Below, one piece after another: positions 1-64,000 of a DNA stretch of 64,000 nt. The notes below the pieces were generated by a model. That model searched no databases and was not told the origin of the DNA. It saw only the letters and a list, made by a program, of their open reading frames with translations. A program made the position numbers and the translations under genes. Within the stretch, counting starts at the first letter, position 1; every line of letters starts with the position of its first letter. The stretch is from Saprospiraceae bacterium (lineage in GTDB: Bacteria > Bacteroidota > Bacteroidia > Chitinophagales > Saprospiraceae): assembly GCA_027488935.1 (NCBI GenBank), contig JAIYAP010000016.1, forward strand, positions 1-64,000. Direction: 5' to 3'.

Positions 1-133
1 TCATCACTCATCACTCATCACTCATCACTCATCACTCATCACTCATCACTCATCACTCATCACTCATCACTCATCATTCATCATTCATCACTCATCACTC
101 ATCACTCATCACTCATCACTCATCACTCATCAC
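1..133. repeat. Heptamer tandem repeat (TCATCAC)n
   Basis: Nineteen consecutive 7-bp units read TCATCAC, except units 11 and 12 (71-84), which read TCATCAT. The array starts at the first base of the window, so its true length is unknown. It runs into the 3' end of the minus-strand arfB gene, whose last three codons (Ser-Asp-Glu) and TGA stop are made of repeat sequence. Seven is not a multiple of three, so copy-number change would shift the frame of anything read through the array. It is a microsatellite, not a CRISPR, because it has no spacers. Confidence 0.97.
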
Positions 134-536
134 TAAAATCAAATCCCCCCTTCCGATTGGCCTTTTTTTCGGAGTTTTTACGCTTCGCGGCTACCCGTGC
201 GCGATCGACGGATGCAGGTACGCGGGTAATTTTGCGCGGTTTTTCTTCGATCAGGGCGGTTTCTATTTTTTTGATCAATTTATCTTCCGCCATTTCTTTA
301 TTGAGGAGTTGAGAACGTGCCGTTTGATTGGTTACTGCCAACACGCCTTCTGCTGAGATTTGTCGGGCCAGTTTTTCCTGAATCCGGGCTTTTTCCCCCT
401 CCGTCAGGGCATTCGAGTCCGCAATGAATAGCCGGGCCTCCACTTTGGTCTCCACTTTATTCACGTTTTGTCCGCCCGCACCACTGGATCGGGCGGTGCG
501 ATAACTGATTTCCTGTTTTAATAATTCCTTGTTCAT
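123..536 (-). CDS. arfB: Peptidyl-tRNA hydrolase ArfB (ribosome rescue)
   Basis: This 137-residue protein belongs to the ArfB/YaeJ/ICT1 family, which hydrolyses peptidyl-tRNA on ribosomes stalled at mRNA ends. The class I release-factor signature is near the N-terminus (about residues 17-26, SSGAGGQNVN), with the catalytic GGQ. The C-terminus is rich in Lys and Arg (RVAAKRKNSEKKANRK), matching the basic tail that family members insert into the empty mRNA channel. Length is typical. The gene is divergent from valS. Its last codons and stop lie in the heptamer repeat, so its 3' end is exposed to repeat instability, although the first repeat unit already supplies the stop. Confidence 0.93.
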   Translation of the reverse strand: MNKELLKQEISYRTARSSGAGGQNVNKVETKVEARLFIADSNALTEGEKARIQEKLARQISAEGVLAVTNQTARSQLLNKEMAEDKLIKKIETALIEEKPRKITRVPASVDRARVAAKRKNSEKKANRKGGFDFSDE

Positions 537-591
537 AATTGCCCAACAAACATACGGCGCTAAAAATTCCGTTTTTCCTGTTTGAACTTCC

Positions 592-599
592 TATTTTTG
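592..599 (+). promoter_or_regulatory. Candidate -7 element for valS
   Basis: TATTTTTG fits the Bacteroidota -7 consensus TAnnTTTG. A start about 7 nt downstream would give a leader of roughly 55 nt before the ATG at 662. No clear TTG lies at the usual distance upstream. Its position supports 662 over the in-frame ATG at 539. Confidence 0.4.
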
Positions 600-661
600 C
601 GCTTTCCTTCATAGCCGATTTTTTGAGGCGAACTACTGCACACATGCTACGATCCGAATCT

Positions 662-3343
662 ATGGAACTATCGACCCGTTACGCACCGTCCGAAACTGAA
701 GACAAATGGTATGAATATTGGGAAAAACAGGGCTATTTCCGCTCTGTACCCGATGAACGTGAACCATTTACCATTGTAATTCCGCCGCCGAATGTGACGG
801 GGGTGCTGCACATGGGCCATATGCTGAACAATACGATTCAGGATATTTTGGTCCGGAAAGCCCGCCTGGATGGCAAAAATGCCTGCTGGGTGCCGGGTAC
901 CGACCACGCCAGTATCGCCACGGAAGCAAAAGTGGTGCGTTGGTTGCGGGAAGATATGAACTTGCGCAAGGCCGATTTGACCCGCGATCAGTTTATGGAA
1001 TACGCCTACCAATGGAAAGACAAGTACGGAGGCATCATTTTGCAGCAATTGCGCAAATTGGGCGCTTCCTGCGATTGGGAACGCACGGCCTTTACCATGG
1101 ACAAAGGCTATTACGACGATGTGATCCGGGTGTTTGTGGATTTATACCAAAAAGACAAATTGTACCGCGGTTTGCGCATGGTCAACTGGGATCCGGTGGC
1201 CAAAACGGTGCTTTCCAATGAGGAAGTGCTGCATAAAGAGGAGCAATCGCAACTGTTTTATATTCAGTATGCCATGGAAGGTGCGCAAGATGCCACCGAA
1301 GGCATTGTAATCGCTACGCAGCGTCCGGAAACGATTTTTGCCGACGTGGCAATTTGTGTAAATCCGAACGACCCGCGTTATGCAGCGCTGGTGGGCAAAA
1401 ATGTGCTCATTCCGCTCATCAACCGCCCGATTCCGGTCATTGCCGACGATTATGTGGATGTGGAATTTGGTACCGGCGCTTTGAAAATTACGCCTGCGCA
1501 CGACCCGAACGACTATGAAATCGGCCTGCGTTACAACCTGGAGGTGATTGATACCATCGACGATGACGGTCGCATCAACGAACAATGCACCTACACGCCG
1601 CTGGTGGGCCTCGATCGTTTTGAAGCCCGCAAACAAATTCGTCCGGCCTTGGAAGCGAGCGGAAATTTGGTGAAAATTGAAGATTATCAAACCAGCATTG
1701 GCCGTTCGGAGCGCACCAATGCCGTGGTGGAGCCTAAATTGTCGCTGCAGTGGTTTGTAAAAATGACCGATTTGCGCGAACCTGCGGTAAAATCGGTGGA
1801 AGATAAAGATATCCGGTTCTATCCCGACAGCATGAAAAACATGTACCGTTCGTGGATGGATGGCCTGCGCGATTGGTGCGTGAGTCGGCAATTGTGGTGG
1901 GGCCATCGCATTCCGGCTTGGTACCTGGTAAACGATGCCCGTGGCAAAGAAACCGCTGTTTTTGTGGCAGAAACGGCCGAAAAAGCCCTGGAAATTGCCC
2001 GCACCCAAACCGGCAACTCCGCGTTGAGCCTCGCCGACCTGCGTCAGGAAGAAGATGTGCTCGATACCTGGGCCTCTTCCTGGTTGTGGCCGATCAGTGT
2101 TTTTGATGGTTTTAGTCAACCAGAAGGCGAAATCAAATATTATTACCCGACCAATGTGCTGGTTACGGCTCCCGAAATTATCTTTTTCTGGGTGGCGCGG
2201 ATGATCATGGCGGGTTATGAATACATGGGTGAAAAGCCGTTTAGCCACGTGTATTTCACGGGCATTGTGCGCGACCAACAACGCCGGAAAATGTCGAAAT
2301 CGCTGGGCAATTCACCCGATCCGCTCGAAATTATTGCCGAACACGGGGCTGATGCGGTGCGTTACGGCATGTTATCCTGCGCTTCTGCGGGCAACGATGT
2401 GTTGTTTGATATGAAAATGGTGGAAAACGGCCGCAATTTTACCAATAAATTGTGGAATGCCCTGCGGTTGGTACGTGGCTGGGAAATCATCGAACAGCCT
2501 GAAAGTCAAGCAATTGCCGAAACCAATGCCCTGGCGGTGCGCTGGATGCGGGAAAAATTCAGCAAAATCATTGGTTCCCTCGAAAATGATTTCAATACGT
2601 TCCATTTGAGCGAGGCCATGATGTCTTTGTATGGCTTTATTTGGGATGATTTCTGTTCCTGGTACCTCGAAATGATCAAACCGGCGTATGAACGGCCGAT
2701 TGATCGCCAAACGTATGAGGCTACTTTGGATTTATACGGCGATTTGATGATTGCTTTGCATCCGTTTTTGCCGTTTATTACCGAAGAAATCTGGCATCAG
2801 TTGCGCGAGCGAGCGCCCGGAGATGATTGTATGATGCAGGCTTATCCGAAAGGCGGGCAGCCGGATGAAAATTTGATTTACCAGGTAGAAACGGCCAAAG
2901 AAGTGATCGCCAAAGTGCGAGAACTGCGCAATCAACATCAAATCAAACCCCGGGAACCGCTGAATGTACAGGTACAAAACAGTGCTTCGGCCCGCAGTTT
3001 ATACGAATTGAAGGGTTTATTGCCCTTGATTCAGAAATTGGCGGTATTGTCGGACTTCTCCTTTACCGAAACGGAAGCACCGAACAGCAAAAGTTTCATC
3101 GTTGGCACCGAGCAATATTTCGTGGAGTTGAACCTCGAAATTGATGTAGTGGCCGAACGCAAAAAAATAGAAGAAGAATTGGTGTACCAGGCAGGATTTG
3201 TTAAATCCATTGAAGGCAAATTGTCCAACGAGCGTTTTGTAGCCGGGGCGCCACAGGCAGTAGTAGACAATGAGCGTAAAAAATTGGCGGACGGCCTGGC
3301 CCGGATTCAGATATTGAAGGAGCAGTTGGAGAAACTTGGGTAG
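662..3343 (+). CDS. valS: Valyl-tRNA synthetase
   Basis: This 893-residue class Ia aminoacyl-tRNA synthetase charges tRNA-Val. The HIGH motif appears as HMGH at residues 50-53 and KMSKS at 543-547. The editing (CP1) region lies between them, and the C-terminal ~65 residues (from AERKKIEEEL) form the valyl-type coiled-coil arm. The frame stays open upstream to an ATG at 539, but those 41 residues are unlike synthetase sequence and would include the promoter, so the ATG at 662 (MELSTRYAPS) is preferred. The gene is divergent from arfB and is followed by a large hairpin. Confidence 0.96.
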   Translation: MELSTRYAPSETEDKWYEYWEKQGYFRSVPDEREPFTIVIPPPNVTGVLHMGHMLNNTIQDILVRKARLDGKNACWVPGTDHASIATEAKVVRWLREDMNLRKADLTRDQFMEYAYQWKDKYGGIILQQLRKLGASCDWERTAFTMDKGYYDDVIRVFVDLYQKDKLYRGLRMVNWDPVAKTVLSNEEVLHKEEQSQLFYIQYAMEGAQDATEGIVIATQRPETIFADVAICVNPNDPRYAALVGKNVLIPLINRPIPVIADDYVDVEFGTGALKITPAHDPNDYEIGLRYNLEVIDTIDDDGRINEQCTYTPLVGLDRFEARKQIRPALEASGNLVKIEDYQTSIGRSERTNAVVEPKLSLQWFVKMTDLREPAVKSVEDKDIRFYPDSMKNMYRSWMDGLRDWCVSRQLWWGHRIPAWYLVNDARGKETAVFVAETAEKALEIARTQTGNSALSLADLRQEEDVLDTWASSWLWPISVFDGFSQPEGEIKYYYPTNVLVTAPEIIFFWVARMIMAGYEYMGEKPFSHVYFTGIVRDQQRRKMSKSLGNSPDPLEIIAEHGADAVRYGMLSCASAGNDVLFDMKMVENGRNFTNKLWNALRLVRGWEIIEQPESQAIAETNALAVRWMREKFSKIIGSLENDFNTFHLSEAMMSLYGFIWDDFCSWYLEMIKPAYERPIDRQTYEATLDLYGDLMIALHPFLPFITEEIWHQLRERAPGDDCMMQAYPKGGQPDENLIYQVETAKEVIAKVRELRNQHQIKPREPLNVQVQNSASARSLYELKGLLPLIQKLAVLSDFSFTETEAPNSKSFIVGTEQYFVELNLEIDVVAERKKIEEELVYQAGFVKSIEGKLSNERFVAGAPQAVVDNERKKLADGLARIQILKEQLEKLG

Positions 3344-3366
3344 GATTACCACGGATTTCTTTACGC

Positions 3367-3447
3367 ACCACAGATTACACGGATTAACACAGATTTTTTT
3401 GATTTATAATTGCTTGAAAATTTGTGTTAATCTGGGCAATCTGTGGT
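3367..3447. repeat. Intergenic inverted repeat after valS
   Basis: A long imperfect inverted repeat: the arm at 3367-3397 (beginning ACCACAGATT) pairs with 3417-3447 (ending AATCTGTGGT) around an AT-rich loop. It starts 23 bp after the valS stop and probably ends valS transcription. It may once have served the convergent GT39 gene too, whose 3' remnant follows directly. Such CACAGATT...AATCTGTG hairpins are common between Bacteroidota genes. Confidence 0.6.
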
Positions 3448-3456
3448 TGCCAATTC

Positions 3457-3567
3457 CTAATGCCCCATTTCCCGCTTATAAAACACAAACCCATTCTTCC
3501 GGTACAACTCATGACAATCCGCCAAGGTAGGCAACTCGCCCAGATTGGTCACTTTTGCCACGAAATA
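3457..3567 (-). pseudogene. 3' fragment of the GT39 glycosyltransferase gene
   Basis: Bases 3462-3567 match 8722-8827 over 106 bp with two mismatches (3490 and 3559), in the same orientation. On the minus strand the fragment encodes the last ~35 residues of the GT39 protein, ending KREMGH then TAG at 3457-3459, where the intact gene ends KREMGR and TAA. It has no start and cannot be functional. It marks the left edge of the segment carrying the two T9SS genes, so the pair of copies forms a long direct repeat around about 5.15 kb. Confidence 0.92.
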
Positions 3568-3628
3568 AGATAAGAATATGCTCGTATTATGAATTTACTA
3601 TTAAGTTTAGGTGTTTAGGCAGATTTCT

Positions 3629-3661
3629 TTTGACTTTTTGATCAAAATGCCTTTAAATTTG
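3629..3661 (+). promoter_or_regulatory. Candidate promoter for the beta-helix surface protein
   Basis: TTTG at 3629-3632 and TAAATTTG at 3654-3661 are 21 bp apart, a full match to the Bacteroidota -33/-7 pattern. The predicted start is near 3668, giving a leader of about 68 nt before the ATG at 3736. Confidence 0.55.
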
Positions 3662-3735
3662 AATTCAGATGTAGTAGTAATCTTTAGGGACCCATTGTTA
3701 GTTAGTGTCTGTCACCAATTAAATTTTTATATATT

Positions 3736-6700
3736 ATGAAAAATTTTCTTTTCAAATTTTTTCTTTCATTTCACCTTCTTTATTGCTGTGATTTGAACGC
3801 ACAAAAAGAAGGGGAGTCTTGTGCTGATTTTTCAGTAACCGAACAAATTGTTGATTGTAAATTAAGATTGACTTTTACTGCTACGAGTTGTTCAAACTGT
3901 GTGCATCAGTGGAGTATTGGATCATGTGGCATGAATCAGACGTTAACAGGAGCAACAGTTTCATTTTTTGTTTCTAACGTTAATTCTTACCTTGGAGAAC
4001 AGATTCCAGTAAGTCATGTTATTTCGTGCAATGGTAGTACTACAACTTATGCACAAAATTACATTTTGAAAACACAAGGGATTTTCATTGGCGAGCCAGG
4101 GGCTTTTAATTCTATTTTACCTGCAACTACTTTAGTTGGGTGTAATAATTTGGCTAATTTATTGAATGATGTCATTGTGGGTAAGAAAATTTACATTTCA
4201 AGTAGTATTGAATTTGATAAACCCTCACAAGTTTTTGCAAATTGTGATGTTTGTATGGACCCTGGAACATCTTTGATCGTTGGGAAGAACAATTCTTTAA
4301 CTACAAATGTTTTAACCTTACTGCATGCAACAGTAGTACATAATGCCATTTCAGGCTCTCAACAGAGTGGAATTTGGAAAGGAATTGAAGTTAAAAATAA
4401 TGGAAAACTAAGAAGTTTAGACTCGAAAATAACAGGTGCATTAATTGGTGTTAATATAAAAAATAATTCAGGAGCTAGAATAGAACTTCAAAGATCTAGA
4501 TTTGAAAATAATATGATTGGCTTTTCAGGCAATTCACCTTTCGTAAATGAAGGAATAAAAGGTAATACATTTGCAGGGCCGTATCAGGGAAATAATTCAT
4601 TGCCTATGGCACCTGCATTTCCGAGCATATCATTGGATTCTTATATTTCTCAAAATTTTGGATCATTAGCATACTCACCAATAGAGCGTCCTTTGGCTGG
4701 TATTTATTTACAAAATTCTATATTAAATATCTTCGATGTTAACTATTTTGAGAACCTTTGTTGTGGGATAGTGTTGCGAAAATCTAGTTCTGAAATAAAT
4801 AGTTGTGAATTTAAAAATATTGTTATTGGATACAACTCAAATCAATATTCTGGAAATGGCATTTCAATTATACACTTGAGGCCTTACAATACCTACAGAA
4901 ACGTTGATGCGAATAATAAATTTTATGGCTGTAATTCATCTGGAATTTTTCTTTCTAACAATGTACCTAAAACGTTTTTCAAAAGTTCTGGTTTCCGAAA
5001 TTACAATGTTCAGATAAATGGATATAATCTTAGGTTATATGAAGGTTTGATAATTGACCCAATCAATTCATCCGATTTTTCTTCTATAACGGCTAGTGCC
5101 ATACGCTCTAAAGAATATGGTATAAAGGGATTAGGTTTTAGCCCCACAAGTAAGAATTATTTCAAAATAGAATCAAATACATTCTTTGTAGGTAATTCAA
5201 GTTCAGGAGTTAGGAGGTGTATCTGGTTAGATAAAGTAAATTCTACTGATTTTATGGGTAACCCCAGTATTTCGGTTTCAAAAAATAAGTTTTACGGAGA
5301 TCCATTTGTAGAACCAGATGGTAAAATAGTAAATATTGATTTTTCTAACATGAAGAATGCTCAAATATACTTTAATGATATGGATTCTGAGCTTTTTGGA
5401 CTATTAAACAATGTAACTGGTGTTTTGACTGAAGGAAGCCAAAATATCCGCATTGATTGTAATAAAATGCTGGGAAGAGAAACGGATGTTTCTACTGCTT
5501 TTATGATTAAAAATACTACTGGAGTATCATTAACTGATAATATAACATCCTTTACTTCTGAAGGGATTCATTTTTCTGGTGTGTGTAAAACCGGCGACAA
5601 TGGAGTTAGGTTTAATAGTTTATACCATCATGATTATGGCTTGACTTACGACGCCGACGCTTCAACTGATGAGCAGAACAATGGCCCCAATAGCAATGGC
5701 AATGTATGGGTTAGTGACTGGGAACCTAACAGTGGATATATAGGGGCTAGACATTTTGGAGATAAATTACAGGTAGGCCTCTCTACATACAGGGTGCCTT
5801 CTTCACCCTCGACCCAAAATCCAACGAGTTTTGCATTGATGCCTGGTGTATCCCCTGTGGATTGGTTCCCTCTTGGAGTTGCTTTTTGGGATGATTATAA
5901 TTGCCCGGAAGGCAATTTAGCGCCCGATACGATTATTAGAAAGATAACAACACTAGATCGTAAAATTGCTACCCAGCAATTAGGGCTTCCAGATACAACG
6001 CCTGAAGGTTATTTGTGGCTTATGGAGGATTATCTGTACAGAAAAGTAAAGGATAACCCTGGAATAGCAAATAATGAAACTGCGGTTACAAACTTTGTAA
6101 GTGCAAAACAAAGTCAACCAATTGGGCAACTATATGAAGTTAAGCAAGGAATTGAACACCTTTACGAATCTTCCAATAGTGCAAATGCTGCAATAATTGA
6201 TACCATAACGAAGGCAATTCACTTGTGTATTGTGGATATTGCAAGAATTGATTCAATACTACTTGATACAACCCTTTCTCCCACATTACGTGAAAATAAG
6301 ATATCTTATCGTATAGACAAGCTTACCAATTTTCAATTGCTTCAGGATAGTCTGGATCATCTAATGGCAATTAGAAATCAAGGAACCTCTGGTGTAGTTT
6401 CAAATTTGCTTAGCCAAAACAATGCTATAATTTCTTTAAAGCCTTGGGAACAAAACCAACGTTTTGTAAATCAATTACTTTTAGAAAAAGTAATTCCAGA
6501 TATAGATGTAACTAGTTCCGAATTGGCTCAATTATTTAATATAGCCAAACTTTGTCCTAAGTATGGCGGATGGGCGGTATATGACGCTAGAAGTATTTAT
6601 CACTGGATTACTGGAATTAAAGTTGAAGAAAGTTCCTGCATTCCAGATACTGAAAGGTCATTGAAGCAAAATGCACTAAATGACCATAGCGTTATTTTTT

Positions 6701-6924
6701 TCCCCAATCCAGCATCGGACCTGGTTACATTGGATGTGCCAGAACTTATTCCCGGCACAAAGTTATTCTTGATGAATTTGACTGGACAGATTGTGATGGA
6801 AACAGAAGTTACGGCAAACCGTACAATTTTTTCCGTTAGTCGACTGAACTCGGGTATCTATTTCACCCAAATTGTAGCGCCTGGTGGGCATAATACAATT
6901 GGAAAATTGTTGATCAACAGATAA
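3736..6924 (+). CDS. T9SS-secreted right-handed beta-helix-like surface protein
   Basis: This 1062-residue protein begins with a signal peptide (MKNFLFKFFLSFHLLYCCDL, cut near NAQ). A Cys-containing N-terminal domain follows, then a long stretch (about residues 200-640) of short Asn/Ser/Gly-rich strands (NNSGARIELQRSRFENN and similar) that resembles a parallel beta-helix of the NosD/pectate-lyase kind. A helical segment precedes the C-terminal ~75 residues (FFPNPASDLVTLDVPE ... GKLLINR), a type A T9SS sorting domain that directs outer-membrane export and surface attachment. It is clearly more AT-rich than valS or gcvP and lies in the repeat-bounded insert, which suggests transfer. Ligand or substrate is unknown. 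Confidence 0.8.
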   Translation: MKNFLFKFFLSFHLLYCCDLNAQKEGESCADFSVTEQIVDCKLRLTFTATSCSNCVHQWSIGSCGMNQTLTGATVSFFVSNVNSYLGEQIPVSHVISCNGSTTTYAQNYILKTQGIFIGEPGAFNSILPATTLVGCNNLANLLNDVIVGKKIYISSSIEFDKPSQVFANCDVCMDPGTSLIVGKNNSLTTNVLTLLHATVVHNAISGSQQSGIWKGIEVKNNGKLRSLDSKITGALIGVNIKNNSGARIELQRSRFENNMIGFSGNSPFVNEGIKGNTFAGPYQGNNSLPMAPAFPSISLDSYISQNFGSLAYSPIERPLAGIYLQNSILNIFDVNYFENLCCGIVLRKSSSEINSCEFKNIVIGYNSNQYSGNGISIIHLRPYNTYRNVDANNKFYGCNSSGIFLSNNVPKTFFKSSGFRNYNVQINGYNLRLYEGLIIDPINSSDFSSITASAIRSKEYGIKGLGFSPTSKNYFKIESNTFFVGNSSSGVRRCIWLDKVNSTDFMGNPSISVSKNKFYGDPFVEPDGKIVNIDFSNMKNAQIYFNDMDSELFGLLNNVTGVLTEGSQNIRIDCNKMLGRETDVSTAFMIKNTTGVSLTDNITSFTSEGIHFSGVCKTGDNGVRFNSLYHHDYGLTYDADASTDEQNNGPNSNGNVWVSDWEPNSGYIGARHFGDKLQVGLSTYRVPSSPSTQNPTSFALMPGVSPVDWFPLGVAFWDDYNCPEGNLAPDTIIRKITTLDRKIATQQLGLPDTTPEGYLWLMEDYLYRKVKDNPGIANNETAVTNFVSAKQSQPIGQLYEVKQGIEHLYESSNSANAAIIDTITKAIHLCIVDIARIDSILLDTTLSPTLRENKISYRIDKLTNFQLLQDSLDHLMAIRNQGTSGVVSNLLSQNNAIISLKPWEQNQRFVNQLLLEKVIPDIDVTSSELAQLFNIAKLCPKYGGWAVYDARSIYHWITGIKVEESSCIPDTERSLKQNALNDHSVIFFPNPASDLVTLDVPELIPGTKLFLMNLTGQIVMETEVTANRTIFSVSRLNSGIYFTQIVAPGGHNTIGKLLINR

Positions 6925-6938
6925 TATACAATTCACCT

Positions 6939-6974
6939 ATCCTGACGACGAATTTTCGTCGTCAGGATTTTTTT
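6939..6974 (+). terminator. Rho-independent terminator
   Basis: The perfect 14-bp stem (6939-6952 with 6955-6968) contains CCTGACGACGAA and is followed by seven Ts. It ends only 7 bp before the next ATG at 6982, so the downstream gene either depends on read-through or has a promoter overlapping this hairpin. Confidence 0.85.
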
Positions 6975-6981
6975 CTAAGCC

Positions 6982-8712
6982 ATGAAACAAGCCTACCTGA
7001 TCCTTAGCCTAATCCTTCTACCCATTTTATCCTTTTGCCAATTGCACGACGCTCACTGGGTAAATGGTACGGGCTATAATGGCTTATATGAAGTGCCAAG
7101 CAACTTGCTAAACTTTAATAATGTGCCCATTACCATCAGTTTGTTTACTGGAAACACCGGCATGCGCCAATCAAATACGACCTTATCGGACCGAAAAGGT
7201 AATTTTTTGTGCTATTCCAATGGGATACGGGTTGTGAATAACAAATTCCAGTTGATTGAAAATGGCGATAGTTTAAGTTGGGGAGAAATAGCACAAAATT
7301 ACTATTTTAGGGGTTATCCAGGTATTAGTGGAATGATTGGCCTTCCATCCATCCAAACGGATTCTGCTTTTTATTTGATTCATACGTTGATGGAATATTC
7401 GAATATAGCTGGGTTACTTTTACCAAAATATTATTTCAGTATTGTCGATATGCGGAAAAATAGTGGTTCAGGAAAAGTGATTCAAAAAAATCAGTTACTA
7501 TGGAAGGGTGTAAGAATTCAAGAAGTTTCTGCCTGTCAGCATGGAAATGGGCGCGACTGGTGGGTAATGGCGCAAGAGGATACGGTAAACGCCTATCACC
7601 GTGCTTTATTAGGACCGCAGGGTTTTACCCAAATTGATACACAGCGTATTGGTTACAAAGCAACGGGCTTTTTTAATGAAGGCGGTGGCCAAAATCTCTT
7701 TACACCGGATGGTACAAAATATATAGATTTTGATGCATGGAATGGCATCCGCATTTTTGACTTCAACCGTTGCAGTGGAAAATTATCCAACCCCTTATTA
7801 ATACCATTTCCGGAGCGCTGGTCTTTTGGGGGAGGTGCCGCCATTTCACCCAATTCCCGGTTTTTATACGTGTGTTCCTCGGCACGCATTTTACAGTATG
7901 ACCTTTGGGCTCAGGATATTGGAAGTTCTGGCGATACCGTGGCCATTCAGAAAAACGGGGTTCCTGGCTTTTCTGAAATGAACCTTATGATGGATGGCCG
8001 GATTTATATCATGCCGTTTTCATGGACGTACGATGGGCATTACATCCGATACCCTAATCGCAAAGGTATTGCATGCGAGGTAGTACAAGCAGGTGTTCAT
8101 TTTGAAAATGAATCCAATGCAACAATCCCGCATTTTCCTAATTATCGGCTGGGTGCTGACCTTAGTAGTCCTTGTGATACCCTGGGCATCGTACATGCAC
8201 CGCTTGCCTGGTGGCGGTATGATGTAAGCGATACTTCAGGTTTGTCCATTGGATTTACCGATAATTCCTGGTATCGGCCGGTCAGTTGGCATTGGAATTT
8301 CGGTGACCCAACCTCCTCCCAAAATGAATCAGTCGATACGAATGCGGTGCATTTGTTTACTGCACCGGGCACGTATGAGGTTTGCCTGGCGGTATGCAAT
8401 AGCTACGGCTGCGATACCATGTGCAGAACCCTGGAAGTAAAAACAGTCGGAACACAAACTTCCCATTTTTTGGAAGGTGTTTTGATCTATCCCAATCCGG
8501 CTTCCGAACATTTAACTGTGCAATTGCCTGAATTTAAATTAAATAGCACTTTTGTCTTGACGGATTTACTGGGAAGGGTAGTGCTTTCGACAACGTTATT
8601 GGAAAACCCAGCGGAGTTGCATATTGCCTCGTTAACAAACGGTGTATATTTTGCACAATTAAGCTATGAGGACAAGGTGCAAAATTTGGGTAAGGTGTTG
8701 ATTATGCGGTAA
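6982..8712 (+). CDS. T9SS-secreted protein with beta-propeller-like and PKD domains
   Basis: This 576-residue protein starts with a signal peptide (MKQAYLILSLILLPILSFCQ). Residues ~25-400 contain repeated strand-turn elements such as GTKYIDFDAWNGIRIFDF and ISPNSRFLYVCSSARILQYD, typical of a propeller, possibly of the surface lipoprotein/gliding type. A PKD domain follows (about 409-486, with WHWNFGDPTS and GTYEVCLAVCNSYGC), then a type A T9SS sorting domain (about 500-576, VLIYPNPASEHLTVQLPE). It shares architecture with its upstream neighbour, and both sit in the insert. Its stop is only 4 bp from the converging GT39 stop. Function is unknown beyond surface display. Confidence 0.8.
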   Translation: MKQAYLILSLILLPILSFCQLHDAHWVNGTGYNGLYEVPSNLLNFNNVPITISLFTGNTGMRQSNTTLSDRKGNFLCYSNGIRVVNNKFQLIENGDSLSWGEIAQNYYFRGYPGISGMIGLPSIQTDSAFYLIHTLMEYSNIAGLLLPKYYFSIVDMRKNSGSGKVIQKNQLLWKGVRIQEVSACQHGNGRDWWVMAQEDTVNAYHRALLGPQGFTQIDTQRIGYKATGFFNEGGGQNLFTPDGTKYIDFDAWNGIRIFDFNRCSGKLSNPLLIPFPERWSFGGGAAISPNSRFLYVCSSARILQYDLWAQDIGSSGDTVAIQKNGVPGFSEMNLMMDGRIYIMPFSWTYDGHYIRYPNRKGIACEVVQAGVHFENESNATIPHFPNYRLGADLSSPCDTLGIVHAPLAWWRYDVSDTSGLSIGFTDNSWYRPVSWHWNFGDPTSSQNESVDTNAVHLFTAPGTYEVCLAVCNSYGCDTMCRTLEVKTVGTQTSHFLEGVLIYPNPASEHLTVQLPEFKLNSTFVLTDLLGRVVLSTTLLENPAELHIASLTNGVYFAQLSYEDKVQNLGKVLIMR

Positions 8713-8716
8713 GTAA

Positions 8717-10405
8717 TTACCGCCCCATTTCCCGCTTATAAAACACAAATCCATTCTTCCGGTACAACTCATGACAATCCGCCAAGGTAGGCAACTCGCC
8801 CAGATTGGTCACTTTTGCTACGAAATACACGGGTTTGGTGGGTATTCCGTGTGCTAATTGCTCATATTCATCCTGTTTTTGGTCACCAAAAACGGGCCGT
8901 TTGCAGGAATAAAACAAATTTGCAAAACTCTTGAAACCTACGGTGCGTACAAAACAATCCTCCTCGCATTTACTTTCGTAAAAATCGATAGCCGCGCGTT
9001 GTGAATAGGCCTCAATGTTGGGCACAATTAATACTAAGGTACTTGCGGTAAAAATAGCGCCGCCGGTAAACAGCAACTGCGCGCTGGGCCAGGATCGCTG
9101 ATTTACCCAAAAATACAAGGAACCCAAACTTGCAGCAATCAACACGAATCCGGGCAAACTCTGAAACCAGTACCAATGCACATGCGCGTCTAGGTTGGCC
9201 AAGGCAAACGCATCTTTTTGAAAAAGTGGTTTCAAGGCATCTACATGGTTGCCCAACCACGGCAATACAGCCACCGCACCACCGACCAAAATGGCCAGGG
9301 TGGGCATCAAAATCATGGAAATTTTAGGAAAATAGTTCCAACGGAAGCCCCGCCACACCGTAACCGCCCCTAAATAGGTAATCGGGAAGTAAGCCAGGGA
9401 AGAATAATGCACTATTTTGGTTTGAACAATCGTAAACAGAATCAATACGACCCAGAATAAAATTTGCATCCAGGTGCCAAAATCCGAGCGTTTGCAGGAA
9501 TCCAGGGTAGACGATTCTAACATTTCGTCTTCCAATTGCCGATCACCCCACAAATTGACAATGGCGAAAATAGATGCTGGGAAACAACCAATCAATAAAA
9601 CCAAAAAATGATAGCCCAAAAAGCCGCCGTGTCCGCTGTCTTTGGTCGAAAACAGGCGTATTTGATAGGTAACAAACTCCGAAATAAACCAGGGGCCGTG
9701 CAAAATCAGTTCGGTGCCAAACCAAATTAAAGGGGCAACCAGCGCCGCCAAGCCAAACAAAACCATGTGTTGAAAATACCCCTTGCCCTTAAACCGGTAG
9801 CGCGCCCAATACAGCCCCAACACCAGAAAGGCAATCAAAAAAGCGGTGGGTCCTTTCGTTAATACGGCCAATCCCAGCGACAAGCCGCCCAGCAACAAAT
9901 GCCGGTACCGCACCCAAAAAGACGCGTCGCCTTGTTTGCAAAAAAACTGCCAGCGAAACTCGATAAACCCGTATAGACCCGCGAAGATGAACAAGTTAAA
10001 CCACGGATCAATGATGCCACTGCGAAAATACAAATGCGGTAAAATACTCCCGATCCAGGCCAGTACCCACAACCAGCCAAACATGCGATCGTGCAAACGC
10101 AACCCAATTTGATACACCAAAAGTAAGGTAAGCAAACCACATAGCGCATTCGGAAAACGCGCCGCAAATTCATTGATACCAAACAATTGCATGCTTACCG
10201 CCTGAAACCAGATAAACATGGGCGGTTTTTCCCAAAAAGGCTCAAAGTCAATTTGTGGACGAAACCAGTTGCCACTCAGCACCATTTCCCGGGCACATTC
10301 CGCAAAGTTTATTTCATCCCAGTCAAATAAATGAACCGCTCCCAACATGGGAAGAAACAAGGCAAGACCAATCAAAATGATTAAAAAATGGTCCTGGCGT
10401 AACAT
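8717..10405 (-). CDS. ArnT/PMT-like glycosyltransferase (GT39)
   Basis: This 562-residue integral membrane protein transfers a sugar from a polyprenyl-phosphate donor in the periplasmic leaflet. The N-terminus carries the family signature: a first membrane helix, then FDWDEINFAECAREM with the catalytic acidic residues, then FWEKPP. At least ten further hydrophobic helices follow, with a soluble C-terminal domain. The frame extends upstream to 10519, but MLRQDHFLIILIG at 10405 starts just before the first helix and is preferred. It is the last gene of a minus-strand run after the permease, 150 bp away. Its final 106 bp are duplicated at 3462-3567. The acceptor (lipid A, protein or glycan) cannot be told from sequence. 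Confidence 0.85.
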   Translation of the reverse strand: MLRQDHFLIILIGLALFLPMLGAVHLFDWDEINFAECAREMVLSGNWFRPQIDFEPFWEKPPMFIWFQAVSMQLFGINEFAARFPNALCGLLTLLLVYQIGLRLHDRMFGWLWVLAWIGSILPHLYFRSGIIDPWFNLFIFAGLYGFIEFRWQFFCKQGDASFWVRYRHLLLGGLSLGLAVLTKGPTAFLIAFLVLGLYWARYRFKGKGYFQHMVLFGLAALVAPLIWFGTELILHGPWFISEFVTYQIRLFSTKDSGHGGFLGYHFLVLLIGCFPASIFAIVNLWGDRQLEDEMLESSTLDSCKRSDFGTWMQILFWVVLILFTIVQTKIVHYSSLAYFPITYLGAVTVWRGFRWNYFPKISMILMPTLAILVGGAVAVLPWLGNHVDALKPLFQKDAFALANLDAHVHWYWFQSLPGFVLIAASLGSLYFWVNQRSWPSAQLLFTGGAIFTASTLVLIVPNIEAYSQRAAIDFYESKCEEDCFVRTVGFKSFANLFYSCKRPVFGDQKQDEYEQLAHGIPTKPVYFVAKVTNLGELPTLADCHELYRKNGFVFYKREMGR

Positions 10406-10555
10406 ATTGGATGCCCGGTAATTCAATCTGCGTTGTTTTTGACTGCTGCTTAGCGGTGGAGAAATTTGGTTAGGAACAAAAATTGGATTGCCCAAAGATG
10501 CAAACCAGAGGATAAACACTTTTAGGTGGAAATTGGTTGTGACACACGTTTATAT

Positions 10556-11782
10556 CTAGTCTTTTCGCGTTCGACTCAATGCCTCTCCAATGCTGTTGAG
10601 GGACAAAATAGTGGCACAAATGGCGCAGGCGGCAGGCAAACTAATCCACCAATACCGGAATCCGACATCCCCCCGGGCCAAAAAACTACCCCAGGATGCC
10701 CCTGCTGTCGACGGTCCCCCCAACCCCAAAAAAGACAAGGAAGCCTCTAATAATATGACGGCTCCAAATCCGAATGCACACAAAATAAGCACCGAACGCA
10801 TGGCATTGGGCAAGGCATGTCGCCATAAAATAAATGCCTCCCGATAGCCCATGCCGCGCGCTGCAGCAATAAAATCCAGTGCACGCACCCGCAACATGTC
10901 TGCACGGATAAACATCGCCAGGTCCGGCCAACTAAAAATGCCAATCATCGCAATCAAAATCCAAAACGTATGTTCCGTTTTCAAAATCGCAATCAATGCC
11001 AACAACAACACCATCAGGGGCAATGCTTTAAATAACTCGGCCAAACGCATGATGAGCATATCGGCCGGAATCAACAACACCCTGGAAAAGTAGGGTATTT
11101 TACTCAATAATACACCCAACAAACGAAATAGCAAACTGATACCAATAAAGACAATTGTACTCTGTAACCATTGCCAACCACTTGTATCAAAGCGTAATAC
11201 ATATTGTCGCTGTACAAATGCAAATAAAAACGCGACCACCAACCCTATCCCGCCCAGGTACCACACGCCCGCGCGTACCCGCAAGCGATCATCGCCATAA
11301 AATCCAGCCACCGAGCCCAAAAGTAGCCCCAGCAACAAGGCCAGGCTCATGGCCACCGAACCTGCCAACATGGCCACCCGCGCGCCCGCAACCATGCCGG
11401 ATGCTACATCGCGCCCTTGTTCGTCGGTGCCCAACCAATGCCGGAATTGGCGGTTGGGAAAAGTCTGAACGCAACCCGGTGCCTTGGCCAATTGCGCACT
11501 GTCTTTTTCTCCCGCACTGAAAGCAATGGGCGCAAAAACAGGCGCAACATCATACGAAAACGTTTTCCAGGCCTTGTAAATTCGAATCGAATCCAGCACC
11601 GGATGGGCAAACACTGCATCGGGCGATTTCCACAACACCCGCAGACCCGGATAAAAGGTTTGCCCTGCAATTTGGCAGCGCAAGGGAATGCCATTGCTGA
11701 TCAAATCGCGGGTAAGTGCAAGCACCACCATGATGCCCAGCACCCATTTTGCGGCCCTCGGTATTTTTGTTGAATTGGACAT
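10556..11782 (-). CDS. ABC transporter permease, OppC/DppC type
   Basis: This 408-residue inner-membrane permease has an N-terminal helix, a periplasmic segment containing HWLGTDEQGRDVASGMVAG (the OppC/DppC family signature), and about five further helices. The EAA loop that contacts the ATPase is visible as DFIAAARGMGYREAFILWRH, with the conserved Gly. The family imports peptides or nickel. No ATPase, binding protein or OppB partner is nearby, so the rest of the transporter must be encoded elsewhere. Its ATG overlaps the mevalonate kinase stop (TAATG), implying translational coupling between unrelated functions. Confidence 0.88.
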   Translation of the reverse strand: MSNSTKIPRAAKWVLGIMVVLALTRDLISNGIPLRCQIAGQTFYPGLRVLWKSPDAVFAHPVLDSIRIYKAWKTFSYDVAPVFAPIAFSAGEKDSAQLAKAPGCVQTFPNRQFRHWLGTDEQGRDVASGMVAGARVAMLAGSVAMSLALLLGLLLGSVAGFYGDDRLRVRAGVWYLGGIGLVVAFLFAFVQRQYVLRFDTSGWQWLQSTIVFIGISLLFRLLGVLLSKIPYFSRVLLIPADMLIMRLAELFKALPLMVLLLALIAILKTEHTFWILIAMIGIFSWPDLAMFIRADMLRVRALDFIAAARGMGYREAFILWRHALPNAMRSVLILCAFGFGAVILLEASLSFLGLGGPSTAGASWGSFLARGDVGFRYWWISLPAACAICATILSLNSIGEALSRTRKD

Positions 11783-12699
11783 TATAAAACCTGCGTTTGG
11801 AAGGGGAAAACAAGGTCAAACTTTTCTTGAATTTTTGCTAAAACGGCCCTGTTTTTAGCAAAACCGAGCACAAATCCGCCCCCGCCAGCCCCACAAATTT
11901 TGAGCCGAAACTCCGATTGGTCAAAACTGTCCAGCCAAAAAGCACGCACACTGGCAGGAACCATCGGCGGCATATAGGTCCATTGCAAACGTGAAAGTTG
12001 ATCCAGGTGCGTCCAAAAGCCGTTGTAATCCTGCGCCAACCAGGCATTTAAGGTCGCTGTATGGGCCGGCAATAGTTGTGTTTGCATAACCGCATGAAAC
12101 TCCGGATCTGCTTGCTGTTGGAGAAACCATTGCACCAAAGGACCGGTCTGACGGGGTAAGTGGCTGTCGAGCAAAAAAACAATCGGGCCATCTGACCAGG
12201 CAGCATCCGGCAAGGCGGTGACCTGGTTTTTTTCCACAATATATATAGGTGTGTTCAAATAACTGGTCAGCGGATCAATGCCAGAGCTGCTCCCGTGAAA
12301 ATGATTTTCCATTTGGGCAAACAAGGGTTTCAATACCGCCGGTTCGGAAATAGGCTTGGTGCAAAATCGGTCATAAATACCCGCACACAAGGCTCCTGAA
12401 CTCCCCAATCCATACCCGGTTGGTATATTAGACTCAAATTTCAATCCGCGTTCTACCAAATCTAACAACAAAGCCTGATTCAAATCGGGTATTTCAGCCA
12501 ATGCAGCACAAGCGGCAAAAGACTGCAAATGTGCCCGATGTACATCTGAATCGGTCGATTCCACCCAGCGACCACCAAACAACGGGGCCGGTACAGCCAG
12601 CGCAGGGGCACCCAACAGCAACACATGCTCCCCAAACAGCAGCAGTTTGGCGGGATAAAATCGATTTAAATCAGATGAATCAGATTGAAGTTCTATCAT
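11782..12699 (-). CDS. GHMP kinase, mevalonate kinase-like
   Basis: This 305-residue GHMP kinase probably phosphorylates mevalonate in the mevalonate pathway. All three family motifs are present: the N-terminal PAKLLLFGEHVLLLGAPALA (with the GEH of mevalonate kinases), the phosphate loop IPTGYGLGSSGAL at 92-104, and the C-terminal CGAGGGGFVLGF near 268-279. GSSSGIDPL at 136-144 contains the catalytic-base region. It is divergent from gcvP, and its stop overlaps the permease start. Other GHMP kinases (phosphomevalonate or sugar kinases) are possible; the GEH and GSSSGID motifs favour mevalonate. Confidence 0.82.
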   Translation of the reverse strand: MIELQSDSSDLNRFYPAKLLLFGEHVLLLGAPALAVPAPLFGGRWVESTDSDVHRAHLQSFAACAALAEIPDLNQALLLDLVERGLKFESNIPTGYGLGSSGALCAGIYDRFCTKPISEPAVLKPLFAQMENHFHGSSSGIDPLTSYLNTPIYIVEKNQVTALPDAAWSDGPIVFLLDSHLPRQTGPLVQWFLQQQADPEFHAVMQTQLLPAHTATLNAWLAQDYNGFWTHLDQLSRLQWTYMPPMVPASVRAFWLDSFDQSEFRLKICGAGGGGFVLGFAKNRAVLAKIQEKFDLVFPFQTQVL

Positions 12700-12840
12700 A
12701 TTTTACTCAGTCAAAACTTTCTTTACTCGTTTTTGTTCTTAAATCTACAAAAAAAAGCGTCGAGGCAAAGGTGCGAATTCAGAATCATTCCGAACTAACT
12801 GATTTTTAAGAAAAAACATGCTTCTATCCCTTTAATAGGC

Positions 12841-12870
12841 TTTGGAGCAAGCAAACAATATTTACCTTCG
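12841..12870 (+). promoter_or_regulatory. Candidate promoter for gcvP
   Basis: TTTG at 12841-12844 and TACCTTCG at 12863-12870 (one mismatch to TAnnTTTG) are 18 bp apart. The predicted start near 12877 leaves a leader of about 44 nt to the ATG at 12921. This is too short for a glycine riboswitch, and no riboswitch-like fold was seen. Confidence 0.45.
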
Positions 12871-12920
12871 CGCAGTTTTTTTGAAGCAAATTTATTTTAC
12901 CATCATTGGAGACCCACCAC

Positions 12921-15788
12921 ATGCGCAATTTCCCACATCCTGATCAATTCGTTCGCCGGCACATAGGCCCCAGCGAATCGGAAACCAAAGCAATGCTGCA
13001 CACTTTAAAGGTCGATTCCCTGGATGCTTTGATCGAGCAAACGGTACCAGACGCGATCCGCTTAAAAAAACCTTTGTCGCTCCCGACGCCTGTTTCTGAA
13101 TTTGAATATTTGCAGGAACTCAAAACCATTGCCCAAAAAAATCAGGTCGTGCGTAGTTATATTGGCATGGGCTATTATGGGACCATTACGCCGGCGGTTG
13201 TGCTCCGCAATGTATTCCAAAATCCAGGTTGGTACACACAATATACGCCTTATCAGGCTGAAATTGCCCAAGGCCGCTTGGAAAGTTTGCTCAATTTCCA
13301 AACCATGGTGAGCGATTTGACGGGACTGCCGATTGCCAACGGGAGTTTGCTGGATGAAGGTACCGCGGCGGCAGAGGCCATGCACATGTTTTATGCAGAA
13401 AAAAACAAGCGGGCTGAATCGGGCCAGGAAGCCAATATTTTCCTGGTATCCAATCAGGTTTTCCCGCAAACGATTGATATTTTGAAAACCCGTGCCATTC
13501 CGCAAGGCATCGAATTGCACATTGGTGATTGGCGTGATTTTGAATTTTCTGACAAAGTATTTGGGGTGTTGTTGCAGTATCCCAACCGTGAAGGTGCAGT
13601 GGAAGACTATCGCGCGTTTACGGAAAAGGCAAAATCAAATGGCGCTTATGTGGCCGTTGCTGCCGATATTTTGAGTTTGGCCCTGCTCACGCCACCCGGC
13701 GAATGGGGTGCCGATTGTGTAGTGGGCAATACCCAGCGTTTGGGGGTACCGATGGGTTTTGGCGGACCGCATGCTGCCTATTTTGCCTGTTCGGAAGCGT
13801 TTAAACGCATTATTCCTGGACGTATCATCGGTGTTTCGGTAGATAAACACGGCAAACGCGCCTTACGTATGGCGTTGCAAACCCGCGAACAACATATTCG
13901 CCGCGAAAAAGCAACGTCCAATATTTGTACTGCACAAGCATTACTGGCCAATATTGCGGCCATGTATGCGGTGTACCACGGACCCGCTGGCGTGAAAGGC
14001 ATCGCTACCATGGTGCACCAAATGGCGGCAGGACTGGCCAAAAGTCTGGAAGCAAAAGGGTTTAAAGCACAACATGCACATTATTTTGACACCCTGCGCA
14101 TCGAATTGGCGGACAATCAGTTACAGGAAATTCGCAGCAAAGCGGAAGCAGCCGGTATCAACTTTTTTTATGATGCCACTGGTTTGCAAATTGCAATCGA
14201 CGAAACGGTTACGCAAGCCGACCTGGACGCAATTACAGCGGTGTTTGGAGCAGGCAGCGTAACAGCACCAGCCACGCAGGCAATTCCGGTTGTTTTACAA
14301 CGCGAAAGTACCTATTTGAGCCATCCTGTGTTTAATTCCTACCACACGGAAAGCGACATGATGCGCTATATTAAACGCTTGGAAAACAAGGACTTATCCT
14401 TGATGCACTCCATGATTTCGTTGGGTTCCTGTACCATGAAATTGAATGCGGCGACCGAAATGATTCCGGTAAGTTGGGAAGGATTTGCCAATATCCATCC
14501 TTTTGCACCTGCCAATCAAACTTTGGGTTATGCGCAGATGATCCAGGAATTATCGGAATATTTGTGTGAAATAACCGGTTTTGAAGCTTGTTCGTTGCAG
14601 CCTAACTCGGGCGCACAGGGTGAATATGCAGGGTTGATGATCATTCGCGCCTACCACCTCGCACGCAATGAAGGCCACCGCAATATTGCTTTGATCCCGT
14701 CTTCCGCCCACGGTACCAACCCCGCCAGCGCGGTCATGGCCGGTATGGAAGTAGTGGTGGTTGCTTGCGATGAACGTGGCAACATTGATATAGCCGATTT
14801 GAAATCAAAAACCCTGCAATACGCCGATCGCTTGGCGTGTTTGATGGTGACCTACCCGAGCACACACGGGGTATTTGAAACGAGTATTGTCGAAATTTGC
14901 GATTTTATACACCAGTTTGGTGGCAAAGTGTACATGGATGGCGCCAATATGAATGCGCAGGTGGGATTAACGAGCCCGGCTGCCATTGGTGCCGATGTGT
15001 GTCACCTCAATTTGCACAAAACCTTTGCCATTCCGCACGGCGGCGGTGGCCCGGGCATGGGACCCATTTGTTGCAACCTGAGCCTGGCGCCTTATTTGCC
15101 GAACCACGTTTTTGCCGAACAATCGGGTGGGGTAGAGGGTACCACAGCGGTAAGTGCTGCACCCTGGGGAAGCGCAAGTATCTTGTTGATTTCTTATGGT
15201 TATATCCGCATGTTGGGCGCGCAGGGCGTAACCGATGCAACTAAATATGCCATTTTAAACGCAAATTACATCAAAGCCCGTTTGGAATCTGATTTTCAAA
15301 TCCTTTATACGGGTGAAAATGGCCGTTCAGCGCATGAGTTGATCGTCGATTTGCGTGCATTTAAAAGTGTGGCCGGTGCGGAGGATATTGCAAAACGCTT
15401 GATGGATTATGGCTTCCATGCGCCTACTTTGTCGTTTCCGGTAGCAGGAACCATCATGATCGAGCCAACAGAAAGCGAAAGCAAAGCAGAATTGGACCGC
15501 TTTTGCGATGCCTTGTTGCAAATCAGAAAGGAAATTGACGAAATTGCGGAAGGTAAATACGATGCACACGATAATGTATTGCACAATGCGCCGCATACGA
15601 TCGACATGGTGACTGCCAATGATTGGTCACATGCCTACAGCCGCCAAAAAGCAGCGCATCCACTGCCATATTTGCACGAAGGTTACAAGTTTTGGGCCAG
15701 CGTTGGTCGGATCGACCAGGCATTTGGCGACCGCAACCTTGTTTGTACTTGTCCGCCGATCGAAGCCTATCAAAACACAGAAGCCTAA
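12921..15788 (+). CDS. gcvP: Glycine dehydrogenase (decarboxylating), P protein
   Basis: This 955-residue PLP enzyme is the P protein of the glycine cleavage system. It decarboxylates glycine and passes the aminomethyl group to the lipoyl arm of GcvH. It is the full-length single-chain form. The PLP lysine is K700 in [18 protein letters not shown], close to the position in E. coli GcvP. The N-terminal HIGPSESE region and the mid-protein GSCTMKLNA motif are intact. The frame opens at a TTG at 12906, but the ATG at 12921 is preferred; GGAG at 12908-12911 could serve as ribosome binding site. gcvT and gcvH are not in the window. The HemJ-like gene starts immediately after its stop. Confidence 0.96.
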
Positions 15789-16328
15789 ATGATCCATTGG
15801 TACGCCGCTGCGAAAGCGTTACACTTAATCGGTGCCATCTCCTGGATGGCCGGTTTGTTTTATCTGGTGCGGATTATGGTGTACCATGCGGAAGCAAATG
15901 ATAAACCCCTGGAGGAGCGTCGGCTCCTTCAGGGGCAATTTTCTTTGATGGAATGGAAGGCGTACAACATCATCCTAAAACCGGCGGTGGTAATCACCTG
16001 GTCTTTTGGGGTAATATTGTTGTGTTTGCAACCCATATGGCTAGAACAACCCTGGTTGCATGCGAAGCTGGGGTTTTTAGTGCTTTTAACCGGTTATACC
16101 CATTATTGTAAAGGACATATACGCCGTTTGGAGGCAGGAACATCCACCTTTACCCATTTACATTACCGCGCACTCAATGAAGTGCCCACCATTTTAATGG
16201 TAGGTATTATCTTTTTAGCGGTATTTAAAAGTAGCATCAATTGGGCTTATTTAGCTTTAGGTATTGGCTTATTTACGGCACTTATATTTTATGCGGTAAA
16301 AAAAGCCAATCGCAAACGCCCTGATTAA
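15789..16328 (+). CDS. HemJ/CopD-like membrane protein (protoporphyrinogen oxidase candidate)
   Basis: This 179-residue protein has four to five hydrophobic helices and matches the HemJ (UPF0093) type. The N-terminal KALHLIGAISWMAGLFYL contains the conserved His, and later LHAKLGFLVLLTGYTHYCK and RALNEVPTILMV are family hallmarks. HemJ oxidises protoporphyrinogen IX in haem synthesis using a bound haem. The ATG follows the gcvP stop with no gap (TAAATG), so translation is probably coupled. Its last 4 bp overlap the end of the convergent ferredoxin gene. CopD-family annotation is the alternative, but length and motifs favour HemJ. Confidence 0.8.
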   Translation: MIHWYAAAKALHLIGAISWMAGLFYLVRIMVYHAEANDKPLEERRLLQGQFSLMEWKAYNIILKPAVVITWSFGVILLCLQPIWLEQPWLHAKLGFLVLLTGYTHYCKGHIRRLEAGTSTFTHLHYRALNEVPTILMVGIIFLAVFKSSINWAYLALGIGLFTALIFYAVKKANRKRPD

Positions 16329-16666
16329 TGCTCGTGGCCAATGATCCAACTCTGGTTGGGAATGGTAACGCTGATTTCTGCCGATTCATCGAGCAGGATA
16401 CACTGACATGCGAGCCGACTTTCCAGTCTTGGATTGGTAGCGCGGTCAATAAAGTCTTCTTCTTTATCCGATATTTCTTCGATAAAGTCTGCGCCTTTTT
16501 CAACATAAATGTGGCAGGTAGAACAGGCACATACACCGCCGCAGTTGTGGTTGAGGTGTACGTCGTGTTCTTCGGTAATTTCAAGAATCGATTGATCCAC
16601 ATAATTACCTGTTACCGTTTTGGCAGGTATGGTTGGATCTTCAAAAAAAAAGTGAATTGTAGCCAT
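16325..16666 (-). CDS. 2Fe-2S ferredoxin, adrenodoxin/Fdx type
   Basis: This 113-residue ferredoxin carries one [2Fe-2S] cluster. Ligands follow the C-x5-C-x2-C...C pattern at C42, C48, C51 and C87 (CGGVCACSTC, then LACQC), as in Fdx of the Isc pathway. Two extra cysteines (C46, C89) lie beside ligands. The reading frame extends four codons upstream to an ATG at 16678; MATIHFFF at 16666 is the likelier start. Its stop overlaps the convergent HemJ-like gene by 4 bp. No isc or suf genes are adjacent, so the redox partner is unknown. Confidence 0.9.
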   Translation of the reverse strand: MATIHFFFEDPTIPAKTVTGNYVDQSILEITEEHDVHLNHNCGGVCACSTCHIYVEKGADFIEEISDKEEDFIDRATNPRLESRLACQCILLDESAEISVTIPNQSWIIGHEH

Positions 16667-16794
16667 GGTAGTTTTCAAAAACGCCGCAAAGATAGCATTA
16701 CAATATCAAAACAGGTGTTTGGCATGAAAGTTTAATCCATTTACCCAAATCCACGACTCGATTTCTCTTCCTCAACAGGCAACTGGGTACGAAC

Positions 16795-17286
16795 TTATAA
16801 GACACCTCCCCCTAACCGCAGGAGCACTACCAGGAAAACAAGCACGGAAGTATTGATGGATTTTTTTATATCGGGCTCCACCACGATCATTCTATCCAGC
16901 TGTTCATATTCAAATATTTGAATAGAGTCTCCCTTTTGAATTTCAGCAACCAATTCAGGTTTGGCATATAAATAAACATTGTGGCCATTTTCCACGGCTG
17001 CCTTTTTTGAGTTTGTTTGAATGACGTGCTTAATTTCTGCAGCAGGTAATTTCGCTGCACTACAACTAATTGTTTTTTTTCGGCAACTGTAGTTGTTTAA
17101 ACGCCATGCGTTTGAAAGTACATTTTCTGAATCAACTAAATATAAGTTGACCTTTTTGCGGTCTAGTTGCTGTATACGGTTGATGGAAATGGGCGATGCC
17201 TGGTAATAACGGCATGCTGATTGGGAGAAAAGCAAAATAAGGGCAAATGCCCAAACCCTTACAGGTAAATAATTGCGGTTAAACAT
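16795..17286 (-). CDS. Putative lipoprotein with C-terminal membrane segment (paralogue B)
   Basis: This 163-residue protein of unknown function has an N-terminal hydrophobic signal ending QSAC (Cys25), a loose lipobox. A soluble domain follows (INRIQQLDRKKVNLYLVDSE) and a C-terminal hydrophobic segment near LVFLVVLLRLGGG. It is a clear paralogue of the protein at 18737-19261: both share LDxxKxxLYLxDxExVL, an Asn-rich VxxxN...NxVxxxAKPxL segment and LxRxxVVE before the terminal helix. It is the last of four minus-strand genes in this block, 15 bp after the barrel gene. Confidence 0.6.
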   Translation of the reverse strand: MFNRNYLPVRVWAFALILLFSQSACRYYQASPISINRIQQLDRKKVNLYLVDSENVLSNAWRLNNYSCRKKTISCSAAKLPAAEIKHVIQTNSKKAAVENGHNVYLYAKPELVAEIQKGDSIQIFEYEQLDRMIVVEPDIKKSINTSVLVFLVVLLRLGGGVL

Positions 17287-17301
17287 GGTTAGGAGCGTGT
17301 T

Positions 17302-17943
17302 TTAAAATGTAAAGCCCATCAGGATGCCAGGCGCAATGGTAAAATTGGTGTCTGTAATAGTAGGCGTAGTACCCGGATCTAAATCATTGACCCGATACTT
17401 GGCCGATTCAATGCCAAAAGGCAAAGTACATTGGAAAACCCAGGATTTTATGTGCCATTCCAGTCCGAATTTGACCAAAAACTTATTGGTTTTGTAGGTT
17501 GATTTTTCGGTATATACAATCGGGAAGTAAAACAAGGTTTCATTGACAAACCGGATCCCTTTGCGCACTTCAAAGCCAACAAAATAGTTGCTTCGACGCC
17601 CTGTCAGTCGCCCATGTAAAAAATGCTTCCCCGTAATGCCTATTTCATAGCTGCCTTTGCCAATTTCCAGATCTTGTCTGCCAAATGTTGGGAAAATGGT
17701 GTTGTAACTTAATCCAAGATAACTAAAAGGCAAAACCTTATGTTCTGCTGAAATGGCGAGTGATTTGATGGGGATAAAATCGGCAAAATTAATTTGTTCA
17801 CCCACGCCCACAAGTATGATCCAATGGTCGCGTTGCTCCAGCTCATAGTCGTAAATTTGAGCAATTTGGGCGACGAGTTGACTGGAGCGACCAAAAAAAC
17901 AAAGGGTTAGGGTAAGTAGTAGGGGGGCAAATTTGTGTTTCAT
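17302..17943 (-). CDS. Putative outer-membrane beta-barrel protein (paralogue B)
   Basis: This 213-residue protein starts MKHKFAPLLLTLTLCFFGRS with a signal peptide cut near VAQ. The rest is alternating hydrophobic/polar strands ending in an aromatic residue (GILMGFTF), as in small outer-membrane barrels. The frame stays open upstream to 18120, but the ATG at 17943 precedes the signal peptide. It is a paralogue of the next gene upstream (17963-18604), with shared IYDYE/IFDYE after the signal, SYEIGIxxKxFLHGxL, NYxxGxxxRKG and a YxTEx(S/T)xYKT-like segment, and the same length. No family name is assigned. Confidence 0.65.
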   Translation of the reverse strand: MKHKFAPLLLTLTLCFFGRSSQLVAQIAQIYDYELEQRDHWIILVGVGEQINFADFIPIKSLAISAEHKVLPFSYLGLSYNTIFPTFGRQDLEIGKGSYEIGITGKHFLHGRLTGRRSNYFVGFEVRKGIRFVNETLFYFPIVYTEKSTYKTNKFLVKFGLEWHIKSWVFQCTLPFGIESAKYRVNDLDPGTTPTITDTNFTIAPGILMGFTF

Positions 17944-17962
17944 CGGACTATGTTTAGTTTTT

Positions 17963-18604
17963 TCAATGCGTTTTATGGTTTTCAAAGAAAGCAAACCCCA
18001 ATTTGAGCGAGGGGATAAAAAGAAACATTGGATTATCGGTTTTCGTACTGGTGTTTGTGTTGCCAGTATAAACGGAAATGGTACTTGCGAACTCAAAACC
18101 AATCGGTAATCCAATATCAAACACCAAATGATTTATCCGCCATTGTTTGCCAAATTGAACCATGATTTTAGTGGTTCTTGTCCGCTCTGTGTAATAACCA
18201 GTTACATCTCCGTAACTTCGATTATACCTCCGAACCCCTTTTCGCAGGTCCAATCCCCAGTAATAATTACTCTTGTACTTGGATAATTTTCCATGCAAAA
18301 AGAATTTATTATCAATGCCGATTTCATAACTATTTTGATATAAATAAATATCTCTTTTGTCAAAAGCGTTATAAATGTTGTTATATTTAATGCTTATTTG
18401 ATTGAAATTATTAACATTGTATGAAAGTGACCAGGTGGCCGATCTGACAAAGTCGTCTGAAAAGCGCACTTGGGTGTTGGTGCCACCCATGAGTTGAAAA
18501 CGCGGATAAGGTTTGTTTTCATAATCAAAAATAGCAGGTACCTGCCCATGCAGGTCGCACAGGCATCCAAGGTAAACAAGGAGTAGTAAAATGAAGTTTT
18601 TCAT
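17963..18604 (-). CDS. Putative outer-membrane beta-barrel protein (paralogue A)
   Basis: This 213-residue protein carries a signal peptide (MKNFILLLLVYLGCLCDLHG, cut near GQV), then amphipathic strands rich in Tyr, Asn and Arg. It is paralogous to and as long as the barrel-like protein 19 bp downstream; YQNSYEIGIDNKFFLHGKLS is the best conserved segment. With the lipoproteins on either side the block reads lipoprotein A, barrel A, barrel B, lipoprotein B, all on the minus strand. A role as a surface complex is inferred from this order only. Confidence 0.65.
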   Translation of the reverse strand: MKNFILLLLVYLGCLCDLHGQVPAIFDYENKPYPRFQLMGGTNTQVRFSDDFVRSATWSLSYNVNNFNQISIKYNNIYNAFDKRDIYLYQNSYEIGIDNKFFLHGKLSKYKSNYYWGLDLRKGVRRYNRSYGDVTGYYTERTRTTKIMVQFGKQWRINHLVFDIGLPIGFEFASTISVYTGNTNTSTKTDNPMFLFIPSLKLGFAFFENHKTH

Positions 18605-18736
18605 GTGTATTTTAGGCGTTTATGATTAAATGTTATACCCCGATTTAAATGAATTTGAAGGATGGATGGATAAAAAATGATTTTCAATGGATTAGAAGCC
18701 AGCTGTTTTCATAACCACTTTACGTTGACTCTAAAA

Positions 18737-19261
18737 CTATCCTCCAGAGGCCAACACTAATAGTAGTGGAAATAAGATGATTGCGAATGCTACACCAAAG
18801 ATGATGGCAAGGTTTTCTAATATTTTATTGGCGGCTGCTGCTCCGTCATTTTCCACGACGGAAATTCTTTCAAGGGCATGATAATCAAACGTAACAGAAT
18901 CTTTGCCGTCAACTTGTGCGATTAAACTTGGTTTCGCGAAAAAGAAAACATGGTTTTGGCTATCTTCCGCATCCTGTCTATTGTTGATGAGCACAACCTG
19001 AGATGCTTCCGCTACTGGAACGGGCTTTAATCGGCAGCTAATTTCATCTTTGTGCGTTTCCACCGCATTCATGGACCACACTTTTGTCAGTACATGCTCA
19101 TTATCTATTAAGTACAGTTTTAGTTTACTTTTGTCTAAGTGGTTGACACCATAAAAAGATAAGGGAAAATGATTATGTACCCTGCAACTACTCATTCCTG
19201 ATACAAGCAGGAGTAAGATGCCTAGGCCAATAAGTGGTTTAAAATGAAGCCTGATTTTCAT
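18737..19261 (-). CDS. Putative lipoprotein with C-terminal membrane segment (paralogue A)
   Basis: This 174-residue protein has a signal-like N-terminus ending MSSC (Cys26), another loose lipobox. A central soluble domain contains LDKSKLKLYLIDNEHVL and HVFFFAKPSLIAQV, and a terminal ~25-residue hydrophobic segment ends LLLVLASGG. Its sister is at 16795-17286. It is the first gene of the four-gene block and is divergent from the AAA+ ATPase gene. A lipid anchor plus a C-terminal helix is unusual and could also mean a bitopic inner-membrane protein. Function is unknown. Confidence 0.6.
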   Translation of the reverse strand: MKIRLHFKPLIGLGILLLLVSGMSSCRVHNHFPLSFYGVNHLDKSKLKLYLIDNEHVLTKVWSMNAVETHKDEISCRLKPVPVAEASQVVLINNRQDAEDSQNHVFFFAKPSLIAQVDGKDSVTFDYHALERISVVENDGAAAANKILENLAIIFGVAFAIILFPLLLVLASGG

Positions 19262-19401
19262 GGGTTAAGGTTTTGATGAATGAAGTTAAATTTTAGGTAG
19301 CGTGAACGCAATGCGACAAAAAACGGTTTCAACCATGTACAGCAAGCTGTTTGCTCCGTGATTATAAAAAAAGTGTATTTGTCGCAACAATGTAAAACAA
19401 A

Positions 19402-19433
19402 TTTGCCGAATCCAAAAAACTAACCTAATTTTC
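19402..19433 (+). promoter_or_regulatory. Candidate promoter for the double-AAA+ gene
   Basis: TTTG at 19402-19405 and TAATTTTC at 19426-19433 (last base off consensus) are 20 bp apart. The predicted start is near 19440, about 25 nt before the ATG. Confidence 0.4.
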
Positions 19434-19465
19434 CGCCTCAAATCCCCAAAACAAACAGGATTTAT

Positions 19466-22114
19466 ATGCAATTTGGAACGCATCAGTCGCAACCACCTTT
19501 CGAGGCGCCGGAATTCAAACGTTGGAAATTCCGGGATCTAAAGATCTATGCCTCAACAGAATGGCTTGCCGACAATAAGAAGAAATACCGACAGGTCTTT
19601 GACCGCCACGAAACGACCTACATCTACGCCGAACTGTCTTTTCACAACAAGTACTACGACATTGAGGACTGGGAAGTGAACGTGGAACTTCGCTGCTATG
19701 CCGTAAAAAAGCAACGCAAAGAAATCTGCGTGCTCCCATTTCGTCGGAAGGTGAGCAAATATGATGCCGTAGGGTATGTCCGCGAAGGATGGGGCAACAA
19801 ACAAGAAGGTGTATTTTGGAAAAAAGGCGCTTATGTGTGGGAAGCCTGGATTGAAGGCGAAAAAGTATCTACCAAGCATTTTCATGTGGAAGATGCTGGC
19901 CGGGCTTTTACGAAAAGCGACAATCCCTACTGCGCCATCAGCTCCCTGCGCATGTACGAGGGCCCCTACGACGATACCCCCGAGTTTGAGCGCATTTATA
20001 TGCGGCGCTTTAACGGCGAAGAAACCCGCTATATCTACGCCGAAGTAACGCTTAAAAATCTGTTGCTCAGCAAACAATGGCAGTGCGAACTGTTCATCAA
20101 GTTCTACAACGATGCCCGCGAACTCAAAGGCCAGGTGGTGCGCCTGCACCGCGTCGATAAAGGGGATGATGGCGTGAAAATCACCGCAGGCTGGGGCTCC
20201 AACGTAAAAGGATCCTGGCGCAATGACCGATATACCGCCGAAATTGTGTTTATGGACCAATTGCTGGCAGTGATGCCCTTTGAAGTGAACAACGATTGGG
20301 AGGAAGGCACCAACGGCGTCTGGTTGCCCGAAAAAGGCCAACAGGTGTTCCTGCAACCCGAAGAAGAAGATGCCGAATCGTTTGAAGAGGTGCTGTCCAA
20401 ACTGGATGCGCTCATCGGCCTCAACGATATTAAAATGAAGGTGCGCGAACACGCACAATATATTCAATTTTTACAACTTCGTAAAGAAAAGGGATTCAGC
20501 GAAAAAGACGGAATCAATGTGCATTCTGTATTTATCGGAAACCCGGGCACCGGCAAAACAACGGTCGCCAAAATGATGGGCCGCCTGTACAAAAAAATGG
20601 GCCTGCTCACCAAAGGCCATGTGCATGAAGTGGATCGCACCGACCTGGTCGGGGAGTACATCGGCCAAACGGCACCGAAAGTAAAAGACGCGATTGAAAT
20701 GGCCCGCGGCGGGGTATTGTTCATTGATGAAGCCTACGCTTTGGCGCGTTCTGCCGAAGACTCTAAGGATTTTGGCCGTGAAGTGATTGAAATCCTGGTA
20801 AAAGAACTCTCCAATGGTCCGGGCGATATCGCGGTAATTGTAGCGGGTTATCCGAAAGAAATGAAAACCTTCCTGGATTCTAATCCGGGTTTGCGCAGCC
20901 GTTTTAAACTGACTTTTGAGTTTCAGGATTACCTCCCGCAGGAACTTTCGCTCATCGCCGATTACGCTTGCCGCGAAAAAGAAGTCATGCTGGGCTTGGA
21001 AGCCAAATTCCGCATCGACGAGTTTATTACCGAAGCATTCCGTACCCGCGATCGCTCGTTTGGCAATGCGCGTTTTGTACACGACTTGATCGATAAAGCC
21101 AAAATTCAATTGGGCTTGCGCGTCATGGCCAACCCAAAAGTCCGCGAACTTGCTCCGGAAGCACTTACGGTTATTCTGCCGGAAGACGTTGATAAAGTAC
21201 AAGTTATACATAAACGCCCATTACCTAATATTCCAGTAGATGAAAATCTGCTCCTGAAAGCGTTGCATGAACTTGATAGTTTGATTGGCATGCAGAACGT
21301 GAAAAAGGATATTCGGGAAATGGTGAACCTGGTGCGTTTTTACCGGGATACCGGTCGGGATGTTTTGGGTCGGTTCTTCCTGCATACCGTGTTTGTGGGC
21401 AATCCAGGTACGGGTAAAACCACAGTGGCGCGTATTTTGACCAAGATTTACAAAGCCTTGGGCGTCCTGGAGCGCGGCCATATGGTCGAAACCGATCGCC
21501 AGGGCCTGGTAGCAGGATATGTGGGTCAAACGGCCATCAAAACCACCGAGCGTATTGATGAAGCCATGCAAGGCGTATTATTTATCGATGAAGCGTATGC
21601 ACTCACCAGTTCTGGTCGGGGTTCGCAAGGTGATTTTGGCGATGAAGCCATCCAAACTTTGCTGAAACGGATGGAGGACCACCGGGGCGAGTTTTTTGTT
21701 TTTGTGGCCGGTTATCCCGAAAACATGGATGCGTTTATGAAAGCCAATCCGGGCTTAGCCAGCCGATTCGACAAAGTATTGCGCTTTGAAGATTATGCAC
21801 CGGAAGAATTGCTGGAAATCGCCTTGTATATGTTCCAACAGGAGCAGTATCGGGTAGAAGAAGATGCGCGGGAGCATTTGGGCAAATACCTGGCCTTCTT
21901 GCACCAGTTCCGTGATAAATATTTCGGCAATGCACGCACGGTGCGCCAGGTGGTGATGGAAACGATTAAAAATCAAAACTTACGCATTGCGGCCTTACCG
22001 AGTGGTGCCGAGGATGATCACCACTCCATCCGCCTGGATGATGTGGCGACCTTCACTTTTGATAAAGACAAACTGCAAATGTTCCACCGTCGGGGCATTG
22101 GCTTTGGGAAATAA
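19466..22114 (+). CDS. Double AAA+ ATPase (CbbX/SpoVK type) with duplicated N-terminal domain
   Basis: This 882-residue protein carries two CbbX/SpoVK-type AAA+ modules. The first has Walker [10 protein letters not shown] at 358-366 and Walker [11 protein letters not shown] from about 415; the second has Walker A at 645-653 and Walker B near 702-709. Arginine-finger regions read LRSRFKL and LASRFDK. In front lie two related domains of ~120 residues (about 12-145 and 155-295), recognisable by [10 protein letters not shown] / [10 protein letters not shown] and GWGNKQEG / GWGSNVKG, possibly beta-sandwiches. Duplication of both the N-domain and the ATPase suggests one ancestral N+AAA unit. The family remodels protein complexes; the target is unknown. 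ubiX follows 30 bp downstream. Confidence 0.85.
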
Positions 22115-22144
22115 ACAATTGCGCGCCGGAGCGGTTATGGTAGC

Positions 22145-22705
22145 ATGAAAAAAATAGTAGTGGCTATTTCAGGATCCTCCGGCGCGTTATACGCCAAAAT
22201 ATTGCTCGATAAATTGCAGCAATTGGAAGCCCAATGGGACGCAGTTGGGGTGGTTTTGTCCGATAACGCCGTGATTAACTGGGAGTTGGAAGTAGGAAAA
22301 CCACAATTTGAAGATTACCCCTTCGATTTTTACGACAAAAAAGACTTTTATGCGCCGTTTGCCTCAGGCTCGGCGCAATACGATACCATGATCGTGTGCC
22401 CCTGCTCAATGGGGATGCTCGCGCGCATCGCTACGGGTATCAGCAATGATTTAATTACCCGCGCAGCCGATGTGGTGCTCAAGGAACGCCGCAGGCTCAT
22501 CCTGGTAACCCGCGAAACACCCCTCAACCTCATCCATATCAACAATATGAAAACGGTCACGGAAGCGGGCGGCATCATTTGTCCTGCTGTACCTTCCTTT
22601 TACGGAAACCCGAACAGCATAGAGGCCGTCCTGGCTACCGTGGTGGATCGGGTGCTGGATTTGGCGGGTTTGCAGTTGGAGGGGGCTTATCGGTGGGGGG
22701 AATAA
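22145..22705 (+). CDS. ubiX: UbiX-family flavin prenyltransferase
   Basis: This 186-residue flavoprotein matches UbiX/Pad1, which joins dimethylallyl phosphate to FMN to make the prenylated cofactor of UbiD decarboxylases. The N-terminal VAISGSSGALYAKILLD is the FMN-binding signature, and VCPCSMGMLARIATGISNDL and RETPLNLIHINNM are the conserved middle motifs. Length is typical. The gene lies 30 bp after the AAA+ gene and is probably cotranscribed. Its stop is 7 bp from the convergent E1 gene. No ubiD is in view. Confidence 0.93.
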   Translation: MKKIVVAISGSSGALYAKILLDKLQQLEAQWDAVGVVLSDNAVINWELEVGKPQFEDYPFDFYDKKDFYAPFASGSAQYDTMIVCPCSMGMLARIATGISNDLITRAADVVLKERRRLILVTRETPLNLIHINNMKTVTEAGGIICPAVPSFYGNPNSIEAVLATVVDRVLDLAGLQLEGAYRWGE

Positions 22706-22711
22706 AATCCC

Positions 22712-25126
22712 CTACAATTTAAATTGTCCAGGATCCGCCTCCCGCATGCTCGCGTAAATCACATCAAAAACATCTTCTACCTGGGGCTTGCTGTAATAAT
22801 CACCATCCTGACCATATCCAGGGCGGTGTTCTTTGCCTGCCAGGGTAAGCGGTGCTGCATCCAGGTATTTATAAGCACCTTGCACTTCCAGCACTTGCTG
22901 CATCATATAAGCCGCGCCACCGCCGGGTACATCTTCATCCAAAAACAGTACGCGGTTGGTTTTTTCGATGGATTTAGCACAAACAGCGCTCAAATCGAAT
23001 GGCAAAAGGGTCTGAATATCAATGATTTCTACCGAAATGCCTTGTAATGCCAATAAATCGGCGGCCTCTTCCGCGATTCGGATGGAAGCGCCATACGTTA
23101 CGATGGTACAATCAGTGCCTGCTTTCAATACTTCGGCTTGTCCGAGCGGTACGGTGAAGGTGCCAATGTTATCTGGCAGCCGCTCTTTTAAACGATAGCC
23201 GTTCAAAACTTCCACTACAATGGCCGGGTCGTCACTTTGCAGGAGTGTATTATACATACCTGCCGCCTGGGTCATGTTCCTGGGTACACACACCCACATG
23301 CCGCGCAGGGAACCCAACATCAGGGCGCTGGGCGAACCCGCATGCCACACACCTACTAAGCGATGTCCACGCGAACGAATGATGGCCGGTGCTGCCTGCT
23401 GGTTGTTGGAACGCCAGCGCAGGGTTGCCAAATCGTCGGAAAGGGGTGCAAGACCATATAATAAATAGTCTAGGTACTGTATTTCGGCAATTGGACGTAA
23501 GCCGCGCATGGCCATCCCGATCGCTTGTCCCATGATGGTCCATTCGCGAATACCGGTATCAAACACACGCTCGGTGCCGTATTTTTGTTGCATGCCGCGC
23601 AAGCCCTGGTTCACATCACCGATATGGCCCACATCTTCTCCAAAGGCAAATAGTTCGGGGTATTTTTCAAAATTATAATCAAAACAGGCATTCAATACCT
23701 CATACCCATCCTTCAAAGGAGCGTCATCCGCATATTTGGCAGGAACAACGGGTACATTTCGGGGTGCTTTGGGGCTATGGGAATACAAAAAGTCGCTGTA
23801 AATACGCGCACCTTCTGCCAGTTCGTGTTGGGCAAATGCCTCCAGTTGGGTTTTGGCAGCCGATTGTTTGCCTTTTAGGCTCATTAAGGCGCGGCGCACG
23901 GTTTGGGCCAGTTCATAGCGCAGTGGATCGCGTTTTTGTTGTAGTTTTAACTGCAAATCAGCAATTTTCGCTACTTCCGGGTGGGCTGTTTTAGCCGCTT
24001 CCAGGTGTGTATCTAATTGGGTCCGTAAAACCGTAACGGCATCATGGTAATGTTTGTAGGCACGTAAAGCGGCTGCATTCGCCTCTTGTTTGGCCTCGGC
24101 CTTGATTTGATCGAGGGTTTCCTGCGTTGCTAAGCCGTTTTCGATAATCCATTCGGCTAATTTGCGGTTGCAATCAAATGCTTCTTCAAATTCCAGGCGT
24201 TCCGGACTTTTGTAGCGGCGGTGGTCGCCTGAAGTGGAGTGCCCCAGTTGTTGGGTTACTTCCTGAATATGAAACAGTGCAGGACGGTGCGTTTCGCGCA
24301 TGGATTCGATGCCATCCTGATACGTTTGGCATAAACCCGGATAATCCCAGGCTTTGGCAGTGTAAATATCGATGCCTGTTGCTCCGTCCGCTTCGGCGCG
24401 GAAGCCTTCCAATACAGCGGAAATACTTTCTTTGGTGGTTTGGTATTTTTTGGGCACCGAAATGCCATAACCGTCATCCCATACCGAAATGGCGAGGGGA
24501 ACCTGCAGCACACCCGCAGCATTGACTGTTTCCCAAAAAGCGCCTTCAGAAGTAGAAGCATCGCCAATGGTACAAAACGTTACTTCATTGCCATTGACCG
24601 ACAAGGTTTTACACAATTCGGGTTGTGCGCGGAATTTTTTGGAAGCAAATGCCAAACCTAAGGCGCGGGCCATTTGCCCTGCAGTCGGGGCAATGTCGGC
24701 CGTAATATTATAGCGATCAATGTGGTTGGTCCAGTTGCCCTCGGCATCCACGAACGGGGTAGCGAAGTGGCAATTCATTTGGCGGCCACCGGAAAAAGGG
24801 TCGTTGGCCGGGTCGCCGTACAATTGGCCAAAAAATTCGTCAAGGGAGGATAAGCCCAACGCAAACATCAGCGTTTGGTCACGGTAGTAACCCGATCGGA
24901 AATCGCCTTTACGCCAGGCTTTGGCCATGGCTACCTGCGCTAGCTCCTTGCCATCACCGATAATGCCAAAATTAGCCCGTCCGGTAAGTACCTCTTTTCG
25001 GGCAACGATACTTGCTTCCCTGCTGATACAACAGATGCGATAATCGGCTAATACTTCCTCCGTGGTAAAAGTGGGTGGTTGGGGATCGGTTTTTTTGCGT
25101 TTTGGCGCAGATTTGGTTTCAACCAT
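22712..25126 (-). CDS. 2-oxoacid dehydrogenase E1, fused alpha and beta subunits
   Basis: This 804-residue protein joins E1-alpha (about 40-410) and E1-beta (about 470-800) of a thiamine-diphosphate 2-oxoacid dehydrogenase in one chain. The alpha half has the TPP/Mg motif GDASTSEGAFWETVN and the DDGYGISVP segment; the beta half begins near KDGYEVLNACFDYNFEKYP and contains FGEDVG and the DIQTLLPFD motif. Fused forms are known in Bacteroidota and are usually annotated as branched-chain 2-oxoacid (2-oxoisovalerate) dehydrogenase. The Lys-rich N-terminal tail is low-complexity. E2 and E3 genes are absent here. A separate homodimeric E1 (aceE) lies 6 kb away, so this enzyme probably serves a substrate other than pyruvate. 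Confidence 0.88.
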   Translation of the reverse strand: MVETKSAPKRKKTDPQPPTFTTEEVLADYRICCISREASIVARKEVLTGRANFGIIGDGKELAQVAMAKAWRKGDFRSGYYRDQTLMFALGLSSLDEFFGQLYGDPANDPFSGGRQMNCHFATPFVDAEGNWTNHIDRYNITADIAPTAGQMARALGLAFASKKFRAQPELCKTLSVNGNEVTFCTIGDASTSEGAFWETVNAAGVLQVPLAISVWDDGYGISVPKKYQTTKESISAVLEGFRAEADGATGIDIYTAKAWDYPGLCQTYQDGIESMRETHRPALFHIQEVTQQLGHSTSGDHRRYKSPERLEFEEAFDCNRKLAEWIIENGLATQETLDQIKAEAKQEANAAALRAYKHYHDAVTVLRTQLDTHLEAAKTAHPEVAKIADLQLKLQQKRDPLRYELAQTVRRALMSLKGKQSAAKTQLEAFAQHELAEGARIYSDFLYSHSPKAPRNVPVVPAKYADDAPLKDGYEVLNACFDYNFEKYPELFAFGEDVGHIGDVNQGLRGMQQKYGTERVFDTGIREWTIMGQAIGMAMRGLRPIAEIQYLDYLLYGLAPLSDDLATLRWRSNNQQAAPAIIRSRGHRLVGVWHAGSPSALMLGSLRGMWVCVPRNMTQAAGMYNTLLQSDDPAIVVEVLNGYRLKERLPDNIGTFTVPLGQAEVLKAGTDCTIVTYGASIRIAEEAADLLALQGISVEIIDIQTLLPFDLSAVCAKSIEKTNRVLFLDEDVPGGGAAYMMQQVLEVQGAYKYLDAAPLTLAGKEHRPGYGQDGDYYSKPQVEDVFDVIYASMREADPGQFKL

Positions 25127-25158
25127 GTGGCGAATTTGGTTAAGTATTTAGTGCGGTG

Positions 25159-25166
25159 CAAAGTTA
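25159..25166 (-). promoter_or_regulatory. Candidate -7 element for the fused E1 gene
   Basis: Read on the minus strand, TAACTTTG fits TAnnTTTG. It would start transcription about 27 nt before the ATG at 25126. No upstream TTG is seen at the usual distance. A plus-strand TACCTTTG at 25183-25190 lies beside it. Confidence 0.35.
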
Positions 25167-25310
25167 GTTAAATTTTTGCGCTTACCTTTGTGGCCTGAAA
25201 CATAAGATTTTCGTCGGCTATACAACGAAGTTGGTCTTATTTCGGGCTAAAATCGTTTAAGGAAATATTAAATTTTTTCTTTCGCTTCATATTCAATGGT
25301 TTTTTTGGTC

Positions 25311-25318
25311 TAATTTTG
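25311..25318 (+). promoter_or_regulatory. Candidate -7 element for the DksA-like gene
   Basis: TAATTTTG is an exact TAnnTTTG match, placing a start near 25325 and a leader of about 46 nt. The -33 box is not evident. Confidence 0.4.
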
Positions 25319-25370
25319 CGACCACAAAACATTACGCACACATCTTTTAACGCACTAAATTGGCCTCAAC

Positions 25371-25976
25371 ATGTCAAACGAACCGAAGTTGCGGTATAAT
25401 GACGAGGAGTTGCAGGAGTTTAAAGCACTCATTGAAAGCAAACTCGCCTTGGCAAAAGAAGAAGTAGGGCGCACGGATCAACAAATTACTGATTTAAATG
25501 AAAATGGGTTTAATCAGCAAGGTGGTGATTGGTATGACGATTCTACTGCACATACAGACCTGGAAATGCTGCAGCGCATGTTGTTGCGTCAGCAGCGTTA
25601 TGTGACTGATTTACATAATGCATTGTTGCGCATCCAAAATAAAACCTATGGTATTTGTATCGTTACCGGGCAACTGATCAGCAAAGAGCGGTTGCGCCTG
25701 GTACCCCACGCCACCAAAAGCATCGATGGCAAAAACATTGCCAATTCCAACTCTGGTCGCGATGCGGTTTCCGACAACGGCCCGGGCATTGATACGTTTT
25801 CGGATGGTCCTGAAGAGGAGCGCAATACCCCTAAACCTGTGGCCGATAAAGTGCGCGGCGTAAGTAGCAAAGCCAAACGTCCACCCAGCGGAGAAGATTG
25901 GGAGCCGGATAACGACACCATGGAAGATGCCGGGTATAATCCGCCCCGCAAATTTGATGGGGATGATGAAGATTAA
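25371..25976 (+). CDS. TraR/DksA-family transcription regulator
   Basis: This 201-residue protein has an N-terminal coiled coil (about 10-85) and a DksA-like C4-region remnant (GICIVTGQLISKERLRLVPHAT), in which only one of the usual zinc cysteines is left, a form common in Bacteroidota. DksA proteins enter the RNA polymerase secondary channel and work with ppGpp. From about residue 120 there is a low-complexity acidic tail (Asp/Glu/Asn/Pro) ending DDED, which is unusual and probably disordered. Loss of zinc ligands means binding by fold only. The gene stands alone, followed by palindromic repeats. Confidence 0.82.
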   Translation: MSNEPKLRYNDEELQEFKALIESKLALAKEEVGRTDQQITDLNENGFNQQGGDWYDDSTAHTDLEMLQRMLLRQQRYVTDLHNALLRIQNKTYGICIVTGQLISKERLRLVPHATKSIDGKNIANSNSGRDAVSDNGPGIDTFSDGPEEERNTPKPVADKVRGVSSKAKRPPSGEDWEPDNDTMEDAGYNPPRKFDGDDED

Positions 25977-25987
25977 CATTGCATGAT

Positions 25988-26032
25988 TTTTTGATGCTTG
26001 AGATTTTATCAAGGATTTGTGGTAGCGTGTAA
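25988..26032 (+). repeat. 45-bp flank repeat, copy 1
   Basis: Matches 26276-26320 at 43 of 45 positions, at an offset of 288 bp. It ends in GTGGTAGCGTGTAA and leads straight into palindrome A, as the second copy leads into palindrome C. The two palindromes therefore arose with their flank as one duplicated unit. Confidence 0.85.
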
Positions 26033-26081
26033 ATTAAATTGGCGGGGTGACTGAGAAAGTCGCTCCGTCAATTTAATTTAC
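26029..26081 (+). repeat. 53-bp palindrome, copy A
   Basis: Structure: arm GTAAATTAAATT, inner stem GGCGGGGTGACT, loop GAGAA, inner stem AGTCGCTCCGTC, arm AATTTAATTTAC. Arms pair perfectly; the inner stem pairs with three G-T wobbles. It lies 52 bp after the DksA-like gene. The same 12+12+5+12+12 layout recurs in three other copies. Confidence 0.95.
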
Positions 26082-26184
26082 GCATTTACTTGAGATGAAA
26101 GGAGGCTTTAGTTGTTATGGATGATGTGCCTTGTATAATTGGTTCGATTTCTTGAGTTTTTTGGCCGGATAAACGTGGTAATGT

Positions 26185-26237
26185 GTAATCTCTACTGTCG
26201 GGGCGACTTTTTCAGTCACCCCGACAGTAGAGATTAC
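26185..26237 (-). repeat. 53-bp palindrome, copy B
   Basis: The same layout in inverted orientation: arm GTAATCTCTACT, inner stem GTCGGGGCGACT, loop TTTTC, inner stem AGTCACCCCGAC, arm AGTAGAGATTAC. Arms are perfectly complementary (one extra T-A pair outside) but unrelated in their inner eight bases to those of copy A. It is preceded by GTGGTAATGTGTAA, close to the flank of copies A and C. Confidence 0.95.
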
Positions 26238-26275
26238 AGGATAACGCATAATCATTCGTGCATTTACGCGCGATC

Positions 26276-26320
26276 TTTTTGATGCTTAAGATTTTATCAA
26301 GAATTTGTGGTAGCGTGTAA
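26276..26320 (+). repeat. 45-bp flank repeat, copy 2
   Basis: Second copy of the flank at 25988-26032, with two mismatches. It runs into palindrome C in the same register as copy 1 does into palindrome A. Confidence 0.85.
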
Positions 26321-26369
26321 GTTTTATTGACGGGGTGACTGAAAAAGTCGCCCCGTCAATAAAACTTAC
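26317..26369 (+). repeat. 53-bp palindrome, copy C
   Basis: Arm GTAAGTTTTATT, inner stem GACGGGGTGACT, loop GAAAA, inner stem AGTCGCCCCGTC, arm AATAAAACTTAC. Same orientation as copy A. It lies 77 bp before the ATG of the next gene and could influence its expression. Confidence 0.95.
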
Positions 26370-26445
26370 GCATTTACACGGGACTGAAGGAGACCTCAGA
26401 TATATCCTTAAAATCCATTTAAATCCTGGTTTAATTTTTCTTCAC

Positions 26446-27447
26446 ATGAATTTATTCTTTAAAATTGGATTGCCATGGAGCAATATGATTTTTTTCTACT
26501 TAATGATGGGCATTCCCCTTTATGCTCAGATATCTCCTTCCAAAGCATCCGATATTCCGGTTGATTTAAATACTACGGCCGATACGGCGTATGAAATCAG
26601 TAGAATTAACGGCAAAGAAGGTGCATTTACCCTGGTTTTTAAAAACAAACGCACAGGCGAGGTACGTACTCGAATCACTTCGGAGGAATTGATGCAAAAC
26701 AACCCGTTTTATGCCTTGGATTACCCGATTTTATCCACGAACCCGAATGGTGAACGCATTTACGATTTGAGGGGGCTTTCAAGGAACAAGCGGATAAATT
26801 TATTATCCCAGTTTAAACTAAACCCGGAATTTCAGGGATCTGAGATTGATGATCTTTTACCTAATTATGCTTCTGTTGAAAAGGTCTTCGCAAGCATTAA
26901 AAATAAAAATATGGTAATCGTAAATTACATTATCGAATTCTATTTTTCCGATCCAGATGAGGACAATACTGGTACAGCAGAACAAGTTTCACTAGGTGGA
27001 ATGCGTGAGGTTGTTTTACTAAATGCTTTAGGCCAAGAAATGCGAAGATGGCGTTTGAAGGTCATTGGTGGAGTATATGTTTCGTCGGATGGCAGGTTCT
27101 TACTTAGTAAAGAGTCATTTTCAGGAGGAGAAGGATCTTTTGGGTGGAACAGTGATTTAGTTTTGATTGATTTAGCGCAAAAAAAAGCGGTACTTACCTT
27201 AGACCTAATTAAGGGAAGTGCATTAATGGGTTGCCTTGAGTGTTATTATGAGCATGATAAATTTTACATGAATTTTGAAGACGGATTCAATGTTTATTCA
27301 CTTGTTATTGATCCTTACTTAAAAAAATACTATATTAAAAAATATATGCATAACGAAGGTTTTAGCGAGGATGATTATTATAGAGTAAAGATAAATATAA
27401 AAAAAATTAATTTAAATTTAAGAGATTATAAGGTATTTGAATTTTAA
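26446..27447 (+). CDS. Secreted protein of unknown function
   Basis: This 333-residue protein begins with a hydrophobic signal region (MNLFFKIGLPWSNMIFFYLM, cut near YAQ). The frame continues upstream to 26335, but that part runs through palindrome C, so the ATG at 26446 is preferred. The mature part is mostly beta in character (RTGEVRTRITSEELMQNN, VVLLNALGQEMRRWRLKV, SSDGRFLLSKESFSGGEG), reminiscent of propeller-like blades, but no family is recognised. There is no T9SS sorting domain or lipobox. The 3' third is more AT-rich than the start (Lys/Asn/Ile/Tyr-rich C-terminus), which may point to foreign origin. Confidence 0.7.
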   Translation: MNLFFKIGLPWSNMIFFYLMMGIPLYAQISPSKASDIPVDLNTTADTAYEISRINGKEGAFTLVFKNKRTGEVRTRITSEELMQNNPFYALDYPILSTNPNGERIYDLRGLSRNKRINLLSQFKLNPEFQGSEIDDLLPNYASVEKVFASIKNKNMVIVNYIIEFYFSDPDEDNTGTAEQVSLGGMREVVLLNALGQEMRRWRLKVIGGVYVSSDGRFLLSKESFSGGEGSFGWNSDLVLIDLAQKKAVLTLDLIKGSALMGCLECYYEHDKFYMNFEDGFNVYSLVIDPYLKKYYIKKYMHNEGFSEDDYYRVKINIKKINLNLRDYKVFEF

Positions 27448-27460
27448 ACCAAAAATACAC

Positions 27461-27535
27461 ATGGCAAACGCACTTAAATTAAAGGTGTTGTTCCTGGCAT
27501 TGGTTCTTTCAATTCATCAGGGTGTTGACTTGTGA
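27461..27535 (+). CDS. 24-residue signal-peptide-like ORF (possible gene remnant)
   Basis: A short frame 13 bp after the previous stop encodes MANALKLKVLFLALVLSIHQ plus four residues. It has a basic start and a hydrophobic core, like a signal peptide with no mature part. It may be the broken 5' end of a lost secreted-protein gene or a small membrane peptide. A minus-strand terminator follows directly. Evidence is limited to composition. Confidence 0.3.
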   Translation: MANALKLKVLFLALVLSIHQGVDL

Positions 27536-27558
27536 TCTTTGAATGTTTAAAGTAATGC

Positions 27559-27599
27559 AAAAAAATCCCGAATTCTGGTGAAAACCAAAATTCGGGATT
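27559..27599 (-). terminator. Terminator of the sigma/DUF4252 operon
   Basis: A 16-bp stem (27564-27579 with 27584-27599, one mismatch, GAAA loop) contains AATCCCGAATT. On the minus strand it is followed by seven Ts (27565-27559). It lies 14 bp after the stop of the last operon gene. Confidence 0.85.
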
Positions 27600-27613
27600 A
27601 CACATGTTTATTT

Positions 27614-28141
27614 TTACACCTTTTTAACCGGTATCCTGATCATATCCATTTTTTCAGGGTGCTCCTTGTGCTCTTTTTGTACTTTATCCATCATTTTGGT
27701 CAAATCCTGTATCCGAATATGACCTTTTACGCTTAACAGTACAAATTCTTCGGGCGATTGCACCAAAACCACCAATTTGCGTAATACGGCGCGGCGTTCT
27801 TTGCCCCAAATTTGAACATGGGTTTTCCCGTCGCGGATGGTCAATAATTCGTCTAAGTGGCGTCGCGTTGCTTTGCGTTTGAATTTTTGAAGGTCCAACG
27901 CGGTCACAGGACTCGGGTTGTCCTCTGCGAAAACAAGTGCGCGCACCTTATTAATATGGCGTAACGCTTTTCGCTCTGTTTTTTCTTCTACAAACCAGGA
28001 GGCAATATCCACCAAATAGCCCGGTACACTGACGGAAATGGCACCGTCATAATCTTTATACTTCCAATACAGGTGGTAATCCTGGGCTTGTATAAACTGA
28101 ACGGGCAGGAAAAGGATGAGGCAAAACAATAATTTCTTCAT
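27614..28141 (-). CDS. DUF4252 protein, paralogue 2
   Basis: This 175-residue protein has a signal peptide (MKKLLFCLILFLPVQFIQAQ) and a DUF4252 domain. ELLTIRDGKTHVQIWGKERR and EEFVLLSVKGHIRIQDLTKM align with ELLTVRDGQENVRIWIKDQG and DEFVLLSFVGKIDLEKIGSL in the next gene upstream. A TTG at 28147 could also start it, but the ATG at 28141 begins the signal peptide. The N-terminal half (YHLYWKYKDYDGAISVSVPG) differs from standard DUF4252, and the C-terminus is Lys/Glu-rich. It is the last gene of the ECF sigma operon. DUF4252 proteins commonly sit beside ECF sigma factors in Bacteroidota; their biochemical role is unknown. Confidence 0.8.
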   Translation of the reverse strand: MKKLLFCLILFLPVQFIQAQDYHLYWKYKDYDGAISVSVPGYLVDIASWFVEEKTERKALRHINKVRALVFAEDNPSPVTALDLQKFKRKATRRHLDELLTIRDGKTHVQIWGKERRAVLRKLVVLVQSPEEFVLLSVKGHIRIQDLTKMMDKVQKEHKEHPEKMDMIRIPVKKV

Positions 28142-28151
28142 AATCAAGGGA

Positions 28152-28676
28152 TTAGTCTTTAGTTTTGATTTTACCTAAGTGTTCAGCGCCTTTAATATCC
28201 AGGGTTTTCGACAGGGATCCGATTTTTTCGAGGTCTATTTTACCGACAAAACTCAGCAGCACAAACTCGTCGGGCGCACCCACCAAAAGTAGCAATTCGT
28301 TGATGATGCTGCCCTGGTCTTTTATCCAGATGCGTACATTTTCCTGACCGTCCCGCACTGTGAGCAGTTCGCTGTATTCATTTTGTGGTACCTTGGAAAG
28401 GGCTTCTTTGTACAACTGAACCCCATCGGTGATAGAGTCGCAGGTAAGCACCCGCAGGCCGCCGAGGTCTTTAATTACTTCGCGCATGCTGTTCCAGTCG
28501 GCATCGTCGGTTTCCACTTTTGCCACCAATTGAAACATTTTTTGGCTGACATAAACCGTGGTAAACCGTTCGTCTTCGCTGTATTTGGAGAAAAAACGGG
28601 TAATTGCGTCGTTTTGGGCATGGAGTTGAATGGCTGCGAGGAACAAGACCGGCAGCAGAAAAAGATACTTTTTCAT
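28152..28676 (-). CDS. DUF4252 protein, paralogue 1
   Basis: This 174-residue exported protein has a signal peptide (MKKYLFLLPVLFLAAIQLHA) followed by a canonical DUF4252 domain (DAITRFFSKYSEDERFTTVY, then ELLTVRDGQENVRIWIKDQG and EFVLLSFVGKIDLEKIGSL). It lies 41 bp after the anti-sigma-like gene and 10 bp before its own paralogue, so the four genes probably share one transcript. A role in envelope sensing or in the output of the sigma factor is inferred from position only. Confidence 0.85.
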   Translation of the reverse strand: MKKYLFLLPVLFLAAIQLHAQNDAITRFFSKYSEDERFTTVYVSQKMFQLVAKVETDDADWNSMREVIKDLGGLRVLTCDSITDGVQLYKEALSKVPQNEYSELLTVRDGQENVRIWIKDQGSIINELLLLVGAPDEFVLLSFVGKIDLEKIGSLSKTLDIKGAEHLGKIKTKD

Positions 28677-28717
28677 CGCTTGTTGAATTTATTGAACAGT
28701 GAAGTGGGTAAAAACGC

Positions 28718-29341
28718 CTATCCGGTCGTTTCTTTTTTCTTTTTAAAAACTTTATCGAGGCTTTCGAGGTGGTTGAGGTTTTTGGCTGCCTCCGTGCGTC
28801 CTTTGTTGAGTTTGCTGGACACCAAGGCGAGGGCTGCTTTTACTTCTGCGTATGCCTTTTCGGCTTCGGCGCGTTCTTGGGGTGTTAAAGGCGTTTCCCG
28901 GTTGGCCATTACAGCTTTAAATCGTTTATGGATTCCAGGCTTGCGTTTCAGTCCCGGCACGGGTTTAATCGTATTGGTGTCAGGAAGGGTGTTTATGCGC
29001 GTAACAGGTGTTTCAATCGGCGTTGGAACTACCACAAGGTTTTGATTTTCAACGGGTTTGTGTAAGATCCACCAACCGCCCGCTGTAATAATCAGTGCAA
29101 CCGAGGCAGCCGCTGTCCAATTGCGCCAAGCAAGGTTCCGGGTGCGCACTTGCATGGGAACATTCCCCTGAAACGCAATTGCTTTTTCGACTGCGATGGC
29201 CTTGAAAAGCGGCACGAAGGCTTGCAAACGCGGGTCAATATTCCCTGCTTGGAAGTATTGTTTTAATTGTTGTTCCTCCGCGATGGAGGTTTCGCCCTCC
29301 CAGTATTTGTCGAGTAAGGCAGCAATTTGTGCGTAGTTCAT
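28718..29341 (-). CDS. Anti-sigma-factor-like single-pass membrane protein
   Basis: This 207-residue protein has an N-terminal cytosolic part (MNYAQIAALLDKYWEGETSI) of the type used by Bacteroidota anti-sigma factors, one membrane segment (about 76-93, AAASVALIITAGGWWIL) and a periplasmic tail rich in Thr/Pro/Lys. Its ATG overlaps the sigma factor stop (ATGA), typical of a sigma/anti-sigma pair. The C-terminus is highly charged (KAYAEVKAALALVSSKLNKG, then KKKKE). Anti-sigma function is inferred from architecture and overlap. Confidence 0.75.
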   Translation of the reverse strand: MNYAQIAALLDKYWEGETSIAEEQQLKQYFQAGNIDPRLQAFVPLFKAIAVEKAIAFQGNVPMQVRTRNLAWRNWTAAASVALIITAGGWWILHKPVENQNLVVVPTPIETPVTRINTLPDTNTIKPVPGLKRKPGIHKRFKAVMANRETPLTPQERAEAEKAYAEVKAALALVSSKLNKGRTEAAKNLNHLESLDKVFKKKKETTG

Positions 29342-29853
29342 GTTGTTATGGTTTCAATACCAATCAATTTTTCACGGATGGTTTTTCGAGCGCGGTGCAG
29401 GTTTACTTTTACCTGATCCAGACTAATATTCAGCACTTCGGCAATTTCCTCGTAACTGTGCTCTTCCAGATCGCGCAAGTGCATGACCAGGCGTTGTTTT
29501 TCGGGCAATTCCTGCATCAACTGGCGAATATGGGCTACAACATCCTGGCCTTCCAGTGCCTGTTCGGGGTTTGCATCTTGTCCTGGCCGGTCGGGCGTAC
29601 TTTCGATCGCTTGCGTACGGCGTACATTGCGCGACCGATTTTTATCCAGCGACCGATTGCGCGTCAGGGTCATACACCAGGCTTCCCAGTTTTGCACATT
29701 TTCCGATTGACTCGACTCCGTTTTCCATACTTTTTCGAGTACTTCCTGCACAATATCCTCCGCTTCATGGGTATTTCCGGTAATCCGCAACGCAAACCGG
29801 TATAGTTTGTGTCGGATTGGAAATACTTGTTGTTGGAAGATCGTCCAGTTCAT
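29338..29853 (-). CDS. ECF RNA polymerase sigma factor
   Basis: This 171-residue sigma factor of the extracytoplasmic-function class has region 2 at about 10-75 (GNTHEAEDIVQEVLEKVWK) and region 4 at about 110-165 (LPEKQRLVMHLRDLEEHSYE, then EIAEVLNISLDQVKVNLHRA). Region 3 is absent, as expected. It heads the operon sigma, anti-sigma, DUF4252, DUF4252, an arrangement common in Bacteroidota, and is probably autoregulated. The stimulus is unknown. Confidence 0.93.
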   Translation of the reverse strand: MNWTIFQQQVFPIRHKLYRFALRITGNTHEAEDIVQEVLEKVWKTESSQSENVQNWEAWCMTLTRNRSLDKNRSRNVRRTQAIESTPDRPGQDANPEQALEGQDVVAHIRQLMQELPEKQRLVMHLRDLEEHSYEEIAEVLNISLDQVKVNLHRARKTIREKLIGIETITT

Positions 29854-30001
29854 AAGCGCAAGCCAAATTGCAAAAGGTGTTTTTGTCTTTCATGCGTCTA
29901 TACGCCGCCGCAACAGGTTTTGCAAGTTATTCTGATTGTTAAAACCAATTGCTGTGGCGAATATAAAGGGAAGACGCCCGCCCATCCAGTTTGTTACAGC
30001 G

Positions 30002-31102
30002 CTAAACTGTTTTTTTTGATTTTAAATCGAGAAAGGGCTTTTCGATCAATACCCAGCTGATGCGCGCGCATACGTACGTGGCCGCGAAAGCCAATAGCAT
30101 ATAAAGGATTTGTACCGCATACAAGGGTAAGCCGGTCGATAGCAGCGGTTCCTGGATGTACCAGGTAAAGGGCATGCGCAATAATTGGTGAAAAACGTAC
30201 AAACCGTAACTGTACATGCCAATATGCCGCAAAAAACGGGTTTCACACAGATTTCGAACCATACTTTGCTCGCATAAAGCCAGGTAAACAAAGCCTGCGA
30301 ACGTTAAGGCTGCATACGTGCCGCGCACTTGAGAATCGCCCGCCACCATATAATAGAGCAAGCCCAAGAGGCATATAAAGGTCAAATCGCGCACAATCAC
30401 TTGTTCGAGACCCTTGAATTTAATTTTTCCGTTGTGCACCAGCACGGCCATCAAACTACCCGCAGCCAGGCCATCCATGCGGCAATAAGGCAATACATAC
30501 GATGCTTCCGACCATTTGTGACCAAACACTACATCTGTCCAATCGCGCACATTTGTACCGATGGCCAACAAAAAAATACACAGCCACGGAAGCCATTTGC
30601 GCGGCATCAGCCATACCACCAGCGGCCAAAAAAGGTAAAACTGTTCTTCTACTGCGAGCGACCAAAGGTGGCTCAAGCCCGCCCAATTGGTTTGCCACAA
30701 CCAGCCATTTTTTAATGCCATCGCCACATTGGGCAAAAAGGCGAATAACCAGGCTAAAGAATTGTATCCATCCCATAAATGCTCGGGTTGCCGATCGATG
30801 ACCAAAATCGCAAAAACTGAATACAACAACACCGCATAATAGAGCGGGAAAATACGCAAGGCGCGCCGGAAGTAAAATCCGCGGAAGTAATTGGCTTGCC
30901 CTTTCGTTTTGAGCAAAATACCCGTAATCAGAAAGCCGGATAGCACAAAAAACAAATCGACCCCCAACCAGCCACTTTGGCCCAAACTCCACCACCACGC
31001 GGTGCCGTATTGTTCCTGAAATAGAAAATGGCTCGACAAAACCATTAAGGTTGCCAGGCCGCGCACGCCGTCAAGGGAAGAAATTCGGGTAAGATGACTC
31101 AT
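30002..31102 (-). CDS. Acyltransferase-3 (OafA/YrhL-type) membrane protein
   Basis: This 366-residue protein has about ten hydrophobic helices and the acyltransferase-3 signature: N-terminal RISSLDGVRGLATLMVLSSH with the catalytic His, then GVDLFFVLSGFLI and RRALRIFPLYY. Such enzymes O-acetylate or otherwise acylate cell-surface sugars across the inner membrane. There is no SGNH domain. It is divergent from aceE and not clustered with the polysaccharide genes 8 kb away, but could modify their product. Confidence 0.88.
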   Translation of the reverse strand: MSHLTRISSLDGVRGLATLMVLSSHFLFQEQYGTAWWWSLGQSGWLGVDLFFVLSGFLITGILLKTKGQANYFRGFYFRRALRIFPLYYAVLLYSVFAILVIDRQPEHLWDGYNSLAWLFAFLPNVAMALKNGWLWQTNWAGLSHLWSLAVEEQFYLFWPLVVWLMPRKWLPWLCIFLLAIGTNVRDWTDVVFGHKWSEASYVLPYCRMDGLAAGSLMAVLVHNGKIKFKGLEQVIVRDLTFICLLGLLYYMVAGDSQVRGTYAALTFAGFVYLALCEQSMVRNLCETRFLRHIGMYSYGLYVFHQLLRMPFTWYIQEPLLSTGLPLYAVQILYMLLAFAATYVCARISWVLIEKPFLDLKSKKTV

Positions 31103-31171
31103 TTCAACTGCAAAGAAACGGCTAAAAATGCACCCTTTTCACTTCTTTCAAACCTTTTCCTAAAGATCAGG

Positions 31172-31201
31172 TTGTAATCGCCGGGTAATCGCCTATTTTT
31201 G
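31172..31201 (+). promoter_or_regulatory. Promoter of aceE
   Basis: TTG at 31172-31174 and TATTTTTG at 31194-31201 are 19 bp apart, an exact Bacteroidota-type promoter. A start near 31208 lies after the GTG at 31204, so translation must begin at the ATG at 31228, with a leader of about 20 nt. Confidence 0.65.
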
Positions 31202-31227
31202 CCGTGAATTCAACTTTTATCATATTT

Positions 31228-33903
31228 ATGGGAGAACAATTCCAACCCGACGACTGGAACCTGGAGCAGGATGAATGGCTCGATGCTTTAGAAGAAGTAT
31301 TAGAAGCGCATGGTTCTGCGCGCACTGAGGCCTTATTTCAGCAATTACGCCACTTATTAGCCCGAAAAGGGGTTGCCAATGGTGGTGCTGCGCTCAATAC
31401 ACCTTATATGAACACCATCGGACCGGATTCTGAACCGGAATACCCGGGGGATCGTGCCATGGAGCAGCGCATTGAAAATGTTTTGCGCTGGAATGCGCAA
31501 GCCATGGTACTGCAAGCGCAGGACAAAGACCTGGCATTGGGCGGACATATAGCCACCTTTGCGGCTTGCGCAACGATGCTGGAAGTGTTGTTCAACCACT
31601 TTTTGCGGAAGCGCTCGGCCGATTATGGCGGCGATTTGCTCATGTTTCAAGGCCATGCTTCACCGGGAGTGTATGCCCGCGCGGTTTGGGAAGGTCGTTT
31701 GCCTTTACAAGCCATTGCCGATTTTCGGCAGGAAACCCTGGGCGGGGTGTCCAGTTATCCGCACCCACGCCGCATGCCCGAATTCTGGCAGGCGCCTACG
31801 GTGAGTATGGGACTGGGGCCAATGACAGCGGTGTATCAGGCACGTTTTATGAAATACCTCGAAAATCGCGGTTTAAAGCCTGAAAATGGCGGTAAAGTGT
31901 GGCATTTTATTGGAGATGGCGAAATCGACGAGCCAGAAATTTATGGCACCATTGGTATGGCCAGCCGCGAAAACCTCAATAATATTGTGTTTGTAGTGCA
32001 TTGCAATTTGCAGCGTTTGGATGGACCCGTGCGCGGCAATGGCAAAATTATACAAGAAGTAGAACGGCACTTTTATGGCGCTTCCTGGGAAGTAATTAAG
32101 GTCATTTGGGCAACTGAATGGGATGCTTTATTTGCCAAAGATGAAGACGGTATACTATTGGCCCGCCTGGATGCTTTGCTGGATGGGGAATATCAGGAAA
32201 TTTCCAACCTCGACGGTGCCGGCATTCGTGCCAAAATCGTGAACAACGACCCGAAAATTGCCGCCTTGTTGGCCGATCTTTCGGATGAAGATGTTAAAAA
32301 CTTGCGCCGCGGTGGCCATGATGTGCGCAAAGTATATGCCGCTTATGCCCGTGCAGTGCAATCCGACAAACCTGTTGCCGTGATCGTAAAAACGGTGAAA
32401 GGCTACGGTATGGGTAAAGCAGCCGAAGGTAAAAACAAGGCGCACCAAACCAAAGATTTGAGTGATGACAGCCGCATAGAAACCAAAGAGCGGTACGGTA
32501 TTCCGATCAGCGATGAGGAAGCCAAGGCAGGCGCATTCTGGTTCCCGGGACCAGATGATCCGGCAACCCAATATTTACATGCACGCCGTCAGGCCTTAGG
32601 TGGATATTTGCCTGAGCGTTCGGAGGAACATGCGCCTTTTGTCGTGCCTGAATTGTCTATTTTTGACAAACAAATGAAAGGCAGTGCTGCGGGTGGTAAA
32701 TCACAGTCTACTACCGGCGCGATGGTGGATATCATGAGCCAACTCATCCGCAACCCGGAAATTGGCAAATATATCGTACCAATTGTACCCGATGAGGCCC
32801 AAACGTTCGGGATGGAGCCCTTGTTCAACTCTGCCCAAATCTGGAACCAGAAAGGTCAGTTGTACACGGCCCTCGAAATCGGCATTTCGGTGATAAAATA
32901 TAAGGAATCGAAAACCGGTCAGGTCCTGCAAGAGGGCATCAATGAAGACGGCGCAACGGCATCCTTTACGGCTGCGGGCACGGCGTATGCACTACATGGC
33001 ATTCCAACCGTTCCTTTTTACATTTATTACTCCATGTTTGGCTTCCAGCGTGTGGGTGATCTGGTATGGGCGGCCGCGGACATGATGTGTAAAGGCTTTT
33101 TGTTGGGCGGAACAGCAGGACGGACGACTTTGAACGGAGAAGGTTTGCAACACCAGGACGGACATTCGTTGATGCTTGCGCAATCCATGCCGAGTGTGAT
33201 CAGTTATGATCCGGCTTTTGCGTACGAACTTGCTGTTATTGTGCAGGACGGTTTGCGCCGGATGTACATGAACAATGAGCACAAAATTTACTACATCACC
33301 TTGTACAACGAAAACCTTATGATGCCCGAAATGCCTGAAAATGTGCAGGAAGGCATTATCAAAGGCGTATACAAATATCAAAAATCGGCGAAAAAGCCAG
33401 CCAAAGCAGGAGTAAAAGCCCATTTGTTTGGTGCCGGGGTGATCATGGATCAGGTATTGAAAGCCGTGGAAATTTTGGAAGCAGAAGGCGTGAGCACCGA
33501 TGTGTGGAGCGTTACTTCCTGGAATGAGTTGTACCGCGATGCCGTAGCTTGCGAACGCTGGAATATGCTGCATCCGGGAGAAACGGAAAAAGTGCCTTAC
33601 ATCCAAGAAGCATTAAAAGGCGAGGAAGGTGTATTTGTGAGTGCCAACGACTGGATGAAAGTAACTGCAGGACAGTTGTCGCCCTGGATGCCCGCCAACT
33701 TTGTGGCGCTTGGTACGGATGGGTTTGGCTTGAGCGAAAGCCGCGAAAACTTGCGGGATTACTTCGAGATTAGCGCCAAATACATTGCATTTGCGACTGT
33801 GCGTCAGTTGCACCGCAACGGCAAGGTTACCGATAAGGCTGTGTTGGAATTTATGAAAAAGTATGGCATTGATTCGGATAAAAAAGACCCGATGTCTGTA
33901 TAG
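31228..33903 (+). CDS. aceE: Pyruvate dehydrogenase E1, homodimeric type
   Basis: This 891-residue enzyme is the single-chain E1 of pyruvate dehydrogenase, close in length to E. coli AceE. It decarboxylates pyruvate with thiamine diphosphate and acetylates the E2 lipoyl group. Visible hallmarks are GGHIATFAACATMLEVLFNH, FQGHASPGVYARA and the TPP/Mg region IGDGEIDEPE...LNNIVFVVHCNLQRLDGPVRGN. Upstream the frame has an in-frame GTG at 31204, but the promoter position rules for the ATG at 31228. It is monocistronic, with its own promoter and terminator; aceF and lpd are not adjacent. Many Bacteroidota use a heterotetrameric E1 instead. Confidence 0.95.
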   Translation: MGEQFQPDDWNLEQDEWLDALEEVLEAHGSARTEALFQQLRHLLARKGVANGGAALNTPYMNTIGPDSEPEYPGDRAMEQRIENVLRWNAQAMVLQAQDKDLALGGHIATFAACATMLEVLFNHFLRKRSADYGGDLLMFQGHASPGVYARAVWEGRLPLQAIADFRQETLGGVSSYPHPRRMPEFWQAPTVSMGLGPMTAVYQARFMKYLENRGLKPENGGKVWHFIGDGEIDEPEIYGTIGMASRENLNNIVFVVHCNLQRLDGPVRGNGKIIQEVERHFYGASWEVIKVIWATEWDALFAKDEDGILLARLDALLDGEYQEISNLDGAGIRAKIVNNDPKIAALLADLSDEDVKNLRRGGHDVRKVYAAYARAVQSDKPVAVIVKTVKGYGMGKAAEGKNKAHQTKDLSDDSRIETKERYGIPISDEEAKAGAFWFPGPDDPATQYLHARRQALGGYLPERSEEHAPFVVPELSIFDKQMKGSAAGGKSQSTTGAMVDIMSQLIRNPEIGKYIVPIVPDEAQTFGMEPLFNSAQIWNQKGQLYTALEIGISVIKYKESKTGQVLQEGINEDGATASFTAAGTAYALHGIPTVPFYIYYSMFGFQRVGDLVWAAADMMCKGFLLGGTAGRTTLNGEGLQHQDGHSLMLAQSMPSVISYDPAFAYELAVIVQDGLRRMYMNNEHKIYYITLYNENLMMPEMPENVQEGIIKGVYKYQKSAKKPAKAGVKAHLFGAGVIMDQVLKAVEILEAEGVSTDVWSVTSWNELYRDAVACERWNMLHPGETEKVPYIQEALKGEEGVFVSANDWMKVTAGQLSPWMPANFVALGTDGFGLSESRENLRDYFEISAKYIAFATVRQLHRNGKVTDKAVLEFMKKYGIDSDKKDPMSV

Positions 33904-33922
33904 ACGATTTAATACTGCATAA

Positions 33923-33960
33923 AAAAAGAGCCTCCTGCGCGTGCGTGGGAGGCTCTTTTT
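33923..33960 (+). terminator. Terminator of aceE
   Basis: A 13-bp perfect stem (33923-33935 with 33948-33960), core AGAGCCTCC/GGAGGCTCT, ends in a T-run, 20 bp after the aceE stop. A-rich and T-rich sides make it plausible in both directions. Confidence 0.92.
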
Positions 33961-33997
33961 CTTTGGGGTGGGGTAGAAACAGGCAGAAAAACGGGCT

Positions 33998-34044
33998 AAA
34001 AAAAACAGCCCTCCGTCCTCTCTCCTTTGAAAGGACCGGAGGGC
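33998..34044 (-). terminator. Candidate minus-strand terminator
   Basis: Stem 34008-34015 (GCCCTCCG) with 34037-34044, plus an inner TCCTT/AAGGA stem. On the minus strand it is followed by eight Ts (34005-33998). The nearest minus-strand gene ends 560 bp away at 34608, so either that transcript has a long 3' end or a small RNA is made here. Confidence 0.5.
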
Positions 34045-34329
34045 CCCCGCCTTCGGTTATCTTTGCTCTTTCGAGCTTTATATTTTGTGTGCGTTGTTTT
34101 TAGAACGCTGTGTAGTTGCTTGGTCATAAACCTGTTTTTAAAACGTACGAAGTAAAAACAGATCTGGTTTTTTGTTGGATTATTAGGTTTGGATTATACG
34201 TTTTTAAAAATGGTTGGTTTTAAAAAACGAAAAAATGCGCACTTTTATTGTATGTACTGCAAAACCGTTAAACTTTATTTTTGTTTCGTTTTTACAGGCT
34301 GTGCAACCGTTCCCTCGCGTTTTCCGTAC

Positions 34330-34415
34330 TTGATGATGCAAAGATGGGATAATATTTTTGAATTGCGCTACCCCCTATCAAAAGTTCAGGGCCAAAATGG
34401 GGTTTTGGCGTTTTC
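34330..34415 (+). ncRNA. Candidate very short transcription unit
   Basis: TTG at 34330-34332 and TATTTTTG at 34353-34360 are 20 bp apart, an exact promoter-like pair. The predicted start near 34367 is followed within about 25 nt by a hairpin (GCCAAAA 34391-34397 with TTTTGGC 34403-34409) and a T-rich stretch. The RNA would be about 50 nt. The 703-bp gap 33904-34607 has no supported protein gene; a 78-codon frame at 34189-34425 opens at TTG and overlaps this unit. Only the by-eye motifs support it. Confidence 0.25.
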
Positions 34416-34550
34416 ATTTTTGTAAAAAAAAGGCGTTTTTGTTATGTAATTTATATTGTTTTATGAAATTGTTTGTTGTTTACTTAGCAATAAGGCGAAT
34501 AAAATGCAAAGCATCGAAATATTTATAAATTCAAAAAAAAATTAAAAAGA

Positions 34551-34608
34551 CCACCGCTTTCTTGTGATATGCCGCCGCTTTCTTGTGGAAACCGCCGTTC
34601 CTTGGTTT
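34551..34608. repeat. Three degenerate 20-bp tandem units
   Basis: CCACCGCTTTCTTGTGATA (from 34551), CCGCCGCTTTCTTGTGGAAA (from 34572) and CCGCCGTTCCTTGGTTTTA (from 34592) form three decaying tandem units ending at the 3' end of the GT9 gene. Purpose unknown. Confidence 0.6.
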
Positions 34609-35588
34609 TAGTGCACGTTTATTTCAATGGTTTCAGCACATTTGAAATGACCTTTTGGGCATTTTGCATAGCCGTGTAATCCGCAGGGCCGGCAGGGTAG
34701 GACTTCGCTGGTTTCAATTACGCGGCTATGGTCGGACAAGGGTGTAAAGCCAAATGCCGGAATGGTTGAGCAAAAGATGGCCGTTACGGGTGCATTGACC
34801 GCCGAGGCCAAGTGCATGGGCGCCGAATCGTTGACATAATTCATTTGGGCGTGTTTCATCAGGGCTGCCGAGGCGAGCAGTGATAATTGTCCGGCTACAT
34901 TCCGCACGTTTGGTCGCTTGGCTTGTTCCAGGATATGTTGGCAGGCATCCACATCGGCGGGTGCGCCAAGCAGGAACACGGTATGGTTATGGGGAAGTTG
35001 TTGGATCAGGTTAATCCATTTATGGGCGGGCCATTGTTTGGTGAACCACACAGAAGTCGGTGCAATGCAAACGTAGGGTAGGGGGCCTGCTAGTGCGGCT
35101 GCCTGGGCAAGTTCTTTTGCACTTGGGTACAGCGCAGGTTTTTCAAAAGAGGCATCGGTCAGGCGTTCGATGAGGGCCAGGTTGCGGCTTACTTCATGGG
35201 TAATTTCGTTGGAGGGGTTGATTTGATGTGGAATACGGTGTTTGAACCAAAAAGAGAGCGGATTTTTATCGAACCCAATGGTTGTGCGCGCACCCGACCG
35301 AACTGTCAGGAAACCGGATGCTGCAAAACGTTGGCAATTGATGACATAATCGTAGCGTGCTGCGCGGATTTCTTGCAGGATTTGCCAAAGAGCGCGGTAT
35401 TTTCCGTCTTTTTTATTCCAAACGAGGCATTTGCGCAGCAGGGGGTGTTCTTGTAACAGGCTTTCATTGCCTTTACGGACCAGCATATCAATTTGTGCGC
35501 CGGGATAAAAACGGTGGATTTTTTCGATGAGTGGGGTTGCCAGGATCACATCGCCAATGAAAGCGGTTTGAATGAGTAGAAACGTCAT
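34608..35588 (-). CDS. Glycosyltransferase family 9 (heptosyltransferase-like)
   Basis: This 326-residue protein is of the GT9 family, which transfers heptoses from ADP-heptose to the lipopolysaccharide inner core. The N-terminus MTFLLIQTAFIGDVILATPL is the family signature. The second Rossmann half contains VCIAPTSVWFTKQWPAHKWI and the nucleotide-binding NYVNDSAPMHLASAVNAPV. The C-terminus has a CRPCGLHGYAKCPKGHFKC segment with four cysteines, frequent in this family. It stands alone on the minus strand, facing aceE. Sugar specificity cannot be read from sequence. Confidence 0.9.
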   Translation of the reverse strand: MTFLLIQTAFIGDVILATPLIEKIHRFYPGAQIDMLVRKGNESLLQEHPLLRKCLVWNKKDGKYRALWQILQEIRAARYDYVINCQRFAASGFLTVRSGARTTIGFDKNPLSFWFKHRIPHQINPSNEITHEVSRNLALIERLTDASFEKPALYPSAKELAQAAALAGPLPYVCIAPTSVWFTKQWPAHKWINLIQQLPHNHTVFLLGAPADVDACQHILEQAKRPNVRNVAGQLSLLASAALMKHAQMNYVNDSAPMHLASAVNAPVTAIFCSTIPAFGFTPLSDHSRVIETSEVLPCRPCGLHGYAKCPKGHFKCAETIEINVH

Positions 35589-35733
35589 AAGTTTATTGTA
35601 AATTACGGGAATGCGGCATCAGCAGCCCGTTGCGGGTCTGAAAAGGAATGGGATTACGGCGGGCGCGGTATTGGAAAGTGGGGTAAAGGTCGGTTGTAAA
35701 AATTGAAAAAAAATAAAGATCTGAAAAAAATAC

Positions 35734-35763
35734 TTGTAAAAAAAGAAATCGCGCTTACCTTTG
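35734..35763 (+). promoter_or_regulatory. Promoter of tRNA-Leu(CAG)
   Basis: TTG at 35734-35736 and TACCTTTG at 35756-35763 are 19 bp apart. The predicted start near 35770 gives a 70-nt leader before the tRNA. Confidence 0.6.
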
Positions 35764-35839
35764 CACCCGCTCTGAAAGAATGCAGGCTTTGAATGGTTTT
35801 TTAAACTGCAAAACGCTTGTGTTTTTACTACTTATTACT

Positions 35840-35923
35840 GCGGGAATGGCGGAATTGGTAGACGCATACGTTTCAGAGGCGTACGCCTTTACGGGTGTGC
35901 GGGTTCGACTCCCGCTTCCCGCA
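35840..35923 (+). tRNA. tRNA-Leu (anticodon CAG)
   Basis: The 84-nt cloverleaf has acceptor GCGGGAA/TTCCCGC, D-loop GGCGGAATTGGTAGACGC, anticodon stem TACGT/GCGTA with loop TTCAGAG, a long variable arm typical of leucine tRNAs, and T-arm GCGGGTTCGACTCCCGC. The discriminator is A at 35923; CCA is not fully encoded (CCG follows). It reads CUG codons. Confidence 0.96.
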
Positions 35924-35936
35924 CCGTTTTTTTTAG

Positions 35937-35965
35937 AAGCGCTCCAATTTTGGGGCGCTTTTTTT
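35937..35965 (+). terminator. Terminator of tRNA-Leu(CAG)
   Basis: Stem AAGCGCTCC (35937-35945) with GGGGCGCTT (35952-35960, one wobble pair), then a T-run, 14 bp after the tRNA. Confidence 0.85.
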
Positions 35966-36122
35966 ACAAAGATGCGACCCCGCTGGGGTCGTAATGATTC
36001 GTTTTCAGGTTTGTGGCCCCGGTGTGGGTTTGTGGTGATTGGTTTTTCAGGTTGATCACCTAAGTTGAAATAAACCAAGATTTCGATTTTTATCCGATAT
36101 CTTTCCAGATTTCCTGCGGATC

Positions 36123-36175
36123 GTTAAAACTATTGACGGGGCGACTTTTTCAGTCACCCCGCCAATAGTTTTAAC
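36123..36175 (-). repeat. 53-bp palindrome, copy D
   Basis: Arm GTTAAAACTATT, inner stem GACGGGGCGACT, loop TTTTC, inner stem AGTCACCCCGCC, arm AATAGTTTTAAC; orientation as copy B. It has the same 53-bp layout as copies A-C ten kilobases away, with different but perfectly pairing arms. Flanks share nothing obvious with the other copies. Confidence 0.95.
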
Positions 36176-36652
36176 GGGTATAGCACCTTGCTTGTTTAAT
36201 TCGCCTCCCCCCTTTCAGGTGCTTTCCAAACGCCGATCGGCTGGTAAGCACCATGCGTATTTAATTCGCCCCGATCCGTTTTCTTTTTTCCTTCCAAGGC
36301 CTAAAGCCACCATTTCCAGAACAATTCCTGCCAAAAAACGAAAGCAACCGACCTCATGCGGGATGGATCCCCATTTTTGTACCATCAAAAGAGGGCAATT
36401 ATACGGGTAAGTTATTCGGTGCATGGTGCGTGGTGTTTTTTGGAAAGCAGGAAATTGTATGAAGATAAAAAAGGGCAAACCAATAACAAACACAATTTAC
36501 AGATTGGTTTATTACGGCTGTCGCACGAGGTAACTTGTGCGGCAGTTTCTGTTTGTCTTGGAACGCCCTGCAGCAACAAGTCTAATTTTAGGGCCTTGAA
36601 GAGGGCTTGCACATTAAATAATTGTATGTTAGCAACCTTTTCTCAACTTATC
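36176..36652. other. Intergenic region without a supported gene
   Basis: Between palindrome D and the ppk1 promoter there are only overlapping frames of 72-118 codons with no recognisable protein features, no signal peptide and no good start context. GGTGCTTTCC...GGTAAGCACC at 36220-36253 is a weak inverted repeat. A decayed gene cannot be excluded. Confidence 0.4.
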
Positions 36653-36684
36653 TTGCAATATTTACCCCAAATATTGCACTTTTG
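36653..36684 (+). promoter_or_regulatory. Candidate ppk1 promoter overlapping an inverted repeat
   Basis: TTG at 36653-36655 and CACTTTTG at 36677-36684 (first base off TAnnTTTG) are 21 bp apart, giving a start near 36691 and a 29-nt leader. Between and over them lies a perfect 10-bp inverted repeat, TGCAATATTT (36654-36663) and AAATATTGCA (36669-36678). Its position fits a repressor operator; the regulator is unknown. Confidence 0.4.
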
Positions 36685-36719
36685 CGCGCCTAATGGCTAT
36701 TTAGTCCATTGAAATCTAT

Positions 36720-38773
36720 ATGACAGATCAACCCTACATTCACCGGGATATTTCCTGGTTATCGTTTAATTACCGCGTTTTGCAGGAAGCCAAGGATACG
36801 GCGGTGCCTTTGCTGGAGCGTTTGAAGTTCCTGGCCATTTATTCATCCAACCTGGATGAGTTTTTCAGGGTGCGGGTAGCCAATATTCGCAACTTGAAAA
36901 AGGTAGGTAAAAAGACCAAAGCGGAGTTGGATTTTGACCCGCGTGCCTTGTTGCGCGAAGTTCATATGATTGTAAATCGGCAACAGGAGGAAGTTTCAGA
37001 GATTTTTCAACGTCAGATTGTGCCGGAATTGCGTCGGCACAACATCAATATATTACGTCGTCTGGAGTTGAATGCAGAGCAGCGGCAGTTTGTGGAGAAT
37101 TATTTTCACAGCAATTTATTGCCGTTTGTGATGCCGGTTTTGTTGGTGAAGCATCGGATACGGCCTTTTTTGGCTACTGCGCATTTATATTTGGCGGTAC
37201 ACCTGCGTTTGCGCAAGCGTCCGTTGGCCGAAAGTGAATATGCTTTGGTGAAGATTCCTTCAGATCAATTGCCACGTTTTGTAAAATTGCCTTCTGTGCC
37301 GGGTCATCATGATCTCATCATGTTGGATGATATTGTGCGGAATTCAATTTCCTGGTTGTTTCCGGGGTATGAGGTACAAGATACCTATTCGATCAAGCTA
37401 ACGCGCGATGCGGAGTTGTACATTGACGATGAATATTCGGGTGATTTAGTTCAAAAGATTAAATCCAGCTTGCAAAAGCGACAGGTTGGTCCAGCCAGCA
37501 GGTTTGTGTACGACCGGGAGATGCCTGCGCACCTGCTCGCGCACCTGCAGGAGACGTTTGAGTTGGGTAAAAACGATATTTTGCCGGAGGGGCGTTACCA
37601 CAACAACTTCGACTTTTTCAAGTTTCCGGATTTCGAGATGTCGTATTTGAAGAATAAGGCATTGACCCCTTTGCATCACCCCACGTTGTACCATGCAGAT
37701 GATCCGTTTGCGGTAATCCAGGAAAAAGACCAAATGATGCATTTCCCGTACCAATCGTACGAAGGGGTGATCAACTTTTTTGAAAAGGCGGCGGTTGATC
37801 CGAATGTTACCCATATTAAGGTGATTCAATACCGGGTGGCGCGGCACAGTCGGATTTTGGCTGCGTTGATGGAAGCGGTAAACGCGGCAAACAGGTATCG
37901 GCTTTTGTAGAAATTAAAGCCCGGTTTGATGAGGCGGCGAATTTGGAATGGGGCGAAAAACTGGAAAAAGCGGGCGTTCGGGTGCATTATTCTTTTCCAG
38001 GCGTGAAGGTGCACTCCAAGTTATCCTTGATACGGCGGCTTGAAAACGGGGAGCCCAAGTTGTATTGCTACCTATCGACGGGCAACTTCCACGAAGAAAC
38101 GGCCAAGATTTATTGTGATTTTGGTCTGTTTACAGCCGATCCGCGGCTTACTTCAGAAGTAAGCACGGTATTTACCTTTTTGGAAAACATCAAACCGCCC
38201 AAGCAGGAGTTTTCCCATTTGTTGGTGGGTAAATTCAACTTGCGGCCGGGACTGTACAAATTGATCGACAACGAGATTGATGCTGCCAAACGTAATGAGC
38301 GTGCAGAAATGGTGATTAAGTTGAATAGTTTGGAGGATAAGGACATGATTAAGAAGTTGTACGAGGCTTCTACGGCGGGGGTGAAAATTCGTTTGATCAT
38401 ACGCGGTATTTGTTGTCTGGTGCCGGGCATTCGCGGCATGAGTGAAAATATTGAAATTATCAGTATCGTCGATCGGTTTTTGGAGCATGCGCGGGTGTTT
38501 GTTTTTCACAATGGCGGCGACGAGCGTATATTTTTGTCTAGTGCCGATTGGATGGAACGCAACCTGACCTATCGGATAGAAACTACTTTTCCAGTGTATG
38601 ATCCGGATTTGAAAACGGAGATCAAGGAAATGTTGGAATTGCAGTTGAATGACAACGTTAAAGCGCGGTATATTGATCGGTTCAATTTGAACGAGTATCG
38701 CAAGATTAGTACGGATATTCCGGTGCGTGCACAGTTGGAAACGTATTTTTATTACAAAAGAAAATTGGAATAA
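36720..38773 (+). CDS. ppk1: Polyphosphate kinase 1, split by a one-base frameshift
   Basis: PPK1 polymerises ATP gamma-phosphate into polyphosphate. Frame 1 (36720-37910) has the N-terminal domain (YIHRDISWLSFNYRVLQEAK), the head domain and the start of the catalytic domain, then hits TAG at 37908. The rest continues in another frame to 38773 with GVKVHSKLSLI (catalytic His), STGNFHEETA, LIIRGICCLVPG and the closing SSADWMERNL (second catalytic region). The expected family text NAGKQVSAFVEIKARFDE is restored by one extra G at 37886-37887 (GCGGC read as GCGGGC). Repaired length is 684 residues, normal for the family. Both halves are otherwise intact and family-like, so a sequencing error or a very recent mutation is likelier than old decay. 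Confidence 0.9.
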
Positions 38774-38838
38774 ATGGTTGGGATAGAACGTGTTAGGTGG
38801 TTTGGTGAAAATTATTTTAAAAATTTTCACCAAAATAC

Positions 38839-38870
38839 TTGTCTGATTAAACTAGGTGCTGTTATCTTTG
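38839..38870 (+). promoter_or_regulatory. Promoter of tRNA-Gly
   Basis: TTG at 38839-38841 and TATCTTTG at 38863-38870 are 21 bp apart. The predicted start near 38877 is 35 nt before the tRNA. Confidence 0.55.
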
Positions 38871-38911
38871 CCGCCGCTTAACGACAAAACAACGGTTCTG
38901 TCTTAAAAAAT

Positions 38912-38984
<73 letters not shown>

Positions 38985-38986
38985 CA

Positions 38987-39015
38987 AAAGGCCTGTAGCA
39001 ATGCAGGCCTTTTTT
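38987..39015 (+). terminator. Terminator of tRNA-Gly
   Basis: Stem AAAGGCCTG (38987-38995) with CAGGCCTTT (39004-39012) and a T-run, just after the tRNA. Confidence 0.88.
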
Positions 39016-39037
39016 ATTTTAAGCAATGTAAAGCTGC

Positions 39038-39068
39038 TTGCAAATTCAGGTTTAGTCGCCTATCTTTG
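39038..39068 (+). promoter_or_regulatory. Promoter of tRNA-Leu(UAA)
   Basis: TTG at 39038-39040 and TATCTTTG at 39061-39068 are 20 bp apart. The predicted start near 39075 is about 28 nt before the tRNA. Confidence 0.6.
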
Positions 39069-39102
39069 CAAGGTGTTCACAGTGCAAGATAAACATGAAA
39101 AA

Positions 39103-39185
39103 GCCCGGGTGGTGAAATGGTAGACACGAGGGACTTAAAATCCCTTGGCCTCACGGCCGTGCAGGTTCGAGTCCCGTCCCGGGCA
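39103..39185 (+). tRNA. tRNA-Leu (anticodon UAA)
   Basis: An 83-nt cloverleaf with acceptor GCCCGGG/CCCGGGC, D-loop GGTGAAATGGTAGACAC, anticodon stem AGGGA/TCCCT with loop CTTAAAA, a long variable arm (TGGCCTCACGGCCG), and T-arm GCAGGTTCGAGTCCCGT. The discriminator is A at 39185; CCA is not encoded. It reads UUA (and UUG by wobble). Confidence 0.96.
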
Positions 39186-39204
39186 CTTTTCAAACAAAGA
39201 AAAT

Positions 39205-39240
39205 AGCGTCATCCCGATATTTCGGTGATGGCGCTTTTGT
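39205..39240 (+). terminator. Terminator of tRNA-Leu(UAA)
   Basis: Stem AGCGTCATC (39205-39213) with GATGGCGCT (39227-39235, one wobble), an inner CCGA/TCGG stem, then TTTTGTTTTTG. Confidence 0.75.
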
Positions 39241-39477
39241 TTTTGGCCTAGTTTCATTCTGGCTTATATCTGACGAAATTGCATATTGATTTCCAGGATT
39301 CTGTCATGTAGGGCTTTGTGGCCCAGTTTTTGGTTAGGGCATGATGAACAAGTATCTTCGAATGTTCCTGGCTTAAGAAACCAAAATCAGGATCGTTTCT
39401 ACCAATTCCCGAAGAAAATCTACCGATTCCCGAAAATTTAGCACAAATTCAGTTGCCTGTTTTATATTTGAACGTCC

Positions 39478-40929
39478 ATGTGGCTGACAAGCATGTTTGC
39501 AAATCCATTAATCAAACGCTTTATAGACAACCATCTCTGGTGGATTGTTCAGGCTATAGCGTATGCGGTTTTTGCATTTATGATTGGCAAATTGATTGGT
39601 AAGGGCGGCATGATGGTTGCGATTGTACTGATTGCGATTCCGATCGTAATTTTTTTTCTGGCATTTCTGTTGATGAATCCGGGGGCCGCATTGGATGGTT
39701 CGATGATTGTGGGTTTTTTCTCGGCGGGCATTACCCGGTATGTTGTAGCGCCTTGGGGATTAGCGATGGATGGGTTTTTATTTATAGGCTGGCTCGCCCT
39801 GTTTTTTAAAAAATTCAGGGATACCGATTGGTCGCCTTTAAGAAATGACGTGATGATGGTGGCGATGGTGTGGTATGGGCTGGTTATCCTGGAGCTGGCC
39901 AATCCGGAGATGAATGGGGTAGAGTGTTGGTTTTATGCGATGCGGGGGAATGGATTTTACCAGGTATTGTCGTTTGGGCTGGTATTTATGTTATACCGAG
40001 AGCAGCGTTACTTGGACCGTTTTTTGAGTTGGACCATCATTTTATCGCTCATTGGAACGGCTTGGGGGTTTCGGCAGATGATTACCGGGGTGGATGAGGC
40101 AGAAGCGAAATGGCTGTATGTAGATGGTTTTGCGCTCACGCATATGTTGGCTGGCGTATTGCGCGTATTTTCGTTTTATTCGGATGCTGGGCAGTTTGGT
40201 GCATCCCAGGCGCATGTTTTTGTGGTGTGTGCGATTATCGCGTTGGGGCCGGTATCTACCAAACAACGCATTTGGTACGGAACAGGGGCCATATTTTGTT
40301 TCATTGGTTTTGCGGTATCGGGTACGCGGGGGGCCTTGGCAGTGCCTGCATTGGGAGCGGTGACCTATTTGGTGGTGAGTAAGAACTTTAAAATCTTGAT
40401 ATTAGGCCTGGCCATGTTGGGCAGTGTGTTTTATGTGTTAAAATACACCAAAGCCTTTCAAAGTGTAGAGCAGGTAAAGCGGATGCGGACGGCCATGGAC
40501 CCGGAAGATGCGTCTTTTCAGGTGCGGTTGAAAAATCAGCGCACTTTTGCCCGCCACTTGGCTACCCGACCTTTTGGGGGGGGTATTGGGGCGGCAGGTT
40601 ATTGGGGTTTTCGCTTTAAACCAAACAGTTTGCTGGCGAATACGGCCACAGACAGTTATTATGTGAAAATATGGGCAGAGACCGGCATTATCGGGATTTG
40701 TTTGCATTTGTTTATGTTCGGGTGGTTCGTTGGAAAAGGAGGTCAGGTCGTCTGGAACCTCAAGGACCCCGTACTTCGGGTTAAAATTGCCGGTTTGTAT
40801 AGCGGTATGACGGGTATCATGTTTGCCAGTTACGGCAACCAGGTGTACAGTCAGTTACCAACCGGTATTTTGATGGGTATCAGTATCCCCTTGATATTCA
40901 TGGCACCGCATTTCGACAAACACAATTGA
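39478..40929 (+). CDS. O-antigen ligase/polymerase family membrane protein
   Basis: This 483-residue protein has about twelve hydrophobic helices and a large loop before the last helices with RPFGGGIGAAGYWGFRFKP, the type of periplasmic loop found in WaaL/Wzy (O-antigen ligase family) proteins. It should either ligate or polymerise lipid-linked glycan on the periplasmic side. A TATATTTG at 39463-39470 would start transcription almost at the ATG, so translation may instead begin at Met6 (39493, MFANPL). It opens a same-strand polysaccharide cluster that runs to 50558. Confidence 0.85.
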   Translation: MWLTSMFANPLIKRFIDNHLWWIVQAIAYAVFAFMIGKLIGKGGMMVAIVLIAIPIVIFFLAFLLMNPGAALDGSMIVGFFSAGITRYVVAPWGLAMDGFLFIGWLALFFKKFRDTDWSPLRNDVMMVAMVWYGLVILELANPEMNGVECWFYAMRGNGFYQVLSFGLVFMLYREQRYLDRFLSWTIILSLIGTAWGFRQMITGVDEAEAKWLYVDGFALTHMLAGVLRVFSFYSDAGQFGASQAHVFVVCAIIALGPVSTKQRIWYGTGAIFCFIGFAVSGTRGALAVPALGAVTYLVVSKNFKILILGLAMLGSVFYVLKYTKAFQSVEQVKRMRTAMDPEDASFQVRLKNQRTFARHLATRPFGGGIGAAGYWGFRFKPNSLLANTATDSYYVKIWAETGIIGICLHLFMFGWFVGKGGQVVWNLKDPVLRVKIAGLYSGMTGIMFASYGNQVYSQLPTGILMGISIPLIFMAPHFDKHN

Positions 40930-41003
40930 TTTAAAGTGCTGATTTTCAGTTTTTTATAGTTTATGGATTTCCATAAACAGTAAATCCTTATGCTTCATTT
41001 ATT

Positions 41004-42284
41004 ATGACAACGTTTGTATTGGTACTCAATTTACTCCTCCTGCTTTATTTGGGCTGGGGAGCGCTTTACCAGTTGACCTTTGCGGTGGCGGGTATTTTTT
41101 ATCGTCCGGTGAAGGTAATTCCAACCCCTTTAGACAGCCATTTGGGCGATTTTCTGAAGATCAAAGTTTTTATTCCGGCCTATCGGGAAGATGTTGTAAT
41201 CCTGCACACGGCAGGAGAAGCACTCAAGCAACAATACCCGCACGCACAATATCGGGTGGAGGTCATAGCCGATCAATTGCAGCCGGAAACCCTTCAAAAG
41301 TTGCGCGCATTGCCCGTTGGGGTTACAGAAGTACATTTTGAAAAGAGCACCAAGAGCAAGGCGCTGAATGTTGCCTTGCATACATCGACCAACGATGTGC
41401 ACAACATAAATTTTGAACAGGGGGCCGCTGCCGGTGTAGGAAGCGCAGGCAGCCCCCCTCCTTTTTTTGAACCGGATATTGCGGTGATCCTGGATGCGGA
41501 TAATGTGATGGCGCCTGATTTTTTACAACGGGTCAACCATCATTTTCACCAGGGCGTACGCGTGTTACAAGGGCAGCGAGCCGCTAAAAACCAGCAAACA
41601 GGCATGGCTTTATTGGATGCTGCGAGTGAATCGGCCAACAACCATATCCTTTGTCGCGGCCATCGCGTATTGGGTTTGTCTGCTCGGTTAGCAGGCAGTG
41701 GCATGGCCTTTGAGTACGCATTTTTCAAAAAAGCCATGTCGGGCATTGATGTGGTGGGAGGTTTTGACAAGGCCCTGGAGTTGTACTGCACAGAAAATGG
41801 CGTAAAAATAGCCTACGACGAGCTGGCCATCGTGTACGATGAAAAAGTGAGTGCTTCGGCTTCTTTTGCGCGTCAGAGAAGTCGTTGGATTGCTGCGCAA
41901 TTCGATTTTGCAAAACAGAATCTGCCCAAAAGTATTCCGGCGCTTTTGCGCGGCAACGTAGATTTTTTCAATAAATCGATTCAAATGGCGCTTCCGCCGC
42001 GTTTGTTGTTGCCTGGTTTATTGTTTATCGGTATGATCCTGAACGCAATGGCTGGATCTATTTGGGTGTGGGGCTGGGCTTTTGCTTTGGTGGCCAATGT
42101 GTTGAGTTATGCCATTGCCTTGCCGGGCTTTGTATTTGCTTATAAAAACATGCATTTGTGGTTGCAAATACCGGTTGCGTTTTGGGCAACCATTCGGGCG
42201 ATGATGCGCATGAAAGAGGCGCGCAAAAAATTCATTGTCACGCCCAAAACCGTCATTCATACCAATCCGGAGCAGCCGGTTTGA
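41004..42284 (+). CDS. Family 2 glycosyltransferase, membrane-anchored
   Basis: This 426-residue GT2 enzyme has an N-terminal helix (LVLNLLLLLYLGWGALYQLT), a GT-A catalytic domain and C-terminal helices (from about 330). Catalytic motifs are VFIPAYRED, AVILDADNVM (DxD) and RQRSRWI (QxxRW), as in processive or polyprenyl-linked GT2 enzymes. Between the nucleotide-binding half and the DxD lies an extra stretch of ~22 residues (INFEQGAAAGVGSAGSPPPF) that is low-complexity and encoded by GC-rich sequence; it looks like an insertion kept in frame. Product is unknown. Confidence 0.88.
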   Translation: MTTFVLVLNLLLLLYLGWGALYQLTFAVAGIFYRPVKVIPTPLDSHLGDFLKIKVFIPAYREDVVILHTAGEALKQQYPHAQYRVEVIADQLQPETLQKLRALPVGVTEVHFEKSTKSKALNVALHTSTNDVHNINFEQGAAAGVGSAGSPPPFFEPDIAVILDADNVMAPDFLQRVNHHFHQGVRVLQGQRAAKNQQTGMALLDAASESANNHILCRGHRVLGLSARLAGSGMAFEYAFFKKAMSGIDVVGGFDKALELYCTENGVKIAYDELAIVYDEKVSASASFARQRSRWIAAQFDFAKQNLPKSIPALLRGNVDFFNKSIQMALPPRLLLPGLLFIGMILNAMAGSIWVWGWAFALVANVLSYAIALPGFVFAYKNMHLWLQIPVAFWATIRAMMRMKEARKKFIVTPKTVIHTNPEQPV

Positions 42285-42323
42285 TTTTCTAACACAAAAT
42301 ATTCGCTTTAAAATCAGTTCGTT

Positions 42324-42461
42324 ATGGGAGAAGGAATGCCTTGGAACATTATCATGATTTTTTTTGTGCTGGGTGCTTTATTGGGTGTCAATGCCGGAAA
42401 AAATGAATTGATTCGGCGCGATGCCATCCCCAAAAAAGATGGGGAGCAACCTTACGATTAA
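42324..42461 (+). CDS. 45-residue single-helix membrane protein
   Basis: A small frame between the GT2 and GT4 genes encodes MGEGMPWNIIMIFFVLGALL, then GVNAGKNELIRRDAIPKKDG and EQPYD. It has one membrane helix and a charged cytosolic tail. It sits 39 bp after GT2 and 17 bp before GT4 on the same strand, so it is probably cotranscribed. It may be a small partner of a membrane glycosyltransferase, but no family is recognised. Confidence 0.6.
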   Translation: MGEGMPWNIIMIFFVLGALLGVNAGKNELIRRDAIPKKDGEQPYD

Positions 42462-42478
42462 TCGACAATTGCTTTAAC

Positions 42479-43693
42479 ATGAAAATTCTGTTTATCTGCA
42501 AAGCCCTTCCGCCCGAGGTTTCCGGTGGTATTCAAACCCATACCTGGAAACTGTCGGAATGGCTGCAAAAGCTTGGCAATGAGGTGCATATCCTTACATC
42601 GGGCCGATTTTTAGGTTCCGAGCAGCGTGAAATGCGGGAAGGCATTCAATTAATTCGGCTCCCTTATTTTCCGGGGCGCAAGTTGCCTTTTTTGTCCAAA
42701 TGGGCCGAAGAATGGGCGTTTAGTGTAGCCACCCAAGCCTGGCTAAAACGGAACGCAGCCGGGTATGACATCGTGCATGTGCAGGGCCGCAGTGGTTTTG
42801 CTTTTCCGGGTTGTCAGGTACAAGTCCCGGTTGTTACCACTTTTCACGGGCTCATTGGCGTTGAAAACTACCGGGCTACACAGGGCGTAAAAGGCAGTTG
42901 GTCGGATCGTTACCATGAACGTTGGGCAACCAAACTGGAGCACCGCGCTTTGCACCATTCGGACGCGAATATTGTGGTGAGCCAGGAAATGCGCGATGAG
43001 TTGGACCGTATTCATCCGACCGATGCGACCCCGATTTACATCATTCCAAATGGAGTAGATGTGCCTAAATTGCCCGAAACGGCCCCGGATGTGCGTTTTA
43101 ACACCTTATTGTTTATTGGTCGCATTGTACCGATCAAAGGTGTTTTTGCTTTAATTGAAGCCATGCAGCAAGTGCATGCATCCATTCGCCTGGTGATGAT
43201 TGGTGCGGGTGCGAGCAGGCCCGAGTTGGAGAAAATAATTGCCGCAACAGGTTTGAAGGACCGTGTGCATTTTACGGGCGTATTGGATCAGGCGGGTGTA
43301 TTTGGGTGGATTCAGCAGTCCTTTGCGCTGGTATTGCCATCGCGGCATGAGTCGCAGGGCATCGTATTGTTAGAGGCCAATGCTTGTAAAAAACCGGTGA
43401 TTGCCTCGCGTATTGACGGCATTACCGAAGTTGTGACGCATGGTGAAAACGGATTATTGACCACGATGGATGTTCCCAGTGAATTGGCTGGGCATATCAA
43501 CTGGATGTATGATCATCCGGCAGAGGCTGCACAAATGGGGCAACGCGGTCAGGAAATTGTAAAAGCCAAGTTTTCCTGGGAAAAAATCGCTTTAGAAACG
43601 ATCGCTTTGTACACACGGCTGATTCGGACCAAGCAAAAAGCAGGTCAGGTGTCTGGCAAACCAGTTGTAAATGATTTAAAACCAGTTGTTTAA
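42479..43693 (+). CDS. Family 4 glycosyltransferase
   Basis: This 404-residue GT-B fold enzyme has an N-terminal domain starting ICKALPPEVSGGIQTHTWKL with the Gly-rich acceptor loop, and a C-terminal donor domain with LLFIGRIVPIKG and the E-x7-E motif (SRHESQGIVLLEANACKKP), all as in GT4. It is a retaining enzyme using a nucleotide sugar. It lies between the small membrane protein and the flippase in the polysaccharide cluster. Confidence 0.93.
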   Translation: MKILFICKALPPEVSGGIQTHTWKLSEWLQKLGNEVHILTSGRFLGSEQREMREGIQLIRLPYFPGRKLPFLSKWAEEWAFSVATQAWLKRNAAGYDIVHVQGRSGFAFPGCQVQVPVVTTFHGLIGVENYRATQGVKGSWSDRYHERWATKLEHRALHHSDANIVVSQEMRDELDRIHPTDATPIYIIPNGVDVPKLPETAPDVRFNTLLFIGRIVPIKGVFALIEAMQQVHASIRLVMIGAGASRPELEKIIAATGLKDRVHFTGVLDQAGVFGWIQQSFALVLPSRHESQGIVLLEANACKKPVIASRIDGITEVVTHGENGLLTTMDVPSELAGHINWMYDHPAEAAQMGQRGQEIVKAKFSWEKIALETIALYTRLIRTKQKAGQVSGKPVVNDLKPVV

Positions 43694-43726
43694 GCAGTGC
43701 GTTAGCAACAAGACGGACAAAAGAAC

Positions 43727-45049
43727 ATGAAGTTAGGAGCAATTCAGAAATTGGTGCAAAAAGTGATGGGCAACCATGCGCTGATGGCGAGTTTGGTACA
43801 ACAAGCATTTGCCGTACTTCAGTTTGTGGTAGCGGCACGTTGTCTTACGCCCGATGCGTTGGGCAGTTGGGCCATGTTTTTGACCTTAATTTCGTTTATT
43901 GAAATGGCGCGGGTAGGGTTAATTCAGGCGGCATTGGTCAATTTTTTTGCCAAGCATGCAGTTTCCGAGCAGTCCATAATCGGAGGGTCGGCCCTGGGTT
44001 TGAGTTTAATTTTTAGTGTGGGCTCGTCGGTGATTTTGGCCCTGATTGGCTTCGCGCTGCGTCAGGTATGGCTGTTGCCCGAATTGCCGGGCTTATTGGG
44101 CAGTTATATCGGTATTGGCGTACTGATTGCGATATTAAGGTGGTTTGATGCGGTACAAATGGCGCGCATGGAGTTTGCCGGTATTTTGCGCGGCAGTTGG
44201 ATCTTCGGCATTTCGTATTTAGCGTTTGCCTTGACCTATTTTTTTGTGTACAGCGGCCTTACACCCTGGGTATTGTTGATGCTGCAGGTGCCCGCGTTTG
44301 TATGTACGATTTTGTTGCGTAAAAACAGCATAATCAGGGCTTTGATGGCGATTCGGGTGCGTTGGGATTGGATTCGACAGATTTGGCAGTATGGTCGATT
44401 TGGGTTGGGGACCAATTTGAGTTCGATGTTGTTTCAGCGGGTGGATGTATTGTTGTTAGGGGCTGTGGCGACACCTGCGGCTTTGGCGGCCTACAACATA
44501 GCGACCCGTTTGATTACCTGGCTAGATTTGCCCTTAAATGCGGTATCACAGTCTATATTTCCAAAAATTGCAGCGGAGTATTATTCGAAAGGCATGGCGG
44601 CGATGACCCAAAAATGTGAAGAAGCGACCGCACAATTATTATCTATTGCGATTCCACTGACCTTGGGTACGTTCATTGGAGCAGAACTCCTGGTGTATAT
44701 GCTGGCGGGCGACCGATATCCGGAGGCGGCTACGTTTTTGCGGATATTGGTCCTCGCTGGGCTTGCGAAGCCTTGGGGGCGGTTGTTGGGCTTGGCCTTA
44801 GATGCATCGGGTCAGCCCCAATGGAATTTCAGGATGGTGAATTTCAGTTTAATTGTAAATTTGGTCCTACTGTGGGTGATGGTACGTTGGATGGGGGTGA
44901 CTGGTGCGGCACTTGCGTCCACGTTGGGTATTTTTATTACCACCATTTCGGGGCGATTGTACTTTTTGCGGCGTATACCGATGAGTGGGGTTCGTACCCT
45001 ACATGCGGTATGGCGGTATTACAAGGGGTTCGGAACAGCGTTGCGCTAA
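43727..45049 (+). CDS. Polysaccharide flippase (Wzx/MVF-like)
   Basis: This 440-residue protein has about twelve to fourteen hydrophobic helices and fits the oligosaccharide flippase family (PST/Wzx). The N-terminal AVLQFVVAARCLTPDALGSW and the mid segment RVDVLLLGAVATPAALAAYN, then DLPLNAVSQSIFPKIAAEY, are characteristic. It should move lipid-linked glycan units to the periplasmic side, upstream of the ligase/polymerase. It follows the GT4 gene by 33 bp, and its downstream gap of 121 bp separates it from the signalling genes. Confidence 0.9.
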   Translation: MKLGAIQKLVQKVMGNHALMASLVQQAFAVLQFVVAARCLTPDALGSWAMFLTLISFIEMARVGLIQAALVNFFAKHAVSEQSIIGGSALGLSLIFSVGSSVILALIGFALRQVWLLPELPGLLGSYIGIGVLIAILRWFDAVQMARMEFAGILRGSWIFGISYLAFALTYFFVYSGLTPWVLLMLQVPAFVCTILLRKNSIIRALMAIRVRWDWIRQIWQYGRFGLGTNLSSMLFQRVDVLLLGAVATPAALAAYNIATRLITWLDLPLNAVSQSIFPKIAAEYYSKGMAAMTQKCEEATAQLLSIAIPLTLGTFIGAELLVYMLAGDRYPEAATFLRILVLAGLAKPWGRLLGLALDASGQPQWNFRMVNFSLIVNLVLLWVMVRWMGVTGAALASTLGIFITTISGRLYFLRRIPMSGVRTLHAVWRYYKGFGTALR

Positions 45050-45170
45050 AGAAAATTCATGTAGTCGGCGTATAAAAAAATGTAAAAATCGGTGTTGTTA
45101 CATCTTTTGGCGCTTTATTTGTTAATATAACAAAACATCAACGTTTGGCATTCTTTAACACGCGCATTTT

Positions 45171-45710
45171 ATGAAAGGTATCGTATTTACCGAGTTTTTA
45201 AACTTGGTGGAGGCTAAATTTGGCTACGAAATGGTAGACCAGATCATAACTGAAAGTAATTTACCTTCCAAGGGTATTTATACGAACATTGGCACCTACG
45301 AACATTCCGAGATAGTTCAATTGGTCACTGCTTTAAGTAAGCACACGAACATCCCCGTTCCAGATTTGTTAAAAATATATGGTATCCATTTTTTTCCAAT
45401 TTTGGGCAATGGTTACAGCCATTTTTTGACTGGGGTAAAAAGCGGGTTTGAGCTGTTAGAAAGTATTGAACATTACATTCATGTTGAGGTGATCAAATTG
45501 TATCCGGATGCAGAGTTGCCTCGTTTTGAAAACAGGCGCTTATCACCCAATGTTTTGGAAATGATTTACCATTCAAAGCGCAAGATGGCCGATTTTGCGG
45601 AAGGTTTGATGCGTTCCGCTTTTGATCATTTTGGAGAAAAAGTTGAAATTGAGCGCGAAAATTTGGAGGCAGATGGTTCGAGTGTGCGGTTTACCATCAC
45701 CCAAATATAG
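45171..45710 (+). CDS. H-NOX haem nitric-oxide/oxygen sensor
   Basis: This 179-residue protein is a stand-alone H-NOX domain, the bacterial relative of the sensor domain of soluble guanylate cyclase. It starts with the family MKGIVFTEFLNLVE. The proximal haem ligand is His104 in IHVEVIKLYPDAELPRF, spaced from YP exactly as in guanylate cyclase beta-1. The haem-propionate motif YxSxR is YHSKR at 133-137. Bacterial H-NOX proteins bind NO and regulate a neighbouring kinase or cyclase. Here a hybrid histidine kinase starts 23 bp (ATG) after its stop. The absence of an obvious distal-pocket Tyr favours NO over O2 sensing, but this is only an inference. Confidence 0.93.
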   Translation: MKGIVFTEFLNLVEAKFGYEMVDQIITESNLPSKGIYTNIGTYEHSEIVQLVTALSKHTNIPVPDLLKIYGIHFFPILGNGYSHFLTGVKSGFELLESIEHYIHVEVIKLYPDAELPRFENRRLSPNVLEMIYHSKRKMADFAEGLMRSAFDHFGEKVEIERENLEADGSSVRFTITQI

Positions 45711-45733
45711 CGATTGGATTGGATAATAGAAGC

Positions 45734-48250
45734 ATGGAAGCATTGGAGTTATTAAAACGAAGGGTAGAGCGCGAAGTTGCGGCTCGAAAACTGGCAGAAG
45801 CGATCATGGAGCAGAAAGCCCTTGAATTGTATTATGCCAACCAGGAGTTGCGCAACCTGAACGGCAGTTTGGAGCAGACGGTAGCGGAGCGTACCCATGA
45901 TTATATTGCGGAACAATCACGTTTGAGGTCTTTGATCACGAATTTGGATTCGGGGGTTTTGTTGGAGGATGAGCATCGGAAGGTGATGTTGGCCAATCAA
46001 ATGTTTTGTGATCTGTTTAATATTCCGGTGGAGCCTGAGATGATGCGGGGGCTGGATTGTACACAGTCGGCCGAGGTAAACAAGCATTTATTTGCTGATC
46101 CTGCGCAATTTGTACGACGGATTGATGAATTGTTGGAAAACAGGCAGTTGGTTACCGACGAGGAGTTGGATTTGGCGGATGGCCGGGTATTTCGGCGCAC
46201 TTATGTACCCATTTTTGAAGGAAATGATTATTTGGGGCATCTTTGGCGTTATTCGGATGTAACCGATGAGGTTCAGGCGCATGAAACCCTGCGTCATAGT
46301 GAAGATAAATACCGGCGGATCATTGAGAACATGGAATTGGGACTGATGGAGGTGGACAATGATGGTCGGATTGTTTTGCCTTATCCGCGTTTTTGTGCCA
46401 TGTTGGGGTATGATCCGGAGGAGTTACGCGGTCAAATGGCCACAGAAATATTGCTGCCACCGGAGTATTTACCCGTATTGCAACAGCAAGCGGTTGATCG
46501 CTTGGCAGGTAATGCAGGCGTATATGAGGTGCCGATCATTAAAAAAGACGGTAATTTGATGTGGGCGATGATCTCTGGGGCGCCGATTATCAACATCCAT
46601 GGTACGGTTACGGGTAGTATTGGCATCCATTACGACATTACCCAGCAAAAAACCTTGTACCGCGAGCTGGAGGAGTCGAAAAAACGCGCAGAGGAAGCGC
46701 AAGAGGCTGAAAAACAGTTTTTGGCCAATATGAGCCACGAAATTCGGACACCCTTGAATGCGATCATCGGGATGGCGCATTTGCTGATAGATACCGACCC
46801 ATCCGAAGAGCAAAAGGAGTATTTGTCGATCCTAAAGAACAGCGCAGAGATGTTGCGTACCTTGATTTCGGATGTTCTTGACTTATCGAAAATCAGGGCA
46901 GGTAAAATGGAGGCCCAGGAGAAAGAGTTTGATTTGGTTGCCCTGGTACAGACCCTTGCAAAATCCGTGCAATTGCGGATGGAAAGCAAATCGGTTGAGG
47001 TGAAGGCCGATATAGATCCGGGAATTACCCATTTGGTGTTGGGAGATGATTTGTTATTGAACCAGATTTTGCTTAATTTGCTCGGAAATGCTGAGAAATT
47101 TACGGCCGAAGGGGAAATTGGGATACGAACCAAAATATTGTCGGAGCCACATGAAACACCGATGTGGGTAGAATTTTGTGTGTATGATACCGGCATCGGA
47201 ATTCCGCCAGAGAAGCATGATCTGATTTTCCAGACTTTCCGGCAGGTAGATGGCGATACGCGGCGCAAATTTGGCGGTACAGGTTTGGGCTTGGCAATTA
47301 CCAAGCAATTGGTTGAGTTGCAGGGCGGTAGTATTCGGGTTGAAAGCACCCTTGGGGTAGGGACTCAGTTTTACATAAACTTACCGTATTTGAACACGGG
47401 GGTTGTGGCCGAGCAGAATACCCCGATTATGGAGCAAATGCAGCTCAATTCGGATGGAAAACGCATTTTGGTGGCAGAAGATAACGCGATGAATCGCAAG
47501 TATATTGACACCTTATTGCGCAAGTGGAATATTGAGCACTTTTTTGCCCATAATGGTCGGGAGGCATACGAGATGTGTTTAGAAGACCATTATGACCTTG
47601 TGTTGATGGATATTCAGATGCCGGAAATGGATGGTTACGAGGCCTGTCAAGCCATTCGGGACTTGCCTGGCCTGAACAATAAAACCCCCATCATTGCGCT
47701 TACGGCATCTGCCATGCTTTCGCAGCGGGATAAAGCCTTTTTCGCCGGCATGAATGATTATTTGAGTAAGCCATTCAAACCCTTGCAGTTATTTGAAAAA
47801 ATCTGCTTGTATATCGACTCAAATGAAATAGAAACGAATATGCCCACTCCGCAGGAATTTACTTTCGACAAGCGCTTGGACACCGAGCTGTTGGAAACCA
47901 TGTATGGCGACGATCTTGATTATGCGTTTGAAATGTTTGAGGCGTTTCGGGATAATGTGCCGAAAGAATTCAAAAGCATACAACCTTTGCTTGATGGAGA
48001 AAAATGGCCAGAAGTAGCACGACTTTTGCATAAGATAAAACCGTCCTTTGGGATGGTGGGGTTGAGTGAACTGGAAAAGGCGTTGGAGCAAATGGAGCAA
48101 AGTGCCAAGAACCAGCCCAACAAAGCAAATTTGCATACCATGTTTATGCAGGTGCAAAATTTGTTTGATGTAGGCACCCGCATCATCGACAACGAATACA
48201 GTAAATTGAAAAAAATCATTTCTAATCCAACTCATACGCCACCACAATAG
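45734..48250 (+). CDS. Hybrid histidine kinase, H-NOX partner
   Basis: This 838-residue soluble kinase has an N-terminal coiled coil (about 5-65), two PAS-like domains (about 70-180 and 185-305), HisKA with phospho-acceptor His335 (FLANMSHEIRTPLNAIIGM), a HATPase domain (DTGIGIPPEKHDLIFQTFRQ, FGGTGLGLAI), a receiver domain with Asp626 (LVLMDIQMPEMDGYEA) and a C-terminal Hpt domain with His766 (LLHKIKPSFGMVG). It has no membrane segments. A TTG at 45719 is an alternative start. Layout matches HnoK-type partners, whose autophosphorylation is controlled by NO-bound H-NOX. The Hpt should pass phosphate to a response regulator; two are encoded directly downstream. Confidence 0.93.
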   Translation: MEALELLKRRVEREVAARKLAEAIMEQKALELYYANQELRNLNGSLEQTVAERTHDYIAEQSRLRSLITNLDSGVLLEDEHRKVMLANQMFCDLFNIPVEPEMMRGLDCTQSAEVNKHLFADPAQFVRRIDELLENRQLVTDEELDLADGRVFRRTYVPIFEGNDYLGHLWRYSDVTDEVQAHETLRHSEDKYRRIIENMELGLMEVDNDGRIVLPYPRFCAMLGYDPEELRGQMATEILLPPEYLPVLQQQAVDRLAGNAGVYEVPIIKKDGNLMWAMISGAPIINIHGTVTGSIGIHYDITQQKTLYRELEESKKRAEEAQEAEKQFLANMSHEIRTPLNAIIGMAHLLIDTDPSEEQKEYLSILKNSAEMLRTLISDVLDLSKIRAGKMEAQEKEFDLVALVQTLAKSVQLRMESKSVEVKADIDPGITHLVLGDDLLLNQILLNLLGNAEKFTAEGEIGIRTKILSEPHETPMWVEFCVYDTGIGIPPEKHDLIFQTFRQVDGDTRRKFGGTGLGLAITKQLVELQGGSIRVESTLGVGTQFYINLPYLNTGVVAEQNTPIMEQMQLNSDGKRILVAEDNAMNRKYIDTLLRKWNIEHFFAHNGREAYEMCLEDHYDLVLMDIQMPEMDGYEACQAIRDLPGLNNKTPIIALTASAMLSQRDKAFFAGMNDYLSKPFKPLQLFEKICLYIDSNEIETNMPTPQEFTFDKRLDTELLETMYGDDLDYAFEMFEAFRDNVPKEFKSIQPLLDGEKWPEVARLLHKIKPSFGMVGLSELEKALEQMEQSAKNQPNKANLHTMFMQVQNLFDVGTRIIDNEYSKLKKIISNPTHTPPQ

Positions 48251-48342
48251 GTTTGGTACAAGGATCTTGGCTGTTTTTAAACACCGAGGGACCAAACCCA
48301 ATGCTACGGCACTTCAAAATTGCTTCACTTAATCAAAAAAAC

Positions 48343-49056
48343 ATGCTTCGATGTATAATTGTTGATGACGACATGATGGCCCGAAAGAGCCTCGAGCGTT
48401 TGTGTGCCAAACATGAACGGCTTGAGATGAAGGGATCTTTCGAAAAGGCCAGTGATGCCATTGAATTTTTGGAAAAAGAAGAGCAGGATACAGCCATTGA
48501 TTTGATTTTTTTGGATGTTGAAATGCCGGAAATGTCGGGTATTGAGTTTTTAGACCGCATTCCGGTGATGCCGATGGTGATTTTTACCACCTCCAATTCA
48601 GATTATGCATTTGAAGCGTTTGAATACAAGGCCGTCGATTTTTTGAAAAAGCCCATTTCTTTGCCGCGTTTCGAACAATCTATCCTGAAAGCCATCGAAG
48701 CTAGTCAGACCAACCAGGCAAATACCGCCGAGGCCCTGGCCAAAGCGAATGAAATTTTTGTTCGGGAAGATGGTCGGTATATTCGTGTTTCCTGCGATGA
48801 TATTTTGTTTTTTGAAAACGTAGGAGACTATGTGCGTATCAAAACCATTGCAGGGCAGCACATCATCCATGGTACCTTAAAAGCCATCGACGAAAAACTC
48901 AATGATCCACGTTTTTTAAAGGTACACCGCAGTTTTATTGTGCACCTTTCTAAAATCAAAGACATTGAAGAAAATACGCTGGTAATTGACAAAACGGTCA
49001 TCCCGATTAGTCGAGCCAACAAAAGCGAGCTGATGAATCGGTTGAAAATTTTATAA
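48343..49056 (+). CDS. LytTR-family response regulator
   Basis: This 237-residue regulator has a receiver domain (about 1-120; acidic pocket DDD at 8-10, phospho-acceptor Asp58 in LIFLDVEMPEMSG, Lys in FLKKPIS) and a LytTR DNA-binding domain (about 135-237, FVREDGRYIRVSCDDILFFE...RFLKVHRSFIVHLSKI). The frame is open from 48253, but the ATG at 48343 begins the receiver. It is the likely target of the adjacent hybrid kinase. LytTR regulators often control extracellular polysaccharide genes, which would fit the flanking cluster. Confidence 0.92.
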   Translation: MLRCIIVDDDMMARKSLERLCAKHERLEMKGSFEKASDAIEFLEKEEQDTAIDLIFLDVEMPEMSGIEFLDRIPVMPMVIFTTSNSDYAFEAFEYKAVDFLKKPISLPRFEQSILKAIEASQTNQANTAEALAKANEIFVREDGRYIRVSCDDILFFENVGDYVRIKTIAGQHIIHGTLKAIDEKLNDPRFLKVHRSFIVHLSKIKDIEENTLVIDKTVIPISRANKSELMNRLKIL

Positions 49057-49308
49057 AATAAGCAAAATTTAACTTGTTTGCTTGTTTTATTTGTTCCAAA
49101 AGACCTATCTTTAATCGATTTTTAGTCTTTCATATTTTTTATCCCCCCTTCGAAGACTGTCATTTTCTGTAAGCACTATGTCCTCCCAGCGAGGAAATTC
49201 AATTGATCAAGACTGGTAATTTCAACAAGCTGTATGCAATACGCATGCATGTTTCTTGACCTGTTTTATACGTGCATTTCAAATTAAACACTGCTTAATG
49301 TTTTTGTC

Positions 49309-49761
49309 ATGAATCAAAAACCTGACTTATTGCTTGTAGATGACGCTCCCATGATGACGCGTTTTCTCTCCTTGTTTTTTGCCGAGCAATACAGGGTAAC
49401 CAGTTGTCTCAATCCGGAGGAGGCAATCGATCTAATCCGCAAGGGTTATTTACCTGATATCATTGTAAGCGACCTCGATATGCCACAGATGTCGGGCCTG
49501 GTGCTTACCAAGGTCTTGCGGCAGCTCATGCCCGATTGCCCATTGGTGGTCGTAAGTGGCTTGAAAGAAAGCAAGCACCGTTTGGCTGCCCTGGAAGCAG
49601 GTGCGGATGACTTTTTGGCGAAGCCTTTTCACCCGGCCGAATTACAGGCACGTTTGGAAAACTTACTGCAACGCAGCGAGCAAAAAAAAACGGAATCGGC
49701 TCAGCCACAAGCACCTGCGCCTAGTAGCAAGGTGAAAACGCCGCCATTTTCCCTTTCATAA
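49309..49761 (+). CDS. Single-receiver response regulator
   Basis: This 150-residue protein is a CheY-like receiver (acidic residues DD at 11-12, phospho-acceptor Asp55 in VSDLDMPQMSG, Thr/Ser in VVVSGLKES, Lys in FLAKPFHP) with a low-complexity Pro/Gln/Ala/Ser tail of about 30 residues and no output domain. It is 252 bp after the LytTR gene, with a possible promoter (TTG 49082-49084, TATCTTTA 49106-49113), and 41 bp before the sugar transferase gene. It may act as a phosphate shuttle for the hybrid kinase or bind a partner in the polysaccharide machinery. Confidence 0.87.
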   Translation: MNQKPDLLLVDDAPMMTRFLSLFFAEQYRVTSCLNPEEAIDLIRKGYLPDIIVSDLDMPQMSGLVLTKVLRQLMPDCPLVVVSGLKESKHRLAALEAGADDFLAKPFHPAELQARLENLLQRSEQKKTESAQPQAPAPSSKVKTPPFSLS

Positions 49762-49802
49762 AGCTTACAAAACGCGCGATTTTTTAATAATACATCATCA
49801 CA

Positions 49803-50558
49803 ATGACTACGAACAGATCCAAACCCTTTTATGATTTTTTTAAAAGGACCAGCGATATCGTGGCATCGGGCATCATTTTGATCCTGATCAGTCCCATATT
49901 GCTCGGTATTGCCATCGCTTTAAAACTGGAATCGCCAGGCGCGCCCGTTTTTTACAGTTCCAAACGGGTTGGGCGCAACTATCTGGTGTTCAATTTTTTG
50001 AAATTTCGGTCTATGAAGCCCAATTCGGACCAATTGCTGGCTAAAATGCAGCACTTGAACCAGTATGATGCGCAAACGGCGGCGGCACCTAAACAGGTGG
50101 TAGAAGCCGCGCCCTCTGGTGTGATGTTGTTTTCGGATGAGGGTTGGATTCCGGAAGAAAAGTTGATTGCGGATGCCAAGAAAGTTGAAGAAAAGCCTTT
50201 CATGAAAATCACCAACGATCCGCGTATTACCAAGGTGGGCCATTTTATTCGCAACACCAGCATGGACGAATTGCCCCAGTTGATCAATGTGTTGCGTGGT
50301 GATATGTCGCTGGTAGGAAACCGTCCGCTGCCGGTGTACGAAGCCGAGCAACTTACCACCGATGAGGCTGTGGAGCGGTTTTCGGCACCAGCCGGTATTA
50401 CAGGTTATTGGCAAGTAACAGACCGCGGCAAAAAAGGGGTAAGTGCCGACAGTCGGAAGCATTTGGACGTGGAGTATGCGCGTCGGTATTCGTTTTTTCT
50501 TGATTTGTGGATTTTAGTCAGAACTCCGATGGCAGCCTTACAATCGGCCAACGTATAA
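49803..50558 (+). CDS. Initiating sugar transferase (PF02397 type)
   Basis: This 251-residue protein is a polyprenyl-phosphate hexose-1-phosphate transferase that starts glycan assembly. It has one N-terminal helix (about 18-40, IVASGIILILISPILLGIAI), a basic/aromatic segment KRVGRNYLVFNFLKFRSM, and the catalytic core KITNDPRITKVGHFIRNTSM, DELPQLINVLRGDMSLVGNR. Between FRSM and KITND lies an extra segment of ~65 residues rich in Gln/Ala/Glu, which is longer than in many homologues. It lacks the large N-terminal domain of WbaP. It closes the polysaccharide cluster and is the expected first enzyme in the pathway. Confidence 0.92.
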   Translation: MTTNRSKPFYDFFKRTSDIVASGIILILISPILLGIAIALKLESPGAPVFYSSKRVGRNYLVFNFLKFRSMKPNSDQLLAKMQHLNQYDAQTAAAPKQVVEAAPSGVMLFSDEGWIPEEKLIADAKKVEEKPFMKITNDPRITKVGHFIRNTSMDELPQLINVLRGDMSLVGNRPLPVYEAEQLTTDEAVERFSAPAGITGYWQVTDRGKKGVSADSRKHLDVEYARRYSFFLDLWILVRTPMAALQSANV

Positions 50559-50603
50559 TCTTTCGTTTTAATCCCAAGTAATTTACTGTTTCAAAAAAAA
50601 ACC

Positions 50604-52640
50604 ATGCAGTCTTACACACGCATTTTGTTTGGAATTTGTTTTTTCCTTTCTTCCTGCTTGCATTTACCATCGGACACCATTTCCGTGGAAGGTAAATATA
50701 TGGAAGAACTCATTGTGCCTGAAGGGTTTGATTTTACGACAACGCACAACCTTACGATAAAGGTGTCTGCCGTTGACAATAATAAAAACACCTTATCCAA
50801 TTTGCCCGTAGATATTTATCAATTGGAAAAGGATAGTACGGAACGGACTTATCTGATGAGTGCCTGGATAGGCCCTTCTGGTATTTTATCGCTTCCGCTA
50901 AATTTAGCGCCTTCCATTGTTTCACTCACATTGGAAACACTGTTTCCTGGCTTGCCTGGCGTACAAATTCAGGTAAACAACGCACAAACACTTGAAGTCA
51001 TATTGGGTGAAAATAATCAGGCGGGCGACCGTTCTGATCACGCCCTTCAAAAACCCAGGGGTCCTGCTGCTATACACGACCGCAATAATACTTACACATA
51101 TTTGGGTGGGTTTGACCCACTTGGCGTACCTACTTATTTAACACCTAGTGGGGAAAATGTCGGGCAGGATGTGCTGGAATTAATTTCGGCCAACCTGCCC
51201 GAGGGGCAATCTGTACCTACAAATCATCCTGATTATATAGCAGGTAGCACACAAACGAATATCGCATTGACGCAGAACGCCGAAGTTTGGGTGTATTTTA
51301 TCAGTGAGGGATCCCGAAAAAACAATGCTTTGGGATATTATACCTACCCAAGCAATAATCCACCTCAAAATGTAAGCGAAGCCGGCCCCCTTACGATTAT
51401 TTACCCAAACTTATCTTTTCCATCCAGTGGAGGCAATTTGCACACGGGCGACAAAGTGTACCTGGGTAATTTTTCGGCTGGAACAACCGTTGCCTGGTTT
51501 GTTGTGCCGGATGGTTGGGATCCAAGTGTCCCGGGGGTGACAGACGGGGATGATCCGGTGCGGTATACCAATGCGGCTTTGAACACCTTTACAGATCCTG
51601 CAAACCAAGCACATGCTGTCATGCTCCTCAATGCTGCCAGGGAATTGTTATTAATGGGCTTTGAAGCATCGAGCCGTCCATCGGGTGATCATGACTTTAA
51701 CGATGCTGTAATAGGGGTTAAGGTATTGCCTTTTAGTGCTTTAGATCAAAATAATTTGGTTCAAATAACCAGTCAAGGCGTAGATGTAGATGGGGATGGC
51801 ATACCAGATAATTTTGACCGCAATCCTACCGATCCTGTTTATGCGTTTGAGTCTTACAGTCCGACCGAAACCGGCATGGGAACGCTTGCTTTTGAAGATT
51901 TTTGGCCCGCAAAAGGTGATTATGATTTGAATGACATGGTAGTAGATTATCATGTAACAGAACGCCTGAATGCTGCCAATCAAATTGTACAAATTTTTAT
52001 AGATGTTCGTTTGCGTGCTATGGGTGCGAGTTTCAGAAATGGACTTGGGTTTGATTTAAATGTACCTTTTAATAAAATAAGCAGTGTTAGTGGCAGTATT
52101 TTGACGGAGTCCTATATTACGTTAAGCAGCAATGGAGCGGAAGCGGGTCAGAGCAGGGCAGTTGCCATTGCCTTTGACAATGGCTATTCCTTATTATCCA
52201 CACCGGGTGGAGGGTTTGTGAACACGGAGAAAAATCAAACCAATGTTGGATATTATGATTTTCAATTGAATATCATTTTTACCGAGCCTGTTAATCGTCA
52301 AACTTTAGGCTTGCCGCCTTACAACCCATTTTTGATTGCGCGTGGCGACAGAGGGATAGAAGTACACTTGCCGCGTTATCAACCTACGGATTTAGCCAAT
52401 TTGAGTTTGTTTGGTACCCTGGATGACGATTCCAATTCAAGTGGAGGGGCGACTTATTTGACATCCAGAAATTTACCATGGGCTTTGCATTTTCCAATTT
52501 CGTTTCCCTATCCAATTGAAAAAGTACCTATAAATATTGCCTATTTGCGTTTTAATCAATGGGCTGAAAGTGGAGGCGGTTTTTATCCAGACTGGTTCCA
52601 AGACAATCCGGGGTATTTAGCGCCGGATAAAATTTATTAA
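50604..52640 (+). CDS. LruC-domain lipoprotein, copy 1
   Basis: This 678-residue lipoprotein has a signal peptide with lipobox LSSC (Cys18). The central part matches DUF4114 (NALGYYTYPSNNPPQNV, GTTVAWFVVPDGW, then HDFNDAVIGV), and the C-terminal half is the LruC domain (TLAFEDFWPAKGDYDLNDMV; acidic D-rich loops suggest calcium binding). A DVDGDGIPDNFDRNP segment joins them. No T9SS sorting domain is present. The next gene is a paralogue of exactly the same length. LruC proteins occur widely in Bacteroidota and other envelope-rich bacteria; their function is unknown. Confidence 0.88.
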   Translation: MQSYTRILFGICFFLSSCLHLPSDTISVEGKYMEELIVPEGFDFTTTHNLTIKVSAVDNNKNTLSNLPVDIYQLEKDSTERTYLMSAWIGPSGILSLPLNLAPSIVSLTLETLFPGLPGVQIQVNNAQTLEVILGENNQAGDRSDHALQKPRGPAAIHDRNNTYTYLGGFDPLGVPTYLTPSGENVGQDVLELISANLPEGQSVPTNHPDYIAGSTQTNIALTQNAEVWVYFISEGSRKNNALGYYTYPSNNPPQNVSEAGPLTIIYPNLSFPSSGGNLHTGDKVYLGNFSAGTTVAWFVVPDGWDPSVPGVTDGDDPVRYTNAALNTFTDPANQAHAVMLLNAARELLLMGFEASSRPSGDHDFNDAVIGVKVLPFSALDQNNLVQITSQGVDVDGDGIPDNFDRNPTDPVYAFESYSPTETGMGTLAFEDFWPAKGDYDLNDMVVDYHVTERLNAANQIVQIFIDVRLRAMGASFRNGLGFDLNVPFNKISSVSGSILTESYITLSSNGAEAGQSRAVAIAFDNGYSLLSTPGGGFVNTEKNQTNVGYYDFQLNIIFTEPVNRQTLGLPPYNPFLIARGDRGIEVHLPRYQPTDLANLSLFGTLDDDSNSSGGATYLTSRNLPWALHFPISFPYPIEKVPINIAYLRFNQWAESGGGFYPDWFQDNPGYLAPDKIY

Positions 52641-52821
52641 GGTGGGTGTTTAGTTTAACGGGCATAACCACCTCAAAACAGGACAAAACCTACCGGTTTC
52701 AGAAAAAACAATCCAGGCACTATGAATGCTTTGCAATTTTGCTTTGCTGAAGCGCACAAGGGGGGATGTATACCTCCGATCGTTAGCAGCGTATCATTTC
52801 ATACATTTTAAATGCCAATTC

Positions 52822-54858
52822 ATGAAAGTCGTTATTCCGTTTTTAATGCTCTTATTAATGTTGTCCGCCTGTAATAACCCTATGGATGACATTGCAGATA
52901 AACCCGTTGAACTCAAAACCATGGATGAGTTGGTTGTGCCGGATGGGTTCAATTATGGGACGACCCAAACCTGTCATTTGCGTGTTTCAGCGGTAGATAA
53001 TACGGACAATCGAATGACCAATTTGCCGGTCCAAATTTACCAATTAGAAAAAGATAGTATCCATCCTGTGTTGTTACAGATGGGTTGGATTGGCGCGGAT
53101 GGGATTTATGAAGGAACATTTGATGTGTCCAATTCGGTTGTTGCATTGCTTGTACAATCAAGTTTTCCTGGTTTGCCTGAAGTCAACCTTCCATTAGTAG
53201 GTGCGAATAATTTTGAGGTAGTATTGGGGGCAAATAACCAAGCTAAGGATCGTTCGGATCATGCGACAGAGCGGCCCAAGCCGACTAAAGGGGCAGCAGA
53301 TCGGTCCGTATTTACCTATTTAGGTACCTTTGATGGCAGCGGTGTGCCGAATTACCTGGAACCACAGGGCGATATCGTAAATCAGGACATCTTGAACATG
53401 GTGAATGTTAATTTGCCAGAATGGCGTCCAGTTCCCCAATACAATCCGCAATACATTGCGAATGGCACCCAAACGAATACCGTACTTACCGCAGCAGCCG
53501 AAGTATGGATCACTTTTGTAACAGAGGGTGCGGGTTATCGCAATGCTTTAGGATATTATACTTATCCTACCAACGATCCACCTGCTTCGGTAGAGGACAT
53601 TGGCCCCTTAACGATTATTTTCCCGAATCTTTCTTTACCGGGCAGTGGTGGCAACTTGCATACGGGTGATAAAGTGTATTTAGGGTTATTTCCAGCAGGA
53701 ACCACGATCGGGTATTTTTTGGTGCCAGATGGTTGGTCGCCCGGCATCTCCGGCGTTAGTGATGCTTCCAGTCAGATCCGGTTTTCGAACCGCGAATTCA
53801 ACACCTTTACGACCACTGAAGCGAGCAGCCACGTAGTACAATTGGTTGACCAAGACCGTGAATTGCTGCTTTTGAGTTTTGAAGACTTGAATCGCCCAAG
53901 TGGTGATAACGACTTTAACGATGCCATATTTTATGTGACGGCTACACCCTTTGTGGCGGTCAACCGGGAAAACATGGAGGAAGTAAGTGTTGCGGGTACA
54001 GATACGGATGGAGATGGTATTCCGGATGTATCAGACCTGGAGCCCAATGATCCGAGTTATGCATTTGAGACTTACACCCCCTCTTTGAATGGAAAAAATA
54101 CGTTATCTTTTGAAGATTTTTTTCCGGCAAAAGGGGACTATGATTTGAATGACATGGTGATCGATTACAATATTAAGGAGCGCCAAAATGCTGCGAGTAA
54201 GATCATTCAAATTAAATTTAACCTTACATTAAGGGCAATGGGTGCAGGCTTCCGAAATGGCTTTGCCTTTGAGTTACCGATACCAGCCTCTAAAGTATTG
54301 AGTGTAACCGGGACGAATCTTACCGAGAGTTACATTACGCTTAATTCGAATGGAACAGAAGCCAATTCGAGTAATGCTGTAATCATTGCATTTGACAATG
54401 GTTTTGGAATCATGCCGTCTCCCGATGGCGGTTTTGTAAATACAGAAGAAAATAAACCATTGATTGAACCGTACACGTTTGAGGTCAATGTGATTTTTAA
54501 TGAACCAATTTTGCGTTCAGATTTGGGTTATGCGCCCTATAACCCGTTTATTATGGTAAATAGGGAACGTGGTCGAGAAGTACATCTGCCGGGCAAGTTG
54601 CCGACTGAATTGGCGGATATGTCGTTGTTTGGTACCGCCGATGATGATACGAATATTAATGCGGGTAAAACATACCTGACCGCCAATAACTTACCCTGGG
54701 CGATTAACATTCCTGAATCATTTCCATATCCAAAAGAAAAAATCCCTGTAAACCAGGCTTATACAAAATTCAATCAATGGGCAGAAAGTGCAGGAAGTGG
54801 TTTTAAAGATTGGTTTAAGGCAAATCCGGGTAACCGGGTGCTAGTAAAAATATATTAA
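52822..54858 (+). CDS. LruC-domain lipoprotein, copy 2
   Basis: This 678-residue paralogue of the preceding gene has lipobox LSAC (Cys17, MKVVIPFLMLLLMLSACNNP), the same DUF4114 region (NALGYYTYPTNDPPASV, GTTIGYFLVPDGW), linker TDTDGDGIPDVSDLEPND and LruC domain (TLSFEDFFPAKGDYDLNDMV). The frame extends upstream to 52726, but the ATG at 52822 begins the signal peptide. Divergence is spread along the whole length, so the duplication is old. A strong terminator follows, so the pair may form one unit with the sugar transferase upstream. Confidence 0.88.
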   Translation: MKVVIPFLMLLLMLSACNNPMDDIADKPVELKTMDELVVPDGFNYGTTQTCHLRVSAVDNTDNRMTNLPVQIYQLEKDSIHPVLLQMGWIGADGIYEGTFDVSNSVVALLVQSSFPGLPEVNLPLVGANNFEVVLGANNQAKDRSDHATERPKPTKGAADRSVFTYLGTFDGSGVPNYLEPQGDIVNQDILNMVNVNLPEWRPVPQYNPQYIANGTQTNTVLTAAAEVWITFVTEGAGYRNALGYYTYPTNDPPASVEDIGPLTIIFPNLSLPGSGGNLHTGDKVYLGLFPAGTTIGYFLVPDGWSPGISGVSDASSQIRFSNREFNTFTTTEASSHVVQLVDQDRELLLLSFEDLNRPSGDNDFNDAIFYVTATPFVAVNRENMEEVSVAGTDTDGDGIPDVSDLEPNDPSYAFETYTPSLNGKNTLSFEDFFPAKGDYDLNDMVIDYNIKERQNAASKIIQIKFNLTLRAMGAGFRNGFAFELPIPASKVLSVTGTNLTESYITLNSNGTEANSSNAVIIAFDNGFGIMPSPDGGFVNTEENKPLIEPYTFEVNVIFNEPILRSDLGYAPYNPFIMVNRERGREVHLPGKLPTELADMSLFGTADDDTNINAGKTYLTANNLPWAINIPESFPYPKEKIPVNQAYTKFNQWAESAGSGFKDWFKANPGNRVLVKIY

Positions 54859-54886
54859 GAACGCAATATTAAGGTCAATTTGAGTT

Positions 54887-54918
54887 GCCGGGATGCAAAA
54901 GTGCATTCCGGCTTTTTT
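54887..54918 (+). terminator. Terminator after the LruC pair
   Basis: An 11-bp perfect stem GCCGGGATGCA (54887-54897) with TGCATTCCGGC (54902-54912), then six Ts. Confidence 0.92.
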
Positions 54919-55107
54919 CAATGGGTGTATTAGAAAAAAACATTAAAATGTAGTTAAAATTCGGGTTCAAACAACCTTGGTTTTGGCAAATTTTGCGTTT
55001 TCTCTGAGAAATCTTATTGTCTTAAATTGTTGAATATCAATAATATAGTATAAATAATTGTTAAACAAGCCTGTTTTTTTTATAAATCACAACCGTGAAA
55101 ATTGACC

Positions 55108-55138
55108 TTGTGGGACCTATAGAGACTACTTATTTTTG
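55108..55138 (+). promoter_or_regulatory. Candidate promoter of a gene-less transcription unit
   Basis: TTG at 55108-55110 and TATTTTTG at 55131-55138 are 20 bp apart, an exact match to the local promoter form. The predicted start is near 55145. No intact gene follows before the terminator at 55603. Confidence 0.5.
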
Positions 55139-55144
55139 TTCAGA

Positions 55145-55602
55145 AATTAGACAAACACGCAAAGTATTGGGGAGGTCGCAGTACAAAAAAACACTATGAA
55201 CAATCTTTTTTTAATACGTATTTCTTTTAAAACGTCAAACATGTTCCTCAAGTTACTGCCCGTGTTACTGTAAAAGTACAAGGCAGGATATGCATGCAGT
55301 TTTTTAAAACCAGCATGAAACCACGCTTCGTAGTACGCCACATGGATGGACGTACACTTCTGGTGAGGAGCCAATACTTTTACCAGTGTTTCTTTTGCTT
55401 CAATTAGGAAACATTTTGGCTCCTTACCGCATTAATCCAGGCTTGCAACAGGTAAAAGTGACAGACGATTGGATGATCGTTTAATTTTAATCCCCCCTAG
55501 CTTTAGTCGTTACATCCATAACGATTGCTCCTGCCTATAATCGCTTCATTTGCTTTAATCCAGTTGACTTTAATGCTTAAAAAATGTTATGTTGATCAAA
55601 TG
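55145..55602 (+). other. Possible non-coding RNA or decayed secreted-protein gene
   Basis: This stretch lies between a good promoter and a good terminator but has no intact gene. A 25-codon frame at 55196-55273 (MNNLFLIRISFKTSNMFLKL, then LPVLL and stop) looks like a signal peptide. Further fragments follow in other frames, the last ending ...GLQQVKVTDDWMIV at 55482-55484. This fits a broken short gene, but a regulatory RNA is equally possible. A 75-codon minus-strand frame at 55147-55374 has no protein-like features. The 54919-55107 part is AT-rich and empty. Confidence 0.35.
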
Positions 55603-55631
55603 GGCTGTTCTCGAGGGAGAACAGCCTTTTT
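55603..55631 (+). terminator. Terminator with no gene directly upstream
   Basis: A 10-bp perfect stem GGCTGTTCTC (55603-55612) with GAGAACAGCC (55617-55626), then five Ts. The nearest upstream gene ends 745 bp away and already has its own terminator. Confidence 0.85.
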
Positions 55632-55728
55632 GATTTCAGCAAACAAGCCTAGCACTCAATTTTCTTGTTCCCTTTTTTTACATTAAATATTAAAACATTT
55701 GCTCAAATGCTTCAAATGCCGTGTTTCG

Positions 55729-55760
55729 TTGGGATTTGCCATGGCAATTGTTTACTTTTG
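55729..55760 (+). promoter_or_regulatory. Candidate promoter for the 1882-residue surface protein
   Basis: TTG at 55729-55731 and TACTTTTG at 55753-55760 are 21 bp apart. The predicted start near 55767 gives a leader of about 100 nt to the ATG at 55870, which argues against translation from the upstream ATG at 55699. Confidence 0.5.
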
Positions 55761-55869
55761 CAATTATGCGGTAGTATTCAGCATACGTTGTTGCTTTTAT
55801 CCGTATTTTGTGGTATTATATTGCTTGTCAACTTTTGGCAGACTTCCTGGTTATACTTGCACGCTTGTC

Positions 55870-58800
55870 ATGAAAAGATTGATCTTTTATTGCGCGCTTT
55901 CCTTGCAGTTGCTGTATCCCTTGTTGTTGGATGCACGGCCTGATGGTGATATAAATATTCCACCAACGGACGTTTATGCCCTTCCACCCGATTTATGTGT
56001 AGTAAGTACCATCCAGTTTACCAATGTGGAGGGCGCTACTCCCCTTGCGCTTACCTTCAGTTGGAACGCTTCCGATAGTTTGAATAAATGGGTTAATGGC
56101 TTGAATCTCTTGTGTGTAGCAGGCTGGAATGGCACGGATTGGGTCAATCTTGGGCAAGCCGCAGTGAGTGGCAATTTGACGGCAGGGACCATTACCACCC
56201 CGGTTTTAATTCCCGACACCTATACTATATATGCACTGGCGGCAGTACGCGCCAAAACGTTCAATGTTACGGGCGGCGGTTCCTATTGCAGCGGCACCGA
56301 TCCGGGCGTATTGATTGGGCTCAGTGGTTCGCAGTTGAACGTCTTGTATCAGTTGCGTTTGAATAACAATAATATCGGAGTTCCTATACAGGGTACTGGC
56401 GGTCCTTTAAGTTTTGGAGTACATGCTGTTTTGGGCAGTTATGTGGTCTCTGCTATTCAGACGCAAGGAAATTGTGCTACCAACATGTTTGGGCTGGCTA
56501 CCGTAAATGCTTATGCATGCAATGCCTCCATTTCCGATCCGTGTGTTTGTAAAAACAATGCAACCAACCTGCTCAATGGGCAATTTGATGAAACCATTGA
56601 GGTAAATGCGCCTGCCAACCAAAACTGGACTGTTTCCGCAGTGATCGGTTTATATCAGGCCAATAGTCCGGTCCCCCCTGCCCCTCCAATTGCAGTAACC
56701 GTAGGCACCCCGCTCACTTACCTGGGCGCCAATGTATATCAGTTAAAAGGCATCCATATTGATGCAATGGGGTATTCGATAACCGTATCGAATGGACTGG
56801 GTACCACACTTTCCATTGGCAATACCTGTTCCTATCCCAATCCAAGTTTTGGGGCTGCGTTATCCGGGCCTTTTTGTTTATATTCCGATCCAGTGAACCT
56901 AGTAGGTATTCCAGGCGATAATAATATTGTGGCTCAGGGATTTACCATCAATGGCACTCCTGCAACTCAGTTTAATCCAGGGGCGGGGCTTGGTACCTAC
57001 ACCATTGAATACACCGTGGATGGCGGCACCCCCAAGTCGTCGGGGCCCAATGATCCGGGTTGTATTCAAAAAATAAGTAAAACCGTGCAGGTGGTTGCTA
57101 CTTCCGGTGCGCTGGTTTGCAACAACCTGGTCAATGTATCGCTCGATGCCGATTGCGAAAGTGTGGTAACCCCCGATGATATGCTGGATGGCGTTTATCC
57201 TTGTTACGACGATTACGAAGTAGCATTAGATCGGATCGCGCCTTATGGAAATGGTCCCTGGAGCAGTGCCACTGTCACGGTTGCCGATTTGGGCAATACC
57301 TATAGCGCACGCGTTACGCACCTGGGCAGCGGCAATACCTGTGTTGGCAGTGTAAAAATTGAGGATAAACTGGCCCCTTTGCTGACTTGTACAGACATTA
57401 CGCTGTTTTGTCCAATCGTCAAGTATGACCCCAATTACATCAAGAATACCCTGAATATTCCTGCTGCTTTTCCAACAGTCGTCGATTGTTCCACGTACAC
57501 CCTGACATATACGGATGTATGGGTAGACCTTCCGTGTGGACAAGGTTTTAACGGGGTGAATGATTTGAGTGCTTATGTAAGCCGCAAGTGGACCGCCAAG
57601 GATTCCTGGAACAACAGCAGCACTTGCATTCAATATATATATTTTAAACGGCTGCATATTGATGATGTGCAGTATCCGCCTGATTACACGATTGCTTGTG
57701 GCCCCAATGTGGACACCGATCCATCCATCACCGGCGGGCCTTTTGTAAATAAATTGGGGATAAATTGGAATTTTTATCCAGATCCGGGGTATTGTGAAAT
57801 GCAAGCCATTTACAACGACCAATATTTGCCAGATTGTGATGGCACCTTTCGGATATTGCGCACCTGGACGATGGTAGATTGGTGTTTGCCGATCAATCCG
57901 TTTCCGCCTGCCCAAAATCCGGTGTATTATACCCAGTTGATCAAAGTTTTAGACGGTGCGGGCCCAGATTTTGTTTGTCCGGCTAATTTAACCGTTTCGA
58001 CCGACCCATATGTTTGTTGTGGCACGATTGATTTGCCCAATGTAATTTTAACCGACAATTGCGCCCGCATCAACGGGATCGGGGCTGTCGTAAGTGCTTT
58101 TGATATAAATAACCAGGCCATCGGTACCTACACCGTGCCGGGCACCCTGAGTGATTTTCCGGGGAATAACTTGCAACAATCGGATACCCTGGGCAATGTG
58201 GGATTTACCCCTTGTTTGCCATTGGGCAACCATACGGTCGTGTACACGGCTTCCGATGATTGTGGCAATACCCGAACTTGCTCGTTTAAAATTCGCTTAG
58301 AGGATTTGACCTTGCCCGTTCCGGTTTGTGATCAATTGACCCAGGTTTCCTTGGGGCCTAGTGGCACAACGGTGATACCCGCGCTCAACTTTGATGATGG
58401 TTCTTACGATAATTGTGGGTCCGTGTATTTTAAGGTGCGTCGGATGAGTGGCAGTAGTTTTAATGATGCGATTACTTTTTCCTGTTCTGATGTGGGCAAT
58501 ACCATTACGGTGGTTTTGCGCGTGTATGATGTGCCCGTGGGGGCGGGGAGCGTATCTTTAACGACCCAGGAGCAGCATGCCAATGATTGTATGGTGCAGG
58601 TTGTAGTGGATGATAAGATCAAACCTGTTTGTACGGCGCCCGCTAATGTAACCGTAAGTTGTTCCAATTTCGACCCTAGTCTGGCCTTGTATGGCAATGC
58701 GGTGGTGAGCGACAATTGTTGTTTGGATAATACGAAAATTTACCAAGGGGTAAAAGGCTTGACGCACAACGCCAATTATACGTTATTTGATACCGTTTGT

Positions 58801-61518
58801 AATAAGGGGACTATACAGCGCAATTTTACGGCATTTGATTGCAATGGTTTGAGTAGCGCGTGTACGCAACGGGTGGTGGTGCAATATGCGCAGGATTATT
58901 TTGTGCGTTTTCCGAACGATGTATTGGTGAGTGTATGTGATGGAACTGGCAATTATGGTGCGCCCAGTTTTTTTGGGGAAGATTGCGAATTACTGGGTGT
59001 TTCGTTTGAGGATCAGGTATTTACGGTAGTTCCCGATGCTTGTTTTAAAATAGAGCGCACTTGGACGATTATCAATTGGTGTACGTTCAACCCCAATTTG
59101 AATTGTGTGCAGGTGCCCAATCCCAACCCGAATGCCATCGAAAACCATCCGTCCAATTTGCCCGGACCGGTTGTTTCGGCTTTTGGAACCCTGGCGCCCT
59201 GGAGTCCGACTACCGTAAAAGTGCAGGCTAGTGATCCGGTTGCAACCAATTATTCGGTGTTTTATGATCCGAATGTGAATTGTTATAAATATAAGCAGAT
59301 CATTAAAATTATTGATACGCAGGATCCCGTTGCGCAATGCCCAAACACCCCCGTTACCTATTGTGATATAACAGCCAATGACGCGCAATCGTGGAATGAA
59401 TCGTATTGGTATGACCCCAGCAATGGGTTGAATAATTTGTGTGAAGGGTTCGCTGATTTGTCGATCACAGCAACCGATGCTTGTTCGGGTGCCGATATTC
59501 GTTTCCGGTATCTGTTGTTTTTGGATTTGGATGGCGATGGCACCCAGGAGACCGTGGTGAGCAGTGCCAATTTGCCGGGCGTTAATAATGTGCAATTTGG
59601 CAATGCGGGCAATGTGAATTATACAGGTGGACAGCCACGCGCATTTGATGAACGTCCGGTACCTATCAATCAGCAATACCGTTTTGGATTGGATTGGGTT
59701 GCAGATGGTCCGGAGGTTACGGCAAAAGTGCGTTTTGACAATGTGCAGGCACCCATTCTGTTGCCAGCGGTAGGGAACAATGTGATGCAGGGGGTAGTGC
59801 CCCAATTACCTTATGGCACGCATAAAATCCAATGGTTTGTGGAAGACGGTTGTGGGAATGAGACCAGCTGCACGTATGATTTTACCATAAAAGACTGTAA
59901 AAAGCCGACTGTGGTGTGTTTGAATGGTTTGAGTGTCAATATCATGCCGAATCAAATGATTAGTTTGTGGGCTTCCGACTTTTTGCAATATGCGGAAGAC
60001 AATTGTACGCCGGTCAATCAATTGAAGATTGCCGTGCGGAAATCGTCTGATGCTACCCCTGGTTTTCCGGTGGATGGATTGGGTAATCCTTTGAGCAGCG
60101 TGACGTTTAATTGTCAGGAATTAGGCACCCAACAAGTAAAACTTTGGGTGATAGACCAAACCGGGAATGCCGATTTTTGTGAAACCACGGTGGTGGTGCA
60201 AGACAATGATCTATATTGCCCGTTGCTGAATGTCGCCAAAGTAGGTGGGGCTTTAAAAACCGAGTTGGGCGACGGTTTGGATCAGGGGAACCTTAATATT
60301 ATCGGCAATGGGATTGGGATTCCCTGGTTTACCTTTAATACCAAATCGAATACCCAGGGTAATTATACTTTTAATGCCATTCCGTTGGGATCCAATGTGA
60401 AGGTGACCCCTTATAAAGATGATAACCCGTTGAATGGGGTTTCGACGTATGATTTGGTGTTGATTTCGAAGCATATTTTGGGGCTTCAGACCTTGGATAG
60501 TCCGTACAAGATGATTGCGGCGGATGCCAACAATTCCAATTCGATTACCACCTTTGATATTGTAGAGTTGCGTAAGTTGATCTTGGGCATTTATTCCGAT
60601 TTGCCGACCAATACCAGTTGGCGTTTTGTCGATAAGTCGTATGTGTTTCCCAATCCGAGCAATCCGTTTCAGTTTGCATATCCCGATAAAAAGCAGATTG
60701 CGGGGGTAAATGGGGATATATTGAATGCTGATTTTGTTGCGATTAAGGTGGGGGATGTGAATAATACGGCCATTGCCAATGCGCAGGGGCCGGGTGAGGA
60801 TCGGGGATCGGGCACTTTATATTTTGAGTTGCAGGATCAGGCATTTGAGGCCGGCCAAACGATTGAATTACGGTTGGAGGCCATGGATAGGGTAATGGGC
60901 TTGCAGTTTACCTTGCAGTTTCAAGGCTTGGAGTTTCTGGATTTGGAGCCGGGTATGGGCATGCAACTTGCCAATTTTGGTTTGCCCGCTTTGGTTTCAG
61001 CGCAACGAGATATGTTGACCGTTTCTTATGATGGAAATGAAAAAGCCGCATTTGTATTGCATTTTCGGGCCACGCGTGCCGGAAAATTGAGCGCTTTTTT
61101 ACATCTTTCCAATGCCATTACCTGCGCAGAGGCTTATGGTTTGTTTGAAAATGCAAAAGAATATTCCAGCGTGCTTCCGGGTAAAAATGCAATTGCCCTT
61201 CGGTTCAAGCAGGACGACACCTATATAATACAAGGTGTAGGATTTGAATTGTATCAAAACCAGCCCAATCCGTTTGAAAATGGGACGGTCATTGGCTTTA
61301 ATTTACCAGCAGTATCTGCAAATGCGCCTGTTGCCTTAGAGGTATATGATGAAATTGGCCGTCTGGTACATCGTCAGCAAGCAAGTTTTGGAGCGGGTTA
61401 TAACCGTTTCCAATTGCAAACGCAAGATTTGGGAAAAACGAGTCCGACCAGACTTTTATATTATAAAGTGATTACTGCGATGGATAGTGCGGTTAGGCCG
61501 ATGATTCAAATCAGGTAA
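55870..61518 (+). CDS. Giant T9SS surface protein with HYR-like, dockerin-like and cohesin-like regions
   Basis: This 1882-residue protein starts with a signal peptide (MKRLIFYCALSLQLLYPLLL). Most of it is a chain of Cys-bearing beta-sandwich modules of the HYR/hyalin kind (CTAPANVTVSCSNFDPSL, VVYTASDDCGNTRTCSFKIR). Near residues 1525-1640 is a dockerin-like region with two acidic loops (MIAADANNSNSITTFDIVEL, then DFVAIKVGDVN). After it comes a cohesin-like beta domain (about 1650-1760, LYFELQDQAFEAGQTIELRL), and a T9SS type A sorting domain ends the chain (about 1790-1882, LYQNQPNPFENGTVIGF). It is probably a large adhesin or matrix protein on the cell surface. A dockerin-like and a cohesin-like module in the same chain is notable. 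Confidence 0.87.
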   Translation: MKRLIFYCALSLQLLYPLLLDARPDGDINIPPTDVYALPPDLCVVSTIQFTNVEGATPLALTFSWNASDSLNKWVNGLNLLCVAGWNGTDWVNLGQAAVSGNLTAGTITTPVLIPDTYTIYALAAVRAKTFNVTGGGSYCSGTDPGVLIGLSGSQLNVLYQLRLNNNNIGVPIQGTGGPLSFGVHAVLGSYVVSAIQTQGNCATNMFGLATVNAYACNASISDPCVCKNNATNLLNGQFDETIEVNAPANQNWTVSAVIGLYQANSPVPPAPPIAVTVGTPLTYLGANVYQLKGIHIDAMGYSITVSNGLGTTLSIGNTCSYPNPSFGAALSGPFCLYSDPVNLVGIPGDNNIVAQGFTINGTPATQFNPGAGLGTYTIEYTVDGGTPKSSGPNDPGCIQKISKTVQVVATSGALVCNNLVNVSLDADCESVVTPDDMLDGVYPCYDDYEVALDRIAPYGNGPWSSATVTVADLGNTYSARVTHLGSGNTCVGSVKIEDKLAPLLTCTDITLFCPIVKYDPNYIKNTLNIPAAFPTVVDCSTYTLTYTDVWVDLPCGQGFNGVNDLSAYVSRKWTAKDSWNNSSTCIQYIYFKRLHIDDVQYPPDYTIACGPNVDTDPSITGGPFVNKLGINWNFYPDPGYCEMQAIYNDQYLPDCDGTFRILRTWTMVDWCLPINPFPPAQNPVYYTQLIKVLDGAGPDFVCPANLTVSTDPYVCCGTIDLPNVILTDNCARINGIGAVVSAFDINNQAIGTYTVPGTLSDFPGNNLQQSDTLGNVGFTPCLPLGNHTVVYTASDDCGNTRTCSFKIRLEDLTLPVPVCDQLTQVSLGPSGTTVIPALNFDDGSYDNCGSVYFKVRRMSGSSFNDAITFSCSDVGNTITVVLRVYDVPVGAGSVSLTTQEQHANDCMVQVVVDDKIKPVCTAPANVTVSCSNFDPSLALYGNAVVSDNCCLDNTKIYQGVKGLTHNANYTLFDTVCNKGTIQRNFTAFDCNGLSSACTQRVVVQYAQDYFVRFPNDVLVSVCDGTGNYGAPSFFGEDCELLGVSFEDQVFTVVPDACFKIERTWTIINWCTFNPNLNCVQVPNPNPNAIENHPSNLPGPVVSAFGTLAPWSPTTVKVQASDPVATNYSVFYDPNVNCYKYKQIIKIIDTQDPVAQCPNTPVTYCDITANDAQSWNESYWYDPSNGLNNLCEGFADLSITATDACSGADIRFRYLLFLDLDGDGTQETVVSSANLPGVNNVQFGNAGNVNYTGGQPRAFDERPVPINQQYRFGLDWVADGPEVTAKVRFDNVQAPILLPAVGNNVMQGVVPQLPYGTHKIQWFVEDGCGNETSCTYDFTIKDCKKPTVVCLNGLSVNIMPNQMISLWASDFLQYAEDNCTPVNQLKIAVRKSSDATPGFPVDGLGNPLSSVTFNCQELGTQQVKLWVIDQTGNADFCETTVVVQDNDLYCPLLNVAKVGGALKTELGDGLDQGNLNIIGNGIGIPWFTFNTKSNTQGNYTFNAIPLGSNVKVTPYKDDNPLNGVSTYDLVLISKHILGLQTLDSPYKMIAADANNSNSITTFDIVELRKLILGIYSDLPTNTSWRFVDKSYVFPNPSNPFQFAYPDKKQIAGVNGDILNADFVAIKVGDVNNTAIANAQGPGEDRGSGTLYFELQDQAFEAGQTIELRLEAMDRVMGLQFTLQFQGLEFLDLEPGMGMQLANFGLPALVSAQRDMLTVSYDGNEKAAFVLHFRATRAGKLSAFLHLSNAITCAEAYGLFENAKEYSSVLPGKNAIALRFKQDDTYIIQGVGFELYQNQPNPFENGTVIGFNLPAVSANAPVALEVYDEIGRLVHRQQASFGAGYNRFQLQTQDLGKTSPTRLLYYKVITAMDSAVRPMIQIR

Positions 61519-61901
61519 TTATTAGCCATTGGGCATACTTTTTTGCATGAAAGTCTTACACTTTTTGTAAAAAGTTTGTCAATACGGAAAACTTAACATT
61601 GCATATCAGAAGGATTTCCAAGATTTGCACTGGAAAACTGTTTTTCGTTTAATCGCATATTCCTGTAATAATACTCGTGTGTAAAGTGCAAACGCCATTT
61701 TGTTAGTCTAAATAATTGGCGTAAAATCCTTTAAATATAGAGGATTGTCTCTTTTCTCACCTATGGTTATTCGGTTTTGTTTTATTAAAAAGCAAGCCGT
61801 TGTAGCAAATGCATCCTGACAGGGTGTTGTGTGGTATTATTTTATGCGTATTAGGCGGAAGGCTTGTTAAAAATTGCACCGTCTTTTTTAAAATAATATT
61901 T
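61519..61901. other. Intergenic region, no gene seen
   Basis: 383 bp, AT-rich. A short palindrome ACTTTTTGTAAAAAGT lies near 61560-61575. No convincing terminator after the 1882-residue protein gene and no exact TAnnTTTG promoter before the next gene were found. Confidence 0.5.
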
Positions 61902-64000
61902 ATGCAAAAAATTTACGCTATTGCCGGCCTGCGGCATCATGCAAATTTGAACAAGATCCATTCGCGCTTGCGAACGTTGATGTTGGCTTTGGTTTTCAGC
62001 ACCCCTTTATTGGTTTTCGGTCAATTTACTTCAGGTAATTTGGTTGTACTTCAGGTTGGAGACGGCAGTGCCGCTTTAACCAATGCGGGTACTGCTTTTT
62101 TCATGAAAGAGTTTACACCTGCGGGTGTTGCCGGAACTTCGGTAACAATTCCTTCCAGTGGCGGCAGTCAAATGGTATTGAGTGGTACCGCTACCTCTGA
62201 AGGTTTGCTTTCACGTTCAGCAGATGGGCAATTTTTGGTGTTTGGTGGTTATGCTGCACCAGCAGGCACAGCAGGCATTGCTTCCACTACTGCTGCCGCT
62301 GCGAACCGTGCCGTTGGTACGGTAAATGCTGCTGGAACCTTCACTCGGGCTGCAACCAGTTCAACCTTTTTTAGCGGCAATAATATACGCAGTGCTGCTT
62401 CGAATGGTACTAATAATTATTGGGCATCTGGTGCAAATGATGGAACTAATTATTTTGGTACGGCTGCTGCCACTGCAACCGTGCAAAATGCTAAAGCAAA
62501 TAACCGCTTTACGCTTGTACAAAATGGCAATTTATATATGTCATCTGGCTCAACGGCTGGAACGCCTGCTACAACAGGTATTTTTCAGGTGGGAACTGGT
62601 TTGCCAGTTACAAGCGGTCAAACACTTACAACCGTAATCAATACTACAGTGGGGACCTCTCCTAGTCCTTTTCAATTTATTTTTAATACAGCAGGCACTA
62701 TTTGTTATGTTGCGGACGACCGGAGCATTGCAAACGGCGGCGGTATTCAGAAATGGACGTTTAGCGCTGGTGTATGGTCTTTAGCATACACTTTAGCGAC
62801 TGGTTCTGGTTCTACTGTAGGAACACGCGGTGTTACCGCTGATTTTTCCGGCGCAAATCCGATTGTATATGCGACGACTGCAGAAGCTACATTGAATCGT
62901 TTGATAAAAATGACCGATACTGGTGCAAGTTCAGGTGCTACAGCGACCACTTTAGCAACTGCAGGTACCAACACGATTTTCCGCGGTTTGGCATTTGCGC
63001 CTCAAGCTGCTGCAGGCACCATTACCGTCATAGACGATGGTGACTGTTTGGATCCGACACCGGGCACTATATTGAGTTTTGCTTCTTCTACTGGGTCTCC
63101 TGTTCGAAACAGTTATTCGGGGGTAACCGCAAATGGGGGTAACCCATTAAGTGTCGTATGGTCTTCGACAAATAACCGCTGGGAGATAAGAATAACTACA
63201 GATTTAGGTTGTGGTGCTGGGCCGCAGACCTACTTGGTGCATTATAATAATTTTACTTCGGCACCCAATCCTCCTGATTTGGGAACAGGCACTTGGGTTC
63301 CGGTACCCATTGCCGACTGTGCACCTGGTTCTTTTTTTACCTGTGCAAATCTTTCAACCTTTAGCGGAACAGGTACACAAAATAATTGTGGCACGGGTTG
63401 TCCACCCGCAAGCTGCCCAACGTTCTCTGGCGCACCTGCCAACGTATCCATCACCAACAGCACTTGCGCCAGCGCTTGTACGGTTTCGGGCGGTGTGATT
63501 ACGGCCCCAGCGGGTACGCCTTGTCCAGCAGGATCCACTTTACAATATCAGGTAAATAGCGGCTCTTGGACAGCAACCCTTCCAACTTACGCACAAACTG
63601 GTCCGACGCAAAGCATCAAAACACGTTGCTCTTGCGATTCGGATAATACCATGAATAGCGCAGAATCTGTTGCGGTTACAACGGCACCAGGTACTTGCAC
63701 ACCGCCTACTGCCGGTATCAATGTAAGCGAAACTTCGGGCACGGCCAATAATGACGGTATTATTTGCGCGGGCGCATCGGCAACACTGACTGGAACCGGA
63801 GGCACCTCTTATGCCTGGAGCAACGGTGTTAACTCGGCTGCAAACCCAGTAACGCCAGCGTCTACTACAACTTATACCGTTACGGTCACGAATGCAAATG
63901 GCTGTACCGCAACTTCTTCGAGCACCATTACAGTCAATCCACTGCCCACACCAGGCATCGCCGTTGCAGAAACTTCGGGTACTATCAATAATGACGGCAT
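61902..64000 (+). CDS. Giant surface protein with tandem Ig-like repeats (cut by window end)
   Basis: The frame is open from the ATG at 61902 to the last base (699 codons, incomplete). It starts with a long signal region (MQKIYAIAGLRHHANLNKIH, then a hydrophobic stretch ending LLVFGQF). Residues ~45-370 are Ala/Gly/Thr/Ser-rich with repeated strand-turn patterns (a propeller-like shape is possible), followed by a Cys-rich middle part. From 63711 an Ig-like module begins (GINVSETSG, ICAGASATLTGTGGTSYAWS, TTTYTVTVTNANGCTAT); a second copy starts 240 bp later (GIAVAETSG). A sorting domain, if any, lies outside. By analogy with its neighbour it is probably secreted by T9SS. Confidence 0.85.
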   Translation, partial: MQKIYAIAGLRHHANLNKIHSRLRTLMLALVFSTPLLVFGQFTSGNLVVLQVGDGSAALTNAGTAFFMKEFTPAGVAGTSVTIPSSGGSQMVLSGTATSEGLLSRSADGQFLVFGGYAAPAGTAGIASTTAAAANRAVGTVNAAGTFTRAATSSTFFSGNNIRSAASNGTNNYWASGANDGTNYFGTAAATATVQNAKANNRFTLVQNGNLYMSSGSTAGTPATTGIFQVGTGLPVTSGQTLTTVINTTVGTSPSPFQFIFNTAGTICYVADDRSIANGGGIQKWTFSAGVWSLAYTLATGSGSTVGTRGVTADFSGANPIVYATTAEATLNRLIKMTDTGASSGATATTLATAGTNTIFRGLAFAPQAAAGTITVIDDGDCLDPTPGTILSFASSTGSPVRNSYSGVTANGGNPLSVVWSSTNNRWEIRITTDLGCGAGPQTYLVHYNNFTSAPNPPDLGTGTWVPVPIADCAPGSFFTCANLSTFSGTGTQNNCGTGCPPASCPTFSGAPANVSITNSTCASACTVSGGVITAPAGTPCPAGSTLQYQVNSGSWTATLPTYAQTGPTQSIKTRCSCDSDNTMNSAESVAVTTAPGTCTPPTAGINVSETSGTANNDGIICAGASATLTGTGGTSYAWSNGVNSAANPVTPASTTTYTVTVTNANGCTATSSSTITVNPLPTPGIAVAETSGTINNDG

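Follow-up and report, generated by a model that had tools for sequence, protein, structure and literature searches.

A family of small M-P-W membrane proteins adjoins a membrane glycosyltransferase in predicted Bacteroidota surface-polysaccharide clusters

The window analysed here, a stretch of 64,000 nucleotides (nt) from a Saprospiraceae bacterium, carries a series of genes in the order Wzy_C-type gene, GT2 glycosyltransferase gene, small gene, GT4 glycosyltransferase gene, flippase gene, H-NOX gene, hybrid histidine kinase gene, response regulator genes and initiating sugar transferase gene. Its principal features are as follows.

39478..40929, + strand: Wzy_C / O-antigen ligase or polymerase type protein, 483 aa (Pfam); the alternative partner of the small protein
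41004..42284, + strand: membrane GT2, 426 aa (PF13641, E 9.3e-26; DADN and QRSRW motifs); the most likely partner
42285..42323, + strand: gap of 39 nt between the GT2 stop and the small ORF (142 nt in genome G023, 12 nt in genome G004)
42324..42461, + strand: small single-pass membrane protein, here called the MPW protein (ATG start, 45 aa, helix predicted)
42479..43693, + strand: GT4 glycosyltransferase, 404 aa (PF00534, E 2.5e-34), 17 nt after the small ORF
43727..45049, + strand: Wzx-type flippase, 440 aa (Polysacc_synt_3 / MatE)
49803..50558, + strand: initiating sugar transferase, 251 aa (Bac_transf)

From known pathways, we infer that these surroundings constitute a Wzx/Wzy-type surface polysaccharide cluster, and the Bac_transf initiating sugar transferase probably acts in the same pathway, despite the four signalling genes that lie in between. 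These genes (45171-49761, + strand) encode an H-NOX (haem-NO-binding) protein, a hybrid histidine kinase, a LytTR response regulator and a lone receiver, and their location amid polysaccharide genes suggests NO-responsive control of the surface polymer. The wider relative loci L171-L174 have parts of the window core in common, and L173 additionally contains genes for an outer-membrane efflux-type protein, a methyltransferase and another GT2. The upstream DNA of L171, L173 and L174 encodes a large protein that appears chain-length-like by eye; the L173 protein, the one that was scanned, has no Pfam match.

An Rfam search of 38.8-46.0 kb returned only two tRNAs at the gathering score. The tRNA genes (38912-38984 and 39103-39185, + strand) lie just upstream of the polysaccharide genes and are a possible insertion point for the patchily distributed cluster, the GT2 being found in 3 of 42 genomes of the same genus. 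Further upstream, the polyphosphate kinase gene is split within C-terminal domain 1 into two + strand frames (36720-37910 and 37943-38773; 396 and 276 aa); the matching frames are open in G023 (689 aa) and G004 (715 aa), and the split is either a recent break or a sequencing error. At the other end, the + strand segment 50604-61518 encodes two adjacent DUF4114+DUF4842 proteins (678 and 710 aa), and a 1939-aa ORF after this pair has a weak HYR match only. In G023, the gap preceding the small gene (L020, 2361-2502) contains about 100 extra bases, including GGCCTTCGGCC, that are absent from the window, and a 21-base piece of this extra DNA had no match in the window.

The ORF at 42324..42461 specifies the protein MGEGMPWNIIMIFFVLGALLGVNAGKNELIRRDAIPKKDGEQPYD, which starts with MGEGMPW and has a charged tail at the other end. 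It contains one hydrophobic stretch, the best 19-residue segment of which spans residues 4-22 (Kyte-Doolittle 1.96), and the helix is predicted at about residues 4-23; the tail holds five K/R residues. The preliminary description of this DNA had depicted a 45-residue single-helix protein with a charged tail, placed between GT2 and GT4 genes with short gaps, and this picture holds, the gaps measuring 39 and 17 nt. Because ORFs this short are frequent by chance, with 145 ORFs of at least 30 aa overlapping 36-50 kb of the window, length proves nothing and conservation decides.

Comparison of the window with its nearest relative, G023, revealed that 44 of the 45 residues are identical. The 11 nucleotide differences are distributed 1/1/9 over the three codon positions and correspond to nine synonymous codons and one non-synonymous codon, with dN and dS (NG86) of 0.009 and 0.47 for the small ORF, as compared with 0.014 and 0.25 for the GT4 gene and 0.029 and 0.24 for the GT2 gene. 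The more divergent G004 protein retains 86% identity over 42 residues (differences 6/5/17 by codon position; dN 0.13, dS 0.90). Of 11 small-gene pairs given to the script, eight have dN below dS; among the remaining three, one was missed by the script, one is identical and one has a dS that was not computable. Pooled over pairs, which share species and are not independent, the nucleotide changes number 69/36/149 by codon position, and the codons comprise 96 synonymous and 87 non-synonymous changes, which are near equal over the divergent pairs; the argument for selection is therefore drawn from dN against dS and from the close pair. The small-gene frame is under purifying selection, and the ORF almost certainly encodes a real protein. 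The preliminary description had proposed a dN/dS comparison and had named a lack of frame conservation among relatives that carry the cluster as the result that would speak against the gene; dN proved far below dS between the window and G023, and the frame is kept in both other same-genus genomes with the GT2 as well as in other families.

We collected 31 members of the small-protein family from the genus of the window and, beyond it, from further genera and families of Bacteroidota. They comprise 28-58 residues and carry the motif MPW (29 of 31), LPW (one) or MPF (one), although the searches and scripts partly targeted the M-P-W motif itself. Each of the 31 has a single hydrophobic stretch; K/R is absent ahead of the helix and occurs at least twice behind it, and even distant relatives retain M-P-W, the lone hydrophobic helix and K/R in the tail. 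Conservation is lowest in the tail. In much of the window's family, (M)(L)GEG or a similar sequence precedes MPW, and other members begin at MPW. Three members (L133, L158 and L140) were missed by the script pattern and identified by eye, and the sequences from G790, G678 and a Cytophagaceae metagenome-assembled genome (MAG) were entered by hand.

The first profile, an alignment of six sequences from behind or near GT2 genes, matched 10 of 395 phylum genomes, of which G000, G174 and G189 were accepted, G174 and G189 being further relatives gained in this way. Apart from these three and L048, the phylum matches lacked an M-P-W small frame. The 49-aa MPF-like ORF of L048 was dropped, as it overlaps a 306-aa ORF on the opposite strand and no comparable GT2 adjoins it on its own strand. 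With rebuilt profiles, and with long-frame matches dropped, the genomes with accepted members numbered 9 of 396 for the order, 8 of 345 for the class and 19 of 298 for the family, in draws that overlap one another. The order search at E <= 0.05 matched 170 of the 396 genomes; the nine accepted matches have E <= 1.7e-5 and short frames, nearly all of the unaccepted matches lie in long frames, most often of about 405-460 aa, and a few weak short-frame matches were dropped unread. The class search matched 16 genomes, the eight that were not accepted matching in frames of 410-438 aa, and eight of the 27 matches listed for the family genomes lie in frames of 416-432 aa and were likewise not accepted. 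The G1123 match falls in a 472-aa frame in one reading and in a 51-aa frame in another. Weak matches within the genus (E 0.12-0.94) contained no M-P-W small frame.

The three rejected order matches that were read (L058, L062 and L064) are the last helix of ABC permeases, which we take to be of the FtsX/MacB type and which have the pattern P-W...G...G in common with the small protein. The resemblance of this last helix to the small-protein profile (P-W..I...G...G) is probably convergent.

A Pfam and NCBIfam scan of eight members gave no significant family match, in keeping with the earlier remark that such proteins are easily missed in annotation; at E <= 1, Pfam returned seven weak matches for these eight members, none of the PgaD/IcaD type. 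A PDB profile search with the small protein yielded chance-level matches only (photosystem II protein I, E 0.11 and worse), and a literature text search for the letters GEGMPW found no match. Among the matches listed in literature searches on small membrane proteins near glycosyltransferases and on Saprospiraceae polysaccharide clusters, the titles and abstract beginnings do not describe the family. The family is new and undescribed, in that no name, model or paper was found in the searches made, and the type to which it belongs, a very small one-helix protein that assists a membrane enzyme, is already known.

The small gene lies directly behind a GT2 gene in 28 of the 31 members, including all 19 small-frame matches from the 298 family genomes. 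In G1017 and the Cytophagaceae MAG, an acyltransferase-like gene stands between the two, and in G143 a Wzy gene immediately precedes the small gene and the GT2 gene lies further downstream. In G174 and G383, the GT2 and small genes overlap by 4 nt on the same strand, suggesting translational coupling. The culturable Agaribacillus aureus (L023) carries the GT2 gene and the small gene together with a GT4-like gene. The GT4 gene is optional, since a Pfam-confirmed flippase gene directly follows the small gene, with no GT4 gene in between, in nine loci (L055, L057, L059, L150 and L156-L160). The glycosyltransferase partner proposed at the outset is thus narrowed: the linkage favours the GT2 over the GT4.

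Within the genus, strong small-gene matches (37 genomes searched) occur in the same three genomes that carry the GT2. Across the order, a related GT2 (E <= 1e-60) is present in 51 of 396 genomes, nine of which have the small gene, and all nine carriers are among the 10 closest GT2 matches, a ranking that is biased because the GT2 profile was built partly from small-gene carriers. On a tree of 85 GT2 proteins, 28 of them with the small gene, presence and absence require four changes, whereas 1000 label shuffles require 23.8 on average and 18 at minimum, indicating that the small gene follows GT2 lineages, with losses or gains at few points. This sample is non-random, as 15 of the 28 positive rows came from small-gene searches; an earlier tree of 70 rows, mostly from GT2 searches, needs three changes for 13 positive rows. 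Both trees were made by a quick method. G1236 was left out of the 85-protein tree, its small gene being identical to that of G696, and the Cytophagaceae MAG was scored without the small gene, a recount with the MAG added also giving four changes. In seven of the 57 loci scored without the small gene, some short ORF with an ATG start and a hydrophobic product lies no more than 300 nt behind the GT2 gene, in no case with the MPW pattern. GT2 relatives near the positive lineages lack the small gene in G786, G693 and Owenweeksia, and a GT2 of this kind can therefore do without it. The GT2 positions that distinguish small-gene loci from the others follow the tree and were not used as evidence.

The DxDN and QRxRW motifs of the GT2 (the latter comprising Q291, R292, R294 and W295) are invariant in 16 rows, and its best solved-fold matches are cellulose synthase (BcsA) and hyaluronan synthases. 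This fold does not imply processivity, and in a Wzx/Wzy cluster the GT2 may add a single sugar. We modelled the GT2 and the small protein, read as one chain, by AlphaFold2 for the window and for G780, from alignments of 21 and 19 rows, few of which include the small part. The GT2 is modelled well (pTM 0.78 and 0.82 for the two chains) and the small protein forms one helix in both models, with a pLDDT of about 42-58 and no confident docking on the GT2; a helix of such low confidence speaks neither for nor against contact.

The small protein probably has a role in the polysaccharide machine, and for the GT2 as its main partner we put the chances at about even. The best reading, which we hold with the same evenly balanced confidence, is by analogy that the protein spans the membrane once and serves the membrane GT2 as an accessory subunit, resembling PgaD and IcaD without homology to them. 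The presence of K/R only after the helix, together with the positive-inside rule, suggests an N-out/C-in topology, and the protein is predicted to reside in the inner membrane with its MGEGMPW end outside and its K/R-containing tail in the cytoplasm. It would probably be co-translated with the GT2 of cellulose/hyaluronan-synthase fold embedded in the same membrane, and its helix would most likely pack against the transmembrane part of that enzyme, whose stability, membrane geometry or full activity would then need the small protein. The setting of this putative joint action would be the assembly of a Wzx/Wzy-type surface polysaccharide.

PgaC activity depends on PgaD (PMC8461298) and IcaA activity is significant only with IcaD (PMC4322838), so that a small membrane protein (PgaD) or product (IcaD) is needed for the activity of a membrane GT2. 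The MPW gene likewise adjoins a membrane GT2 with a QxxRW-type motif in 28 of 31 cases, and the MPW protein may stand to its GT2 as PgaD does to PgaC and IcaD to IcaA, here with one helix and an unrelated sequence. Among the eight members scanned there is no sequence match to PgaD or IcaD, and all 31 members have one hydrophobic stretch. PgaD and IcaD, by contrast, have two transmembrane helices, and they serve a synthase-dependent pathway without Wzx and Wzy, unlike the MPW clusters. Coding, conservation, gene position and co-inheritance with certain GT2 lineages are observed directly, and the PgaC/PgaD and IcaA/IcaD precedents make the MPW protein as a GT2 helper the simplest reading.

Alternatively, the small protein could be a regulator of polymer length that binds Wzy or a chain-length/copolymerase protein, its adjacency to the GT2 reflecting operon order only. 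The model for this role is Klebsiella RmpD, which binds Wzc and sets capsule chain length, and which has about 50 residues, a putative N-terminal transmembrane helix and K/R in its C-terminal tail, in a capsule-type pathway (PMC7512549, PMC10294653). RmpD has a positively charged C-terminal half, and MPW tails all hold K/R, with a net charge of 0 in the window protein and -3 in G1159; within the rmp operon, the gene for RmpD has rmpA and rmpC on either side, whereas the MPW neighbours are Wzy, GT2, GT4 and flippase genes; and MPW members have no NCBIfam match and possess a conserved M-P-W end. A Wzy-type gene lies upstream in 23 of 28 small-gene loci, including all 11 with at least 1 kb of upstream DNA, but in only 9 of 36 loci scored without the small gene (at least 1.37 kb upstream), one of which, L026, really has the small gene one gene further on; the other 21 of these 57 loci have less than 320 nt of upstream DNA in this count, and the Wzy profile was built from six proteins, three of them Pfam-checked (window, L173 and L171). 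In G143, moreover, Wzy directly precedes the small gene. As the Wzy gene is nearly as well linked as the GT2 gene, an RmpD-like role is a serious rival. Nevertheless, the immediate upstream neighbour is the GT2 gene in 28 of 31 members, and Wzy and GT2 genes occur without the small gene in L025, L028, L030, L032, L037, L039 and L040. Furthermore, the + strand ORFs of at least 130 aa in 36.7-50.6 kb of the window all match other Pfam families, and hence no chain-length gene lies beside the window small gene. On balance, we regard a role in polymer length as rather unlikely.

Less probable still is an adaptor for the assembly or targeting of the whole inner-membrane complex (GT2, GT4, Wzx and Wzy), in which the tail would recruit the soluble GT4. 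GT2- and GT4-like genes do flank the small gene in the window, L044, L047, L053, L054, L056, L135, L152 and L153 (Pfam-checked in part), but the nine loci in which the flippase gene follows directly have no GT4 gene in between, and the tail that would do the recruiting is the least conserved part of the protein; we consider this explanation improbable.

Other small proteins provide looser parallels. DltX is a short protein encoded amid cell-surface polymer genes, in an operon where it is essential (PMC5541007). It is Gram-positive, however, the eight MPW members scanned have no Pfam or NCBIfam DltX match, and no dlt genes are among the identified window neighbours. The dlt operon is not known to contain a GT2. 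CydX and KdpF are very small membrane proteins that form part of large membrane enzymes (PMC10903887), in their case a quinol oxidase and a potassium-transporting ATPase, and MPW members have no such Pfam or NCBIfam match. An independent small membrane toxin, or a stress peptide, travelling with the cluster would be similar in size and in its single helix, and GhoT/OrtT gave the only match to a type I toxin family in Pfam, which is non-significant (E 0.2) and confined to one of eight members; the fixed position behind the GT2, the purifying selection and an inheritance that tracks the GT2 lineage make this explanation very improbable. Finally, chance short ORFs are abundant in the region, but an accidental ORF, or a relic left between two genes, would hardly keep 44 of 45 residues, have 9 of its 11 nucleotide changes in third codon positions and possess recognisable relatives in several families, and its probability is negligible.

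Returning to the accessory-subunit reading, its strongest form, in which the 28-58 residue M-P-W family would be an obligate single-helix subunit of particular Bacteroidota GT2 lineages in Wzx/Wzy-type clusters, is one that we advance only tentatively and consider doubtful. If it is true, a GT2 of the cellulose/hyaluronan-synthase fold would need a PgaD-like helper even outside synthase-dependent pathways, and expression or reconstitution of such a GT2 alone would fail without an obvious cause. The small gene, conserved, lacking a family model and recurrent in Bacteroidota surface-polysaccharide clusters, is a candidate for a missing subunit, and the family offers a small, testable case of a one-helix protein that may tune a membrane glycosyltransferase or a polymer-length system.
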